Assembly (NCBI GenBank): GCA_020439745.1
Contig: JAGQSC010000015.1
Location: forward strand, 310,001 to 374,000
DNA length: 64,000 nucleotides
Reading direction: 5' to 3'
Source: Acidobacteriota bacterium
GTDB taxonomy: Bacteria > Acidobacteriota > Holophagae > Acanthopleuribacterales > Acanthopleuribacteraceae
Every line of letters starts with the position of its first letter. The first letter of the stretch is position 1. Shown here piece by piece: positions 1-64,000 of the stretch. The notes beneath the pieces were generated by a model, which was not told the DNA's origin, searched no databases, and saw only the letters and a list, made by a program, of their open reading frames with translations. Position numbers and translations under genes: made by a program.

Positions 1-2145
1 CAAACCGTACAAGACCTAATCGCCAAGAATGACGCTCCGGTAAAGGCCTTGGACGAGTCAATCGAAAAGAAACTGGGATCCACGCTCACGGAATTGAGTT
101 CCAACAAACCGCGCAAGAAGAGCAAAATGGACGTAGAGGCTAACGTCGATAAGTTGCTGGAACACACACTGAGCGGTATTGAAATTGGCGGACGTTCCAA
201 GAAAGTCACGGTTTCCGTCTCGCCCCCGAAGATTCCGGCACCCAAGAAACCGGCCTTAGCGCCCAATCCAGCCCATGCCGATGACAGTGCTACCATGCGC
301 GTGAGTGCTGACGACCTGAAGCGCGAGATGGAAAAAATCAAACAGGCGTTACCACCCAGTGAGCCCGCTCCAGCGAAAGAAGTGTTGCCGTCATTGACGC
401 AGCCACAGCGAACACTCGAGGAAAAACTCACCAGCAGCGACATTTTCGGGGCACTGATCGATGATATCGAGTCAGACGATGAACCCAATGCGCCAGCAGC
501 TCCCAGCACACAGATACCGCCTCCCATCAGCCAAAAAGAGAAACCCGAAGTCAAGGTGACGGTTGCGCCTCCCAAGCCCCAGGCCCCGCCCCCTAAGCCA
601 GCACCCCAAGCTGAACCGGTTCGTGCGGCGGTGGAACCGGCCAAACCGGCGGTTGAACCTGCAAAAGCGACCCCATCACCTGAACCCCCTTCGCCTTCCG
701 AGCTACCCAAGACACAGTCCTCCAAAAAGCGCCCCGAACTCAGCAAGACCAATGAATACCAGTTGCTTTCCAAGATTGCGGCAGGCGGCATGGCAGAAGT
801 GTGGAAAGCGCGACTGATCGGCGAAAAGGGATTTGAAAAAATTGTCGCAATCAAGAAGATCCTGCCCCATCTAAGCGATAACGATGAATTCATCACCATG
901 TTCATCGACGAGGCAAAGGTAGCGGCCAACCTCACGCACCCTAATATTGCCCAGATTTACGAATTGGGGAAAATGGGCAACTCGTTCTTTATCGCAATGG
1001 AGTATGTGTCCGGGAACAACCTGCGTACCGTGATCAACCTCTGTAATGAATTGGGCGTCACCGTTCCTCCAGAAATAGCCAGTTTCATTGGCATGAAGTT
1101 ATGTTCGGCACTGAACTACGCCCACACCAAGAAAGACTTTGGCAATCGCGACTTAAACATCGTCCATCGGGATATCTCGCCTCAAAACATCTTGATCTCG
1201 TCCGAAGGCGAGATCAAATTAGTGGATTTTGGCATTGCCAAAGCGTCCATTAAGGCCTCGCAAACCGTAGCGGGTTCGTTAAAGGGCAAACTGCTTTATA
1301 TGTCTCCTGAACAGGCGGACGGCAAGCCCATTGATGCTCGATCCGACATTTTCAGTCTCGGCAATGTGATGTATGAGTGCCTGACCGGCAAGAAATTGAT
1401 AGCCGGCGACAGCGAACTGTCCATTCTCAAGAACGTTCGCGATGCGGTGTTCCCAAAACCGTCATCACTCAACCCCCGAATTGTGCCCCAGCTTGAGAAG
1501 ATCATGATGGTTGCCCTAGCCAAAGAAGTCGACGAACGATTTGCCACCGCCAAGGATATGGAAAAAGATCTGAAAGATTTCATGAAGGCGGGCAAGTACC
1601 ACATCAATGAATCCGATGTCGCAGATTTCATGAAATCACTGTTCGCTAAGGACATGAGCAAACTTTCAGTACCTGAAGCCAAGAAGGCAAAACCACAGCC
1701 AACGCCTAAGCCTGCCGTGATCATGCCGGACACCGGACAGATACGGGCTCACGAGGCCGGCCATCCCATACTCAGTAAGCCAGCAAAGCAGGAATCGGGC
1801 GGGAAAGGTTGGCTGTATGGATTGCTTGCGGCAGTGGCGATTGTTGTAGCCGTCTTGAGTTACATGTTCTGGCCCAAGGGCGAAACATCTGCACAACCCC
1901 CAGTGGTGCAACAGGACGAGCAGACACTGCCTTTGCCTCAAACCGATACAGGGGCCGATAAACCCGTCCTTGATGAAGCGACCATAGAATCCATTAGGCA
2001 GGAAATTGAGGCCCAAGACGAAAATGATCCAAACGAAGGATTGAAGTCTGAACTCGAAAAGAAACGTGACGAACTCCGCAAGCTCTACAAAGAAATCGGA
2101 TACACCGAAGAGCAAATAGAGGCCGAGCTCAGTAAACTGAATTGA
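1..2145 (+). CDS. Ser/Thr protein kinase with C-terminal membrane anchor (5' partial)
   Basis: The frame is open from the first base of the window, so the true start lies upstream; the TTG at 49 is only an in-frame codon. A long Pro/Ala/Lys-rich, low-complexity N-terminal part is followed by a Hanks-type kinase domain encoded from about nt 755 to 1600. Visible motifs are a glycine loop (AAGGMAEVW), a VAIKK lysine, HRDISPQN (catalytic loop) and DFGIAKAS (Mg-binding loop). The HRDISPQN form is common in myxobacterial-type kinases. After the kinase domain comes one membrane segment (about nt 1805-1870, GWLYGLLAAVAIVVAVLSY) and an acidic, charged, probably coiled C-terminal tail. The kinase would face the cytoplasm. 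Substrates cannot be read from the sequence. Confidence 0.9.
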   Translation, partial: QTVQDLIAKNDAPVKALDESIEKKLGSTLTELSSNKPRKKSKMDVEANVDKLLEHTLSGIEIGGRSKKVTVSVSPPKIPAPKKPALAPNPAHADDSATMRVSADDLKREMEKIKQALPPSEPAPAKEVLPSLTQPQRTLEEKLTSSDIFGALIDDIESDDEPNAPAAPSTQIPPPISQKEKPEVKVTVAPPKPQAPPPKPAPQAEPVRAAVEPAKPAVEPAKATPSPEPPSPSELPKTQSSKKRPELSKTNEYQLLSKIAAGGMAEVWKARLIGEKGFEKIVAIKKILPHLSDNDEFITMFIDEAKVAANLTHPNIAQIYELGKMGNSFFIAMEYVSGNNLRTVINLCNELGVTVPPEIASFIGMKLCSALNYAHTKKDFGNRDLNIVHRDISPQNILISSEGEIKLVDFGIAKASIKASQTVAGSLKGKLLYMSPEQADGKPIDARSDIFSLGNVMYECLTGKKLIAGDSELSILKNVRDAVFPKPSSLNPRIVPQLEKIMMVALAKEVDERFATAKDMEKDLKDFMKAGKYHINESDVADFMKSLFAKDMSKLSVPEAKKAKPQPTPKPAVIMPDTGQIRAHEAGHPILSKPAKQESGGKGWLYGLLAAVAIVVAVLSYMFWPKGETSAQPPVVQQDEQTLPLPQTDTGADKPVLDEATIESIRQEIEAQDENDPNEGLKSELEKKRDELRKLYKEIGYTEEQIEAELSKLN

Positions 2146-2266
2146 ACTTGGCACATTTTCGTCTTTGGCCCTGTGCTCACTTGATTTAGAATGGAATCAT
2201 TCCGAAAGTTCCGCTGAATAGAATTCACACCGGCTGGGACGATACCATCGACGAGGAGCACACCCT

Positions 2267-2485
2267 ATGGATCCAGAACGCAAGTCGAAATACGAAGCGT
2301 TACTGCGCGAAACCAAAGGCGACATTGGCCGCATTGAACAACAAATCGAAAAAGAACTGGCGGCGATTAAGGAAAGACTGCACACCTTGCAAGAGGAAAA
2401 GAAGGCGCAGCTCACCATTTACGGGGGATACTGCACCCTTCTAGGTATCCCCAACGATCTGGAATCAGACGACGACGAAGAATAA
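2267..2485 (+). CDS. small charged coiled-coil protein, unknown function
   Basis: This is a 72-residue ORF with an ATG preceded by a GAGGAG Shine-Dalgarno sequence at good spacing. The protein has a highly charged, heptad-compatible helix (about residues 5-50, rich in E, K, Q and L), then a short GGYCTLLGIP segment and an acidic end (SDDDEE). No signal peptide, membrane segment or known motif is visible. It lies about 120 nt after the kinase gene and before the M23 peptidase gene, on the same strand. I do not recognise a family. The ribosome binding site and the biased composition argue that it is real. Confidence 0.6.
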   Translation: MDPERKSKYEALLRETKGDIGRIEQQIEKELAAIKERLHTLQEEKKAQLTIYGGYCTLLGIPNDLESDDDEE

Positions 2486-2523
2486 CAAAACGCAGTATTA
2501 ACCAGGCTCACCCGCGATTTACT

Positions 2524-2554
2524 CAAAAAAATACTTGGGATGTGTCCGAGTATT
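2524..2554 (-). terminator. hairpin with T-run on the minus strand
   Basis: A 9-bp stem (AATACTTGG / CCGAGTATT, one G-U pair) with a 7-nt loop is flanked on its left by seven A residues. Read on the minus strand it has the form of an intrinsic terminator (stem followed by TTTTTTT). No minus-strand gene lies just upstream of it, so it may stop antisense transcription or may simply end the kinase/small-ORF mRNA as a hairpin without a U-tract. Confidence 0.4.
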
Positions 2555-2576
2555 CGTTAAAATGCGGCTAGTTCTG

Positions 2577-2650
2577 TGGGCCCGTTTGCCACATATCGCT
2601 CATCAATTGATCTGAATAACAATCTCATCGACGCTAAACGAACGGGCCCA
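2577..2650. repeat. 10-bp inverted repeat upstream of the M23 peptidase gene
   Basis: TGGGCCCGTT (2577-2586) and AACGGGCCCA (2641-2650) are perfect inverted copies separated by 54 nt. In RNA a further U-G and G-C pair could extend the stem inward. The right arm is followed after a few bases by TTTT. This would make a long-looped structure in the 5' leader of the peptidase mRNA. No known riboswitch consensus was recognised. Confidence 0.45.
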
Positions 2651-2707
2651 ATCGAGTTTTGAACTGGAATAGGTTTGGATCGATTGACAGGGGGATAGGG
2701 TCAAGGA

Positions 2708-3595
2708 ATGAGTCAAAACAAACACCTGACAATTATGGTGTTCAGCGACGAACTCGCCGAACACAAACAATTCTCAATCAGCAGGCGGACAATCAAGACC
2801 GCTGTAGCTGGTATCGCATTTTTCATTGTTGCGGCCGTATCCTTTGGTACGCTTTGGATACGCGCTTTTCAAGATCGCGGTGACATGTCGGCTCTGGCGC
2901 AAGAGAACGAGCAGTTACGCCAAGCCAATGAACGCTATTTAGCTGCAACCATGGAGATTGAGACCAAGCTGCGTTTTTTCGACGAGAAAACGACGCGTCT
3001 GGCCACCATGGTAGGCGTTACTTCTGATGCGCACGTCACAGGCGGACTAGGCGGCGCCACGTATTTTGATAACGAATTGGGGCGTTACCTACGCACCGAC
3101 CTCTCCTTGATGGAGCAGCACTCGACCGTCGTCGAGCAACGCTTAGAGGAACTGGACGAAGCTTTTAAGGTGCAATCCGAGCTGCTTTCCAATACACCAT
3201 CTCTCTTGCCAGCACGCGGTTGGCTTGTGAGTGGCTTCTCCTATCGCGTGGATCCGTTCACCAGAAAGCGTTCCTGGCACAACGGCTTGGATATTTCCTG
3301 TGCTCATGGAACACCCATCTACGCACCCGCCGATGGTGTGGTCACGGAAACAGGTTTCCACGGCGGCTTTGGCAATTTACTAGAGATCAACCACGGCAGT
3401 GAAATCGTGACAAAGTACGGACATCTTTCCAAATTTAACGTAAGTAAAGGTCAACGGATCAAGCGCGGTGACTTGATCGGATACGTCGGAAGCACCGGTC
3501 GATCAACAGGACCACATTTGCATTACGAGATCCATCAGGGCGATAAAGCCATCGATCCTCTGAATTACATTATTGAGGAAGTCAAGCCTTACTAA
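2708..3595 (+). CDS. M23-family metallopeptidase (LytM domain), membrane anchored
   Basis: This is a 295-residue peptidoglycan endopeptidase-like protein. A basic cytoplasmic N-terminus is followed by one membrane segment (about residues 31-52), a coiled-coil stretch (about 60-160) and a C-terminal LytM domain. The zinc ligands of the M23 family are present: H191 and D195 in HNGLD, and the HLH motif at 270-272. The layout resembles divisome or envelope hydrolases and their regulators that sit in the inner membrane with the enzyme domain in the periplasm. Because the metal site is intact, catalytic activity is likely, unlike in EnvC-type degenerate LytM factors. It starts at ATG 2708 after AAGGA and precedes secA by about 100 nt. 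Confidence 0.9.
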   Translation: MSQNKHLTIMVFSDELAEHKQFSISRRTIKTAVAGIAFFIVAAVSFGTLWIRAFQDRGDMSALAQENEQLRQANERYLAATMEIETKLRFFDEKTTRLATMVGVTSDAHVTGGLGGATYFDNELGRYLRTDLSLMEQHSTVVEQRLEELDEAFKVQSELLSNTPSLLPARGWLVSGFSYRVDPFTRKRSWHNGLDISCAHGTPIYAPADGVVTETGFHGGFGNLLEINHGSEIVTKYGHLSKFNVSKGQRIKRGDLIGYVGSTGRSTGPHLHYEIHQGDKAIDPLNYIIEEVKPY

Positions 3596-3630
3596 CCTAA
3601 ACTATCTGAATCGATGAGACATGAATCGGG

Positions 3631-3662
3631 CGGCCCATTCACCCACGTTGGCGGATGGGCCG
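3631..3662. repeat. inverted repeat in the secA leader
   Basis: CGGCCCAT (3631-3638) and ATGGGCCG (3655-3662) form an 8-bp perfect stem with a 16-nt loop, 37 nt before the secA start codon. It is not followed by a T-run, so it is either a weak terminator for the M23 gene or a structured leader of secA. Confidence 0.4.
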
Positions 3663-3699
3663 TATGTTCATTCGTAGTAAAAATGGGAGTAACTAGCGC

Positions 3700-7801
<4,102 letters not shown>

Positions 7802-7815
7802 GTCGCACAAAACCT

Positions 7816-7844
7816 TTGACGATCACACACAAACCATGTAGACT
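7816..7844 (+). promoter_or_regulatory. predicted sigma-70 promoter of the rplM operon
   Basis: TTGACG (7816-7821), a 17-bp spacer and TAGACT (7839-7844) form a reasonable housekeeping promoter in the guaB-rplM gap. Initiation near 7851 would give a leader of about 100 nt before rplM, long enough for a ribosomal-protein autoregulatory structure. Confidence 0.5.
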
Positions 7845-7952
7845 TGTAGCTTCGTGCGGCCACGCTGTGCCCGTGCTGTGCCCCAATCGGCGCAACAGAG
7901 TATTGCACGCGTCCGCGAAATATTGATGAGTGTCCATTTGAGGAGAATAACC

Positions 7953-8387
7953 ATGTCCACATTTTTTCCAAGTCCGGAAGATGTAGATCGCAAATGGTAT
8001 GTGGTAGATGCCGCCGGTCTTCCAATCGGTCGTGTCTCCAGCTTTGTGGCTTCCATTCTGATGGGAAAGCGTAACCCGATGTACACACCTCACTTGGACA
8101 CCGGTGATCATGTGGTCGTGATCAATGCCGACCAAGTGGTTTACACGGGTCGCAAATCAAAGAAAAAAGTATACCGACGCCACTCCATGCGTCCGGGCGG
8201 GCTAACCGAAGTTCGTGCCGACAAAATGTTGGAGAAACACCCCACTCGCCCCCTGGAACTAGCGGTCAAAGGCATGCTGCCCAAGACCAAAATGGGGCGC
8301 AAGATGTACACCAAGCTGCATGTATACGCCGGGCCCGAGCATGTTCACCAAGCTCAAAAGCCCGAGTCCATTGCCGTTCAAGCCTAA
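7953..8387 (+). CDS. rplM: 50S ribosomal protein L13
   Basis: The 144-residue protein has the L13 signatures WYVVDAAGLPIGR near the N-terminus and KGMLPKTKMGR toward the C-terminus. L13 is an early assembly protein of the large subunit. The ATG at 7953 follows TTGAGGAG, giving a strong ribosome binding site; the longer upstream frame is not conserved. It forms the usual pair with rpsI, 15 nt downstream. Confidence 0.98.
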   Translation: MSTFFPSPEDVDRKWYVVDAAGLPIGRVSSFVASILMGKRNPMYTPHLDTGDHVVVINADQVVYTGRKSKKKVYRRHSMRPGGLTEVRADKMLEKHPTRPLELAVKGMLPKTKMGRKMYTKLHVYAGPEHVHQAQKPESIAVQA

Positions 8388-8402
8388 CCAGAGGAGGAAA
8401 AG

Positions 8403-8795
8403 GTGGCTGACATTCAATATTACGGAACGGGTCGACGCAAGACATCCATCGCTCGCGTCTTCATTCGTCCTGGTTCGGGTCAAATCACCATCAACAAGCG
8501 TAACGTCGACGACTATTTCGGCTCCGACCTGTTGAAGATGATCATTCGTCAACCGCTCACGCTTACCGAAACCCAAGACAAGTTTGACATTCACATCAAC
8601 GTGAATGGGGGTGGTGAGTCTGGTCAAGCTGGTGCCATTCGGCACGGCATTTCCCGAGCATTGGTGGATTTCAATGGCGAACTTCGCCCCAAACTAAAAG
8701 CGGCAGGATTCTTGACTCGCGATTCTCGTGAGAAAGAGCGTCAAAAGCCCGGTCTGGCCGGTGCCCGTCGTCGCTTCCAATTCTCCAAGCGCTAA
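8403..8795 (+). CDS. rpsI: 30S ribosomal protein S9
   Basis: The 130-residue protein starts at a GTG with GGAGG five bases upstream. S9 signatures are present: [15 protein letters not shown] at the N-terminus, [14 protein letters not shown] in the middle, and the C-terminal basic tail ending RRFQFSKR, which reaches the P-site tRNA in the small subunit. It is co-directional and closely spaced with rplM. Confidence 0.98.
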
Positions 8796-8861
8796 AACTT
8801 GGCGAACTACGTCACCTAAATTCAGGGTGGCAAATAACAGTCCATCGAAAGGAACGTGTTC

Positions 8862-9650
8862 ATGTCGAACATTACGATGAAGGAACTTCTCGAGGCTGGC
8901 GTCCACTTTGGTCACCAGACCCGTCGCTGGAATCCAAAAATGAAAAAATACATTTTTGGAAGCCGCAATGGGATCTACATTATTGACCTGCAGAAGACGC
9001 TCAAGAAGTTCAAAGAAGCCTCTCAGTATCTTATGGAAGTCGCTCAAAAGGGCGGCAAGGTTCTGTTCGTAGGAACCAAGCGTCAAGCACAGGAAGCCAT
9101 CGAAGAAGAAGCACGCCGTTGCGGTATGTACTTCGTCAGCTCACGTTGGCTAGGCGGCACTTTGACCAATTTTCGCACGGTGCGCAAGTCGGTTGACACG
9201 CTTCGCCGATACGAAGCGATGCAAACAGACGGTACCTACGACTCTTTGACGAAAAAAGAGATTATCGAAGTTGAAAAGAAACGCGACAAACTCGCGAAAG
9301 TGTTGGACGGCATTAAGGACATGGGCAAATTGCCGCAAGCCCTTTTTGTGGTTGATACCCGCCGCGAGCGCATCGCCGTGGCTGAAGCAAAAAAGCTGGG
9401 CATTCCCGTTGTAGCGATTGTGGACTCCAATAGCGATCCGGAAAACATCGATCATGTTATTCCTGGTAACGATGACGCCATACGCGCCGTCAAGCTATTC
9501 ACGTCTCGCATCGCCGATGCCATTCTCGAGGGTGTTAGCATCCGCGAGGCAGCTGGCTCGGGCGAAGATGATGAAGAGACTCCAGAACAAATCGCAGAAG
9601 CACCGGGCCCAATCGCCTATCACAGCGACAGCGGCGCCAGCTACAGCTAA
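8862..9650 (+). CDS. rpsB: 30S ribosomal protein S2
   Basis: The 262-residue product has the S2 hallmarks: [20 protein letters not shown] at the start, [20 protein letters not shown], and a VDTRRE...AIVDSNSDP nucleotide-fold-like region. An acidic tail of about 25 residues follows the conserved part. ATG 8862 is chosen because AAGGA lies eight bases upstream; the in-frame GTG two codons earlier is too close to it. rpsB-tsf pairing is conserved across bacteria. Confidence 0.97.
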
Positions 9651-9689
9651 TCACCCATCACCCACACTATCCTTTACAGGGAGCATAAA

Positions 9690-10340
9690 ATGAGTATTTC
9701 CGCACAGGCGGTTAAAGAACTGCGTGAGCGCACAGGCCTCGGCATGATGGACTGCAAAAAAGCGCTACAAGAAACAAACGGCAACATGGAAGACGCCGTC
9801 ACATGGCTTCGAAAAAAAGGTTTGGCTAAGTCATCTAAGCTGGCAAGTCGCATTGCAAGCGAAGGTGCAGTCACTTCTTATATCCATGGAGCCGGAAAGA
9901 TAGGCGTCTTGTTGGAAGTGAATTGCGAGACCGATTTCACGGCACGCAATGATGATTTCCAACAACTAGCCAAAGATATTGCCATGCATATTGCTGCGGC
10001 CAACCCTGCGTATTTGTCACGCGAGGATGTGCCCGGTGACATCGTTGAAAAAGAACGCGAGATCGCTCGCGATCAACTCAAGAACTCGGGCAAACCTGCC
10101 CAGATCATTGAGAAAATCACAGATGGCAAGATCGACAAGTTCTACTCCGACGTGTGCTTACTCGAACAGTCTTTTGTAAAAGACAACAACAAAACCATCC
10201 AGGAACTGGTGAACGACAACGTGGCCAAGATTGGTGAGAAAATCACCATTCGGCGATTTGTTCGATACGCACTGGGCGAAGGTTTGGAGAAACGCAGCGA
10301 CAACTTTGCTGAAGAGGTCGCCAAACAAGTCGGCGTTTGA
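9690..10340 (+). CDS. tsf: translation elongation factor Ts
   Basis: EF-Ts is the GDP-exchange factor for EF-Tu. The 216-residue protein begins with a UBA-like domain ([19 protein letters not shown]) and has the TDF motif in [10 protein letters not shown] that inserts into EF-Tu. It is a short form of EF-Ts, as in several non-enteric bacteria. Start ATG 9690 follows AGGGAG. It is the last gene of the ribosomal-protein operon and is directly followed by a strong terminator. Confidence 0.97.
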
Positions 10341-10360
10341 TTCGCTGAACGCACATCCAT

Positions 10361-10390
10361 AAGGGCGGGTTTTTGAAACCCGCCCTTTTC
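10361..10390 (+). terminator. intrinsic terminator after tsf
   Basis: A perfect 12-bp stem (AAGGGCGGGTTT / AAACCCGCCCTT) with a 3-nt loop is followed by TTTC. It lies 20 nt after the tsf stop codon and immediately before the end of the convergent unknown gene, so it may work in both directions. Confidence 0.85.
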
Positions 10391-11026
10391 TTATTGCGGA
10401 ACCCCAGCCATAGGTGCGGCCATGCGTTCCACATCCTCGCGTGGAACCCGCGTACTCCAGTCGCGACTGCCAGACATAATTTGTTCAGCCAGGTCGGGAG
10501 CCACTTCCAGGGTCACCACGTGTCGTTTTGGGCGGTTAAGCGACCCAAAACTGGCGTAAACCCATGCCGGCTCGCGCTCTTCAATAATCAGTATCAACGG
10601 CAGATCGTCTGGGAGTCCACCCAGTTGCGTGAGAATTTGAGGCACAGTGCCACGTACTTGCTGAACCACGCGTTCGAGGTTGGCTTCTTCCAGCGCTCGT
10701 TTCTTGGATAGTGCCTGCCTCCATTGTTGGACAGCGCGGTTGAGATCTTCTTTTGAGGTCTGAGACTTACGCATGGTTTGACCGGGAAATTCAGCTTCCA
10801 ACACGGAAGCGTCAGGCACCTTGTGTCGTACAGGCACCACGAAGAAGATGCCCTTGCCCTCAATGGCATAGCCTCGAACTGGGTCGCTGGAAAAGACCAT
10901 TACATCGCTTTTCAAGCCGTCCACAGCTCGGTAGAGCGTGTGCTCCACTTGGGCGATTCCATCCCAAAGTTCGCCACTGGTAGCGACGCGTTCTTGTAAC
11001 AGGACCATAAACACAAAAGTAATCAC
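10391..11026 (-). CDS. unknown protein, third gene of the ECF sigma operon
   Basis: The 211-residue protein begins with a short hydrophobic stretch (residues 1-10) that could be a weak signal or anchor, followed by a mixed alpha/beta sequence without recognised motifs. Notable parts are a hydrophobic strand (KGIFFVVPV), a charged helix rich in K, R, E and Q (about 90-125), and PLILIIEEREPAWVYASFG. Its ATG overlaps the anti-sigma stop codon by 4 nt (ATGA), so translation is coupled. By position it may be an effector or regulator of the sigma/anti-sigma switch. I do not recognise its family. Confidence 0.75.
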   Translation of the reverse strand: MITFVFMVLLQERVATSGELWDGIAQVEHTLYRAVDGLKSDVMVFSSDPVRGYAIEGKGIFFVVPVRHKVPDASVLEAEFPGQTMRKSQTSKEDLNRAVQQWRQALSKKRALEEANLERVVQQVRGTVPQILTQLGGLPDDLPLILIIEEREPAWVYASFGSLNRPKRHVVTLEVAPDLAEQIMSGSRDWSTRVPREDVERMAAPMAGVPQ

Positions 11027-11610
11027 GGTAGTTTTCCTTTCAAGCGTTCGGCTTCGATGAAGCTGTGCATATCGTCGCGCAAACTCGCGATCATGACACC
11101 ATTCTGATAGTCCACCGACTGCAGATTGTTCTCCATTTGTCGACTGAGCTCTTTCAGTTGTTGTGCATTTTCTGCATAAATCGCGTTAAAGCGGTCATCC
11201 ACCTGCATTTGAAGGACCTGCGCGTGCAATTCAAGCGCTTTTACGATTTGATTTTCGGTTTCCTGTAGTCGGATCTGCAAGGCCTCATCCGAGCTGCTTT
11301 CCCCACCCCACGTGGCGAACTTGACTGAGAACCCCTCCGCAGACAGGCTCACCTGAAGTCCCGACAATGACGCAATCACCAATGCCGCTGCGGCCGCCCA
11401 ACCTGCAAATCGCCATCGCCTCATACGTATCGCGCGTGCGGTCACTGGCGGACCTAATGGCACAGGATCCCGTTTCACCTGTTTCACAGCGTGGAGCCCT
11501 ACATGTAACGTTGCCAATCGTTCACGACATGAGTCACAAGTATCCAGATGTGCATCCGGTGGAGCCCCAAAAGCGATATCAATGAGTTGTGCTTCATCCA
11601 GGTGTTTCAT
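11023..11610 (-). CDS. putative membrane anti-sigma factor (zinc-finger type)
   Basis: The 195-residue protein has an N-terminal HxxxCxxC motif (HLDTCDSC, about residues 21-28) typical of ZAS-type anti-sigma domains, a single membrane segment (about 70-90, GWAAAAALVIASLSG), and a periplasmic part with a helical, glutamine-rich coiled-coil stretch (about 110-185). It follows an ECF sigma gene with a 4-nt ATGA overlap and is followed by another coupled gene. ZAS domains bind the sigma factor at the membrane and release it on a signal. The coiled-coil sensor region is not one I recognise. Confidence 0.8.
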   Translation of the reverse strand: MKHLDEAQLIDIAFGAPPDAHLDTCDSCRERLATLHVGLHAVKQVKRDPVPLGPPVTARAIRMRRWRFAGWAAAAALVIASLSGLQVSLSAEGFSVKFATWGGESSSDEALQIRLQETENQIVKALELHAQVLQMQVDDRFNAIYAENAQQLKELSRQMENNLQSVDYQNGVMIASLRDDMHSFIEAERLKGKLP

Positions 11611-12188
11611 GTTCCAATCCTTTCAATCAGTTGGCGCCGCCGAACCTGGCGCCCCACATGTTCAAGGGCCTTATAAAGTCTCGACTTCACAGTACTCAGC
11701 GGCAAGGCCAACGCCGCAGCAATATCTTCAAAGGTCATTTCCTCATACACTTTCATCACCAACACCATTTTTTGGTCGGCGTCCAACTGTCGAATCGCTA
11801 ATCGCACCATCTGATGATCGGCCGCTTCTATTAAACGCTCATCCACAGATTCATCGCGGGGATCTGCAGGATCAAAACCATATTCGCTGATCAATTCGAG
11901 CGAAGTTTCTTTGCGGGTTTTCTGACGTCTTATGTGATCGATGCAATCATTGGCAGCAATCCTGAACAGCCAGGTGGAAAAACTCGATTCACCTTTGAAT
12001 CTCTTGAGATGCGTGTAGATTTTTACAAAGATATCTTGAACCAAGTCCGAGGCCACATCGCGATCTTCAACGTACCGATAAACCATGTTGGAGACCCTGG
12101 TTTGGTATCGAAGCATCAATGCGTCGAATGCCGGCGACTCGCCCCGCTGTGCCCGTGCAACTAATTCAAGATCAGCCATCGATTCCAT
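11607..12188 (-). CDS. ECF (RpoE-type) RNA polymerase sigma factor
   Basis: The 193-residue protein has sigma region 2 (MLRYQTRVSNMVYRY...ASDLVQDIFVKIY...STWLFRIAAN) and region 4 (EEMTFEDIAAALALPLSTVKSRLYKAL), without region 3, as expected for the ECF group. ATG 12188 is preferred because GAGGAG lies five bases upstream; an ATG three codons later is possible. The gene overlaps its anti-sigma partner, the classic arrangement for membrane-controlled ECF sigma factors. The autoregulated promoter could not be identified with confidence. Confidence 0.93.
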   Translation of the reverse strand: MESMADLELVARAQRGESPAFDALMLRYQTRVSNMVYRYVEDRDVASDLVQDIFVKIYTHLKRFKGESSFSTWLFRIAANDCIDHIRRQKTRKETSLELISEYGFDPADPRDESVDERLIEAADHQMVRLAIRQLDADQKMVLVMKVYEEMTFEDIAAALALPLSTVKSRLYKALEHVGRQVRRRQLIERIGT

Positions 12189-12242
12189 CCCATCTCCTCA
12201 CATAATCAGACGCGAATGCCCTCCGGCTGGCCGAAGAAAAAG

Positions 12243-12956
12243 TCAGCTGCGTGTCATCATCAGTTCGCTCAACAAACTATAGACGGTTGACCACTCTGGT
12301 GCCACCTCGCCCAAATGAGTGACATGACGCTCGACCATTTCCCTATCACCTCGGATTGCGGGCCCTGAGAAGGGTCTTGCCACGGAGGGATCGAGCCCTT
12401 GTGACACGGACTGGCGCACAAGTGGCGCCAACCAATCCAAGGCAGACGTTTGATCACAACCCGTTTTGGCAAGGATTTCCGCACCGCATCGGATGAACAA
12501 GGGCAAGAAGTTTGCCGCCAAGACGGCAGCTAGGTGGTAGGTGGTCCATGCCTCAGGAGCCAGATGGTGCGGGACACCTTGCCATTGCTCTACCCAAGTG
12601 ACCAATATCTTGACCACTTCTTCGTCGCCACCCAATGCAAAATGTGTGGTCGGCTCGAACGGTTCGAGTTTCGCTTCGGTAAATGTCTGCAGCGGGTGTA
12701 GCTTTGCCACCCCATGCCCATGATTGCGCGCATCCTCCAATGCCTGCATGGGAATGCCACCCGAAGTACAAACGATGTGAGGGATATGACCCAGTTGTCG
12801 GATCACGTCACAAGCAGCATCGTCGGGCACACACACAAGTGCCAGATCGACCACCTCTTTGACGGACCGTGAGCCGATGACTTCATGCCCCAAAAGACGA
12901 AGGCTGGCAATCATGCGACTACCCAAACGACCGTGACCAATGACTTGAATGCGCAT
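12243..12956 (-). CDS. Rossmann-fold and DUF2520 domain protein
   Basis: The 237-residue protein has an N-terminal NAD(P)-type Rossmann motif (VIGHGRLGSRM) and a ketopantoate-reductase-like layout: SGG after strand four, a KLHPLQTF segment, then a helical C-terminal domain of the DUF2520 type (YHLAAVLAANFLPLF). Family members are uncharacterised oxidoreductase-like proteins, sometimes linked to pantothenate genes. Its start codon overlaps the purB stop by one base (TAATG), so it is probably translated with purB. Substrate is unknown. Confidence 0.85.
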   Translation of the reverse strand: MRIQVIGHGRLGSRMIASLRLLGHEVIGSRSVKEVVDLALVCVPDDAACDVIRQLGHIPHIVCTSGGIPMQALEDARNHGHGVAKLHPLQTFTEAKLEPFEPTTHFALGGDEEVVKILVTWVEQWQGVPHHLAPEAWTTYHLAAVLAANFLPLFIRCGAEILAKTGCDQTSALDWLAPLVRQSVSQGLDPSVARPFSGPAIRGDREMVERHVTHLGEVAPEWSTVYSLLSELMMTRS

Positions 12957-14386
12957 TATACGTGCAGTTGTGGTGCCTCGTCCAAGGAGACCGCCTCAAG
13001 GTGCGGATCCACCTCAGATGACAGGTAGTCATCCACTTGTTCAGGAGCCCTGCCCATGTATCGGCGCGGATCCATGAGTGCCGTCAACGACCCTCGATCC
13101 AAATTGAATTGGCTATCGGCCGCAATACGATCCAACAGATCATTGTCACCGCCCTCCACCTTCACGCGATAGCTGGCGGCCATGGCATGGGTCCGAATGG
13201 CCTCGTGTAGCTCTTGTCGGTCTCCTCCGCGTTTGACCGCCTCCATCAAGATGTTCTCGGACATCATGAACGGCAATTCTGCGTGGATTCTGCGTTCAAT
13301 CATTCTTGGGAAAACCACTAATCCCGAAGCCACATTGTGATAGAGCAACAGCACTGCATCCAATGCCATGAAGCACTCAGGAATAGCAAGTCGTTTGTTG
13401 GCCGAATCGTCAAGGGTGCGTTCAAACCACTGAGTGGCGGCCGTAAATGCCGGGGACTGGGCAGACGTAATCACAAAACGAGTGAGCGCACACATGCGTT
13501 CTGTTCGCATGGGGTTGCGTTTGTAGGGCATGGCCGATGATCCAATTTGATGCTGTTCGAATGGCTCTTCAATTTCCTTGAGGTGTGCCAGCAAACGCAA
13601 GTCATGGGCAAACTTGGATGCAGATTGGGCAACCCCTGAAAGGACCCCGCACATGGACGCATCAACTTTGCGTGGATAGGTTTGTCCCGTCTGATAGGTA
13701 TTTTCGGCAAAGCCGAATGCCGAGGCAATGCGCCGATCAAGCGTTTTGACTTTATCGTGGTCCCCATCAAATAATTCCAAGAAGCTAGCTTGTGTGCCTG
13801 TCGTGCCTTTCACGCCGCGAAACTGCAGTGTGTCCAGTCGGTGACGAACATCCACAAGGTCGAGCATAAGGTCCTGTATCCACAAACAAGCGCGTTTTCC
13901 AACCGTCGTCAATTGAGCAGGTTGAAAATGCGTGAATCCCAGCGTGGGTACGTCACGATATTGCTTGGCAAAACGACGCAACGCACCAATCACATCGAAG
14001 ATACGTTTTTCAATGAGTCGCAGCGCTTCGCGCATCTGGATTAAATCCGTGTTATCTCCTACAAAGGCACTCGTGGCACCCAAATGAATGATGCCTTTGG
14101 CACTGGGAGCCTGTACCCCGAACGCATGCACATGACTCATCACATCGTGACGGGTCTCGCGTTCGCGTGCCTGGGCCACCTCGTAGTTGATCTGGTCGCG
14201 AAATGATTCCAACTCCGCAATCTGTGCGTCGCTGATGGGCAGGCCCAGTCCCTGTTCCGCACGAGCCAATTCGATCCAGAGTTTTCGCCAAGTCCTGAAC
14301 TTGAAGTCGTGAGAAAAGACATAACTCATTTCTTTCGAGCAATATCGCTCAACGAGTGGATTTTGGTATTGATCAAACGAAGTCAT
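12956..14386 (-). CDS. purB: adenylosuccinate lyase
   Basis: PurB cleaves SAICAR in purine synthesis and adenylosuccinate to AMP. The 476-residue protein carries the fumarase/aspartase superfamily signature SSAMPYKRNPMRTE and the catalytic-histidine contexts SHVHAFG and GFTHFQPAQLTT. The start is ATG 14386 with GGAG seven bases upstream; the longer frame runs into the previous gene. It lies between a membrane-protein gene and the DUF2520 gene, almost without gaps. guaB elsewhere in the window gives the other branch of purine synthesis. Confidence 0.96.
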   Translation of the reverse strand: MTSFDQYQNPLVERYCSKEMSYVFSHDFKFRTWRKLWIELARAEQGLGLPISDAQIAELESFRDQINYEVAQARERETRHDVMSHVHAFGVQAPSAKGIIHLGATSAFVGDNTDLIQMREALRLIEKRIFDVIGALRRFAKQYRDVPTLGFTHFQPAQLTTVGKRACLWIQDLMLDLVDVRHRLDTLQFRGVKGTTGTQASFLELFDGDHDKVKTLDRRIASAFGFAENTYQTGQTYPRKVDASMCGVLSGVAQSASKFAHDLRLLAHLKEIEEPFEQHQIGSSAMPYKRNPMRTERMCALTRFVITSAQSPAFTAATQWFERTLDDSANKRLAIPECFMALDAVLLLYHNVASGLVVFPRMIERRIHAELPFMMSENILMEAVKRGGDRQELHEAIRTHAMAASYRVKVEGGDNDLLDRIAADSQFNLDRGSLTALMDPRRYMGRAPEQVDDYLSSEVDPHLEAVSLDEAPQLHV

Positions 14387-14387
14387 T

Positions 14388-14936
14388 TCAAATCTCCAAA
14401 CGCGCCTGAGGCGCATATTCCATAATACCGGCGATCAACAAGTCCAGGCGATCCACAGGACTGAAGAAGACCCGTTGTTCACCCGCGGTAACGGTGGTGG
14501 TTAATCGGCCACCCTTTAACTCGGTAACGTCCGCCATGTTGAGGCTGCCCACGCCCATTCGCCTCGCGAAAAAATCGCCGCTCAGGGTATTGCGCACCAT
14601 CAATTGGTGTCTGGAAAGACACACCTGGAGGCCCCAAAAGTCAATGGTCGCATAAGCCAGATAGGCCAAGACAATAAGCGCAAAGAGCCAGCCCAAGACC
14701 ATCGTCGCGTATACGGCCCAAGTCATCCACACCGATTGAGCAGCTGCAATAAATTCAGGTGTATTGCGCAACTCACTCATTTTTTGAGTCAAGAAATTGG
14801 TAAACAGCCCAAAGACGATGAAATAGGTCACAAAAACGGTGAGCACTGTTAGCCGAGACTTCGCGGAATGGCTGAAGATCAAGAATTCCCCGGATTCTGT
14901 ATTCAATTGAGATTCAACCAGCCCCAATGGTTCCAT
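14388..14936 (-). CDS. membrane protein with two TM segments and a soluble C-terminal domain
   Basis: The 182-residue protein has two hydrophobic helices (about residues 29-48 and 75-98) and a beta-rich cytoplasmic C-terminal part (about 105-180, LSRHQLMVRNTLSGDFFARR...), compatible with a small PH-like domain, though this is only a shape-based guess. The start has GAGGAG six bases upstream. It ends one base before the purB start, so it belongs to the rpsA-mutT-purB transcription unit. Function unknown. Confidence 0.75.
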   Translation of the reverse strand: MEPLGLVESQLNTESGEFLIFSHSAKSRLTVLTVFVTYFIVFGLFTNFLTQKMSELRNTPEFIAAAQSVWMTWAVYATMVLGWLFALIVLAYLAYATIDFWGLQVCLSRHQLMVRNTLSGDFFARRMGVGSLNMADVTELKGGRLTTTVTAGEQRVFFSPVDRLDLLIAGIMEYAPQARLEI

Positions 14937-14955
14937 GAACTTCTCCTCAGCCTGC

Positions 14956-15354
14956 CTATTCTACACGCTGGAGAATCTCTAGAAGTGGGCGATTAGCCTC
15001 CGGAAAGGCATATTGTCCCAGTTCATCGGTACGCACCCATTTCAATTCTGTAATTCCATCACCAATTTCTGAATCGCCCGCCAACACTGAGCAGTCAAAG
15101 AAATGGATGCGCACGAACCGTTCAGTGTAGTCGTGCTCAACGGTATGCAACAGGTGATTCACACGAATCTGCAAACCGGTTTCTTCATGGATCTCTCGCT
15201 GCAGCCCTTGCTCTTTGGATTCACCGTCATTGAGTTTCCCGCCGGGAAATTCCCAATAACCTCCTAAGTGGCGGTTTCCTGCACGCCTGGTGATCAAAAG
15301 AAAATCGCCGCGGCGAATCACCGCCGCGACGACTTCGATCGACATAAGCCTCAT
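14956..15354 (-). CDS. mutT: MutT-type Nudix hydrolase
   Basis: The 132-residue protein contains a full Nudix box (G38 through the REIHEETGL helix), small size and single-domain layout as in MutT, which removes 8-oxo-dGTP from the nucleotide pool. Related Nudix enzymes act on other (deoxy)nucleotides, so the exact substrate is open. Two in-frame ATG codons (15354 and 15345) are possible starts; the first lies 9 nt after the rpsA stop. Position after rpsA suggests translational coupling. Confidence 0.88.
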   Translation of the reverse strand: MRLMSIEVVAAVIRRGDFLLITRRAGNRHLGGYWEFPGGKLNDGESKEQGLQREIHEETGLQIRVNHLLHTVEHDYTERFVRIHFFDCSVLAGDSEIGDGITELKWVRTDELGQYAFPEANRPLLEILQRVE

Positions 15355-15363
15355 GCTTTATGA

Positions 15364-17349
15364 TTACTTGACGAGATGTTTCATGATGTCGCCCAAGGTG
15401 GCGCCGCCTTGATCCTGTCCTTGTGTATACTCTTCCACAGCACGGCGTTCCTGTTGCTGGTGCATGCGACGGATGCTTAGGTCCACGCGGCGCTCACGAT
15501 TGGAGATACGCGTTACTAGGGCTTGGATTTCCTGGTTCTCGGAAAACACATCACTGAGTCGCTTGCCTCGTTCAACGCCTGTTTCTGCGGCGCGAATGAA
15601 ACCTTCCACGTGTTCCGACAATTGGACGTTCAGTCCAGCGTCGCTCACCTTGGTGACGGTGGCCTGAATGACCTGTCCTTCTCGGTGTTCGTTTGAATAA
15701 GCAAGCCAAGGATCAGCCAACAACTGCTTGATGCCCAGCGAAACCTTGTGATTTTCGGAATCGACGGCCAACACAACCACTTCCACTTCCTCGCCTTTGG
15801 TCACATGGTCTTCGGGTTTGGCAGCCCGTTCGCCCCACTGGAAATCACTGATATGGACCAGTCCATCAATGCCTTCTTCAATTTCGACGAATGCACCGAA
15901 CTCAGTGATGTTGCGAACTTTGCCGCGCACCTTGCTTCCCACAGGAAAACGATTGGCGAGCGAGTCCCAGGGGTTCTCATCCGTTTGGCGAACACTCAAT
16001 GAGACTTTGCGGTTTTCGATGTCAATGTCCAGAACGCGAACGCGAACTTCATCGCCCTTCTTCAATACCTGAGCCGGATTCCGAACCTTCTTGGTCCAAC
16101 TTAACTCCGACACATGGACCAGGCCTTCCACCCCGGGCTCCAATTCGATAAATGCACCGAACCCGGTCAGATTGAGCACTTTACCAGTTACTGTTTTTCC
16201 GCGGGCATAGGTTTCGGGGGCCGAAAGCCACGGATCGGGAATGATCTGTTTGAGGCCCAGGCTCACCTTGTCATTTTCTTTGTCCAAGCGCAGCACCTTG
16301 ACGTTGAGTTCCTGACCCACTTCCAACATTTCGCTGGGGTGATTCACACGGCCCCAAGACATGTCTGTGATGTGCAAGAGTCCATCCAAACCACCCAAAT
16401 CTACAAACGCACCATAGTCTGTGATGTTCTTGACGCGACCTTCCAACACGGCACCTTCTTCCAGATGCTCCAATAGATGGGCTCTGCCCTCTTCAAACTC
16501 TTTGCGCAACAACTCTTTGCGAGAAAGGATGACATTTCCACGGCGCCGTTGAAGTTTCGTGATTTCAAAGGGCGCCTTCAGTCCAATCAACTCCTGGTAG
16601 TCCTTTTGCGGACGCAATGTGGCCAAAGACGTGGGTAGAAACGCGCGTACGCCAATATCGACGATGAATCCACCTTTCACCTTTTCGACGATCAGACCCT
16701 CAATCGTCTCTCCATTGGTTGCGATGGACTCGATATCATCCCAGATGTGGGAAACACGCGCTCTTTCAAAAGAAAGCGGCACGTACTGTGCGTCTTTGCC
16801 ATAGCGACACACCATGACGCGAAGCTTGTCGCCGTACTTGGCCACCAACTCTCCATTTTCGTCCAGCAACTCGCTACGGGGAATGGCGCCTTCCACGCGC
16901 GCACCAATGTCCAGTAGTACTTCGTTGTCACCTACACTGACAACCGTGCCATCCACAATGTCGCCCGCGTGATATCGACGATACTGATCATACTCATCCA
17001 GCAATTCTTCAAAGCTTTTTTCTGATCGGGGAGCATCGTCATCGTCATCATCATCGCGCTGGCTAGTCGTTGCTTTTGCCGATGCAGCCGCCGGTTCCTG
17101 CGTCACTGCAGCCGGAGGTTCACTGACCTCGCCTTCGACTGTTTCTTCGACTTTATCGGCTGAAATCGGTTCCTCGGTTTCGGATTCACTTACCTCAGCA
17201 ACTGTCTCTGGCTCGGCTGACGCTTCAATTGCAGCCGTTTCATCGATTTCTTCCGCCGGTTGAGCGGTCACAGAGGCCTCCTGAACTTCATTGGTTTCAG
17301 GAGATTCAGTGTTTTCGGATGTTGTCTTGTCGACGTTTTGTTCGGTCAT
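15364..17349 (-). CDS. rpsA: 30S ribosomal protein S1
   Basis: The 661-residue protein has several S1 RNA-binding repeats, recognisable by repeating GTV/GKV...GAFVDLG/GAFVEIE...GLVHISD/GLLHITD blocks; six are expected for this length. It helps mRNA bind the small subunit. Start ATG 17349 follows CCGGAGG. Unusual is a roughly 110-residue acidic N-terminal extension rich in E, A, T and S that ends in a run of six aspartates, before the first S1 domain. The longer upstream frame lacks conserved sequence. Confidence 0.96.
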   Translation of the reverse strand: MTEQNVDKTTSENTESPETNEVQEASVTAQPAEEIDETAAIEASAEPETVAEVSESETEEPISADKVEETVEGEVSEPPAAVTQEPAAASAKATTSQRDDDDDDDAPRSEKSFEELLDEYDQYRRYHAGDIVDGTVVSVGDNEVLLDIGARVEGAIPRSELLDENGELVAKYGDKLRVMVCRYGKDAQYVPLSFERARVSHIWDDIESIATNGETIEGLIVEKVKGGFIVDIGVRAFLPTSLATLRPQKDYQELIGLKAPFEITKLQRRRGNVILSRKELLRKEFEEGRAHLLEHLEEGAVLEGRVKNITDYGAFVDLGGLDGLLHITDMSWGRVNHPSEMLEVGQELNVKVLRLDKENDKVSLGLKQIIPDPWLSAPETYARGKTVTGKVLNLTGFGAFIELEPGVEGLVHVSELSWTKKVRNPAQVLKKGDEVRVRVLDIDIENRKVSLSVRQTDENPWDSLANRFPVGSKVRGKVRNITEFGAFVEIEEGIDGLVHISDFQWGERAAKPEDHVTKGEEVEVVVLAVDSENHKVSLGIKQLLADPWLAYSNEHREGQVIQATVTKVSDAGLNVQLSEHVEGFIRAAETGVERGKRLSDVFSENQEIQALVTRISNRERRVDLSIRRMHQQQERRAVEEYTQGQDQGGATLGDIMKHLVK

Positions 17350-17469
17350 GGGGGTGGAGTCCTCCGGTTTGTTATTGGTGTTCGCGTGTCTTGTTGGCAA
17401 ATTGCCGGGTGATGTTTGTATATGTTGCCCAGTGCGCGCCCATTGACAAAGCAACCTAATATTGTAGAC

Positions 17470-17494
17470 AAAAACCACACCTGGGGAAACCCCA
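17470..17494 (-). terminator. possible terminator after ubiA
   Basis: A short stem (TGGGG / CCCCA, 3-nt loop) starts 6 nt after the ubiA stop codon on the minus strand; a TTTTT tract follows seven bases later. The stem is short and the T-run is displaced, so termination would be partial. The rest of the 150-nt gap must hold the rpsA promoter, which I could not place with confidence. Confidence 0.4.
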
Positions 17495-17500
17495 AATGGA

Positions 17501-18472
17501 TTAAAGGCGAATTAGGTAGGACGCAGCAAACCCCACTTGGGCCCAAAACATCATCAAATACATATGCTTCCAAGATGGATGATTTTCGACACGGCTCAAC
17601 GCCTCGGGGTCCCGAAGGATGAGATAGACGGTATAGCTACCCCAAATCAAGAGACTGAGCCCAAAAATCAGAAGCAGAACGGGATCTCCTGAAAGGATCG
17701 GTGATCCGTCCACTTCCAACCACACACCCAGTGGAATAAGGAGCCAGGGAATGACAAAACATGGCGCAATCATCCATGCGGCTTTCGCCACACCGAAACG
17801 GCCTGGAAGTGTGCGGCATCCGCCCGCGAGATCGCCTTCGATATCACTAAAATCTTTGGTGGAAGCCGCGCCGATCAGAAACAGAAAGAATATGAAACCG
17901 ATGTACCAGGGTTCTAGGTGCCAAACCGACGCCAAAACGGACCAGCCCGCCACCTTCAATAACCAGCCTCTTGGAATGGAGATGGTGAGATTGGCACCCA
18001 AAGTAAGACGCTTGGTGCGGCCCAGAGAAGGAACCGAGTAGACAAGCGTCAGTGCGGCGGCAATGAGATAGAACCAAATGCATTCATGATGGCGCAATGG
18101 CAACCAAGTGCGCTCCCACCAGCTCACTTGAGGCCACGGTACAATCCACCACGTCATCGCCACACTGACTAGGTACAGAATGGCCGTGAAGGCAAACGCC
18201 TGTCGCAGGGTGATCGCACCGCGAACAAGTGGTCGATTTGGCTTGTTGATGCGATCGATCTCTAAGTCGTAAATCTGGTTGACGCCATTGCTCGCAGCGT
18301 TGAGGAGTCCAGCGGCAAGTGCTGCAATACCAATCAGGCTTAATTCATCCCAACCGAAACTAGACCTGAGGCTGTGCCTTGATCCCCAAGCTGTAAGCGC
18401 GCCCGACATGACCCCCAGGACAGGTGCAACCAACGTAAAGGGACGCGCAAAACGAATGAATTCTTTGAGCAA
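17501..18472 (-). CDS. UbiA-family prenyltransferase
   Basis: The 323-residue integral membrane enzyme has about eight hydrophobic helices and both aspartate-rich motifs of the UbiA superfamily: NQIYDLEIDRINKP (first motif) and DFSDIEGD (second motif). These bind the Mg-diphosphate of a prenyl donor. The form resembles BchG/ChlG- and DGGGP-synthase-like members rather than a clear UbiA or MenA, so the acceptor (quinone precursor, glycerophosphate lipid or other) cannot be fixed. The start is a TTG at 18472 preceded by GGAGGAGG. It is divergent from a polyprenyl diphosphate synthase gene, which may supply its donor. Confidence 0.88.
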   Translation of the reverse strand: MLKEFIRFARPFTLVAPVLGVMSGALTAWGSRHSLRSSFGWDELSLIGIAALAAGLLNAASNGVNQIYDLEIDRINKPNRPLVRGAITLRQAFAFTAILYLVSVAMTWWIVPWPQVSWWERTWLPLRHHECIWFYLIAAALTLVYSVPSLGRTKRLTLGANLTISIPRGWLLKVAGWSVLASVWHLEPWYIGFIFFLFLIGAASTKDFSDIEGDLAGGCRTLPGRFGVAKAAWMIAPCFVIPWLLIPLGVWLEVDGSPILSGDPVLLLIFGLSLLIWGSYTVYLILRDPEALSRVENHPSWKHMYLMMFWAQVGFAASYLIRL

Positions 18473-18493
18473 TCCAGCCTCCTCCGAAGGCGC

Positions 18494-18522
18494 ATTTTGA
18501 CCGATATGATCGCTGGGATCAA
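18494..18522 (-). promoter_or_regulatory. predicted ubiA promoter
   Basis: On the minus strand TTGATC (18522-18517), a 17-bp spacer and CAAAAT (18499-18494) match sigma-70 elements at 4/6 each, 22 nt upstream of the ubiA TTG start. Confidence 0.35.
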
Positions 18523-18536
18523 GGATGGCATGTGTT

Positions 18537-18545
18537 TGTTACAAT
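18537..18545 (+). promoter_or_regulatory. extended -10 promoter of the polyprenyl synthase gene
   Basis: TGTTACAAT is an extended -10 (TGn plus TACAAT, 5/6 match) 32 nt before the ATG at 18578. No good -35 is present, as is common for extended -10 promoters. It would fire away from the ubiA promoter in the same 105-nt gap. Confidence 0.45.
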
Positions 18546-18577
18546 AGTCAGAGAGCCGAGGATATCCGGGAACTGTC

Positions 18578-19489
18578 ATGCCCATCGATAAATTGAAACG
18601 CGTTGTTTTTCCCAAAGATTGGAACTTGAAGGGCTACCTGAAGGACCGAAAAGACGCGATTGACCGCGCGTTGGAAAAACTTCCTCAACTGCCCACTCGC
18701 ACCACAAATGCGGCATCCGCGGCTCGCAAAGCTCTGGCGACGAACGGCAAGCGTTTTCGACCACTAATGGTCCTAGCCACAGCAGACCTATTTGAGCGGG
18801 GATCTGATCCAGCCATTATGGCGGCGGCGCTGTCCGTAGAGTGTATTCATACCGCCAGCTTGATCTTGGATGACTTGCCGTGCATGGACGACGCAAGTTT
18901 GCGCCGCGGCGAACCCACTTTGCATACGATGGTCGGTGAAGCAGACACGATCCTTGCTGCGATGGGTCTCGTAGCCGAAGCACATCACCTGCTCTTGAAC
19001 CCGGCCTTTCGCGCGGATAAGCGTCAAATGGCCATGTCTCGCATGCTTACGCAGGCCTATTCGCTCGACGGTTTGTGTGGCGGGCAAAGTGATGATTTGG
19101 CTGATTTGGGTTCGCATACCTTATCCGATTTGGAATTCATTCATGCCAAAAAGACTGGCTCATTGTTCATCGCAGCCGTGGAATTGGCCTGCACCTGGTG
19201 TCGAGGCCGAAGTCATGAAACGCAAAAATTGGTCGCCTATGCGCGTAACTTGGGGCTTGCCTTTCAGATCAAAGACGACTTGTTGGATGTAGCACCATCG
19301 GGCACAACTGGTAAGGATGCAAACCAGGATGCGGATAAATCCAATTTCGTCACTGTATTAGGTGAGGAAGCCTGTTCCCAGTTGTACGATGACTTGATGC
19401 AAACGGCGTTAGACCAACTTACTGGATTCGGTCAGTCCGCTCGTCATATGCGTGAATTGACGCATGCTATTTGGCAACGCCAATCTTGA
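18578..19489 (+). CDS. trans-isoprenyl (farnesyl/geranylgeranyl) diphosphate synthase
   Basis: The 303-residue enzyme carries the first aspartate-rich motif DDLPCMDD and the second DDLLD, with GKRFRP for IPP binding and GGQSDDL on helix F. The two-residue insert in the first motif is the bacterial (type II) FPP/GGPP synthase form; product length cannot be read reliably. Such enzymes condense IPP with allylic diphosphates in the cytoplasm. It is divergently paired with the UbiA-family gene, suggesting a shared prenyl-lipid pathway. Confidence 0.92.
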   Translation: MPIDKLKRVVFPKDWNLKGYLKDRKDAIDRALEKLPQLPTRTTNAASAARKALATNGKRFRPLMVLATADLFERGSDPAIMAAALSVECIHTASLILDDLPCMDDASLRRGEPTLHTMVGEADTILAAMGLVAEAHHLLLNPAFRADKRQMAMSRMLTQAYSLDGLCGGQSDDLADLGSHTLSDLEFIHAKKTGSLFIAAVELACTWCRGRSHETQKLVAYARNLGLAFQIKDDLLDVAPSGTTGKDANQDADKSNFVTVLGEEACSQLYDDLMQTALDQLTGFGQSARHMRELTHAIWQRQS

Positions 19490-19662
19490 TTTTAAGCCCC
19501 AGCTATGGCAGGCTAAGGTGAAGTGAAACGTGTGTGTAACTTTCTTGCGCACCAACCATACTTCGAGTCTCTCGGTAACCGACTTGAATCGCCTCAACCC
19601 AATCTGGTAGGCAACACATAACGAGCAGCATACCGCTCGTCCTGTCCATCAAAGGAGCTACG

Positions 19663-20796
19663 ATGTTTGATCCAGCAAAAGTTTCTCGCCTGAACGTTCC
19701 CCGATGGGAAGCGGTCTATCGCTGCGAAATAACCGAAGGTGTCGTGTCATTTGTTGCCGTTCACGATATCAGTCGAGGACGTGCGCTGGGCGGTTGTCGC
19801 ATGGCACTTTACGTCAACGAATCGCTGGCACTCACGGATGCGCTGCGCCTTTCGCGTGGCATGACATTCAAGAATGCTATAGCCGACTTGCCCCTGGGAG
19901 GCGGAAAGTCGGTCATCGTTTGTGATCCAAAAGTCAGCGGTACTGAACGCGAACATATCCTTGAAGAATTTGGCAAGTTTGTGGCTTGGGTCAACCTTGA
20001 ACAGGACCGCTACTACACAGCGGAAGACATGAATACCACTGTGGCCGACATGCATGTCGCAAAACGGCACACGCAGCACATATTTGGAACGTCAGTCGAC
20101 CCCTCCCCTTACACGGCTTGGGGCGTGTTTTCGGGCATCAAATATGCCGTGGACTATTTCGCCATGGACCTCTTCGAAGGACACCGCGATATAGAAGGCA
20201 AATCAGTGCTCATTCAAGGACTCGGCAAAGTGGGTATGACCTTGTGTCAGTATTTGTATGAAGCAGGGGCCAAAGTTCTCGTGACCGATGTGCGAGAGGA
20301 TGCATGCGCAGCTGCGGCCGAAACCTATCCAGGCATCGATATTGTCCCTGTTGACCAAGTCTTCAACGTCGATGCAGATGTGTTTGCACCATGCGCCAGG
20401 GGCGAGGTGATTAACCGACACACGATTGATGACCTCAGGTTTAAGATCATCTGCGGTGCGGCCAACAACCAACTGCAGAATTCCAAGATGGGTGCCAAAG
20501 TTCAAAAAAAGGGCATCGTGTACTGCCCTGACTATGTCGCAAATATGGGCGGTGTTTGCTCCATACAATACCTCGAAATTGAACAGTTGAGCGAACAGAT
20601 CACTCGCGAAAACATCGAGCGAACGGTTCGAAAAATGCTGGGTCTTACCTTCCGAGCTGGCTTCCGCAACAACCTTCCATTTAACAAAGCGGTGGATTTG
20701 GTGGTTAAGCAGATTGTCTGGGGCAAACCGAAAGAAGATGCAGGTCTTTCAAACGCCGACCTATTTCCGCTCACTCATACCGTAGAACCTACCTAA
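19663..20796 (+). CDS. Glu/Leu/Phe/Val dehydrogenase, leucine-dehydrogenase type
   Basis: The 377-residue NAD-dependent amino-acid dehydrogenase deaminates branched-chain amino acids to 2-oxo acids in characterised relatives. Lysines of the active site are visible in GMTFKNA (K70) and PLGGGKSVI (K82), and the Rossmann motif is IQGLGKVG. Length and these motifs fit leucine dehydrogenase better than glutamate dehydrogenase, but Val or Phe specificity is possible. ATG 19663 follows AAAGGAG. Its stop codon overlaps that of the convergent rfaE2 gene by 4 nt, so there is no space for a separate terminator. Confidence 0.88.
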
Positions 20797-21284
20797 ATCA
20801 GTCCTTCTCGAACACGCTGGGCGATTGCGTTCACAATATTGGTTGTGGAGTGGCCCTCGCGAAATGCTAGTGAAATGACGCGTCCACCGTGGCTCAGCAC
20901 TGTATCGCCACCTACGATCTGGTCCACAGACCAATCTCCACCCTTCACAAGCACCTGGGGTTTGACGGATTCAATCAAAGCAAGTGGCGTATCTTCCTCA
21001 AAGCCAACAACCAGATCTACGGCGCGTAATCCCGCCAAAACGGCTGCCCGGTCTTCAAAGGGAACAATGGGGCGGGCACGGCCCTTTAACCTGCGAACCG
21101 AGGCATCGCTATTCAATCCAACCATCAGGCTATGGCCCAAGGCCCGCGCTTCCTCGAGGTATTGAACGTGACCACGATGCAACACATCAAAACATCCGTT
21201 CGTAAATACGAGACACCCGAGCTTGTCGCGCAGCGACGACCAGTGCGGTGCGAGCTGCGACCAAGACGCATACACGCGGTTCAT
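20793..21284 (-). CDS. rfaE2: D-glycero-beta-D-manno-heptose-1-phosphate adenylyltransferase
   Basis: The 163-residue nucleotidyltransferase has the family motifs [13 protein letters not shown] (with the HxGH site), [13 protein letters not shown] and [15 protein letters not shown]...VKGGD. It matches the C-terminal half of the bifunctional HldE enzyme, which makes ADP-heptose for the LPS inner core. Here it stands alone, so the kinase half (HldA/RfaE1) must be encoded elsewhere. The start ATG 21284 follows AGGGAAGG; the longer frame reaches into the trxA promoter. Its presence supports an LPS-bearing outer membrane. Confidence 0.9.
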
Positions 21285-21297
21285 AACCTTCCCTGCC

Positions 21298-21326
21298 TTT
21301 ACCCTTTCGATTGAATTGGGTATGCT
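21298..21326 (+). promoter_or_regulatory. predicted trxA promoter
   Basis: TTTACC (21298-21303), a 17-bp spacer and TATGCT (21321-21326) lie 34 nt upstream of the trxA ATG, in the divergent gap with rfaE2. Each hexamer matches the consensus at 4/6. Confidence 0.4.
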
Positions 21327-21360
21327 CAACTCATTAAAATTATGAATGGAGGAATCACCC

Positions 21361-21684
21361 ATGTCAAAACCGATTGTCGCCAATACAGACGACTTTAACG
21401 CTGTGGTTACAGAAAGCAAAGGCCTGACTCTGGTCGACTTTTGGGCGCCCTGGTGCGGACCTTGCCGACTACTTGCACCGACTTTAGAACAGGTCGCTAA
21501 CGAAATGGACGGAAAGGTTCAAATCGTTAAGGTTGACATTGACCAGAATCCTGAAATCAGCGCTCAATACCGGGTGATGAATATCCCTTTCATGGTGCTC
21601 TTCAAAGATGGCAACCGAGTGGACCAATTACTTGGCAACCACCCAAAAGCAAAGATCACAGCGATGATACAAAACCATCTTTGA
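21361..21684 (+). CDS. trxA: thioredoxin
   Basis: The 107-residue protein has the classical redox motif WCGPC (C32, C35), FWAPWC context, and the cis-proline loop NIPFMVLF. It reduces disulfides in cytoplasmic proteins using thioredoxin reductase. ATG 21361 is chosen because GGAGG precedes it; an in-frame ATG five codons earlier would overlap that site. Confidence 0.97.
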
Positions 21685-22069
21685 CACAAGTGGTTTAGCG
21701 AAAAACACGCAAACACTTCACTCCAAACAACTTATTCGATCGTCATAGTTTTGACACCGAAACTAATCAGACTCCGTGTGCGTGGGCAAAATGCATCAAA
21801 ATTCAGGCCGGCGCCGCCAAATACAGACCTAACGCAAATATCATCAGCTAGTTAGGACCATTTTGGTTGCGTAACCGATAACCAATAAGTGCCGCGCTTG
21901 CACTGTCAACAATTTGACCCACCCGACCCATATGTCAATCAGTTGACATATGGGCGAGCACCCATCATACGGTTATGCTGTTTATTTTCAGTGGTTTACC
22001 GCTTTTGTGCGTTGTGGCCCGACTCTTGCTCCTTCATGCCTGTTGAAACACAAGCTGTTGGAGGCTGTC
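21685..22069. other. 385-nt intergenic region upstream of the sigma factor gene
   Basis: The stretch has no supportable gene. It holds a 6-bp inverted repeat (CCTAAC...GTTAGG, about 21828-21856), two GTCAA-N4-TTGAC palindromes (see next entry), and a TATGCT at 21974-21979 without a suitably placed -35. A frame open from 21950 joins the sigma gene but has no conserved residues before 22070. No tRNA or clear terminator for trxA was seen. Confidence 0.6.
21905..21954. promoter_or_regulatory. tandem palindromic operator candidates (GTCAA-N4-TTGAC)
   Basis: Two copies of the same dyad occur 29 nt apart: GTCAA-N4-TTGAC at 21905-21918 and again at 21934-21947. In the second copy the arms extend to a perfect 12-bp inverted repeat (CCCATATGTCAA / TTGACATATGGG, 21927-21954, 4-nt centre). 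There is no T-run after it, so it is not an intrinsic terminator. The position, 116-165 nt before the sigma ATG, suits an operator for a dimeric regulator. Confidence 0.55.
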
Positions 22070-22840
22070 ATGGGTAGAAACAAGGTAATCGTTGAAGAGC
22101 CAGATATTTCCATCTGCTCCCGCGATGAGGTCATCGAAAGTTATCTGCCTTTGGTCAGGTACCTTGCCCAGCACATCAGCCACAAGTTACCCGCCCACGT
22201 GGATCTGGAGGATTTGGTTCATGCAGGTGTTTTGGGGTTAATCGATGCGGTTGACAAGTTTGATGCGGAGCGTGGCATTAAGTTTCGCACCTATGCCGAT
22301 TTCCGTATCCGCGGCGCCATTCTCGACAGCTTGCGAAGTCTTGATTGGGTACCCCGCTCGATCCGCAAACAGAAGAAGATTATTGATCAAACCTGCGCTC
22401 GCCTGGAACAACGCTACGGTCGCCAAGTCACCGAGGACGAGATCTGCCATGAATTGGACATCGACATTCAGGAATATTACCGTTTGACGGACATCACCAA
22501 GAACGTGAACCAGAGTCGGTTCATCGAAGTGAGTAACAGTGACATCATTGGCGGTGAAGACGGAGATACAGGGCTCGCCTTTGTTGTTGACGAAAAGGCT
22601 GCTGACCCGTTTGAGGTGTATAAGAACCAGGAAACGATCGAGAACATTGCCGAAGCACTCAAGCGACTGCCCGAAAAAGAGCAGCAGGTTGTGAGCATGT
22701 ACTACTTTGATGAACTGACCATGAAAGAGATTGGCATGGTGATGAAAATAACGGAATCTAGAGTGTCCCAATTGCACACCAAAGCCATGAACCGCCTGCG
22801 TGCCACGATGTCGAGCAAGCGCTTCGCCGCAGTGTCTTAG
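22070..22840 (+). CDS. fliA: FliA/WhiG-type RNA polymerase sigma factor (sigma-28 family)
   Basis: The 256-residue protein has regions 2 (YLPLVRYLAQHIS...DLVHAGVLGLIDAVDKFD...FRTYADFRIRGAILDSLRSLDWVPRS), 3 (RQVTEDEICHELDI) and 4 (LPEKEQQVVSMYYFDELTMKEIGMVM...SRVSQLHTKAM). DWVPRS and this spacing are typical of FliA/WhiG. Such sigma factors drive flagellar or developmental genes; no flagellar gene is in the window, so the regulon is unknown. ATG 22070 follows TTGGAGG with six bases between. The stop codon overlaps the convergent membrane-protein gene by 4 nt. Confidence 0.88.
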   Translation: MGRNKVIVEEPDISICSRDEVIESYLPLVRYLAQHISHKLPAHVDLEDLVHAGVLGLIDAVDKFDAERGIKFRTYADFRIRGAILDSLRSLDWVPRSIRKQKKIIDQTCARLEQRYGRQVTEDEICHELDIDIQEYYRLTDITKNVNQSRFIEVSNSDIIGGEDGDTGLAFVVDEKAADPFEVYKNQETIENIAEALKRLPEKEQQVVSMYYFDELTMKEIGMVMKITESRVSQLHTKAMNRLRATMSSKRFAAVS

Positions 22841-23670
22841 CCAGCCATTGACATCATAATTCCGGCACCTACGCCGACGATCACGGACCAGACATACACT
22901 GCGCCCCACATGCAAAAGAACCAAAGTTTGCGGCCCGTGCAGTGCAATGCGATAAAGACCGGATACGCCAAGAAAGCAGCCAGCTGAGTGGCAAGAGAGG
23001 GCCAGCCAGGAGCCACGAACACCACGATAAAGGGTGCAAAGAACATCATAAGGAGAAAGAAACCCCAACCAAGCCCTACTTCGGTAAATGCGATTTTCAT
23101 CAACCAGATCAGAGTAATCAGGTGCACCAAAGCGAATATCGCCAGCAAAATCAAGCATGCCACAAGAATGTTCAAGAGCCGTTCGTTACCGGCCAAAGCC
23201 GCTTCCACCTCTTGCTTGAACGATTCAGCCTGTTGCACCATGTCTTCTTGATCGCTGAGGAAATCGGGTAGACCCTTATTTTCCTGTTTATCCGTCACCA
23301 CGGGATCGCTTTCTAACTGTTTGGTGTCTTCCAACACCACTTGGCCACTATTCTTGCGTTGGGCTTGATACTGAGTGACCTGGGCATAAAGACTGCCATC
23401 ATTTTCTATGGCGGCCTCTCGCCCTTCAGCCATGGCCTTGCGCTTCTCGTTCGTCTTAAGCTCGGTGGTTTCCTCGTCCACCAGGGAGCGGGCCATGACC
23501 ATCCGTTCGCCGCGATGATCGGTAAAATGAACCTCATCTCCCAGATATTCAATGTCGCCGCGAACTTCAAATGATCGGCCATCGCGCAACACCAAGATAC
23601 TGGGTTCATACAGATCCTGTACCTCCATGCCAGCCTGTGCCAAAAAGCACATCGCCAAAGTAACCCACAT
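22837..23670 (-). CDS. membrane protein with N-terminal signal sequence, unknown function
   Basis: The 277-residue protein starts with a signal-like segment (MWVTLAMCFLAQAG), then a soluble part with a small beta-rich start (SILVLRDGRSFEVRGDIEYLG, like short SH3-type folds seen in envelope proteins), a charged linker, and three or four membrane helices at the C-terminus (about residues 165-275). ATG 23670 is chosen because GAGG lies five bases upstream; the earlier ATG at 23688 overlaps scpB. It follows scpB closely and may be in its operon. I do not recognise a family. Confidence 0.7.
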   Translation of the reverse strand: MWVTLAMCFLAQAGMEVQDLYEPSILVLRDGRSFEVRGDIEYLGDEVHFTDHRGERMVMARSLVDEETTELKTNEKRKAMAEGREAAIENDGSLYAQVTQYQAQRKNSGQVVLEDTKQLESDPVVTDKQENKGLPDFLSDQEDMVQQAESFKQEVEAALAGNERLLNILVACLILLAIFALVHLITLIWLMKIAFTEVGLGWGFFLLMMFFAPFIVVFVAPGWPSLATQLAAFLAYPVFIALHCTGRKLWFFCMWGAVYVWSVIVGVGAGIMMSMAG

Positions 23671-23677
23671 ATCTACC

Positions 23678-24247
23678 TCAATTCTCACTCTGTGGTTGAT
23701 CTTCTAAGGCCAATTCTACTTGATCCATGTGTTGTTTCTTGAATTCCTCCAGTGAAGGCAACTCCGACAGATCATTCAATCCAAAGTGAATCAAGAAGTC
23801 GCGCGTCGTCCCATACATCATAGGTCTTCCTACAACCTTGCGCCGTCCCAACATACGTATCAGCTTCTTTTCCAACAAGTTCTTAACGATACTACCTACC
23901 GATGTCACCATACGCATTTCAGCGATCTCTACAGCAGTTATGGGTTGCTTATAGGCTATCAACGCGAGCGACTCTAGCGTGGCCAAACTCAACCGGGACT
24001 TGCGGCTCTCCATCAAGAACTCACGTATATCATCGGCGAATTCAGGTTTCGTCTCCAGTCGAAAACCACCGCCAATTTCGGCCAACATCATTGATGAATC
24101 CGACAACCGCGATTCCAGTTGGGACAAACCCCTTCTGGCCTCATCCTCGGAACAATCTAATACGTCTTGCATGCGCGCCAAGGTCACGGGTTCATCGGCA
24201 ACGAACAGGAGCGCTTCAATACGCGCATCAAGTGGCATGGTGCTCAT
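23678..24247 (-). CDS. scpB: segregation and condensation protein B
   Basis: ScpB is a winged-helix protein that dimerises and binds ScpA in the SMC condensin complex. The 189-residue protein has the typical EALLFVADEPVT start, RLSLATLESLALIAYKQPIT and a GRPMMYGTT...FLIHFGL C-terminal region. It lies 36 nt after scpA on the same strand. The second ATG, three codons in, is an alternative start. The smc gene itself is not in the window. Confidence 0.95.
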   Translation of the reverse strand: MSTMPLDARIEALLFVADEPVTLARMQDVLDCSEDEARRGLSQLESRLSDSSMMLAEIGGGFRLETKPEFADDIREFLMESRKSRLSLATLESLALIAYKQPITAVEIAEMRMVTSVGSIVKNLLEKKLIRMLGRRKVVGRPMMYGTTRDFLIHFGLNDLSELPSLEEFKKQHMDQVELALEDQPQSEN

Positions 24248-24283
24248 GGCCTTATTCTTCCCTGAAATGCTGAAGATGCCAAG

Positions 24284-25054
24284 TCAACTCTGAAAAGGTG
24301 CGGCGATTTCCGCGATTTCTTGGCGCTCCAATCGTTCAAAGGTCCTCGCCAAGCGTATCGTGCCAAAATCAGTGGTTTGATACACCTGAACATAGCGAAG
24401 TCGAATGAGCTCTAGTAGCGCGAGAAACGTGACGATCCAAACGATCTTACTTTCCAACTTGCCAAACAGTTGGTCCAAGGTAAGCGATTTAAAGAGGTTT
24501 AACTCGTCTAGAACAAACCTGATCTGGTCACCAATGGTGACCTTGATGCGTTCAAAGGCCAATGGATTGCGCACCGAATTTCGATCGCATAGGTCGCGAT
24601 AACTGCGGATTAGATCAAACAGATCTGCTTCTACATAGATTTCGCCATCGTCTTCAAAGCTCCCGGCCGCGCGCCCCCGTACGTAGGCGTATTCGCGACG
24701 GACGCTCATTTCGTGAAAGGACTCCGCCAGTTCTTTGAAGAGTTGATGTTCAATCAGTTGTCGCACCAATTCATCGCGCGGATCTTCGGTAGGGTCCTCC
24801 CCCAAGGACGCCACTGGAAGCATGGTTTTTGATTTGATTTGCACCAAAGTCGATGCCATCAAAATGAATTCACCGGCGATCCCTAGATTCAGTTCTTCCA
24901 GTTTCGCCAGATAGGCATTGTATTGGTTGGTGATGGTCACGATAGGAATGTCATAAATATCAATCTCGTGTTTGCGGATCAAGTGCAGCAGCAGATCCAG
25001 GGGACCTTCGAACACTTCCAAGGCCACTTCATAGTTGTTTTCCGATTGAGACAC
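24284..25054 (-). CDS. scpA: segregation and condensation protein A
   Basis: ScpA is the kleisin subunit that bridges SMC heads. The family N-terminus YEVALEVFEGPLDLLLHLI and the helical middle (RDELVRQLIEHQLFKELAE) are clear, with a C-terminal winged-helix-like end (FLALLELIRLRYV). The start is uncertain: GTG 25054 places the conserved part at the usual distance, giving 256 residues; TTG 25072 is possible. ATG codons further up lie inside the divergent fmdB leader and are unlikely. Confidence 0.9.
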   Translation of the reverse strand: MSQSENNYEVALEVFEGPLDLLLHLIRKHEIDIYDIPIVTITNQYNAYLAKLEELNLGIAGEFILMASTLVQIKSKTMLPVASLGEDPTEDPRDELVRQLIEHQLFKELAESFHEMSVRREYAYVRGRAAGSFEDDGEIYVEADLFDLIRSYRDLCDRNSVRNPLAFERIKVTIGDQIRFVLDELNLFKSLTLDQLFGKLESKIVWIVTFLALLELIRLRYVQVYQTTDFGTIRLARTFERLERQEIAEIAAPFQS

Positions 25055-25074
25055 ATCGAACTCGCTGGGCAATA

Positions 25075-25104
25075 TTGACAGAAACCTGTGGCAGTCATTA
25101 TAAT
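25075..25104 (+). promoter_or_regulatory. consensus sigma-70 promoter of fmdB
   Basis: TTGACA (25075-25080), an 18-bp spacer and TATAAT (25099-25104) are perfect consensus hexamers, and a TTG start with a strong Shine-Dalgarno follows about 30 nt later. The -10 lies in the palindrome ATTATAAT (25097-25104), which on the minus strand also reads TATAAT and could serve the divergent scpA gene. Confidence 0.8.
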
Positions 25105-25137
25105 TCGGCGCGGAATTTTTTGTGCAAGGAGGGAACA

Positions 25138-25437
25138 TTGCCGTTCTATGACTATCGCTGCAGCTCATGTGATCACACGTTTGAGGCCTTTCAGTCCATT
25201 TCGGAAGCGCCCTTAGAAACTTGCCCGGTATGTGGCGAGCTCAAGCTCAAGAAATTGGTTTCTGCACCTGCCTTTTCGTTCAAGGGAGGTGGCTGGTACA
25301 AGGACTTGTATTCCAGCGCTGGCTCTGCTTCCACCGAAAAGCCATCCACGACTTCCACCACCGACAGCGCCAGTTCTTCCAACGACACATCCAGCGACGC
25401 CAAAAAGACGGATAGTTCCAAAGCAGCGAGTGCCTAA
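25138..25437 (+). CDS. FmdB-family zinc-ribbon protein
   Basis: The 99-residue protein starts at TTG 25138, which has AAGGAGGG just upstream and places the family start ([15 protein letters not shown]) exactly at the N-terminus. Two CxxC pairs (CSSC and CPVC) form a zinc ribbon. The remaining half is a low-complexity Ser/Thr/Asp/Lys tail. FmdB-type proteins are widespread small putative regulators with unclear roles. It ends in a 4-nt stop-codon overlap with the convergent aat gene. Confidence 0.85.
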
Positions 25438-26108
25438 TACCCCACCCATGCCTGCCACAAAGAATCTTGCTTTGTGAGCTCGGCTACGCGCTTCAAGAAG
25501 CTGTCTCTGTCCATTTCCCGTGCACCCAAACGCTGAAGATGTTCGTTTGGAAGCTGACCATCCACTAGACCGTGGCGATAAATATGGCATAGTGCTGCCA
25601 GCGCCACTTTAGAAGCGCCGCGACGACGGGTAAACATACTTTCGCCGAAAAAGCAGGCGCCCATAGCAACACCATACAACCCACCTACCAATTCACCGCG
25701 AAACCAGGCTTCGATTGAATGCGCATGGCCTTCGCGGTGAAGTTTGCTGTAGGCTTCAATCATGTCTTCATTGATCCAGGTACCATCCTGGTCCTTTCGG
25801 GGTGCCGCAGCACAACACCTGACGACCCGCTCAAATACTGTGTCCAGGCGCAATTGAAACTCGTTCTTCTTTAGCTGCCTTCGGGTGTCACGATCCAAAT
25901 TAAGGTCCCCTGGCAAGAACAGCATGCGTGGATCTGGCGACCACCACAAGATGGGTTGTCCCTCGCTATACCATGGGAACACACCCTGTCTATAAGCGGA
26001 AAGTAGGCGCGGAATAGACAAATCGCCGCCCACTGCCAATAACCCAGATGGGTCAGCCAAACGCGGGTTTGGAAATTGAATGTCATCCGAGAGAAGATAG
26101 ACAGTCAT
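25434..26108 (-). CDS. aat: leucyl/phenylalanyl-tRNA--protein transferase
   Basis: Aat adds Leu or Phe to N-terminal Arg/Lys of proteins, marking them for ClpAP by the N-degron pathway. The 224-residue protein shows the family motifs [54 protein letters not shown] and a [11 protein letters not shown] near the C-terminus, where most relatives have a TEHL-type segment. It lies downstream of ftsZ but a terminator-like structure separates them. Confidence 0.95.
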
Positions 26109-26119
26109 GTCGAGACAAC

Positions 26120-26198
26120 AAAAAAGGGGGGCCAGGCGAAATAAAAATCAGCAAACTAGATAAATCGAGAAATAGACATTCGCCTTAGGCATCCCCCT
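26120..26198 (-). terminator. possible long-stem terminator after ftsZ
   Basis: Just after the ftsZ stop codon on the minus strand, AGGGGG-GCC-AGGCGA blocks (26198-26180, with two small bulges) can pair with TCGCCT-GGC-CCCCCT (26139-26125), followed directly by a T-run. The pairing arms total 15 bp but enclose a loop of about 40 nt. It would separate ftsZ from aat transcription. Confidence 0.5.
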
Positions 26199-26201
26199 AA
26201 A

Positions 26202-27521
26202 TCAGTTGCCCCGCGTTTTGCGCAGATTGCGCAAATACGTGGGTATATCCAGATCGTCATCCATATCCGAACCGTAATTGTTGGCGCCGTACGAGTTGGG
26301 TGTCATCAGCACGCGTTGCAGCGCATCTTCTGGGGTATTGAATTCAGCAGCAGCGTCCACATGAATCGTTTCGCGTTCCAAGGGCTCTGATGTGGCCACA
26401 CGGGGCTCCGTAGGTTGTGTCTTTGGCGCGGGTGGGGGCGCGACCTCTTGACGCGCTGGTCGCTCGTCATGGCGAGGGAACGCAGTCACCACATGACCCG
26501 AATCGCGCTCGGCTAGATCACGACTTGGTGTATCGAAACCCGTGGCAATCACTGTCACGCGCACGCTGCCTTCCATACGTTCTTCGGTGACGGCACCAAA
26601 AATGATTTCCGCATCGTCGTCACAGGCTTGGTGAATCAACGTGGCTGCCTCATTAATCTCTGCCATGGTCATATCGGGACCACCCACGATATTCAACAGA
26701 ACACCTTTGGCGCCCACGATCGATGCATCTTCAAGAAGCGGCGACGAAATGGCGTTTTGAGCAGCTTCCACAGCTCGGTTATTGCCCGTGGCCAGCCCAC
26801 TACCCATCAGGGCCACGCCCATACCTTCCATAATGGTTTTGACGTCGGCAAAGTCCAGATTGATGATTCCGGGCACATTAATCAAATCCGAGATTCCCTG
26901 AACTGCCTGACGAAGAATGTCGTCTGCGATACAGAATGCCTCGCGAAAGGGCGTTTTTTCAGCGACAGTCGTCAACAGTTTGTCATTGGAAATAGTGATG
27001 ACCGTATCCACACTGCCCTTCAGTTCGCGCAAACCCAGTTCGGCGTTGCGACGGCGACGGGGTCCCTCAAACGAAAACGGAGTGGTCACCACGGCAACCA
27101 CCAGCGCTCCCAGCTCCTTGGCTAATGAGGCGACAATGGGCGCTGCACCTGTTCCCGTTCCACCGCCCAGACCGGTGGTCACAAAGACCATGTCGGCACC
27201 TTCCAGGTGCTCAATCAATAGATTCGTGTCTTCCAACGCGGATTGACGACCAATTTCAGGTTTTGCGCCCGCCCCAAGACCCCTTGTGATCTTTTCTCCA
27301 ATCTGAATTTTTAGTGGGGCGCGGCAACGTCGCAGAGCTTGAGCATCCGTATTGGCGGCCAAAAACTCTACACCGCAAATGCCCGCTTCGATCATGCGGT
27401 CCACGGCATTTCCGCCACCGCCGCCCACACCTACCACTTTGATGACGGCACCCGTGCTGGACAATAGATCATCTTCGAAACGAACATTCATGTTTGTGTT
27501 TTCTTCACCAAATTGGATCAT
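26202..27521 (-). CDS. ftsZ: cell division GTPase FtsZ
   Basis: FtsZ forms the cytokinetic ring. The 439-residue protein contains the tubulin signature GGGTGTG (119-125), [11 protein letters not shown] near the start, and the T7 loop [11 protein letters not shown]. After the globular domain comes a Pro/Glu-rich linker and a conserved-type C-terminal peptide, [10 protein letters not shown], which in FtsZ binds FtsA and other partners; a basic end KTRGN follows. ATG 27521 follows AGGAGCG. It is the last gene of the dcw cluster before the terminator-like structure. Confidence 0.98.
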
Positions 27522-27544
27522 CGTATCGCTCCTGTACGCTCGTC

Positions 27545-28783
27545 CTATATATAGTCCGTAAAAAAGATTCCCTTGAGTTTGTCTACGAAACGCCTGACAC
27601 CGGTATCCCGTTGTCGAATACCCGACTCTTGATCGAGTTGACCGAACTTAATCAAACCGATGGCGGTCGCATAAGCCGGTGACGAGACCACATCTACCAG
27701 TCCTCCAATGCCCATCGGTTTGCCTATCCGCGCAGGCAAATCGAACTCCAACTGGGCGATCTCGGTTATCCCTGTCAACAAGGCGCCCCCGCCCGTAATC
27801 ACGAGACCCGCATTGATCACGCCCTCGTACCCGGCGCGGCCTATCTCCTGATGCACCAGCTCCATGAGTTCTTCTGCACGGGGTTGAAGGATGTTCACCA
27901 ACAGCTGCTGTGGCACCATCCGCACCTTATCGGAGCCCACTCCGCTCACTTCCAAAACAGCATCCGGCTCCAAGTAATTCGAAAGCACACATCCGTATTT
28001 TTTCTTGATCTTTTCCGCTTCAGGAATGGGGGTGCGCAAACCTATCGCAATATCGTTGGTGAAGTTATAGCCACCCACAGGAATCACAGCCGTATGCCAA
28101 AGGCTGCCCCGCTCAAAGATGGAAAGATTGGTAGTTCCCGCTCCAATATCAATGAGTGCCACACCCATACCCTGTTCATCATCAGTCAATACGGCTTCGG
28201 CATTGGCTTTCTGTACCAAGACCTTGCCGCTAACAGCCAACCCGGCCCTGTTGACACACACAAGCATGTTCTGGATGGCCGTTGACGAACCCGTCACAAT
28301 ATGAGCATTCACTTCTAACCTTCGACCTGTCATACCCGTTGGGTCCACAATACCGTCGTGGTCGTCCACGCGGAACTCTTGCGGCAGTACATGAATAATC
28401 TCGCTGTCGGCCGGCATGCCAGCTGGTCGAGCAGCCTCAATGACCCGCTTGATGTCGTCGCGATTAATTTCATTCTGCTTTTGTGAAATGCCGATGACCC
28501 CGCGCGAGTTAAATCCCTTTATGTGATTTCCGGCCACACCCACAAACACTTTGCTTATCTCGATGCCCGCCATTAACTCCGCATCATCGGTTGCTTTGCG
28601 AATTCCTTCCACGGTCTTTTCCAGCGAAACCACCACGCCCTTTTTTAGACCAAAGGAGTCGCTCATGCCGATACCGATAACATCCAAGCCACCATCGGGC
28701 TTTTGCTCACCGACTACGACACAGATCTTACTCGTACCGACGTCCACACCGACGATGTATTTGTCCTGTTTCGCCATACTCAC
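27545..28783 (-). CDS. ftsA: cell division protein FtsA
   Basis: FtsA is the actin-fold ATPase that tethers FtsZ to the membrane. The 412-residue protein has the phosphate-1 motif [15 protein letters not shown], the 1C domain region, the phosphate-2 motif [14 protein letters not shown] and VITGGGALL. The C-terminus ends in an amphipathic-type segment ([16 protein letters not shown]). The GTG at 28783 overlaps the ftsQ stop (GTGA); ATG 28777, two codons later, is equally possible. Confidence 0.96.
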
Positions 28784-29562
28784 CGCCCGTCCGAGCGGGG
28801 CATGACCGATACCTGTCCAGCATATCCCAGTTCTACGTACGCCAATTCAGGGTAACGTTCGCCCACATGCTGCGCAATGAGAAGAAAGTGCTCCAAGTTC
28901 TCGGATTTAGGGGTTGGACCCAAATAGACCGGTGCATCGAGGTATGACAAACCCGCCACTAAGTTACTCGAATCGGAAACATCCAGCCATTCCATATTCC
29001 CCCAAAACAAGAGATTGGCTTCGCGAATCTGTGATAATGCCACCAAGCCTCTATTTATATCGGCCGCAAAAGAAACAGAGCCTATCTCGCCATGCGCCCC
29101 TTTGATAATCGGGACATCCAACTGTTGCGGCAATTCGTTGGCCTCAACCAAAACCTGTCCTGCGCCATCCACGGCATAAAGGTGGGACCCAACCCGCACC
29201 AATCCTTCCGCTTGCTTTTCCTTTACAAAGATACGCAACCGATCGGGAATTTCTCGACTCACCACCACATCGCCAACCAACGGATGCTTAGAGGCCGCAA
29301 CCTTGACGGCCAACAAATCACAACGAAAAACGTTGACGCCTAAGAACGGCTGCACCTGATCAGCGACCGAAATACGTGTGGATTCGTGGCCACCGTTAAT
29401 TTCTATCTTGGTCACCTGAAACTTAGGACTAGTCATGAGATGTTTGTTCAGGGAAAATACCCCCCAGGCCACACCACTTGCTGCCAAAACATAAACAGCT
29501 ACATACCCGCCCAGCTTGGCGAGATGCGGCTGACGCTTGACTCGATATCGCCTCACCCCCAT
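28780..29562 (-). CDS. ftsQ: cell division protein FtsQ
   Basis: The 260-residue protein has a basic cytoplasmic start, one membrane segment (about residues 18-37) and a periplasmic part opening with a POTRA domain (FQVTKIEINGGHESTRISVADQV). It then has REIPDRLRIFVKEKQAEGLV, typical of FtsQ/DivIB. FtsQ links early and late divisome proteins. It is coupled to ftsA through overlapping stop and start codons. Confidence 0.9.
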   Translation of the reverse strand: MGVRRYRVKRQPHLAKLGGYVAVYVLAASGVAWGVFSLNKHLMTSPKFQVTKIEINGGHESTRISVADQVQPFLGVNVFRCDLLAVKVAASKHPLVGDVVVSREIPDRLRIFVKEKQAEGLVRVGSHLYAVDGAGQVLVEANELPQQLDVPIIKGAHGEIGSVSFAADINRGLVALSQIREANLLFWGNMEWLDVSDSSNLVAGLSYLDAPVYLGPTPKSENLEHFLLIAQHVGERYPELAYVELGYAGQVSVMPRSDGR

Positions 29563-29735
29563 GGTTTCAAACCTTCCAACACCACGCTCTCGTTCCCACT
29601 CGCATTACCGCGAATTGTCGTTTTCGATACACCGAGGCTTTTGCGCATGCTACCACAATATATTGCGTACATCCAAAAAAAATTGGGATATTTAGGGTTC
29701 CATCGGTATTGAAAACGCGTATTGAGACTTGTCAT
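29553..29735 (-). CDS. 60-codon ORF between murC and ftsQ (doubtful)
   Basis: This small ORF fills the gap where many dcw clusters carry murB or ddl. It starts at ATG 29735, with GAGG ten bases upstream, and overlaps the ftsQ start by 10 nt. The product is rich in aromatic and basic residues (YRWNPKYPNFFWMY) and has no known motif. It is too short to be a murB remnant that I can recognise. It could equally be a leader carrying ftsQ expression signals. Confidence 0.3.
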   Translation of the reverse strand: MTSLNTRFQYRWNPKYPNFFWMYAIYCGSMRKSLGVSKTTIRGNASGNESVVLEGLKPWG

Positions 29736-29747
29736 ATCACTATCGCC

Positions 29748-31130
29748 TCATTTCTTTTTTGCGTTCGTCCATTGTTCATGGACACTGCGGGCTTGGGCCG
29801 AAATGTTTCCTGCACCCAGGGTCAGAATCAAGCTTCCAGGCGCACTCACCTCCAGCAGATGATCGCCAAGTTCACCTAAATCAGAGAGATAACTAACTGA
29901 CTTGTGTACCCGAGCCAGTTCGGCTGCAAACTGTTCGGAAGAAAGACCCTCGATGGGTGTCTCGCCAGCTGGGTAGATCGGTGCCACAACCACATGGTCG
30001 GCCTCGCCAAAAGCGCCAAGAAATCGGCTCCAACAAGATTGTAGTCTTGTGTAGCGATGGGGTTGAAAGACAGCCACAAGCGAGCCATCAACGGCGCCCT
30101 GGGCCGCAGCAAGCGTAGCTCGGATCTCCGTGGGGTGATGGGCATAGTCGTCCACAATCAAACGGTCTAAGGCTCGCCCGATTTGGTGGAACCGTCGGTC
30201 CGCACCTGTAAATTTTTTGAGTGAAGCGCGAATCGTCTCAATAGGCACATCGAATTCAAGCCCCACGGCAATGGCAGCCAAACTATTTTGCACGTTATGG
30301 AGACCGGGCACACTCAGTTCGATCTTACCCAGACTTGCGCCACGTACCATCAAATCATAGGTCGATCTGAACCCGATTTGTTCAATATTGGCTGCAGCGA
30401 GCTCCGCACGCCCAGTCAAGCCATAAGTTACGACCTTACGTGTCACACCCGACAACAACGCCTCCAGGCGTTCATCGTCGCGACAGGCAACCACCAGCCC
30501 AAAAAATGGAACCTTGTTCATGAAGTCCAAGAAGGTCTGTTCGATCTCCTCAATGCCGCCTTTGTAATGATCCAGATGCTCCTCATCGAGATTGGTGACC
30601 ACGCTGATGGTGGGACTCAGTTTCATAAAACTGCCATCTGATTCGTCCGCCTCTGCCAGCATCAAGTCACCCTTGCCCAACTTGGCATTGGAATCGAACT
30701 TGTTTAGCCGACCTCCAATCACCACAGTGGGGTCGAGCCCGGCGTCGACGAGAATATGAGCCAACATGCTTGTGGTGGACGTCTTTCCGTGTGCACCGGC
30801 CACCGCAATGCCATATTTCATCCGCATGAGTTCTGCCAACATTTCCGCCCGCGGAATAATGGGGATGTTGCGATATCGTGCAGCAATCACTTCGGGGTTG
30901 TCCGGTTGAATGGCGCTGGAAGTGACCACTACCTCAGCTCCCATGATGTGCTCCGGGTTGTGGCCAACAAATATTTTTGCGCCCAAGGTCTCCAGCCGCT
31001 TGGTCGTTGCACCGGCCGCCAAGTCGGAACCCGTCACCTTGTAACCGAGACTGAGCAGGATCTCGGCAATCCCCGACATGCCTGCTCCGCCTATTCCCAC
31101 AAAGTGTATTTCCTTAATCTTGCGAAACAT
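29748..31130 (-). CDS. murC: UDP-N-acetylmuramate--L-alanine ligase
   Basis: MurC adds L-Ala to UDP-MurNAc, the first peptide step of the precursor. The 460-residue protein has an N-terminal Rossmann-like motif (FVGIGGAGMSGIAE), the ATP loop AGAHGKTSTTSM, and DDYAHHPTEI. The start overlaps the murG end by 17 nt. Unlike many clusters, murB does not follow it. Confidence 0.97.
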   Translation of the reverse strand: MFRKIKEIHFVGIGGAGMSGIAEILLSLGYKVTGSDLAAGATTKRLETLGAKIFVGHNPEHIMGAEVVVTSSAIQPDNPEVIAARYRNIPIIPRAEMLAELMRMKYGIAVAGAHGKTSTTSMLAHILVDAGLDPTVVIGGRLNKFDSNAKLGKGDLMLAEADESDGSFMKLSPTISVVTNLDEEHLDHYKGGIEEIEQTFLDFMNKVPFFGLVVACRDDERLEALLSGVTRKVVTYGLTGRAELAAANIEQIGFRSTYDLMVRGASLGKIELSVPGLHNVQNSLAAIAVGLEFDVPIETIRASLKKFTGADRRFHQIGRALDRLIVDDYAHHPTEIRATLAAAQGAVDGSLVAVFQPHRYTRLQSCWSRFLGAFGEADHVVVAPIYPAGETPIEGLSSEQFAAELARVHKSVSYLSDLGELGDHLLEVSAPGSLILTLGAGNISAQARSVHEQWTNAKKK

Positions 31131-32217
31131 GATCCGCCCTTTCCAAATAGGTACTTAGGGACTCGCCTCGCGCCACAGCCAGGATAACCTCAGCACACAA
31201 CGCTGAACTGTTATCTGGCGTACCTTGAAAACTGGCGGCCATGTCACTGAGCCGCCCATTGTCATTGACGAGCGCCAACGCCGAATCCAATTTTTCGACG
31301 AGTTGCGATTCCGCTATTAGTATAGCCGCTCCCAGGCTTACGAGGCTTCGTGCATTGTGGGTTTGATGATCATGTGTAGCCCGCGCAAAAGGCACCAGGA
31401 TCGCGGGTACTCGCGCCGCCTTCAGTTCTGAGATCGTCGATGCGCCTGCGCGGGAAATGACACAGCGCGTTTGGGACAAAACTGCCGGCAAATCATCTAT
31501 GAACTCGACCACTTCAACGGTAAACGCAGCGTTTTCGTATCGCTTCAATACGGCTTCCCGATGACCGCGTCCACATTGATGGAGCACAGAAAATCGAGAT
31601 TCCAATTGTCGCATCAAAGCTCCTGGCGTGTATTCGTTGAGACAACTGGCACCTTGGCTACCTCCCAGAATCAAGATCTGACGGCGATTCTCTTGCCAGT
31701 CAGGTAGCTGATAAAAGTCACCGCGCACGGGATTACCCGTATCAATAGAGGGACACCTAAGTAAGTCCTTAGCTTCGACAAACCCCAGCAAGGCCACCCT
31801 TGCCCAACGCGAAAGTAAGCGATTCGCCAGGCCAGGAAAGGCATTTTGTTCCTGAATCACCACTGGACGACCCATCAGTGCTGCTGTGATTAAGAGCGGC
31901 AAGGATGCATAACCCCCCACGCCCACTAACACGCGAGGTCTCAATTTGAGAATCCAGATCAGACTCAACAGCATGCTGACGGGAAGGCGCCAAATCAATC
32001 CCAGTTTTTGCCACAGACTTTTTCCCAACAGACCACGCATAGGCAAATAGCGCAGCTCACGTCCCGTCTGGGGAATGATATGCTGCTCCATGCCATACCG
32101 CGTGCCTACAAAGACAACCCGCGCCTGAGGGTCCTTCTCAAGTAGTGCCTCGCCCAGTGCCAATGCGGGGAAAATGTGGCCTCCTGTTCCCCCGCCCGCA
32201 ATCATGAACGCAGTCAT
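31114..32217 (-). CDS. murG: UDP-GlcNAc:undecaprenyl-PP-MurNAc-pentapeptide GlcNAc transferase
   Basis: MurG converts lipid I to lipid II on the inner face of the membrane. The 367-residue GT28 enzyme has the N-terminal loop GGGTGGHIFPALA, the second glycine-rich loop GGSQGASCLN, and the donor-site region SRAGASTISELKA. ATG 32217 overlaps the ftsW stop by 4 nt (ATGA); the longer frame is antisense-like filler inside ftsW. Confidence 0.97.
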   Translation of the reverse strand: MTAFMIAGGGTGGHIFPALALGEALLEKDPQARVVFVGTRYGMEQHIIPQTGRELRYLPMRGLLGKSLWQKLGLIWRLPVSMLLSLIWILKLRPRVLVGVGGYASLPLLITAALMGRPVVIQEQNAFPGLANRLLSRWARVALLGFVEAKDLLRCPSIDTGNPVRGDFYQLPDWQENRRQILILGGSQGASCLNEYTPGALMRQLESRFSVLHQCGRGHREAVLKRYENAAFTVEVVEFIDDLPAVLSQTRCVISRAGASTISELKAARVPAILVPFARATHDHQTHNARSLVSLGAAILIAESQLVEKLDSALALVNDNGRLSDMAASFQGTPDNSSALCAEVILAVARGESLSTYLERADHVSQD

Positions 32218-33317
32218 ACCAGTTCCCGATTGTCGGTGACTTGCAATCGAGAAATATTCAACAAGATGCCACACATCGCGAGGCAGAGAATCAGGGACGT
32301 ACCACCGGCACTCATAAAGGGCAAAGTCAATCCCTTGTTGGGAAACAGGTCCAAGCTGACTGAAATATTGAGAAAAGCCTGGGTGAGGATGAGTAAAACG
32401 ATCCCAGCCCCTAATAACTGAGCATGGGCAGATTCGACTCGAGAAAGAACAATGGCACTGCGCCACAGGAACAGCAAGAACATGGCTACCACAAAAGTGG
32501 TCCCCACAAACCCCATCTCTTCACCCAAGGTGGAAAAGATAAAGTCGGTATGGGGTTCGGGTAGAAAATGCAGTTTCTGTTTGCCCTCGCCAAGTCCGAC
32601 ACCCGTCAGTCCACCGGAACCCAATGCAATCTTGGATTGGACCGTCTGGTAATGGTCCTTATCTGCGCGGAAATCCATGATCCTTTGCATGCGATAACCC
32701 TCGGTCATCACCAGTCCAGCCACAATTGGAAGTAGGAAAATACCGGAGAGTACGAAGTACCCAATGGGCAGCCCAGCCAGAAACAACATGACCCCTACCA
32801 TAAAGATCAGGATCATGGTGGTCCCAAAGTCGGGTTGCCACATGATCAGACTGGTGAACGCAATCAATACGAGTGCGATGGGAATCAGGCGCTCTTTCCA
32901 GCCAACCCACTGAGATTTGGGTTTTGAAGCGTGCGCAGCCACAAACATCATCAATACAATTTTGGCCACATCCGAAGGCTGAAACCCGAACCCACCAATG
33001 AAATACCAGCGTTGCGCCCCATTGGCGGCTGGTTGAAACTTGACGCCCACCAACAAGGCAAGCACCACCAAAACGGCACCATACAGAATCACGGGATGTC
33101 GGTACAAATCGCATCGGATATGCATCAGAATCAACAGTGCCGTCATACCAATGGCAGCTGCGACCATTTGCTTATTGAAGATGGCGTCGGGGTTCCTGAA
33201 CAACTCCAGTGACTCGATACCTGAAGCGGACCGCACCATAACCAGTCCCAGGGCCAATAGACACACGATGGGCACACACAAAATGAAGTCTGGATGTCGC
33301 ACCCTGGCTTGTTTCAC
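32214..33317 (-). CDS. ftsW: SEDS-family peptidoglycan glycosyltransferase FtsW
   Basis: FtsW polymerises lipid II at the septum together with FtsI. The 367-residue protein has about ten membrane helices and the family landmarks GFGFQPSDVAKIVLM, WQPDFGTTMIL with its catalytic-type Asp, HTDFIFSTLGEEMGFVG and PFMSAGGTSLI. GTG 33317 is chosen because it overlaps the murD stop (GTGA) and has GGAG eight bases upstream; another GTG three codons earlier sits on that site. Confidence 0.96.
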   Translation of the reverse strand: MKQARVRHPDFILCVPIVCLLALGLVMVRSASGIESLELFRNPDAIFNKQMVAAAIGMTALLILMHIRCDLYRHPVILYGAVLVVLALLVGVKFQPAANGAQRWYFIGGFGFQPSDVAKIVLMMFVAAHASKPKSQWVGWKERLIPIALVLIAFTSLIMWQPDFGTTMILIFMVGVMLFLAGLPIGYFVLSGIFLLPIVAGLVMTEGYRMQRIMDFRADKDHYQTVQSKIALGSGGLTGVGLGEGKQKLHFLPEPHTDFIFSTLGEEMGFVGTTFVVAMFLLFLWRSAIVLSRVESAHAQLLGAGIVLLILTQAFLNISVSLDLFPNKGLTLPFMSAGGTSLILCLAMCGILLNISRLQVTDNRELV

Positions 33318-34585
33318 GATGAACACTCCAATAGTTGAAACAACTGTTTGAATCGCTTTCCGCGCTCCGTGTAGTTATTGAATTGGTCGAAACTGGCGCA
33401 AGCCGGCGAGAGAAGAACCACTTCACCGTGACTTGCCAATGCGTGAGCGGCAGCACAGGCTTCCGAGAAATCCGCTACAAAGCGAACCTTCCCTGGTAGT
33501 TGCTCAAGAGCTTTTGGCCCTGTGTCACCGTAGGCAACGATATGCTTGGGTGGATGAACATCAAAGTTCAACAACCTGAAGTCGGTGTCTTTGTCACTAC
33601 CGCCAAGGATGAGCACATATGGATTGACCATGGCATCAATAGCCACCTGAGTTGAAGCAGGGTTGGTAGCCTTCGAGTCGTTAATCCAGGTCACACCGTG
33701 ACAAGTACCCACCGTCTCCAGACGATGTTCCAAGCCTTTGAATGAGGCCAGAGAATGCGCGATCTGACTGGTTGGGACACCCAAGCTGGCGACAGCCAGC
33801 GAAGCAAACAGGATGTTGAGCCGGTTGTGGTCCCCAAGTAGTGGCACCGAGTTCATTTCAAACGAACCAAATGAGCCGAGTTCAAAACGATTGTCGTGCC
33901 AGCCCACACCCAAATCAGGGACCCAAATTGTCTGTCCCTGTCCATGGGAACGGCCTCTAAATGTCGTATCAATGATGGCTAGGTCGTCAGGACTTTGGTT
34001 TTCAAAAATTCGGAACTTTGCGTCCTCGTAGGCCTTCAACGAATGGTGTCGATCCAGGTGATCTGCAGACACGTTCAGGAGCAATGCCACCTTTGGGCGA
34101 AACTCCACGATGTGCTCCAACTGAAAAGAAGACACCTCAACCACATAGATACAGGATTCGTTCCTCAACTGCGCCGTAAATGCGTCGCCAATGTTGCCGC
34201 AAAGAACGGCATTCAAGCCACCATCACGTAACAGGTGATGGATGAGCGTTACCGTTGTCGATTTGCCATTAGAACCGGTCACCGCAATCACAGGTCCTTC
34301 AGCCTGATTAAATGCATATTCAATCTCGGATATCACAGGTACGTGGTTTTCGCGGGCATGAAGCAGCATCGGATGTTCCATGGGCACACCCGGTGACACG
34401 ACCAAGCGATCCACATCTGACCACATAGCGACGTCAAACCAGTTCTTTTCCAATTCGTTCCTTATGTCATCAGGCCATGGCTGCAGACCCTTATCGTCAT
34501 AACAAAACCATCGACCCCCTCTTTGATTGAGGTGTCTGGCAACTGCGATACCACTGCGACCAAGGCCAAGAATAAGATCTGCCAT
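33314..34585 (-). CDS. murD: UDP-N-acetylmuramoylalanine--D-glutamate ligase
   Basis: MurD adds D-Glu to UDP-MurNAc-L-Ala. The 423-residue protein shows the ATP-binding loop VTGSNGKSTT, the mid-domain NVSADHLDRH, and WINDSKATNPAST near the C-terminal domain. ATG 34585 has GAGG five bases upstream; a GTG two codons earlier is less well placed. It starts 2 nt after the mraY stop. Confidence 0.97.
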   Translation of the reverse strand: MADLILGLGRSGIAVARHLNQRGGRWFCYDDKGLQPWPDDIRNELEKNWFDVAMWSDVDRLVVSPGVPMEHPMLLHARENHVPVISEIEYAFNQAEGPVIAVTGSNGKSTTVTLIHHLLRDGGLNAVLCGNIGDAFTAQLRNESCIYVVEVSSFQLEHIVEFRPKVALLLNVSADHLDRHHSLKAYEDAKFRIFENQSPDDLAIIDTTFRGRSHGQGQTIWVPDLGVGWHDNRFELGSFGSFEMNSVPLLGDHNRLNILFASLAVASLGVPTSQIAHSLASFKGLEHRLETVGTCHGVTWINDSKATNPASTQVAIDAMVNPYVLILGGSDKDTDFRLLNFDVHPPKHIVAYGDTGPKALEQLPGKVRFVADFSEACAAAHALASHGEVVLLSPACASFDQFNNYTERGKRFKQLFQLLECSS

Positions 34586-34587
34586 GA

Positions 34588-35673
34588 TCACCTCAGCTTG
34601 AAGGTACTGACAGCCAGTAGCGCAAAAAGCAGTGCCAGGATCCAGAACCGAATAATGACTTTAGATTCGTGCCAGCCCTTCAGCTCAAAGTGATGGTGAA
34701 GAGGGGCCATGCGAAACACGCGTTGTTTGCGCCATCGATACGACAACACCTGAATGATGACCGATAGCGCTTCCATCACAAACAGCCCACCCACCACGAC
34801 CAGCAGCAGAGGGTGACCCGTAAGCAGTGCCATGGTTCCCAATGCGCCCCCTAACGCCAGGGCACCGGTATCGCCCATAAACACTTCGGCGGGATGTGCA
34901 TTGTGCCAGAGAAAGCCCATGCTTGCACCGCACATGGCTGCCCCATAAACCGTCAATTCCGATGCCAGAACGATATGCGGAATATCCAAGTATCGGGCAA
35001 TTTCAAAGTGGCTCGCTACATACGCAATGACCGTATAAGCCGCAAAGGCAATTCCCGATGAACCGATGGCCAAACCATCCAAACCATCTGTGAGGTTGAC
35101 GGCATTAGAGGTGCCAATGAGCACCAGAATGGCGAAAGGAACGAAAAATAGCTTTAGGTCTGGATGGTAGTTCTTGAAAAAAGGAAAATAGATCTCGGTC
35201 AGGAAGTGGCCCATCCGAGCTTGTGACAACATCCAAATACCCAATCCCAAACTCACGATGACCAACAAGCCCATCTTGCCCTTGGCTTTCAAGCCGAGAT
35301 TCTGTCGGCGGCTGACCTTAGCGTAATCATCGATAAACCCCACAAAGCCAAAGCCCAAGGTCGCTGTGATTTGTATCCACACAAAAGGGTTAGCTAGATT
35401 CGTCCAAAGGAGTGTGGGTATTAGCACGGCAGCTAGAATCAAAAGACCACCCATAGTGGGCGTGCCTGCCTTTTTCTGATGACTGGCGGGACCTTCATCT
35501 CGAATGGCCTGTTGAAAACTTACCCGTTGAAGAAATCGAATGAGCCAAGGACCCAGAAGCAGGCAAATTAAGAATGCCGTACCGGCAGCAATCGCCGAAC
35601 GAAATGTTACATAGCGGAACACATTAAAGATGGACCACTTGTCGGCCAGCAGGTCAAAGAACTCATACAGCAT
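34588..35673 (-). CDS. mraY: phospho-N-acetylmuramoyl-pentapeptide transferase
   Basis: MraY transfers the UDP-MurNAc-pentapeptide to undecaprenyl phosphate, making lipid I. The 361-residue integral membrane protein has about ten helices and the family motifs KKAGTPTMGGLLI, GFIDDYAKVSRR (aspartates of the active site), NAVNLTDGLDGLAIG, GDTGALALGG and the histidine motif PLHHHFELKGW. The start ATG 35673 lies 11 nt inside the end of murF. Confidence 0.97.
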   Translation of the reverse strand: MLYEFFDLLADKWSIFNVFRYVTFRSAIAAGTAFLICLLLGPWLIRFLQRVSFQQAIRDEGPASHQKKAGTPTMGGLLILAAVLIPTLLWTNLANPFVWIQITATLGFGFVGFIDDYAKVSRRQNLGLKAKGKMGLLVIVSLGLGIWMLSQARMGHFLTEIYFPFFKNYHPDLKLFFVPFAILVLIGTSNAVNLTDGLDGLAIGSSGIAFAAYTVIAYVASHFEIARYLDIPHIVLASELTVYGAAMCGASMGFLWHNAHPAEVFMGDTGALALGGALGTMALLTGHPLLLVVVGGLFVMEALSVIIQVLSYRWRKQRVFRMAPLHHHFELKGWHESKVIIRFWILALLFALLAVSTFKLR

Positions 35674-37111
35674 CTGCAGATTCCGCCTGGCCCTCTCGTT
35701 CAAGGATCGCAATGAGATGTTCAGCCAGGTCTTCCATGTGAATTCCACGGCTGGCTTTCAACCAAATACGTGACTTGTCGGGAATATCGATCTGCATGCC
35801 TTCAATTGCTAGAGCGACACTCTCGAAATGCTCCGAAAAGGTTTCTCCGCGATTGGACTGCTGGAATGCCTCAAACGCGTGTGCGCTCAGTGGCCCTACA
35901 AAGGTCACGCGGTCAAAACCGTAGGTAGAGATGAGTCGCCCCAAGTCCGAATGCATTTGTTGCTCCGATGGGCCCAACTCCAACATATCACCACAAATCA
36001 GCCATCGATAGGTTGAAGGAGCAAGGGGGGCAAAAGACCGCAAAACCTGAAAGAAGGCGTGCGGATTAGCGTTGTAGGTGTCGTCAACCAGCCTGATGTC
36101 ACGACCAAACACCATCAAATCCGATCGGTGTTGTGCGGGCCTGATTTGGCGCACACCTAGGCTGAAATCCTGGATATTGAAGCCAGCCGCGTATGCGGCG
36201 GCGCAGGCGGCCAACGCGTTATAGGCGTTGTACCTCCCCACCAACGGGATTCTCAATTGGGTCGAACGTCCAGTCACCTTGAGTGTAAGCGATACCGATG
36301 ACCAGTCACTGAATGGATGAATCCGACCACTCACTTCAACGCCGGGATTGATGATGCCGTAAGGCACAGAACGGCCAGTGAAATCGCCGCAGAATTTGAC
36401 CACCAACGGATCGTCGGCATTGTACACAAGTGTCTTGTCGGTTCCCAACTGCTCGACCATTTCAGCCTTTGCTCGAGCAATTCCGTCTACCGAGTCAAAA
36501 TTTGCGAGATGAACGGCCTGAACCGATGTCCAAAGACCGTAATCTGGTTGCGCCATTTTCATCAAAGTTCGTATTTCACCCGGTGTGGACATACCGAGTT
36601 CGGCAATCATCCATTCATCCTCGGGCCTAAGCTTAAGAAGTTGGATGGGCATGCCAACGGTTGAGTTGAAGTTACCAATGGTGCGACGTGCCACATAGGA
36701 TGCTGAAACAATCTGGTACAGGATGTCCTTTGTGGTTGTCTTTCCCACACTGCCCGTTATGGCAATCAGTCGGGTGTTCATAGATTTTCGATGGGCACTG
36801 GCCAGGTAACCGAGAGCCGCCAACGTGTCGGAGACGGCGATACAGTTCTCGTAAAGCGATGTCAACTCGGCGCGATCCACCAGACACGCAGCCGCACCCT
36901 TTTGCAGCGCCTCGGAGACAAAATCGTGTCCATCAACGCGAGCGCCTCGAAGCGCTACAAACACATCGCCCCGTTCCAATGAGCGAGTATCGACACTAAA
37001 ACCACCAATTAATGCATCGGATTTGACCGAATGAGCCGATGGATTCAAAACACCGACGACGTCGTTGAGCGCATTGATTGGACGGGAAGGAGCTTCGATA
37101 GGATCAAACAT
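35663..37111 (-). CDS. murF: UDP-N-acetylmuramoyl-tripeptide--D-Ala-D-Ala ligase
   Basis: MurF adds the D-Ala-D-Ala dipeptide and completes the cytoplasmic precursor. The 482-residue protein has FSVDTRSLERGDVFVALRG near the start, the ATP loop ITGSVGKTTTKD, and VDDTYNANPHAF in the C-terminal part. Its start overlaps murE by 8 nt and its end overlaps mraY by 11 nt, so translation in this part of the operon is coupled. Confidence 0.96.
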   Translation of the reverse strand: MFDPIEAPSRPINALNDVVGVLNPSAHSVKSDALIGGFSVDTRSLERGDVFVALRGARVDGHDFVSEALQKGAAACLVDRAELTSLYENCIAVSDTLAALGYLASAHRKSMNTRLIAITGSVGKTTTKDILYQIVSASYVARRTIGNFNSTVGMPIQLLKLRPEDEWMIAELGMSTPGEIRTLMKMAQPDYGLWTSVQAVHLANFDSVDGIARAKAEMVEQLGTDKTLVYNADDPLVVKFCGDFTGRSVPYGIINPGVEVSGRIHPFSDWSSVSLTLKVTGRSTQLRIPLVGRYNAYNALAACAAAYAAGFNIQDFSLGVRQIRPAQHRSDLMVFGRDIRLVDDTYNANPHAFFQVLRSFAPLAPSTYRWLICGDMLELGPSEQQMHSDLGRLISTYGFDRVTFVGPLSAHAFEAFQQSNRGETFSEHFESVALAIEGMQIDIPDKSRIWLKASRGIHMEDLAEHLIAILEREGQAESADAV

Positions 37112-38564
37112 CTTTGGCCTCCATCCTGCGCAGGATACGCAAGGTCACTTCGCGGTCGTTGAACGGGAAAAATTCGCCAGCTATTTCCTGATGTGTTTCA
37201 TGTCCCTTGCCGGCGATGAGCACGAGATCATCTTCTCGAGCCACCGACAATGCGTACTCGATCGCCTTATAGCGATCGGCCTGTCTGATTAAGTCACTGT
37301 GGCGGTTAATGCCGCGTGCAACCATATCCATAATCGATTCAGGCGCTTCGGATCTAGGGTTGTCTGAAGTCAACACAACCACATCGGCATACTTGTCCGC
37401 CACTGCGCCCATCAAGGGCCGTTTTTCCTTATCCCTATCGCCTCCGGCCCCAAAAACGAGGATCAAGCGACCCTTCGTCAGAGATTTACAGCACGACACC
37501 ACCTTCTCGAGGGCATCAGGTGAGTGGGCAAAATCCACAACCACTTGAAATGATGGTGTACCAGCCACCGTTTCCATGCGCCCGGAAACAGCCTTGAGGG
37601 TCCGTGCAAGGCGAGCAACCTCGGCCAGCGAAAGACCCTCCTCCAGGGCCACCAAAGCGGCACCCATAAAATTGTAGACGTTATGCATCCCTAACAAAGG
37701 AAGTCGCACGGATTGAGCTTCACCTTTGTAATGCAGCGAGAACTCGCTGAATCTGGCCGTAAGTGTCAGATCATCAAAAAACAGATCGTAGTTGGCACTG
37801 CCGCCAAAATGCTTCAGGATAACGCCTTCGGGAACTCGGATGCGTTTGCCGTATGCGTCGTCTGCATTGACAATGGCAATGGATCCTGGCTTTAACAGTT
37901 CAAACATGAGTTGTTTCGCCTGAAAATACGATTCCATATCTCCGTGAAAATCTAGATGGTCCTGACTCAGGTTGGTGAACAAGCCATAAGTCAATTCCAT
38001 ACCAAACACACGGTCAAACATCATGGCATGGGACGAAATTTCGATCGCGGCGAACTGACAACAGTTCTTCACCATCTCATTCAACGTCATGTAAATTTCT
38101 GACGATTCGGGCGTCGTTCGATGGGCCCGCTCCTCAGAAACACCATTAAAATAGCTCAACGTACCCATTCTTCCGCATAACCCAATCTGTTCCAACATCT
38201 GACCCAGGAGGAAACAGGACGTGGTCTTACCATTGGTGCCCGTGACGCCAATCACTTTGAGTTTGGTATCTGGTGCACCGAAAAGGCGACGAGCGAGTTG
38301 CGCCATAGACCTGCGCGGCTGTGCCGCCACGATGCAAGGCATGTTCATGTGGACCCGTTCAGGATGTCCTGACAGAACGGCAACGGCACCTAACTGGGCA
38401 GCTCGACCCAAATAGGTGTGCCCGTCAAAATGCTTGCCCTCCAACGCCACAAACAAACTGCCCGGCTCCACCTTGCGGGAATCGTGGGTGATATGCGTTA
38501 TTTCGACCTGTCCATTGCCACGCAATGGCAAATCCAACCCACGGATTAACGCTTCAAGGCGCAA
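37104..38564 (-). CDS. murE: UDP-MurNAc-L-Ala-D-Glu:meso-diaminopimelate ligase
   Basis: MurE adds the third residue of the stem peptide. The 486-residue protein has the ATP loop GTNGKTT (109-115), TTPESSE, and the DNPR motif (401-404), which binds meso-diaminopimelate and separates these enzymes from the lysine-adding form. The start is TTG 38564, exactly six bases after AAGGAGG; ATG-less frame further upstream lies fully inside ftsI. The gene overlaps the ftsI end by 11 nt. Confidence 0.97.
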   Translation of the reverse strand: MRLEALIRGLDLPLRGNGQVEITHITHDSRKVEPGSLFVALEGKHFDGHTYLGRAAQLGAVAVLSGHPERVHMNMPCIVAAQPRRSMAQLARRLFGAPDTKLKVIGVTGTNGKTTSCFLLGQMLEQIGLCGRMGTLSYFNGVSEERAHRTTPESSEIYMTLNEMVKNCCQFAAIEISSHAMMFDRVFGMELTYGLFTNLSQDHLDFHGDMESYFQAKQLMFELLKPGSIAIVNADDAYGKRIRVPEGVILKHFGGSANYDLFFDDLTLTARFSEFSLHYKGEAQSVRLPLLGMHNVYNFMGAALVALEEGLSLAEVARLARTLKAVSGRMETVAGTPSFQVVVDFAHSPDALEKVVSCCKSLTKGRLILVFGAGGDRDKEKRPLMGAVADKYADVVVLTSDNPRSEAPESIMDMVARGINRHSDLIRQADRYKAIEYALSVAREDDLVLIAGKGHETHQEIAGEFFPFNDREVTLRILRRMEAKDV

Positions 38565-40512
38565 TGCGCACCTCCTTAAGCGTGACGCGACACACACCTC
38601 CAGGCTGAATGGGGTCGCCGGGCTGCGGGTCTTGAGCCACTACTTTACCTTCACCTTCAACGAGGACCTCAAGCCCGATTTTCATACTCATATAGGCCGC
38701 ACTTCGCAAACCCATCCCCCGCAGGTCTGGCATACGGTCACTGGCGTTTTCAACCCCCATCGTCGCGGATGGCCAATCGGGACGCTGGTTCTCAGCCACT
38801 GCCAAACGGCGACGGCGATAGCCCGGAAGTTCAGACTCATAAAGTACGATCTGCCGGCCAATTTCCGAAAAAATGGGAGCGGCAACTTCGCCTCCGTCCG
38901 TCTTACCCCCTTTTGGATCGTGAACCACGATGATAATACCATAGCGAGGTGACTCAGCTGGAAAGAAGCCGACGAACGAAGCATTGAATCGATTATGTGA
39001 ATAACTGCCGTCGGCAATCCGTTGCGCGGTGCCTGTTTTGCCAAATACGCGGATCCCCGGAATAGCCGCAGCTTTCGCAGTTCCGTGTTCAACAACCCCT
39101 TCCAACATGTTTTTCATCGTATCAACGACCTGAGACGAAAGAATCGGACTGCCCTTGGTTTGGGGCACCAACGACACAACCTCTCCATTGGCCTCCATCA
39201 CCTTCTCACCAATATGGGGCTCAACCAGGTAGCCGCCATTGGCAAGCACACTGGCAGCCCGAAGCATTTGAAGCGGTGTCACTGATATCTCGTGACCAAT
39301 GGATAGAAAAGCTGGCGAGACACGACTCCAGTCTTCAAGCGGATGAACAATTCCCACTGCCTCAGCTGGCAATTCGATACCGGTGCGTTCTCCAAATCCG
39401 AATTTGCGGATGGTGCTATAGAAATGTTCTCTAGAAATGGTGCTTGATATTTTGATAGCACCGACGTTACTCGACTTCCAGAGTATTTCCTGAACAGTAA
39501 GGTCACCGTAGCTGTGATGGTCGCGAATATAGGTGTTGGAGACTTTTATGCCACCGTGTTCACAGTCAAAAACTTGATTGGGACGCACTGATCCCGCCTC
39601 TAGAGCTGCTGCGACTGTAATGATTTTGAACGCAGACGCGGGTTCATAAACATCGACGATGGCACGGTTCTTTCTCTCGTTTGATTTATAGCGAAAATAG
39701 AAGTTCGGATTGAAATCGGGCATGTTGGCCATCGCACGAATGGCACCATCGCGTGGATCCATGACAATTGCAGTGATGTTCTTCGCCTTGGTTTCAGCCA
39801 GCGCCCTACGCAATGCCTCTTCGACAAAGAACTGGATATTCTGGTCGATGGTCAGCTGAACCGTGGCACCCATTTCCGGCTCCTTGATCACCCTTGGTCC
39901 CATCCAGATCTTCTTCTGCCTACCATCACGGTAAGTCTGCAGTTTGCCGGGCACACCTGCGATGTACGCATCAAACGCCTTTTCGGCACCTTCCTTCAGA
40001 CTCCCATCCAGACTCGTGAAGCCAACTATGTGCGACCCGAGCCAATCCATGGGGTACTTTCGAATGGGCTCCTTCTGGCAAAAGATCCCTCGGTGGCCGA
40101 GTTCTTTGATCTTCTCCCATTCAACTGGCGACACCCAGCGAGCCACGTAGGCAAAGCTGCGTTCCTTATCACTGAGTCGTTGCTTAATAGTTCTGACCCA
40201 TTTCTTGTCTTTTCCGAGTATGGCGCCGATGTCACGTGCCACGCCGCCAGCATCTTGAATAACCGAAGGGTCAGCACAGACAGAAGGCTGCACTTGACTA
40301 ATGGCCAACAGTCGTCCCCTGCAATCAACGATGTCGCCCCGTTTAGCAGGAATCGCCTGCTGGTAGCGATGATTGAGCGTAGAGCGATTACTCAGCTCGC
40401 TAGCTTTGACCACTTGCAGTTCGGTTAATCGCGCCAAGATTACAAAACCCCAGCCCAACACAAACAGTGTTGCGACGGCCATTCGGTTGCGAAATACTTT
40501 AGCGCGCGTCAT
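38554..40512 (-). CDS. ftsI: division-specific transpeptidase FtsI (PBP3) with C-terminal PASTA domain
   Basis: FtsI cross-links septal peptidoglycan. The 652-residue protein has a membrane anchor (about residues 11-28), a pedestal domain, and a penicillin-binding domain with the active-site motifs SAFK (293-296), SSN (347-349) and KTGT (492-495). A single PASTA domain follows (about 588-650, PDLRGMGLRSA...). The C-terminal PASTA is usual in Gram-positive SpoVD/Pbp2x-like proteins and in some diderm phyla, but not in E. coli FtsI. The start overlaps ftsL by 4 nt (ATGA). Confidence 0.96.
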   Translation of the reverse strand: MTRAKVFRNRMAVATLFVLGWGFVILARLTELQVVKASELSNRSTLNHRYQQAIPAKRGDIVDCRGRLLAISQVQPSVCADPSVIQDAGGVARDIGAILGKDKKWVRTIKQRLSDKERSFAYVARWVSPVEWEKIKELGHRGIFCQKEPIRKYPMDWLGSHIVGFTSLDGSLKEGAEKAFDAYIAGVPGKLQTYRDGRQKKIWMGPRVIKEPEMGATVQLTIDQNIQFFVEEALRRALAETKAKNITAIVMDPRDGAIRAMANMPDFNPNFYFRYKSNERKNRAIVDVYEPASAFKIITVAAALEAGSVRPNQVFDCEHGGIKVSNTYIRDHHSYGDLTVQEILWKSSNVGAIKISSTISREHFYSTIRKFGFGERTGIELPAEAVGIVHPLEDWSRVSPAFLSIGHEISVTPLQMLRAASVLANGGYLVEPHIGEKVMEANGEVVSLVPQTKGSPILSSQVVDTMKNMLEGVVEHGTAKAAAIPGIRVFGKTGTAQRIADGSYSHNRFNASFVGFFPAESPRYGIIIVVHDPKGGKTDGGEVAAPIFSEIGRQIVLYESELPGYRRRRLAVAENQRPDWPSATMGVENASDRMPDLRGMGLRSAAYMSMKIGLEVLVEGEGKVVAQDPQPGDPIQPGGVCRVTLKEVRIAP

Positions 40513-40853
40513 GGGGCCACGACCTCCGCTACCAATGTCTCATTGGACTGATAAACCACAATCCGTTCCTGACCCGGTACAAAACCCATGCGCTTCATTT
40601 CTCGGAAAACCCGGTCGGGGCTAGAGATACGCGCAAGTTCCCCCCGCAAATAGGCTTGTTCCTCCAAAAGGTGCGCCTCTTCGGTCTTCAGCTCCACCAT
40701 TTGGTAACCGTAACGCACGAGATCGGTTCGAATGGAGGCAATCCATACCATGGGAATAGCGAGCAAGAACGCAAAAAAGATCAGTAGGAAAAATTCAGCG
40801 CCCTTGAGCTTTCTCTTTGCGACATGTGCCTGTCCGCGTGAAAGTTGGGTCAA
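40509..40853 (-). CDS. ftsL: FtsL-like cell division protein
   Basis: The 114-residue protein fits FtsL by position (rsmH-ftsL-ftsI) and layout: a basic N-terminus, one membrane helix (about residues 20-42) and a periplasmic coiled coil (about 50-80, TEEAHLLEEQAYLRGELA). FtsL acts with FtsQ and FtsB to activate FtsWI. The start is a TTG at 40853 overlapping the rsmH stop (TTGA), with GAGG six bases upstream. Sequence conservation in this family is low, so the call rests on context and topology. Confidence 0.85.
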   Translation of the reverse strand: MTQLSRGQAHVAKRKLKGAEFFLLIFFAFLLAIPMVWIASIRTDLVRYGYQMVELKTEEAHLLEEQAYLRGELARISSPDRVFREMKRMGFVPGQERIVVYQSNETLVAEVVAP

Positions 40854-41713
40854 GGCGCACCTCGCTCAATGGCGCGCAGCTTCGCACTTCTTGAAGCCGC
40901 ATTGACCGCCCTCTCGTCCTCGTTGGCTTGCAATGGCCGTTTCGTCAGAATCCGAAACCCGTGCGCCACAAACGCTTTGAAGGTGTGTTTTACGATGCGG
41001 TCTTCCAAACTGTGAAAACTGATCACCACCGCTCTGCCACTCGGGTTCAAGCGGTTAAGCGCTAAGGGGAGCACAGTCTCAATTTGATTGAGTTCATCGT
41101 TCACGGCAATGCGCAACGCTTGGAACGTGCGCGTGGCCGGGTGGATCCGATGGTGGCGCCTAGGATAAGCACGCGTACAAATTTCAGCCAAGCGATGCGT
41201 TGTCCACTGCGAATCCTGTTTTCGGGCTTCACAAATCATGCGAGCAATTCGGCGTGACAGCCGCTCTTCGCCAAAGGTGTAGATGAGATCAGCCAGTTCC
41301 TTCTCTTGTAAACGGTTAATGAGTTCTCCCGCAGTTTCTCCCTCAGACTGATCCATACGCATGTCCAGAGGTCCGTTTTCCTGAAACGAAAATCCACGCT
41401 GCGGTGTCGTCAGCTGCGGCGTCGACACACCTAAGTCCCACAAGAAGCCATCCATACCAGACGGCAAAAGATCTAATGCGGCGAGCAGGTCTGCCCTCTT
41501 AAACGTGAAGCGCCTATCGTTGATTCGACCAGCCTCAGCTTGCGCCGCCTCGTCTCGGTCGGTAGCCCAAAGGCGGCCTTGTTGCGACAACGAATCCAGA
41601 ATAGACCTGGAATGCCCGCCTCGTCCAAACGTGCCATCCCAATAAAAACCGTCAGGCCTGACTGCTAACCATTCCATAACTTCGGAGGACATTACGGGTA
41701 TGTGACCAGCCAC
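40850..41713 (-). CDS. rsmH: 16S rRNA (cytosine-1402-N4)-methyltransferase RsmH
   Basis: The 287-residue SAM-dependent enzyme (formerly MraW) has HIPVMSSEVMEWL at the start, the SAM loop DGTFGRGGHSRSIL, GFLWDLGVSTPQL, RGFSFQENGPLDMRM and SFHSLEDRIVKHTF. It methylates C1402 in the P site of 16S rRNA. It starts at GTG 41713, directly after the mraZ stop, with GGAG six bases upstream. Confidence 0.97.
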   Translation of the reverse strand: MAGHIPVMSSEVMEWLAVRPDGFYWDGTFGRGGHSRSILDSLSQQGRLWATDRDEAAQAEAGRINDRRFTFKRADLLAALDLLPSGMDGFLWDLGVSTPQLTTPQRGFSFQENGPLDMRMDQSEGETAGELINRLQEKELADLIYTFGEERLSRRIARMICEARKQDSQWTTHRLAEICTRAYPRRHHRIHPATRTFQALRIAVNDELNQIETVLPLALNRLNPSGRAVVISFHSLEDRIVKHTFKAFVAHGFRILTKRPLQANEDERAVNAASRSAKLRAIERGAP

Positions 41714-42154
41714 CTAAAACTCCAATGTCTCAAAGTCGTCTGTGGTCAGAGGACCTGAATCCTCCTCAGTTCCCATGCGCTCTGCTGGCCAAATCTGAAT
41801 GTGATCAAGACAACCGATGAGCACCGTATCGTCTGTAATACCAACTAGATCTCGTTGGCTGGGCTTCAGCGCCACGCGCCCTTGACTGTCCATCTCTACT
41901 TCCGTCCCGAACCGGTTGGCTCGTGTGAGAAATCGCCGCCTGGCAGGGTTGAGAAAACCAAGACCGGTCACGCGCGCTTCGATTTCCTCCCAAACAGGCA
42001 ATGGATAAACCTGCAGAAAATCATCGGTCAACGCCGTGATGAACAACGCATTTCCATGAGTCGAATCAAGTGTTTTTTTGAATGCCGAGGGCATTTTTAG
42101 ACGGCCCTTGTCGTCTATCTTCGCCTCGGCATGCCCTCTGAGTCGAGCAGCCAT
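41714..42154 (-). CDS. mraZ: transcriptional regulator MraZ
   Basis: MraZ is an AbrB-like DNA-binding protein that controls the dcw cluster. The 146-residue protein contains two copies of the family module: GHAEAKIDDKGRLKMPSAFK and, in the second half, NRFGTEVEMDSQGRVALKPS. ATG 42154 is preferred over ATG 42187 because AAAGG lies just upstream and because the MraZ boxes would otherwise fall inside the gene. A short acidic tail of about 25 residues follows the second module. Confidence 0.93.
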   Translation of the reverse strand: MAARLRGHAEAKIDDKGRLKMPSAFKKTLDSTHGNALFITALTDDFLQVYPLPVWEEIEARVTGLGFLNPARRRFLTRANRFGTEVEMDSQGRVALKPSQRDLVGITDDTVLIGCLDHIQIWPAERMGTEEDSGPLTTDDFETLEF

Positions 42155-42171
42155 CGCGGCACCTTTCACAT

Positions 42172-42216
42172 TGGCCAGTTTGACCATTATGGACCACTTT
42201 AGTCCCTTTTACTCCA
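42172..42216 (-). promoter_or_regulatory. array of five MraZ-like boxes, exact 10-nt period
   Basis: On the minus strand TGGAG, GGGAC, TGGTC, TGGTC and TGGCC occur at exact 10-nt steps (plus-strand starts 42212, 42202, 42192, 42182, 42172), each separated by 5 nt. MraZ in E. coli binds TGGGN repeats with 5-nt spacers. The array sits just upstream of mraZ and covers its predicted -10 element. Confidence 0.75.
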
Positions 42217-42225
42217 AAATGTCAA
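42196..42225 (-). promoter_or_regulatory. predicted dcw (mraZ) promoter
   Basis: On the minus strand a consensus TTGACA (42225-42220), an 18-bp spacer and TAAAGT (42201-42196, 4/6) give a start near 42189 and a leader of about 35 nt to ATG 42154. The spacer and -10 lie within the MraZ-like boxes, suited to autorepression. Confidence 0.6.
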
Positions 42226-42332
42226 AAGAAAAGCAGCAGAATTGGGATAGGCACCCTGATCGAAGCGCTCATGACTCAGCTATAATGAGGGCTCTCAATT
42301 TTTAGGCGCCCAAGCGGCTGGAGGAACTGACC

Positions 42333-43592
42333 ATGACGCGTATCAGCGTGAAATCTGAAATTGGAAGGTTACAGACTGTAGTTGTGCATCGCCCAGGTCC
42401 TGAAGTGGATCGCATGACCCCTACGCTTATGAACGAAATGCTCTTTGACGACATTCTGTTTGGCAATGAGGCCCGAGCTGAACACGATATTTTCAGGCGA
42501 GTACTCGGGCAAGTGGCCCGCGTCTTGGATTCCCAACAGATGTTGGCCGAGGCATTGGTTCATGAAGATGCACGCACTTTCTTGGTCAGTCACCTCGGCG
42601 CGTTTTGTCCTCTGAGCCGAGACGATGAGGACTGGTTAGCTTCACTGACACCAACTGAACTTGCAGCCAATGTCGTTGGCGGTTGGTATGAGATGGATCA
42701 AACCGGTCGAAATTATGTCTTCAAGATCCCGCCTATTCCCAACCTACTTTTCATGCGCGATCCGGCAGCGGTCATTGGCGACACCGTTTCTGTGAATCAT
42801 ATGGCCACCACGGCGCGGCGATCAGAGCCATTGGTATTAGAGACAATCCTTCGTTACCATCCCACCTACAAAGTCGATGCGAATCGACTGATCTGGTTCG
42901 ACAACGATGAGAATTACCGGTTCAAGTTGCTCGATAGTCGCAACACCATTGAGGGCGGCGACATCTTGGTCCTTTCAGAGCACATCGTGGCCGTGGGCGT
43001 CAGCATTCGCACGACTCAATCAAAAATGATGCAGTTGGCGGAACGCCTTCGCAAGTATGGTCGATTCAAAACGCTTCTGGCAGTGCTCCTTCCGCACAAG
43101 CGATCAGCCATGCATTTAGACACGGTGTTCACACAGATTGATCCCGAACATTGTTTGGTCTTTCCGCCATTTATGGAGCCAAACCAACCTGAGTCATGCC
43201 CGGTGCTGCGGGTTGACATGACCGCCAAGGAACTGGTTATCGAACTCAAACCGGATCTCATGACGGCTTTGGCACAAGAGGGCCATCCGCTAAAGCCCAT
43301 ACGATGCGGTGGCTCCAACCGACTTGACCAGGAACGGGAACAATGGACGGATGGTGCCAATGCTTTCTGTCTTGCCCCAGGTGTCGCGCTCGCCTATAGC
43401 CGTAACACGCGTACTGCCGAGGAACTGACAAAGGTCGGCTATCAGGTAGTCACCGCCGAACAGGTTCTCGAAGGAGGCATCGATGTGTTGGATGGCAAAA
43501 GATATTTGATTATTATTCGTGGCAATGAACTGTCTCGCGCACGGGGTGGACCCCGCTGTATGACCATGCCCCTATTACGCGACCAATTGTAG
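42333..43592 (+). CDS. arcA: arginine deiminase
   Basis: ArcA hydrolyses arginine to citrulline and ammonia. The 419-residue protein has the guanidino-modifying-enzyme motifs FMRDPAAV, EGGDIL, MHLDTVFT and the C-terminal GGPRCMTMPL with the catalytic cysteine C409. ATG 42333 follows GGAGG. It is divergent from mraZ; a TATAAT at 42281-42286 is present but without a matching -35. The pathway partner arcC follows, but no ornithine carbamoyltransferase gene lies between. Confidence 0.96.
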   Translation: MTRISVKSEIGRLQTVVVHRPGPEVDRMTPTLMNEMLFDDILFGNEARAEHDIFRRVLGQVARVLDSQQMLAEALVHEDARTFLVSHLGAFCPLSRDDEDWLASLTPTELAANVVGGWYEMDQTGRNYVFKIPPIPNLLFMRDPAAVIGDTVSVNHMATTARRSEPLVLETILRYHPTYKVDANRLIWFDNDENYRFKLLDSRNTIEGGDILVLSEHIVAVGVSIRTTQSKMMQLAERLRKYGRFKTLLAVLLPHKRSAMHLDTVFTQIDPEHCLVFPPFMEPNQPESCPVLRVDMTAKELVIELKPDLMTALAQEGHPLKPIRCGGSNRLDQEREQWTDGANAFCLAPGVALAYSRNTRTAEELTKVGYQVVTAEQVLEGGIDVLDGKRYLIIIRGNELSRARGGPRCMTMPLLRDQL

Positions 43593-43615
43593 ACTGCTCC
43601 AGATTTCCCTATACT
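43587..43615 (+). promoter_or_regulatory. possible arcC promoter
   Basis: TTGTAG (43587-43592, overlapping the arcA stop), a 17-bp spacer and TATACT (43610-43615, 5/6) lie 43 nt before the arcC start. Separate transcription of arcC from arcA is therefore possible. Confidence 0.35.
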
Positions 43616-43658
43616 GGGCAATTCCCACAGAGTGGGCCAATCCAGACCGAGGTCTCAC

Positions 43659-44600
43659 ATGAAGCGCGCGCTAATTGCATTTGGCGGCAACGCACTCATC
43701 AAATCAAACGAAATTGGTTTACAAGGCCAACAAATAGAGAATGCCAAGGAAGCCGCTGAAATGATCGTTCGGCTGGTGAGTCAGGGCGTATTACCCGTTA
43801 TTGTTCACGGCAACGGTCCACAAGTGGGCAACATCTTGATTCAGCAGGAGGAAGCTTCTAACCGTGTCCCACCCTACACTATGGACATCTGTGGTGCCCA
43901 ATCGCAAGGTTCCATGGGGTACATTCTTCAAAGATGCATTGAGAACCTGCTTCACCTGAAACGAATCGACACCAAAGTGGTCACGGTGCTCAGTGAAGTG
44001 ATTGTGGATGGCGCTGATCCCGCTTTTCAGAATCCGACTAAGCCGGTCGGTCCGTTCTATGAAGCATTTCGCGCACATCAGTTGGAGAATGAAAAGGGCT
44101 GGGTAATGAAAGAAGATTCCGGTCGCGGCTGGCGACGTTTGGTCCCATCCCCGCTGCCCATCGAAATTCAACAAATGGATGTGATCGAAACGCTTGTTTC
44201 CCAAGGCTTCATCACCATCGCATGCGGAGGAGGAGGTGTCCCCGTGATTAGGGATAGCAACGGATACCTCATTGGCGTGGAAGCGGTCATAGACAAGGAC
44301 CGCACGTCTGCACTCCTAGCTCACAACCTAAATGTGGAGACGTTTGTGGTACTGACAGGTGTCGAAAAAGTGGCACTCAACTTTGGTAAGCCTGATCAGG
44401 TGTGGCTGGACATACTCACGGTATCCGAAGCGAGGAAACATCTGGCAGAAGGTCAATTCCCGCCTGGAAGTATGGGTCCGAAAATAGATGCTGCGATTCA
44501 ATATATCGATTCTGGCGGCCAATCAGTTTTGATCACGACACCTGAAGCGCTGTTAACGAAGGAATTCGATAAAGTCGGCACGAGGATCCTCCCCGATTGA
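43659..44600 (+). CDS. arcC: carbamate kinase
   Basis: ArcC makes ATP from carbamoyl phosphate, the energy-yielding end of the arginine deiminase pathway. The 313-residue protein has the family motifs AFGGNAL at the start, HGNGPQVGNIL, ACGGGGVPV, AVIDKDRTSALLA and GSMGPKIDAAIQYI. ATG 43659 follows GAGG with six bases between. It lies 66 nt after arcA. Confidence 0.96.
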   Translation: MKRALIAFGGNALIKSNEIGLQGQQIENAKEAAEMIVRLVSQGVLPVIVHGNGPQVGNILIQQEEASNRVPPYTMDICGAQSQGSMGYILQRCIENLLHLKRIDTKVVTVLSEVIVDGADPAFQNPTKPVGPFYEAFRAHQLENEKGWVMKEDSGRGWRRLVPSPLPIEIQQMDVIETLVSQGFITIACGGGGVPVIRDSNGYLIGVEAVIDKDRTSALLAHNLNVETFVVLTGVEKVALNFGKPDQVWLDILTVSEARKHLAEGQFPPGSMGPKIDAAIQYIDSGGQSVLITTPEALLTKEFDKVGTRILPD

Positions 44601-44719
44601 AACAGCGATTGATTGAACTAAGATCCAGGACGTCCATGCTCATCGCGATAGCGGTAACCTCTACGTGATGAACCTTCTTCTCATTGGCTCCTTTGCGTTC
44701 TACGGTTTAGGCTCAGAGG

Positions 44720-44733
44720 CAATCTGCTATTCT
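44720..44733 (+). promoter_or_regulatory. extended -10-like element before the PAP2 gene
   Basis: CAATCTGCTATTCT contains TGC-TATTCT, a TGn extended -10 with a 4/6 hexamer, 42 nt before the ATG at 44775. The same 14 bases recur before tnaA. Confidence 0.35.
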
Positions 44734-44774
44734 TACGGGACGTAATTTTCCATACCGCTATCTGAGATCCATCC

Positions 44775-45803
44775 ATGCGTTTATCGAATCCAGATTACCC
44801 TTCCAACAGTTGGAAGTCCTGCCTAGAGGAATTGCTTGCACCTTACCTGCCCGTCGCCCTGCTCACCGCCTGGTTCATGGATTGGCATCTCAGGTCGCAT
44901 GGGATTTTCGTGTCCGTGCCCTGGTTCGGAACAAGTTTCTTCTCTTCCGTCGCTATGGTCATCGGGATGGGCCTTTTCATTGCCGGTTTGAAATCGATAC
45001 GTGCCCCAAAGCGCCGACAAGTGAGTGTATTCAAATCAACGATAAAACCCTGGCTCACTCTTGGGACATTCACCCGTATCTGTGTGGCCGTGGCAGCATT
45101 TTGGATGACACTTGATGCCTATATCACACAAAAACAATGTCTGCAGTTGCTTCAACCGATGATCTTCGACGCGACAGTGGAACACATGGACTGGTTGATC
45201 CATTTTGGTCACTATCCCTCGCCAGGTTGGTTTGAAGCCTTTTCCACACCGCTCTGGATGCACATCGTAGATTTCACCTACAGCCTTTGGTATTTCTTGA
45301 AACTGCTTCTAATTTCGTTCTTTGTGTTTCTGCCTCGCAAGGTATTCGTACATTTTATGCTTGCCATGGATGCACTTTGGACGCTGGGCGGCTGGACCAC
45401 CGAATGGTGGCCGACCCTTGGCCCATGCTTCTTTAGAACGGACGCGATGGCGCCCTATGGAACCATCGCCCACACCTTACAGACGCGACTTTGGACCGAA
45501 TATGGGGGCATGGGCGCCAGTAGCGGTGACTTCATCAGTAAGTTCCAGGGCATTGCTGCTTTCCCCAGTCTTCACGTTGGAGTAGCTACGATCACCGTCT
45601 GTTTCTTGTGGCGAAGATTCCCAAGGTTTAAGCCGCTCCTGATTTTGTACTGGGCAGCTATTCAATACGGTTCTGTCTATTTGGGTTGGCACTACGCTAT
45701 TGATGGTTATACCAGTGCCCTTATGGCGATTTTACTCTACTTTGTGTTTAAGTGGATCACCGACGCCATTTACCAGCCTTCGGCACCTCAGCCTGTTACC
45801 TGA
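44775..45803 (+). CDS. PAP2-superfamily integral membrane phosphatase/transferase
   Basis: The 342-residue protein has about six to eight hydrophobic helices and PAP2-type active-site motifs near its end: FPSLHVG (motif 2) and GWHYAIDGYTSA (motif 3, H and D). This PSLH...HYxIDxxxS form occurs in the PAP2_3 group, which includes inositol-phosphorylceramide-synthase-like enzymes and lipid phosphatases. It may dephosphorylate or transfer head groups of phospholipids or undecaprenyl pyrophosphate. No clear Shine-Dalgarno precedes ATG 44775. It stands alone between arcC and tnaA. Confidence 0.8.
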   Translation: MRLSNPDYPSNSWKSCLEELLAPYLPVALLTAWFMDWHLRSHGIFVSVPWFGTSFFSSVAMVIGMGLFIAGLKSIRAPKRRQVSVFKSTIKPWLTLGTFTRICVAVAAFWMTLDAYITQKQCLQLLQPMIFDATVEHMDWLIHFGHYPSPGWFEAFSTPLWMHIVDFTYSLWYFLKLLLISFFVFLPRKVFVHFMLAMDALWTLGGWTTEWWPTLGPCFFRTDAMAPYGTIAHTLQTRLWTEYGGMGASSGDFISKFQGIAAFPSLHVGVATITVCFLWRRFPRFKPLLILYWAAIQYGSVYLGWHYAIDGYTSALMAILLYFVFKWITDAIYQPSAPQPVT

Positions 45804-45808
45804 CTCTT

Positions 45809-45822
45809 CAATCTGCTATTCT
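45809..45822 (+). promoter_or_regulatory. extended -10-like element before tnaA
   Basis: This is the second copy of CAATCTGCTATTCT, with TGC-TATTCT 23-28 nt before ATG 45845, just after the PAP2 stop codon. Initiation would give a very short leader, with no space for a TnaC-type leader peptide. Confidence 0.35.
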
Positions 45823-45844
45823 GTCCTTGCGACGGGAGGACGAT

Positions 45845-47239
45845 ATGCATCACCGCATCATGATTGAGCCATTTCGCATCAAGAGCGTGGAGCCGATTCG
45901 TTTCACTGATGAAAAAGAACGCCGTCAGCTGCTGCGTCAGGCCCACTATAATCTGTTCTTTTTGCACGCGAACGACGTGATGATCGACCTACTCACAGAT
46001 AGCGGTACAGGCGCCATGAGTGCAGCCCAGTGGGGTGCCGTCATGACCGGTGATGAATCCTATGCCGGTGCCGACAGCTACTGGGCGTTCAAAAAGGCAG
46101 TCCAAGACATCTGCGTCATGCCGGAAGTTATCCCCACCCATCAAGGCAGAGCCGCAGAACGCCTGATGTTCGGTAATGTATGCCGCAAGGGTCACATCGT
46201 GCCCAACAACACCCATTTCGATACCACACGCGCGAATCTGGAGGTGTTGGGCGTAAAGGCATTGGATTTGGTGATTCCTGAGGGACGAGACCCCAAAAGT
46301 CACCACCCTTTCAAAGGTGATATGGACATTGAGGCGCTCAAATCATGTGTGCGCGACCATGCTGCTGACATCCCCTTTGTGATGCTCACCATCACCAACA
46401 ACAGCGGCGGTGGTCAGCCAGTGTCCATGGCCAATGTCAAAGCCGTCAAACAGGTGCTTGTGCCTTACAACATACCCCTTTACATCGACGCAGCCCGTTT
46501 CGCTGAAAATGCCTATTTTATTAAGATGCGCGAACCCGGCTACTCGGACCTGACGCCCTTGCAGATTGCCAGAGCGTTCTTTGCCCACTGCGATGGTGTC
46601 CTCATGAGCGCCAAGAAGGATGGCATGGCCAACATCGGTGGATTCTTAGCGCTCAAAGACACGGCCTTGGCAAACCGAATCCGCAACACCCTCATCCTTA
46701 CCGAAGGCTTTCCCACCTACGGTGGCCTGGCAGGTCGCGATCTCGCAGCCATTGCTTTGGGACTCTATGAGGCCTTGGATGAAGACTACCTGCGTTATCG
46801 TGTGCGCACCAGCGCCTACATGGCTGAACAACTCAAAGCAGCAGATGTACCGATCATGGAACCGCCCGGCGGCCACGCCATTTATATTGATGCACGCGCC
46901 TTGCTCGACCATGTCGCACCGTTACGGCTCCCCGGCCAGAGCCTCGCTTGCGCCCTCTATTTGTATGGCGGCATCCGAGCCTGCGAGATTGGCACCGTCA
47001 TGTTCGGCTCCAAAGACGAACACGGTAATCCGCTACCTGCGCCCAATGATCTGGTCCGACTGGCTTTTCCGCGACGTGTGTACACGCAGAGCCATTTCGA
47101 CTACGTGGTGGAAGTAGTGTCCTGGATCGCCAAACGGGCCGCCGAACTCCCAGGCATGAAAATCACCCACGAACCTCCGTTCCTCAGGCATTTCACCAGT
47201 CACTTCGAACCGGAGCACGACTATCCCGAAGGTGACTAG
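45845..47239 (+). CDS. tnaA: tryptophanase (beta-eliminating PLP lyase)
   Basis: The 464-residue PLP enzyme belongs to the tryptophanase / tyrosine phenol-lyase family: SGTGAMSAAQW, the PLP lysine in MSAKKDGMANIGG, EGFPTYGGLAGRD and RRVYTQSHFDYV. Two positions favour tryptophanase: EIG where tyrosine phenol-lyase has ERG, and LRHFT with the histidine of tryptophanase rather than LRFFT. It would release indole, pyruvate and ammonia from tryptophan. The start ATG 45845 follows GGGAGG. No tnaC leader or tnaB permease is adjacent. Confidence 0.85.
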   Translation: MHHRIMIEPFRIKSVEPIRFTDEKERRQLLRQAHYNLFFLHANDVMIDLLTDSGTGAMSAAQWGAVMTGDESYAGADSYWAFKKAVQDICVMPEVIPTHQGRAAERLMFGNVCRKGHIVPNNTHFDTTRANLEVLGVKALDLVIPEGRDPKSHHPFKGDMDIEALKSCVRDHAADIPFVMLTITNNSGGGQPVSMANVKAVKQVLVPYNIPLYIDAARFAENAYFIKMREPGYSDLTPLQIARAFFAHCDGVLMSAKKDGMANIGGFLALKDTALANRIRNTLILTEGFPTYGGLAGRDLAAIALGLYEALDEDYLRYRVRTSAYMAEQLKAADVPIMEPPGGHAIYIDARALLDHVAPLRLPGQSLACALYLYGGIRACEIGTVMFGSKDEHGNPLPAPNDLVRLAFPRRVYTQSHFDYVVEVVSWIAKRAAELPGMKITHEPPFLRHFTSHFEPEHDYPEGD

Positions 47240-47345
47240 GCCAAAGGCATCGAGATCCGATCGCAGCCGTTCAAAAAACGCGCAGTTCTCTGCCGACGTG
47301 ACTGATTCATCTCTCACATGCTTCATTCGGAACTTAGGGGCGACT

Positions 47346-50087
47346 TCAGTCCGATCGTCCCCCCATCAATTTCTTCAAAGATTCAAGGCGCACCAACTGA
47401 ACGCTGTCAGGCGATTCGTGTGCTCTGAGCAGAGGTTCGCTACGCTCGATCCATATTCGTGCTTGAGCTGTCTCACCCTGTTGATTCAGAACTTCCGCCT
47501 TCTTCAGTGCAAGTCGACCCCAACTCAAAACCTGCGGTGCATCCAACTTTTGCGCGATTTCTAGCGCTTGATCGATATAAGGCATGGCATTGTCATACTC
47601 ACCTTTGTCGATATAAACCGAAGCTAAGAGCGAGCAGGACTGACCAAAGTAGGTTTCTTGTAAAGGATCCCGAGCATGAACCTCAACGCTGCGTTTGCCG
47701 AACTCAATCGCCTGTTCAAACAAGCCGCGAGACCGATAGTGATAGCACAGGTTGTTATAAAGAACGCCACGCTCGGCGCTGCTATCGCTAAGGATCCGCT
47801 CAGAAATGGCCGCAGCCTCCAAGTACAGTTTTTCGGCTTCTTCATATCGCTCCAATGAATCGTAGGAAAACGCCAAGTTGGTGATCGACACCAAGGTAAG
47901 TGGGTGATCCGACCCCAAATGTTCTCGGCGAATCTCTAGAACCTCTTCTCCCAAGGCCAGGGCTTGATCCATATCTCCATTGAGTTCCGCTATCCAAGCA
48001 TATTGGTTGAGGAAGGCTTGCATGAGTGGGTGGCTTCTGTCCAATACGGCGCCAGCCTTTTTGACCGCCTCATTCATCAGCGTCAACGACTCCTCCAACT
48101 GTTCGAGATGGATTAGGGTCAAAGCCAAGGTGACCTCCGCGTTCGCTGTTCTAAGCGCGCCATCACCATATAGTTGCCGACACAAGTCTACCGACTCACG
48201 CACATACCTGACCGCCTCGTGGGGATTCTGCATTTCATTGAGCAACTGACCCATGGAATTGACGTAACTTTGCCGTAATCGCAACGACTCAACATCAGAA
48301 CCCGCAGCCAACGGGGCCACCTTGGCCAAGTCCTCACGGCAATTCTCGTAGTTGCGCCTTTCCAAGTAGTACCCGCTTCGCCCCAAGTAAGCTTCAGCTA
48401 AATAAAGCCGATTGTCGTATTGTTCCATCGTGGTGATTGCCTCCTCGAAGAGACGTTCACCCTGCTCGTAGTCTCCCCGACTAATCACTACCGGAGCCAA
48501 ATTGGCTTGAATACGGGCACGCTCCAAAGCAGCCAATTGATCGCTTGCCATCGCGTCGCGTAAAAGTGTCTCCGCAGTATCCATATCGCCAAATTCACGG
48601 TACAGATGGCCCAACAGGGACATGACCGCAGACCGAAGTTGTGGGTCGTCAACGAACTCCGTCCTCACGCGCTGGGCACTTTGAGCCAACAGCAACCGCG
48701 CGCTCTGATCAGCCACCGAATAGACACTGGGATCTACAGAACTAAAACTCTCAAACAGAAATTGAGTGACAGCCTGAGCACGATCGCGTTCAGCCCGGAC
48801 TTCCTCATTCTTCTTAGCGGTCACCCATGCGAAACGAACAGATTGAACGGCAACCCAGACCAGTGCCAAAAAGGCCACCGAAGCAAAGGTAACAGCGGCT
48901 TTGTGGCGAACGATGAATTTGGTCGCTACATACCAGATTGAGTCTCCCCTAGCCTGTACGGGTTTGTGAGCGAGAAAAGCGCTAATATCATCGGCAAATG
49001 CGGCAACCGTCTTGTATCTGCGTTCAGGCTCTTTGCGAAGGGCATAAAGCACAATGGCGTCCAGATCGCCCTTCAGTGCATTGCACCACTGGTCGAGGTC
49101 GCGCACGCCAGAGACACTCAAGCTCGAAGAATGGCCCTGAGTTGAATCCTTCACTTTCTGGCTGGGCTTGGATAGGGAATCTTCGAGGATCATCCGGTAG
49201 AGTGCGATGACCGAATCACTATCAACTACCTGAGCCTGCTCGCCACTGAGTAGTTCATATAGAATCAAGCCCAAGCCGTACACATCAGTCGCTGTGCTCA
49301 CGGGCTGACCTTTCAACTGTTCCGGAGCCGCATATCGCGGTGTCAACGGACCCAACGTGCGTTCAGTAAGCGAATGAGTGAGCTGTTGACCCAATAGGGA
49401 ATCACCGACAACTTTAGCGATGCCGAAATCCAGCAGCTTGACCCTACCCTGATCGTCTACCAGGATGTTGCCGGGCTTTAGATCCCGATGGATCAACAGA
49501 CAACTGTGAGCATAGGCCACTGCCGAACACAGCTCCTGAAACAGTTCTAGCCTCTTGCGAAGCGTGAGTCTTTCCCGTTGGCAATACTCGGTGATGGCAA
49601 CGCCATTGACATATTCCATGACCAGGTAGGGATTGCCCTCATGCACGCCTCCGTCAATCAACGAAGCTATGTTGGGGTGTTGGAGTGACGCTAAAATCTG
49701 GCGCTCCAACTTGAATCGCGCCTCAAATTCAGGAGAGGTGCGCCCACTGAGTATCATTTTCAACGCCACGCGCTGCGTCACGCCTTCAAGTATGCGTCGC
49801 GCTTCGTAGACTCTGCCCATGCCACCTTCACCGATGACCCGGACAATCTCAAACGCACCTACTTGTGTGAGCGGTTCAAGGGACGTCAACTGACCCACAG
49901 CCAAAGGCAGCGTGGGGTTGTCGATGACATCTGCAAGAGCGAGCACTTCATCACGCAACGTCTCTTCACCCTGGCACATGGCGTTGATGTGATCCATCCG
50001 CGCCCCCGGCTCCAACCCGCTCAACTCGTAAAGAATGTCCTTGATGCGCTGGTATCTAACCGGATCCACCACTACCCTCTTACCCAT
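47346..50087 (-). CDS. Ser/Thr protein kinase with TPR repeats
   Basis: The 913-residue protein has a kinase domain (about residues 78-390) with GEGGMG (86-91), VALK (K110), HRDLKPGN (200-207) and DFG (220-222). It then has one membrane helix (about 400-420) and a long helical region of TPR-like repeats (about 480-900), for example HPLTLVSITNLAFSYDSLERYEEAEKLY without gaps between repeats. The kinase is cytoplasmic and the TPR part would lie outside the membrane. This architecture is frequent in Acidobacteriota and Planctomycetes. ATG 50087 follows AAGGAGCG. The signal and substrates are unknown. Confidence 0.9.
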   Translation of the reverse strand: MGKRVVVDPVRYQRIKDILYELSGLEPGARMDHINAMCQGEETLRDEVLALADVIDNPTLPLAVGQLTSLEPLTQVGAFEIVRVIGEGGMGRVYEARRILEGVTQRVALKMILSGRTSPEFEARFKLERQILASLQHPNIASLIDGGVHEGNPYLVMEYVNGVAITEYCQRERLTLRKRLELFQELCSAVAYAHSCLLIHRDLKPGNILVDDQGRVKLLDFGIAKVVGDSLLGQQLTHSLTERTLGPLTPRYAAPEQLKGQPVSTATDVYGLGLILYELLSGEQAQVVDSDSVIALYRMILEDSLSKPSQKVKDSTQGHSSSLSVSGVRDLDQWCNALKGDLDAIVLYALRKEPERRYKTVAAFADDISAFLAHKPVQARGDSIWYVATKFIVRHKAAVTFASVAFLALVWVAVQSVRFAWVTAKKNEEVRAERDRAQAVTQFLFESFSSVDPSVYSVADQSARLLLAQSAQRVRTEFVDDPQLRSAVMSLLGHLYREFGDMDTAETLLRDAMASDQLAALERARIQANLAPVVISRGDYEQGERLFEEAITTMEQYDNRLYLAEAYLGRSGYYLERRNYENCREDLAKVAPLAAGSDVESLRLRQSYVNSMGQLLNEMQNPHEAVRYVRESVDLCRQLYGDGALRTANAEVTLALTLIHLEQLEESLTLMNEAVKKAGAVLDRSHPLMQAFLNQYAWIAELNGDMDQALALGEEVLEIRREHLGSDHPLTLVSITNLAFSYDSLERYEEAEKLYLEAAAISERILSDSSAERGVLYNNLCYHYRSRGLFEQAIEFGKRSVEVHARDPLQETYFGQSCSLLASVYIDKGEYDNAMPYIDQALEIAQKLDAPQVLSWGRLALKKAEVLNQQGETAQARIWIERSEPLLRAHESPDSVQLVRLESLKKLMGGRSD

Positions 50088-50162
50088 GGCCCGCTCCTTA
50101 GAGCAAGCCAGAAAAAGCACAAAATGCAACAAACGATATCACAGCTTTTCACAATTCTTTTT

Positions 50163-50191
50163 TTGCAGTTGTCGCCTGTTGCGATTAGACT
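50163..50191 (+). promoter_or_regulatory. possible promoter of the POT transporter gene
   Basis: TTGCAG (50163-50168), a 17-bp spacer and TAGACT (50186-50191) lie in the divergent gap with the TPR kinase. The same -10 hexamer appears before rplM. Downstream, a 6-bp stem GGTCTC/GAGACC (50249-50268) could structure the leader. Confidence 0.35.
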
Positions 50192-50301
50192 AGATCGATT
50201 CAATCAACCGCTACGGGCCAGTTTTTTGGGCCCAAGCACTCTCCATTGGGTCTCAATTCAAAGAGACCATAAAAACCTTTAACGCTTAAGGAGCCACCTG
50301 C

Positions 50302-51834
50302 ATGGAACGCAATGAACCCAAATTCCTAGGACACCCCGTCGGACTATATGTGTGTGCCGGCACTGAACTGTGGGAGCGATTCAGTTTCTACGGCATGAAG
50401 TTTCTGCTTGTTTTATATCTGGTGAAGTACCACTTGTTCACCGATAATGCCGGCCTCGAAGTCTTAGGCAACTACGCAGGTTTGGTGTATGCAATGCCAG
50501 TCATCGGCGGCTTGCTGGCAGACCGATATCTCGGTATGCGAAAAGCTGTCGTCTTTGGAGGCATCCTCTTATGCCTCGGACACTTGGGTATGGCGTTTGA
50601 AGGTCATGCGGCAGCCGAGCAAGCTGGCGTCATTGTTCGCGACGATACAGCTATTCAGGTTTTTTATTTTTCGCTTGCATTGATCATCACGGGAGTTGGG
50701 TTCTTAAAGCCAAATATCTCAACAATTGTTGGCAGACTTTATGAGGAAGAAGACCCCAGACGCGATTCGGGATTTACGATTTTCTACATGGGGATCAACA
50801 TTGGGTCATTTGCCGCAACCATCATCTGTGGATACTTGGGCGAGAAATACGGATGGAAATACGGCTTCGGTATGGCGGGAATCGGTATGGTCGCGGGCTT
50901 GTTCCTCTTCCTTTGGGGCCAGAAATACCTTTATGGACATGCTGATCCATCCAACCCTAAAGTTCTCAAAGAGAAAGCCTTGGGACCCATCAATAAAGAA
51001 TGGGCGATTTATCTCGGAAGCATAGCCTCGCTCGTACTCGTGTGGCAACTTGTTCAGTCACATACCTGGGTGAAATGGGCGCTGATTGGTACATCCATTT
51101 TATTCTTGGTTTGGTTAACCTACTTTCTGGTCAAAGAATGCGATCGCGTCCAAGCGCAACGCATGATCGTATTAACCGTGCTCACGGCTTCAACCGTTGT
51201 GTTTTGGGCACTCTTTGAACAGTCATCTGCGTCGATGACCTTATTTGCTGATCGTGTCATCGATCGTGTAACAGTTTTCGGCGAAGTGACGGCGTCTCAA
51301 CTTGGCTCTTTGAACGCGATGTTTATCTTCATGCTCGCACCGTTTTTTGCGTTCCTGTGGATTTACCTGGCCAAAAAGAAATGGGAGCCTAGCACTCCTG
51401 TCAAATTCGGGTTGGGAATCGTCCAAGTGGGCATAGGTTTTGGGGCATTAGTTATTGGTGCCAAAATGACGGGAACCGATGGAGCTAAAGTCGGTATGAT
51501 CTTCATCGTTTTTGCATATCTGTTTCACACGACAGGCGAGCTATGTTTGTCGCCTGTGGGCTTGTCGGCCGTCACCAAACTGTCCGTGGACAAGGTGGTC
51601 GGTATCATGATGGGCGCATGGTTCCTGGCCACGGCTGCCTCCGAAAAGGTGGCCGCAGAATTGTCAAAAATCGCTTCCATCGACACCTCCGGTGGAGAGA
51701 TTGCCGACATCGGGGCCGCAGTTGTGACCTACTCCGACTACTTCTACAGGTTGTTCTGGGTCGGGGTCATCGTGGGTATTGCACTGCTGGCCATCTCTCC
51801 CCTACTTCGCAAAGGGATGCACGGCGTCCACTAA
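50302..51834 (+). CDS. POT-family (PTR2) proton-coupled oligopeptide transporter
   Basis: The 510-residue MFS protein has the POT proton-coupling motif ELWERFSFYGMK on helix 1, GFLKPNIS on helix 4, FYMGINIGSF (PTR2 signature) and ELCLSPVGLS on helix 10; about fourteen hydrophobic segments are expected. It would import di- and tripeptides with protons. ATG 50302 follows AAGGAG. It ends just before a strong intrinsic terminator. Confidence 0.93.
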   Translation: MERNEPKFLGHPVGLYVCAGTELWERFSFYGMKFLLVLYLVKYHLFTDNAGLEVLGNYAGLVYAMPVIGGLLADRYLGMRKAVVFGGILLCLGHLGMAFEGHAAAEQAGVIVRDDTAIQVFYFSLALIITGVGFLKPNISTIVGRLYEEEDPRRDSGFTIFYMGINIGSFAATIICGYLGEKYGWKYGFGMAGIGMVAGLFLFLWGQKYLYGHADPSNPKVLKEKALGPINKEWAIYLGSIASLVLVWQLVQSHTWVKWALIGTSILFLVWLTYFLVKECDRVQAQRMIVLTVLTASTVVFWALFEQSSASMTLFADRVIDRVTVFGEVTASQLGSLNAMFIFMLAPFFAFLWIYLAKKKWEPSTPVKFGLGIVQVGIGFGALVIGAKMTGTDGAKVGMIFIVFAYLFHTTGELCLSPVGLSAVTKLSVDKVVGIMMGAWFLATAASEKVAAELSKIASIDTSGGEIADIGAAVVTYSDYFYRLFWVGVIVGIALLAISPLLRKGMHGVH

Positions 51835-51861
51835 CTCTCGCAACCTAACCAACAACATAAG

Positions 51862-51889
51862 GGGACCAGCTATCTGGTCCCTTTTTTTT
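51862..51889 (+). terminator. intrinsic terminator after the POT transporter gene
   Basis: A perfect 8-bp stem (GGGACCAG / CTGGTCCC) with a 4-nt loop is followed by eight T residues. It ends 3 nt before the convergent ALDH16 gene. Confidence 0.9.
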
Positions 51890-51891
51890 GT

Positions 51892-54252
51892 TTATTCGCC
51901 GTAGGGTACCCAGATGTTTTTCACTTCGCAGGCTTTGCGCAAGAACAGGGCAGCTGGCTGCGGAGCCATCCAGTCCAATTCATGGCCAGCCTCGGACCAA
52001 ATCCGTTTCATGGTTTCAGCCGACGCCTTTTCAATAGCCGCTGTCAACGCGGAATCGCCAAAATGCCAGATCCCATCCACGTCGTCGTGGTTGGCTAGAA
52101 CTGGGGCCAATTCGGCATGTTCACCGGTAATGATGTTCACCACGCCACCTGGCATGTCTGAGGTATCCAAAACTTGATAAAAATCGGTGGCGCACAACGG
52201 ATGCTGTTGCGACGGCAACACAACCACGCGATTGCCCATGGCAATTGCTGGAAAAACCGTCGAAACGAATGACAACAAGGGTTGTGCATTGGGAAGCACC
52301 AGACCCAAGACACCTATGGGTTCATTCATCGCCAAAGTCACATTGCGGAATGGCGTGTGATGCACGCGCCCATCATATTTATCAGCATGGGCCGCATAGG
52401 TAAATATTCGCGCCACGGCTGCTTCCACCTGCTTTTCAGCCTGTTCCTCACTCACGCCGCACATCATGACCAAGGCATGTGCAAACTCCGCATGGCGCGC
52501 TTCCAAGTTCTCTGCCACGTAATAAAGCACCTGAGCGCGATGGTGAGCGGTCAGCTTGGACCAGGAGTTGGCGGCATGCGCCTTCTCCACGGCATTGCGA
52601 ACATCCTTGCGGTTCCCTTTACCCACTTCACCCAAGGGATCACCCCAGGCATCGTTAATCGTCAAACTGTACCCACCATCGGGACGAGCCTGCTTCCCGC
52701 CTATATATAACTTGGCCGTCCGATCGATGCCTTGTACGCGTACATGTTTCGGTTTTGCGATTTTCTTAAGAACCTTGGATTGGGTCAACGGCTTTGCTTT
52801 CACATACTCCCACAAGCCCTCCATGCCACCTTCGCGACCGAAACCAGATTCACGATAGCCACCGAACCCAGATGCAGCGTCGAATGCATTGGTACAGTTG
52901 ATCCAAACGGTTCCGGCTTTCACTTTGGGCGCTATGTCCAGCGCTAAATTGATGTTCTCGGTCCAAACACTGGCAGCGAGTCCATAACGCGTGTTATTTG
53001 CCAGGGCTACCGCTTCGGCAGGTGTGCGGAAAGTCATGCTCACTAAGACAGGACCGAATATTTCTTCTTGTGCCAAGGTGGCCGATGGCGCCACATCGGT
53101 AAACAGACTGGGTGGGAAGAAGCAGCCTTCTTTTGGGCAAGGAGCCGAAGACTGCCACAATTGACCACCCTCCTGGACACCCAGATCCACCAACTCGCGA
53201 ATACGGGTCAGCTGAACCGGATCCACCACGGCACCCATATCTATCGCTTTGTCCAGCGGATCGCCGAGTCTCAGATTCTCCATACGCGCTTTCAGTCTCT
53301 CGATTAAGGCGTCGGCGACGCCTTCTTGAACCAAAAGCCGAGAGCCTGCACAACACACCTGTCCTTGGTTAAACCAAATGGCATCCACCACGCCTTCCAC
53401 CACGCTGTCCAGATCGGCATCGTCAAACACAATAAACGGTGACTTGCCGCCTAACTCCAGCGATAGTTTCTTGCCGGATCCAGCTGTCGCACGGCGGATG
53501 ATGCGCCCCACTTCCGTCGATCCGGTGAATGCGATTTTGTTGACATCGGGGTGAGAAACCAAAGCTGCGCCCGTCTCGCCTGCGCCGGTGATGATGTTTA
53601 CCACCCCATGGGGTAGTTTGATGGCTTGGCACATTTCGGCAAACGCAAGTGCGGTGAGTGACGTAAATTCAGCGGGCTTCAATACGACCGTGTTGCCCAT
53701 GGCAAGCGCTGGCGCAATTTTCCACGCCAGCATCAGCAGTGGGAAATTCCACGGAATGATTTGTCCCACGACACCCAGAGACTCATAACCAGGTAGTGTT
53801 TCATCCATGATCTGCGCCCAACCAGCATGGTGGTAAAAGTGACGGGCTACCAGAGGAATATCAATATCGCGCGTCTCTCGTATGGGTTTCCCGTTGTCCA
53901 ACGACTCAAGGACCGCATAGAAACGAGATTGTTTTTGGATGTGGCGCGCCATGGCATACAGGTACCGTGCCCTTCCATGGCATCCAATGGACTGCCATTT
54001 GGGTAATGCCATACGTGCAGCCTTAACGGCCGCATTCACATCGTCAGCACTGGCCTCAGCCAGTTGCGCCAAACACTCATCCTTCGCCGGATTACGCGTT
54101 TCGAAGTACCGCCCACTTTGTGGCGGCACCCAGGTTCCTCCCACAAAAAGGTCAAATTTGGCTTTGTGATCAGCCAACCACTGATCTACTTCCGCACGGC
54201 TCTCAGGTGCCGGCCCATATTCTAAGGTTTCGAGAATGCTTTTGATTTCCAT
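51892..54252 (-). CDS. two-domain aldehyde dehydrogenase, ALDH16 type
   Basis: The 786-residue protein holds a complete N-terminal ALDH domain: IIPWNFPLLMLAWK, FTGSTEVG, LELGGKSPF with the general base Glu, and GQVCCAGSR with the catalytic Cys. A second, shorter ALDH-like domain follows (from about residue 515) that keeps EPIGVLGLVLPNAQPLL but has no cysteine active site. This tandem layout is that of the ALDH16 family, whose bacterial members are active in the first domain. Placed 12 nt after deoC, it probably oxidises acetaldehyde from deoxyribose-5-phosphate cleavage; this role is inferred from context. Confidence 0.9.
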   Translation of the reverse strand: MEIKSILETLEYGPAPESRAEVDQWLADHKAKFDLFVGGTWVPPQSGRYFETRNPAKDECLAQLAEASADDVNAAVKAARMALPKWQSIGCHGRARYLYAMARHIQKQSRFYAVLESLDNGKPIRETRDIDIPLVARHFYHHAGWAQIMDETLPGYESLGVVGQIIPWNFPLLMLAWKIAPALAMGNTVVLKPAEFTSLTALAFAEMCQAIKLPHGVVNIITGAGETGAALVSHPDVNKIAFTGSTEVGRIIRRATAGSGKKLSLELGGKSPFIVFDDADLDSVVEGVVDAIWFNQGQVCCAGSRLLVQEGVADALIERLKARMENLRLGDPLDKAIDMGAVVDPVQLTRIRELVDLGVQEGGQLWQSSAPCPKEGCFFPPSLFTDVAPSATLAQEEIFGPVLVSMTFRTPAEAVALANNTRYGLAASVWTENINLALDIAPKVKAGTVWINCTNAFDAASGFGGYRESGFGREGGMEGLWEYVKAKPLTQSKVLKKIAKPKHVRVQGIDRTAKLYIGGKQARPDGGYSLTINDAWGDPLGEVGKGNRKDVRNAVEKAHAANSWSKLTAHHRAQVLYYVAENLEARHAEFAHALVMMCGVSEEQAEKQVEAAVARIFTYAAHADKYDGRVHHTPFRNVTLAMNEPIGVLGLVLPNAQPLLSFVSTVFPAIAMGNRVVVLPSQQHPLCATDFYQVLDTSDMPGGVVNIITGEHAELAPVLANHDDVDGIWHFGDSALTAAIEKASAETMKRIWSEAGHELDWMAPQPAALFLRKACEVKNIWVPYGE

Positions 54253-54264
54253 ATTCGTCCTGCG

Positions 54265-55266
54265 TCACGCCATCGGGTGGCGGTGGTAAGCCGAGTAGCG
54301 GCCTGTGAGATTGTGTTCCAGTTGTCGTTCAATGTCGGCTAGCAGACTGGAGGCGCCAAAACGGAACAAATGAGGCAAACACCACTCATTTCCCAACTCC
54401 TCTTTCATCATCGACAGCCAAACCAGTGCTTCTTTGGCGGCACGAATACCACCAGCTGGCTTGAACCCGACCTTGTATCCGGTTTGATGGAGGTACTCGC
54501 GAATAGCGCGTACCATCACGAGTCCTACCGGTAAGATCGCATTTTCCGATTCCTTGCCGGTACTCGTCTTGATGAAGTCCGAACCCGCCATCATGCAAAC
54601 TAGGCTGGCTTTGGCAATGTTCCGGAGTGTCGCTAATTCGCCGGTTGCGAGGATCGATTTCATGTGCGCTTCACCACAGGCTTCACGATAGGCCTTCACT
54701 TCTTCGTAAAGGCCTTCCCAGTCACCCGTCAACACCAGATTGCGACTGATGACGATATCGATCTCTGTGGCCCCTAATGCTACTGCATCGCGAATCTGCT
54801 GCGTCTTGTGCTCCAAGGGTATATGCGCAGCAGGGAATCCAGTAGACACTGCAGCCACTTGAATGGGCGTGCCCTTCACCGCCTTACAGGCCACGGGAAT
54901 GAAATTATGATACACACACACCGCAGCGGTATGAATGGGCGTATCACCCAAACCCAAATCTGTAAGGAGGTCCGGTCGTACGGGTGATTTTGCTTTAGCG
55001 CACAAACGCATCACGTTGCCTGGCGTATCGTCTCCTGAGAGCGTGGTCAAATCCATGCACTGGATCGCTCGGATTAGCCATGCGGCCTGCCACTGTTTCT
55101 TGACGGTTCGACGCGTGCCAAGGGCACTTGCACGACGCTCTACGGCACTGCGATTAATGCGCACGTCGCGCACCCACTGCAAATCCAACGGCATACCGGG
55201 ATTACGTTCAATAGTTGGATGAGCCGGGGATTGATCCACCAGCTTCATCGCTTTAAAATCTGCCAT
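54265..55266 (-). CDS. deoC: deoxyribose-phosphate aldolase
   Basis: DeoC splits 2-deoxyribose-5-phosphate into glyceraldehyde-3-phosphate and acetaldehyde. The 333-residue protein has the Schiff-base lysine in GSDFIKTSTGK and the second lysine in GFKPAGGI. It is the long form of the family, with an N-terminal extension of about 70 residues (IDLTTL-like MDLTTLSGDD follows it). ATG 55266 follows AGGA. It is co-transcribed with the ALDH16 gene. Confidence 0.95.
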   Translation of the reverse strand: MADFKAMKLVDQSPAHPTIERNPGMPLDLQWVRDVRINRSAVERRASALGTRRTVKKQWQAAWLIRAIQCMDLTTLSGDDTPGNVMRLCAKAKSPVRPDLLTDLGLGDTPIHTAAVCVYHNFIPVACKAVKGTPIQVAAVSTGFPAAHIPLEHKTQQIRDAVALGATEIDIVISRNLVLTGDWEGLYEEVKAYREACGEAHMKSILATGELATLRNIAKASLVCMMAGSDFIKTSTGKESENAILPVGLVMVRAIREYLHQTGYKVGFKPAGGIRAAKEALVWLSMMKEELGNEWCLPHLFRFGASSLLADIERQLEHNLTGRYSAYHRHPMA

Positions 55267-55300
55267 AACTTGATGTCCTAGTCGGCGCTTCTGGCGCAAA

Positions 55301-55320
55301 GGTAAAACGTGATTTTACCA
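55301..55320 (-). promoter_or_regulatory. palindromic operator overlapping the deoC promoter
   Basis: GGTAAAA-N5-TTTTACC (55301-55319) is a perfect 7-bp dyad. On the minus strand its left part is an extended -10, TGG-TAAAAT (55320-55312). Transcription would begin about 40 nt before deoC, and a bound regulator would cover the -10 element. Confidence 0.55.
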
Positions 55321-55384
55321 TTTATGAACCGATTTGCCCCGGCCATTTCCATGCATCTCGTGTCGCGCCAAGCCCAATGCCTGG

Positions 55385-55783
55385 TTATGTATCGGGCGCA
55401 GACATGAATTCCAGTATGGGGCAGTCGGGATGCTGGTCGCCATGACACGACTTGGTCAATCTCGCGAGCTCACGATACAACTGCTCCATTTCATCGATCC
55501 TCGCTCGGATCACCGCAAGGTGTTTTTCGGCAATATCTTTGACCTCGTGACTTTCACGGTGAGGGTTTTCATAAAGATCAAGTAATTCCCGACACGTATC
55601 AATGGAAAAACCGAAGAGACGTGCATGACGAACAAAAGTCAACTTACGCAGCTCCTTCTCGCCATACATCCGATAGCCCTTCTCCGTTGTGGTACAGGCA
55701 TTTACCAAATTGATATCGTCGTAATATCGAACAGTTTTCAGCGGTAACCCCGCCAAAAACGCCGCTTTACCTATAGGGAACAC
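55385..55783 (-). CDS. cueR: CueR-like MerR-family copper regulator
   Basis: The 132-residue protein has an N-terminal MerR winged helix (FPIGKAAFLAGLPLKTVRYYDDINLV), a dimerisation helix, and the metal loop CHGDQHPDC, two cysteines with seven residues between them as in CueR. This spacing is used for Cu(I), Ag(I) and Au(I). The start is GTG 55783, four bases after GGAGG; the longer ATG frame covers the copA promoter. It is divergent from copA, whose promoter has the matching 19-bp spacer. Confidence 0.9.
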   Translation of the reverse strand: MFPIGKAAFLAGLPLKTVRYYDDINLVNACTTTEKGYRMYGEKELRKLTFVRHARLFGFSIDTCRELLDLYENPHRESHEVKDIAEKHLAVIRARIDEMEQLYRELARLTKSCHGDQHPDCPILEFMSAPDT

Positions 55784-55835
55784 ACATCCTCCAAAACCCT
55801 TCAACGGAAGATCTAAGAAAAGAACGCCCAACCAT

Positions 55836-55866
55836 TTGACTCTCCAGCAAGTGGAGACATTATGTT
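55836..55866 (+). promoter_or_regulatory. CueR-type copA promoter (19-bp spacer with central dyad)
   Basis: TTGACT (55836-55841) and TATGTT (55861-55866) are separated by 19 bp, longer than the normal 17. Inside lies the perfect dyad TCTCCA-N5-TGGAGA (55841-55857). MerR-family activators bind such dyads and twist overlong spacers into a usable promoter. Confidence 0.8.
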
Positions 55867-55895
55867 GATGGTAACACGAGTTTCGGAGGAAACCC

Positions 55896-58076
55896 ATGAG
55901 CCAATGTCACGCACATCACCATCACCACGACAGTCATCCACAGCAAGTTGTTAGCGGTGTAGGCGCCACCACAGAATACACCTGCCCCATGCATCCCGAG
56001 GTCAGACAGATGGGCCCAGGAAGTTGCCCCAAATGCGGTATGGCGCTTGAACCCGTCATTCCTACTGAGGAAACCCATGGGGATCCTGAACTTATAGATT
56101 TCACCAGGCGTTTTTGGATCGGACTTCTGTTGACGGTACCCATCTTTGTGACAGAAATGAGTGCACACTTGTTCCACATTCATCTGGTCACGCCACAGCA
56201 GTCGCAATGGCTGCAGCTGATTTTGGCAACGCCCGTGGTGCTCTATTCGGGCTGGCCGTTCTTCGAGCGAGGGTGGAAGTCTATCAAAGCCCGCTCACTG
56301 AACATGTTCACCCTTATCGCCATGGGAACCGGTGTGGCCTACCTAACCAGCTTGGCGTTTGTTATTTGGCCTCAAATCTTGCCAGAATCATTCCTCGTCA
56401 ACGGAATGGTGCCCATTTATTTTGAAGCAGCTTCCGTGATCATTGTGCTTGTCCTTGTCGGACAAATCATGGAACTGAAAGCCAGGCAAAAGACAAGTGG
56501 CGCCATTCGCGAACTGCTGGCCTTATCGCCCAAAACAGCCCGGCGGGTCACGGCTCATGGTCACGAAGAGGAAATTTCGATCGATGCGATCTTGGTCAAC
56601 GACCTAGTGCGCGTTTTACCTGGCGAAAAGGTGTCCGTTGACGGGACCGTCGTAGAAGGTCACAGTTTCGTGAATGAAGCCCTTGTGACTGGCGAATCCA
56701 TGCCCGTTGAGAAATCGCCCGGCGATCACACAGTCAGCGGGTCCATGAATGGCAAGGGAACGTTAATGGTCCGCGCCAAAAAGGTGGGCAGAGACACGTT
56801 GCTGGCCCAAATCGTTGAGATGGTCAGTCAAGCGCAACGTAGCCAAGCGCCCATTCAACGATTGGCAGATCGGGTCTCAGCATGGTTCGTACCTACCGTC
56901 ATGCTCACCGCCATGCTTGCCTTCCTTGGCTGGTGGTTTTTCGCACCCACTGAAGGGTTCAGTCACGGGATATTGTCTGCGATCTCGGTATTGATCATCG
57001 CCTGTCCGTGTGCCTTGGGTCTTGCGACGCCCATGTCAATTATGGTTGCAGTAGGTCGGGGCGCTCAACTGGGTGTTCTGATCAAGAACGCAACAGCGTT
57101 GGAGCGGCTTGAGAAAATCGACACCCTTGTCGTCGATAAGACCGGAACGATCACCGAAGGTAAGCCCAAACTGACAGACCTGGTGGTTCTACCCCACCGT
57201 CAACAGCCAGACATGCTCCGACTCGCCGCATCGCTTGAATTGGGCAGTGAACATCCACTGGGCCAGGCCATCGTTCAGGCCGCGCGCGAAGCTCAATTGG
57301 AAATCAGCAATGCCACCGACTTCCAGGCGGAAACCGGTATGGGCGTTTCCGGCCACATAAATCATCAACATGTCTTGTTGGGCAATGAACGACTGATGGC
57401 GCAGAACGGAATTGACACATCCCCACTCGCCAAGGAAGCTGAACAAAGCAGACTCTCCGGTGGAACCGCCATGTTCCTCGCCGTAGATGGCGACCTGTCG
57501 GCCCTAGTATCGGTGAAGGACCCCATCAAAAATAGTAGCCAATCTGCAATCCAGGCCCTGCGCCAAGCGAACATCCGCATCGTCATGTTGAGCGGAGACA
57601 ACCAAACTACGGCGCAAGCCGTAGCCCGTCAATTGGGAATCGATGAGGTTCACGCCGATGTATTGCCCCGGGACAAGAAGCACATCATTGAAACGATCAA
57701 AGCCAAGGGAGCGGTCGTAGCAATGGCGGGTGATGGGGTTAACGACGCGCCAGCCCTGGCCACCGCAGACGTAGGCGTTGCCATGGGGACGGGCACCGAT
57801 GTCGCCATGGAAAGTGCCGGCATCACACTCTTGAACGGCGACTTGCAACACTTGGTAACAGCCCTCAATCTCTCAAAAGAAACCATGAAGAACATACGCC
57901 AGAACCTTGTTTTGGCGTTCCTCTACAATGCTGCCGGAGTGCCCATAGCAGCGGGCGCATTGTTTGCCTTCACCGGTATGCTGTTGTCTCCGATGATTGC
58001 GGCACTTGCCATGTCATTATCGTCCGTAAGCGTCGTAGGCAACGCATTGAGGTTGAGGATGCAAAAACTTACATGA
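55896..58076 (+). CDS. copA: copper-exporting P1B-type ATPase
   Basis: The 726-residue pump expels Cu(I) from the cytoplasm. A His-rich N-terminus (HAHHHHHDSH) is followed by a heavy-metal-binding domain of the CPMHPEV...CPKCGM type (C30 to C47) instead of the usual CxxC ferredoxin-like domain. Then come about eight membrane helices with the metal-site CPC (370-372), the actuator TGES (265-268), the phosphorylation site DKTGT (414-418) and GDGVNDAPAL. ATG 55896 follows GGAGG. Confidence 0.95.
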   Translation: MSQCHAHHHHHDSHPQQVVSGVGATTEYTCPMHPEVRQMGPGSCPKCGMALEPVIPTEETHGDPELIDFTRRFWIGLLLTVPIFVTEMSAHLFHIHLVTPQQSQWLQLILATPVVLYSGWPFFERGWKSIKARSLNMFTLIAMGTGVAYLTSLAFVIWPQILPESFLVNGMVPIYFEAASVIIVLVLVGQIMELKARQKTSGAIRELLALSPKTARRVTAHGHEEEISIDAILVNDLVRVLPGEKVSVDGTVVEGHSFVNEALVTGESMPVEKSPGDHTVSGSMNGKGTLMVRAKKVGRDTLLAQIVEMVSQAQRSQAPIQRLADRVSAWFVPTVMLTAMLAFLGWWFFAPTEGFSHGILSAISVLIIACPCALGLATPMSIMVAVGRGAQLGVLIKNATALERLEKIDTLVVDKTGTITEGKPKLTDLVVLPHRQQPDMLRLAASLELGSEHPLGQAIVQAAREAQLEISNATDFQAETGMGVSGHINHQHVLLGNERLMAQNGIDTSPLAKEAEQSRLSGGTAMFLAVDGDLSALVSVKDPIKNSSQSAIQALRQANIRIVMLSGDNQTTAQAVARQLGIDEVHADVLPRDKKHIIETIKAKGAVVAMAGDGVNDAPALATADVGVAMGTGTDVAMESAGITLLNGDLQHLVTALNLSKETMKNIRQNLVLAFLYNAAGVPIAAGALFAFTGMLLSPMIAALAMSLSSVSVVGNALRLRMQKLT

Positions 58077-58102
58077 CTGCTGGTTGAAACGTCACGTACT
58101 CG

Positions 58103-58125
58103 GGGCCGGTCACCACCGGCCCTCT
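58103..58125 (+). terminator. intrinsic terminator after copA
   Basis: A perfect 8-bp GC-rich stem (GGGCCGGT / ACCGGCCC, 4-nt loop) lies 27 nt after the copA stop codon and is followed by TCTTTC. The U-tract is imperfect. Confidence 0.65.
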
Positions 58126-58220
58126 TTCGTTAGCAGGTGAACTTTCTAGTCAGACCAGAACTCCAGTGTTCCTTTCTGGATCCCCTTCACCTGACCATCG
58201 AGCTCCTGACACACGCGATG

Positions 58221-59225
58221 CTAGTCAGACGAATCGGCGATCCATACATCGTCGCCCATCTCCTTATGAGGCAGAACCAACGACTGCAACAGGTCTACTA
58301 GGTGTCCATCCAAATGATTTCCTCGGGTTTCATGCATATAGGCCAGGGCTTGATCATCTGCCATACCTGAATGATACGGCCTGTCCTCCGTCAAGGCCGA
58401 ATACACATCTGCCACAGAAACTATTTGTGCCTCGAAGGGTATCTCGTTCCCTTTCAGCCCTCTTGGATAACCACTACCGTCCAGTTGCTCGTGGTGCGAA
58501 AGTACAACCTCAGCCAAGTCCTCGGCCCCTTCAATGTGTCTAATCATCTCGTATGCCACCACGGGATGACGGTGGATGTGAGATCGCTCCTTCTCGTTTA
58601 GGTCGCCATTCTTGAGCAAAATATCATCGCGGACACCGATCTTACCTATATCGTGCAACAGACCACCAAGCCGTGCCAATTCAATACGGTCCGCGCTCAA
58701 GCCAGCCTTCTTTGCCAAGGCTTCTGCTAATTGTGCGACCTGCTCACAATGTCGTTCGGTTTGATCATCTCGCCACCTTAATGCCGAAGAAAAATTCTCA
58801 ACCGCACTAAGAAGGAGATCTCGGCGTCTGCTTCTTTCCACCCGATGCCGCGCTTCACGCTGAGATTCGACTTGTTGCGCCAGCAAGGCGGAAACAAGAC
58901 CAATCACCACATACGTCAACAAGGTCACTATTTGGTTCATGTTTTCAGCAACTTGTCCTTGCCACTGAATCGCCACATGGGTGCCGTAGAAGATACAAAT
59001 CGGAATGACCGTAAAGAAGAAACCCCGCATTCCAAACCAAATAGCTGCAGCGATCAACGGCACCATGTAGGCCATGCGCAGGAAAAGGTGGAAGGCGTGT
59101 TGAACATGTGCGCCCACCCCAGTGGTGTAGTGAAAAAGGGTAATCAGAATGATGGAACCAGCAAGGATTCCAACTCGAAACTTGGTATCGCGATCATTTG
59201 AGGTGTGGTGGTGATCTCTTCTCAT
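58221..59225 (-). CDS. membrane HD-GYP domain protein (putative c-di-GMP phosphodiesterase)
   Basis: The 334-residue protein has three or four N-terminal membrane helices (about residues 17-115), a helical linker, and an HD-GYP domain with HDIGK (191-195), RHP (219-221), HHE (244-246) and DGSGYP (249-254). These residues form the metal site of c-di-GMP phosphodiesterases. ATG 59225 follows GGAGG. No GGDEF protein is nearby. It follows the copper-efflux genes on the same strand, separated by a hairpin, so a functional link is possible but not shown. Confidence 0.88.
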   Translation of the reverse strand: MRRDHHHTSNDRDTKFRVGILAGSIILITLFHYTTGVGAHVQHAFHLFLRMAYMVPLIAAAIWFGMRGFFFTVIPICIFYGTHVAIQWQGQVAENMNQIVTLLTYVVIGLVSALLAQQVESQREARHRVERSRRRDLLLSAVENFSSALRWRDDQTERHCEQVAQLAEALAKKAGLSADRIELARLGGLLHDIGKIGVRDDILLKNGDLNEKERSHIHRHPVVAYEMIRHIEGAEDLAEVVLSHHEQLDGSGYPRGLKGNEIPFEAQIVSVADVYSALTEDRPYHSGMADDQALAYMHETRGNHLDGHLVDLLQSLVLPHKEMGDDVWIADSSD

Positions 59226-59237
59226 TTCCCACCTCCG

Positions 59238-59262
59238 AAAGGGGCCGGTTCGATCCGGCCCC
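59238..59262 (-). terminator. GC-rich hairpin between the DUF3347 and HD-GYP genes
   Basis: A perfect 8-bp stem (GGGGCCGG / CCGGCCCC, 6-nt loop) starts 9 nt after the DUF3347 stop and is followed on the minus strand by TTT. It ends two bases before the Shine-Dalgarno of the HD-GYP gene, so it may attenuate rather than fully separate the genes. Confidence 0.6.
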
Positions 59263-59271
59263 AAATTGAGA

Positions 59272-59742
59272 TTAATGCTTGTGAGGCTGTGCCGTCCCGC
59301 ACCGAAGCATGGCGCTGCCGAAATAGGGGTTCGCTACCTGGCCCTTCTGTAACCAACTGGCACCCTTTCCGTCAAAGGCCATACCGCAGTGAAAGGTGGT
59401 CCATCCGTGGATATGTGCCGCGTCAGCCAGCGAGATCGCAACGGTGGCAATCGATTCGAATTCCTTGCGAACGCCCTCTAGATCAGCAGCGGCCCGCCCG
59501 TTCTTAATGGCCGTCTTCAATTGTTCGACCCCATCGCTCCATGCCTTTTGGGCAGGAGCAGAAAGATGGTCGGCATGCATGCCAAGCGTTTCCTTTTCAA
59601 GCTTCTCCAAGGCGCTTTTCGCTTCCTCCAAATTGTCACCGGCGAGTGCTGCGTGACAATCACTATAAGCATCCAAGAAATTCGGTAGCGTATCGCCTGC
59701 CATGAGCATCGTGCCCACAAGTAAAACAACTAGTACTTTCAT
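59272..59742 (-). CDS. periplasmic DUF3347 protein
   Basis: The 156-residue protein has a signal peptide (MKVLVVLLVGTMLMAG), a helical body, and the DUF3347 end motif: FHCGMAFDGKGASWLQ, then NPYFGSAMLRCG. A short PHKH tail follows. DUF3347 also occurs at the end of CusB-type adaptors and free-standing in metal-efflux operons. Cys, Met and His near the end suggest a periplasmic copper role, which is inferred. The start is ATG 59742 (or 59745). It lies 11 nt after cusA. Confidence 0.85.
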   Translation of the reverse strand: MKVLVVLLVGTMLMAGDTLPNFLDAYSDCHAALAGDNLEEAKSALEKLEKETLGMHADHLSAPAQKAWSDGVEQLKTAIKNGRAAADLEGVRKEFESIATVAISLADAAHIHGWTTFHCGMAFDGKGASWLQKGQVANPYFGSAMLRCGTAQPHKH

Positions 59743-59753
59743 CATTCATCCTT

Positions 59754-62700
59754 TCATGTTGAGGTGTCTTGCACCCACGTTCTTTTTAAGTCGGCAACCA
59801 GGCTGTAGAGCATGGGCACCACCAATATCGTCAATATCTCAATAGCCATTCCGCCGAAGATGGGAATGGCCATGGGTTTCATAATGTCGGATCCACGCCC
59901 TGTGGAAGTGAGGATGGGGACCAGGGCAATCAACGTGGTCGCGGTAGTCATCAAGGCGGGACGAACCCGTCTAAGGCCGGCAAAGTGGGTCGCTTCTCGG
60001 ATCGCGTCCCGAGTCGCCGGTTGCTTCTCCTTGAAGCTGTCCTCCAGATAAGTGGCGATCAACACGCCATCATCAGAGGCAATGCCGAAAAGCGCCAGAA
60101 ATCCCACCCACACAGCCACGCTCAAATTCACAGGTCCCACGCCAAACAATTTGCCAACGTGCACGCCAAACAAGCTGAAATCCAGGAACCAAGGTTGGCC
60201 ATAGAGCCAAAGCAATATGAAGCCGCCGGACCAAGCCACCGCTATGGATGAAAAGATCAATGCAGTGGTCGTCACCTTGCGGAACTGAAGGTAGAGCAGG
60301 ATAAAGATAAAAAACAGAGAGACCGGCACGATGATCATGAGTCGCTGAGCCGCGCGTTGCTGATTTTGATAGCTACCCGCGTAGACCAACTCAACGTTTG
60401 GCGGACGTTTCAATTGTCCTGAACGTTCTTGCCCCTTGATGAATGTTTGCACTTCTTCGACTACATCTACTTCTGCTTTACCTGGCTGCTTATCGAAGAT
60501 CACGTAGCTGGTGAGAAACGTGTCTTCTGATTTGATGACTTGCGGACCTGTTTGATATTTCAGATCACTGATTTGTGAGAGCGGGATCTGTGCCCCGCTT
60601 GGTGTGGGGACAAGCACCTGGCTCAGTTTCTCAAGGTCATCGCGCAATTCACGTTGGTAACGGATACGAACCGGATAGCGTTCTCTACCCTCAACGGTGG
60701 TGGTGAGCCTGCGGCCACCAATGGCCATTTCAATCACCATCTGTACCTGCTCCAAGCGCACTCCATAACGGGCCATTGCTCGCCGATCCAAGTGAAACTC
60801 CAGGTAAGGCTTGCCAATAATCCGATCAGCGATCACGGAGTTGGGGTTCACAGACGGCACCTGTTTCAGGGCCTTCTCCAACTGGATGCCATATGCCTCA
60901 ATGGTTTCTAAATCAGGGCCCTTGACCTTGATACCCATAGGCGCACGCATACCGCTTTGCAACATGACCAGTCGCGCCGCGATGGGTTGGAGCCGAGGCG
61001 CTGATGTCGCGCCGGGCATCTTCCCCGCTCGAACGATCTCGTCCCAAATGTCGTCGGGCGATTTAATACCGGTCCAGGCCGCTCTTCCTTCGTTGAGTTC
61101 AGGCTCCAAAGGTAATCGCCACTGGCGGAAAGGCATACCCCTTTCATCGGGTATCAAACCGCCTGAGTCGTCGCGCTCGAAATGGCCCTTTACCTGGTAG
61201 GGTTCTCCATCGGGCGCAGCAAGCGGTTTACCGTCGCGGTCGCGCATCAAATCACGTTCATTAGGATTGAATCTGTAATTAAGTCGGCGACCCGATGCAT
61301 CGACCACATACTCGGGGAGGTAGTTGATCACAGTTTCAATCATGGAAATCGGAGCTGGATCCAACGGTGAATTCACCCGCCCCAACTTACCGACGCTACT
61401 TGTGATTTCGGGGATGTGTTCGAACGCCATGTCCTGTTTGCTCAGCACATCTGACGCCTCATTAATGGCCGCATGCACGGAAGTCGTTGGCATGTACAGA
61501 AAGGAACCTTCATCCAAAGGAGGCATAAACTCTCGACCCAACCCGGGGAAGGCATGCGCCAACGCTGCCACGGGTCGCGACACCCGCACAGATTGAGGAA
61601 TCCAATCGAATAGCCGATCGAAACCGCGCCAGATCAGCATTCCGAACAACAACAAAACCCCAGGCACTAAGAGACTCTTTAGGCGGTTTCTCAAGGCCCA
61701 GTCCAGCAGGCGGGGATACAACCACAAGAAGACCTGGAAAAACAGCAACAACCCGCCCACCGTAATGGCCACAAATCCGAAATTGAGCAAGAAACCCATT
61801 TGGGGACCAAACGGGTACCATTCTGTCGTAAGCAGACCCCCAACCACGATAATCGCGAGGAGATTGAACACAAATGGTAGTCGACGTTGCCATAACTCTG
61901 GCAGCCTTACGCGCCAAGTCTGGTAAGCCCAAAAGCACAAAAAGGCGAAACCGAACCACCATGCGACCCACCACATGCCCGCCAAACCCAACACCAGGGA
62001 AGCGGCCTGTTTTCCACGCACTACCCAAGTCTCACTGCGGGACTTTCCGAGTAACCAGTGTGCGAACGTGGGAATAAGTGTCAAGGCCACCACAAAGGCC
62101 GCCATCAAGGCAAAGGTCTTCGTGAATGCCAAAGGACGAAACAGCTTGCCCTCGCTCGCTTGCAACGCAAACACGGGCAAGAAGCTGACCACAGTCGTCG
62201 CGAGAGCTGTGAAAATGGCACCGGCCACTTCGCTCGCACCACTGTATATCGAGTGCAGGGTGGGTGTACCCGGCTCAGCTTCGTCCAAGCGTTTGAGGAT
62301 GTTTTCCACCAAAACAATCCCCATATCGACCAGGGTGCCGATGGCGATCGCAATCCCCGACAACGACACGATGTTAGAGTCCACTTGAAATAATTTCATA
62401 GTGATAAAGGTCATCAATACAGCTAACGGCAAAAGGCCTGACACCAAGAACGCGCTGCGCAAGTGCATCAGCATCGCCAAGATAACGATCACGGTGATGA
62501 GTATCTCGTGGCTCAATGCCGTGTTGAGCGTTCCGAGCGTTTCCTGAATGAGTCCCGAACGATCGTAAAACGGCACGATGGTGACGTGACTCTTGGTCCC
62601 GTCATCCAGTGTTTTCATAGGCAGACCGGGACTAATCTTGGTGATCTTTTCCTTGAGGTCACGAATCACTGCCAGTGGATTCTCGCCAAAGCGCACCACG

Positions 62701-63647
62701 ACCACACCGCCTACGGCTTCAACACCACCTTTATCCAACAAACCCCGTCGTTGCGCGGGTCCTAGCGAAACAACCGCCACATCCCTGACGTAGATGGGCA
62801 CGTTATTGGTCGTCTTGACGACGGTTTCCCGGATATCGTCCAAGCTCTTGATGAAACCCAGCCCGCGAATGAAATACTCAACCCGGTTAATTTCCAAGTT
62901 ACGGGCACCCACGTCCAGGTTCGACATGCGAACCGCTTGAAACACCTGGTCCAAGGTCACATAGTGTGCCCGCATCGCATCAGGGTTGACGTCGATTTGA
63001 TATTCCTGGACGTGCCCGCCCACAGAAGCCACTTCGGCGACGCCAGGCGAGGAGAGCAAGGCATAACGCACGTACCAATCCTGGATGGTTCGCAGTTCTT
63101 GAAGGTCCCATCCCCCCGTTACACGGCCTTGCTCGTCCCGACCTTCCAGGGTGTACCAAAAGACTTGACCGATTGCCGTGGCATCGGGTCCCAAGGTAGG
63201 TTGTACGCCTTCCGGTAAGGTGCCCGCTGGTAGACTATTGAGCTTCTCCAAGATGCGAGACCGAGTCCAATAGAACTCAGCCTCCTCCTTGAAAATGATG
63301 TAAATCGTAGAAAACCCAAACATGGAAAAGCTACGTACCGTCTGAACACTTGGCAGACCCAAAAGGGCCGTGGTCAAGGGATAGGTGATCTGGTCTTCTA
63401 CGTCTTGCGGCGACCTTCCCATCCATTCCGTAAATACAATCTGTTGGTTTTCACCGATGTCTGGAATGGCATCCACAGGAACTGGTTTGCGTTCGATGCT
63501 GCCCGTGTCCCAGTCAAAAGGTGCCACAAAGATCCCTGCACCCACGACAAAAAGCGTGAGCAGCACAACGACCAGCTTGTTGGTTAAGCAAAACCAGATA
63601 ACGTGGTCTAAAAGACTCTTTCTCAGGGGACTTTGTGGGTCACTCAT
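59754..63647 (-). CDS. cusA: CusA-family heavy-metal RND efflux pump
   Basis: The 1297-residue inner-membrane pump is the proton-driven part of a Cu(I)/Ag(I) tripartite exporter. Family landmarks are DAIPDIGENQQIVFTEW, SLSGIAIAIGTLVDMGIVLVEN without gaps, LDEGSFLYMPTT, and VMLQSGMRAPMGIKVKG, where the first Met matches a copper-binding Met of E. coli CusA. It is about 250 residues longer than E. coli CusA: an insert after helix 6 adds several hydrophobic segments, and another sits in the porter domain. ATG 63647 is chosen because GAGG lies nine bases upstream; it overlaps the adaptor gene by 8 nt. Confidence 0.94.
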   Translation of the reverse strand: MSDPQSPLRKSLLDHVIWFCLTNKLVVVLLTLFVVGAGIFVAPFDWDTGSIERKPVPVDAIPDIGENQQIVFTEWMGRSPQDVEDQITYPLTTALLGLPSVQTVRSFSMFGFSTIYIIFKEEAEFYWTRSRILEKLNSLPAGTLPEGVQPTLGPDATAIGQVFWYTLEGRDEQGRVTGGWDLQELRTIQDWYVRYALLSSPGVAEVASVGGHVQEYQIDVNPDAMRAHYVTLDQVFQAVRMSNLDVGARNLEINRVEYFIRGLGFIKSLDDIRETVVKTTNNVPIYVRDVAVVSLGPAQRRGLLDKGGVEAVGGVVVVRFGENPLAVIRDLKEKITKISPGLPMKTLDDGTKSHVTIVPFYDRSGLIQETLGTLNTALSHEILITVIVILAMLMHLRSAFLVSGLLPLAVLMTFITMKLFQVDSNIVSLSGIAIAIGTLVDMGIVLVENILKRLDEAEPGTPTLHSIYSGASEVAGAIFTALATTVVSFLPVFALQASEGKLFRPLAFTKTFALMAAFVVALTLIPTFAHWLLGKSRSETWVVRGKQAASLVLGLAGMWWVAWWFGFAFLCFWAYQTWRVRLPELWQRRLPFVFNLLAIIVVGGLLTTEWYPFGPQMGFLLNFGFVAITVGGLLLFFQVFLWLYPRLLDWALRNRLKSLLVPGVLLLFGMLIWRGFDRLFDWIPQSVRVSRPVAALAHAFPGLGREFMPPLDEGSFLYMPTTSVHAAINEASDVLSKQDMAFEHIPEITSSVGKLGRVNSPLDPAPISMIETVINYLPEYVVDASGRRLNYRFNPNERDLMRDRDGKPLAAPDGEPYQVKGHFERDDSGGLIPDERGMPFRQWRLPLEPELNEGRAAWTGIKSPDDIWDEIVRAGKMPGATSAPRLQPIAARLVMLQSGMRAPMGIKVKGPDLETIEAYGIQLEKALKQVPSVNPNSVIADRIIGKPYLEFHLDRRAMARYGVRLEQVQMVIEMAIGGRRLTTTVEGRERYPVRIRYQRELRDDLEKLSQVLVPTPSGAQIPLSQISDLKYQTGPQVIKSEDTFLTSYVIFDKQPGKAEVDVVEEVQTFIKGQERSGQLKRPPNVELVYAGSYQNQQRAAQRLMIIVPVSLFFIFILLYLQFRKVTTTALIFSSIAVAWSGGFILLWLYGQPWFLDFSLFGVHVGKLFGVGPVNLSVAVWVGFLALFGIASDDGVLIATYLEDSFKEKQPATRDAIREATHFAGLRRVRPALMTTATTLIALVPILTSTGRGSDIMKPMAIPIFGGMAIEILTILVVPMLYSLVADLKRTWVQDTST

Positions 63648-64000
63648 GGGCGTGGCCCTCATGTGAATCGCCCAATTGACGCGTCATAGAGCCGCAGCTA
63701 TACATCGCCGAACCGTAATAGGGGTTGGCGGTCTCCGACGTATTCTGCAACCAGTTGGCACCGCGACCAAGAGCCATCGGACAATGAAACTCCATGATTT
63801 CCAGTCCTTCGGGCACGCCAAATGATTCAAGCATGGTGGTCAACGATGTCGTTACCTGATCAAATTGAACGCGGGCTGCGTCGAGATCCATCACCGCATT
63901 CGCGCTATTCAGTGCGGCGGTCATTGGCTCCGATTGTTGATGCCACAATTTCATGGCTGCTGGGCCTAATAACCCATGATCGACTTGCAAAAGATGCTCG
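63640..64000 (-). CDS. C-terminal part of a CusB-type adaptor with DUF3347 (partial)
   Basis: The frame is open to the window edge. The visible 120 residues form a DUF3347 domain: VDHGLLGPAAMKLWHQ, then FHCPMALGRGANWLQ and NPYYGSAMYSCG, ending in a His-rich tail (HEGHAHE). Because it directly precedes and overlaps cusA, it is most likely the end of the periplasmic adaptor CusB, but a free DUF3347 protein cannot be excluded from this fragment. Confidence 0.75.
   Translation of the reverse strand, partial: EHLLQVDHGLLGPAAMKLWHQQSEPMTAALNSANAVMDLDAARVQFDQVTTSLTTMLESFGVPEGLEIMEFHCPMALGRGANWLQNTSETANPYYGSAMYSCGSMTRQLGDSHEGHAHE

Follow-up and report, generated by a model that had tools for sequence, protein, structure and literature searches.

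The window, a stretch of 64,000 nucleotides from a member of the Acanthopleuribacteraceae (genome G000), contains a gene for a FliA/WhiG-type sigma factor behind a 385-nt gap, which extends from the stop of a thioredoxin gene at 21684 to the ATG of fliA at 22070. The initial annotation had described in this gap a pair of GTCAA-N4-TTGAC dyads spaced by 29 nt, one with perfect 12-bp arms and neither followed by a T-run, and each of these points was reproduced. Two elements were added to that description, a third weaker dyad and a sigma54-type promoter. The features of the locus are as follows.

21361-21684, + strand: thioredoxin gene, the 5' neighbour that bounds the gap, with the same neighbour in the congener G001
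21742-21755, no strand: weak distal dyad GTCATAGTTTTGAC, its GTCAA half carrying one mismatch
21905-21918, no strand: putative operator 1, GTCAACAATTTGAC, FleQ/FlrA-type box
21927-21954, no strand: putative operator 2, extended, with the core GTCAATCAGTTGAC at 21934-21947
22015-22029, + strand: sigma54-type -24/-12 promoter TGGCCCGACTCTTGC, TGGC-N7-TTGC, kept in G001
22060-22064, + strand: ribosome-binding site GGAGG, from the sequence
22070-22840, + strand: fliA/whiG-family sigma factor gene, 256 aa, TIGR02479

The 29 nt were measured between the starts of GTCAACAATTTGAC and GTCAATCAGTTGAC, and the 12-bp arms of operator 2 are CCCATATGTCAA (21927-21938) and TTGACATATGGG (21943-21954). From the sigma54-type promoter, transcription of fliA is predicted to start at about 22041. 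The fliA product scored 258.2 bits against the FliA_WhiG model TIGR02479 (cut-off, 189.6), and the regions recognizing the -35 and -10 elements were found, region 4.2 (ITESRVSQLHTKAM) being common to G000 and its flagellated relatives. A membrane protein gene without an NCBIfam match lies 3' of fliA (window 22837-23688, - strand) and occupies the same place in G001.

Conservation of the fliA sites was assessed between two species, G000 and one congeneric genome taken from the ortholog search, G001. The FliA ortholog of G001 is 67% identical and is located in the same gene order, including the thioredoxin neighbour; the gap before it has otherwise diverged and aligns poorly with that of G000. 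Within this gap, the dyads GTCAAAAAATTGAC and then GTCAAAACATTGAC were found exactly 29 nt apart, together with a degenerate distal dyad, TTGTCATTTTTTTGACAC (L093 1107-1124), which is the counterpart of GTCATAGTTTTGAC. The sigma54 promoter TGGCCTAACTCTTGC is the counterpart of TGGCCCGACTCTTGC and follows the second dyad after 67 nt in both species. Absence of the motif from orthologous regions had been named in the initial annotation as the finding that would count against it; the dyads are present there.

In dinucleotide shuffles of the G000 gap, two such dyads were obtained in 0/20,000 and at least one dyad in 20/20,000; for the G001 gap, the corresponding numbers were 0/20,000 and 31/20,000. 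The genome-wide search that the initial annotation had also suggested was less discriminating. The exact 14-mer occurs at 11 sites in the whole 5.1-Mb genome of G000, against 4 for the reversed control, and eight of the nine sites outside the fliA gap lie inside genes, the ninth preceding an ArsR-type gene. Because the enrichment is mild and most sites are within genes, the motif by itself is weak evidence, and assignment from the exact 14-mer alone was rejected as unspecific; pairing, spacing, position and conservation are what make the dyads specific. When eight genomes were scanned for GTCA-N6-TGAC followed after 40-100 nt by TGGC-N7-TTGC, fliA was the only match in G000 and in G001, and the reversed control of this composite pattern gave 0 matches. 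A genome-wide frequency only about 2.7 times that of the control would suit chance palindromes, but the shuffles yielded no pair for either species and the 29- and 67-nt spacings are identical in G001, which we count as already refuting chance; an accidental origin is barely conceivable. The two dyads are real and conserved, well beyond chance expectation. The ninth outside site, an exact GTCAATAACTTGAC about 40 nt before the ArsR-type regulator gene (L005 1501-1514; G000:C33:265395), may be the operator of that regulator itself or a chance occurrence.

The dyads might also be read at the RNA level, as a hairpin or terminator ending the thioredoxin transcript, and the second dyad could indeed fold into a stem of 12 bp closed by a 4-nt loop. 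Against this, the T-run is missing, the stem from the first dyad would be only 5 bp, and G001 retains just the core of 5-7 bp, as two dyads at a fixed spacing to the promoter, the 12-bp arm extension of operator 2 not being conserved. Because only the core and not the extension is conserved, a protein site is indicated rather than an RNA stem. On the grounds of the missing T-run and the unconserved extension, the hairpin or terminator was rejected, and we regard it as extremely improbable.

The initial annotation had taken the dyads for operators of a dimeric regulator that it could not name. The operator part of this reading is upheld by the spacing kept in G001, the missing T-run and the arm extension that is not kept, whereas the regulator can now be given a candidate. 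The window dyad matches the FleQ/FlrA box, GTCA-N6-TGAC, which is known from Pseudomonas, Vibrio and Desulfovibrio (PMC8125075, PMC10723142, PMC4641369). The FleQ box has been published as GTCaNTAAAtTGAC for P. aeruginosa and as GTCAaAAAAtTGAC for P. putida (PMC8125075), the presumed binding partner being a symmetric HTH dimer (PMC10723142). Every ortholog of the FlrA/FleQ-like regulator DVU2894 in Desulfovibrio has yGTCA-N6-TGACr upstream of its gene (PMC4641369). Dyads of the form GTCA(A)-N4/6-(T)TGAC were found here near sigma54 promoters of the flagellar cascade. The TGGC-N7-TTGC promoter at fliA has the correct spacing and is conserved, and RpoN is encoded in G000, with ARRTVAKYR at a protein C-terminus (near C2:280332).

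About 21 enhancer-binding proteins (EBPs) are encoded in G000, and the one with the best match to the FleQ HTH among the 21 is the candidate G000:C8:167531-168895, which comprises a receiver, an AAA+ domain (PF00158) and a Fis-type HTH (PF02954). In a comparison with PDB, its HTH matched Pseudomonas FleQ best (E 9e-8), followed by ZraR (1e-4). Its orthologs are 81% identical in G001 and 57% identical in the flagellated relative G002. In all three genomes, a box is located 3-7 nt after the -10 element of the candidate's own sigma70-like promoter (GTCAAATATTTGGC with one mismatch in G000, GTCAAAGGATTGAC in G001, GTCAAAATGTTGAC in G002), a position that has the layout of autorepression and would tie the protein to the box. 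The candidate is not FleQ itself, which is ruled out by its canonical receiver (Response_reg PF00072, E 5e-25, retaining Asp, Thr and Lys) and by the absence of the c-di-GMP-binding motif LFRS from the candidate in G000, G001 and G002; the degenerate, non-phosphorylatable FleQ receiver PF06490 was likewise absent in a profile search of the candidate. The protein would work like FleQ/FlrA. Its AAA+ loop reads GAFTDA (GAYTDA in G001) in place of GAFTGA, and variants such as GAFTDA are listed as compatible with activation (PMC4641369). GAFTDA replaces GAFTGA in four of the approximately 21 EBPs of G000 (L123, L134, L135 and L137).

In the flagellated relative G002, a box and a sigma54 promoter precede the fliL...flhB-flhA-flhF-flhG-fliA-fliM operon, FlhG being present (L189), and a second box with a sigma54 promoter precedes flgB. 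In the stretch G002:C45:64210-68210 (L272), the latter box is located between flgB and a gene for an FlrC/FleR-like EBP, with TGGCTTGTTCTTTGC about 180 nt downstream of it. G000 contains no better match to this FlrC/FleR-like protein than the paralog L123 (43%), and the protein was therefore rejected as the regulator; the flgB neighbour has apparently been lost in G000, with no clear ortholog. In the flagellated genomes G003, G005 and G006 (L192, L199 and L200), the fliL sigma54 promoter TGGCTCGATTTTTGC is kept, the FleQ box was not found before fliL, and no clear ortholog of the candidate was found, the best matches being only 43-45% identical with a different HTH. As both box and ortholog are missing in these three genomes and both are present in G002, regulator and box occur together. 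The master regulator of G003, G005 and G006 must bind a site other than the FleQ box.

Sulfidibacter corallicola, of the same family, moves by means of a polar flagellum (PMC8841776). Flagellin was found in G002-G007 but in neither G000 nor G001; rod and hook proteins were absent from G000, and FlhA, detected in the positive control G002, was missing in both G000 and G001. These absences were judged on a 97%-complete draft (G000) and a 95%-complete congener (G001). They rule out active flagellar regulation in G000, and we infer that the genus of the window is an aflagellate member of the Acanthopleuribacteraceae. In family f3 of the same class, no FliA ortholog was found, the matches being RpoD-like only, and flagellin was absent from G010, the one f3 member examined; retention of FliA is thus not automatic.

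Possible targets of FliA were sought with the sigma28 pattern T[AC]A[AT]G-N15-GNCGNTAA, read by eye from the flagellin promoters of relatives. G000 shows no enrichment of this pattern (11 matches with both strands counted, 13 in controls), and only orthologous promoter pairs, not the genome-wide pattern, carry weight. Two canonical intergenic matches in G000, TAAAGTTGACACCATTCACCGCCGATAA and TAAAGGCAACTACACTTTCGGCCGATAA, lie directly 5' of two histidine kinase genes, one encoding a short HisKA-HATPase protein and the other a PAS-PAS-HisKA-HATPase-REC hybrid.

C60:22860-22887 and C60:308356-308383: the two sigma28-type promoters of the kinase genes

The kinase orthologs of G001 are 40% and 44% identical and carry TAAAGACTATTGCACGTCTAACCGATAG and TAAAGCATGTTTGAATTCGGTCCGATAA in the corresponding position; TAAAG-N15-NCCGATA precedes both kinases in both species. 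These two genes are the best candidates for FliA targets, as predicted from their promoters. A relaxed scan covered 1.62 Mb, about one third of G000. In the first 1.22 Mb, it gave one other such intergenic match upstream of a gene, the sigma28-like TAAAATTCCCATCATATTTACCGATA (G000:C33:45907-45932, - strand), located 5' of a REC-GGDEF-EAL gene that is followed by a histidine kinase; the further 0.4 Mb contained no added TAAA-N15/16-NCCGATA site. The REC-GGDEF-EAL gene is a possible third target of FliA.

We consider it highly probable that the dyads are activating sites of a FleQ/FlrA-type EBP, most likely C8:167531-168895, which would drive fliA through sigma54 in an autorepressing circuit that was kept after the flagellum was lost and would now serve signalling genes. 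A FleQ-like dimer is predicted to occupy the dyads, with sites near -129 and -100 and a weak one near -292. The bound EBP would contact sigma54-RNA polymerase waiting at TGGCCCGACTCTTGC, and its ATP hydrolysis would open the promoter of the sigma factor gene. The candidate would repress its own gene through the box overlapping its start site. The circuit would have been inherited from flagellated ancestors, in which the box preceded the fliL...fliA and flgB operons, and retained after loss of the whole flagellum; the FliA sigma factor would now transcribe signalling genes, with the two histidine kinases as best candidates.

The sites could instead serve repression, with a FleQ-like protein silencing fliA while another activator drives the sigma54 promoter. 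FleQ does repress at some promoters (PMC10723142), the box at the candidate's own gene is in a repressing position, and the GAFTDA loop could be taken in the same sense. The fliA boxes, however, are placed some 100-130 nt ahead of the sigma54 start, where enhancers usually sit, and not over the promoter, and the box in G002 stands before flagellar operons of the sigma54 type, which require an activator; we therefore hold repression to be unlikely. About equally improbable is a coincidental resemblance to the FleQ box, with the dyads serving as operators for some other dimeric regulator, such as another EBP. Another of the approximately 20 EBPs could be the fliA activator, given the number encoded and the predicted nature of the candidate's binding, and the exact 14-mer recurs 40 nt before the ArsR-type gene (L005). 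In opposition to this, the box recurs at the candidate's own promoter in three species, the candidate HTH is FleQ-like, and the candidate and the flagellar boxes have been gained or lost jointly across the family.

FliA-type sigma factors that serve non-flagellar programmes include sigma28 in Chlamydia and WhiG in Streptomyces, and the role predicted here for FliA resembles theirs in being non-flagellar. We know of no FleQ-type box or sigma54 control of the genes for either factor. The proposed system shares with Pseudomonas FleQ the sequence and symmetry of the box (PMC8125075, PMC10723142), the RTTL-EK recognition helix, the sigma54-linked flagellar promoters and the occurrence of multiple boxes at some of the promoters; it differs in that the candidate has a canonical receiver and GAFTDA and lacks LFRS, and in that G000 lacks flagellar targets. 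Desulfovibrio DVU2894 is similar in having yGTCA-N6-TGACr 5' of its own gene, predicted autoregulation and a variant GAFTxA loop, but is described as a single-component regulator linked to flagellar genes (PMC4641369).

A precedent for retention is Legionella, in which non-flagellated species keep fliA and flgM, fliA being retained in L. oakridgensis and L. londiniensis, and fleQ and fleN also in L. londiniensis (PMC5655016). As a flagellar sigma factor is there retained after loss of the flagellum, the retention seen here is of a known kind. In contrast to Legionella, where fliA of L. pneumophila is FleQ-dependent and RpoN-independent (PMC5655016), the present case concerns another phylum, a conserved sigma54 promoter at fliA, and histidine kinases as predicted targets. 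The literature searched yielded no paper that links FleQ and FliA with Acidobacteria. The FleQ box and the keeping of flagellar regulators after flagellum loss in Legionella are already known; what is new, as far as found, is their occurrence in this lineage, with the sigma54/operator architecture intact and a predicted rewiring to kinases.

Orphan flagellar regulators are usually taken as relics. Here, an operator pair, a promoter and a sigma factor gene are kept at fixed spacing in two species amid drifted DNA, and predicted promoters of the sigma factor are conserved at two kinases. We lean slightly towards the view that the FleQ-like, sigma54 and FliA cascade has been kept with its regulatory DNA and rewired to sensor kinases, and perhaps to the REC-GGDEF-EAL c-di-GMP enzyme, in a signalling programme other than motility. 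With one candidate regulator and a short DNA motif to work with, the locus provides a testable case for the role that a flagellar hierarchy may have without a flagellum.
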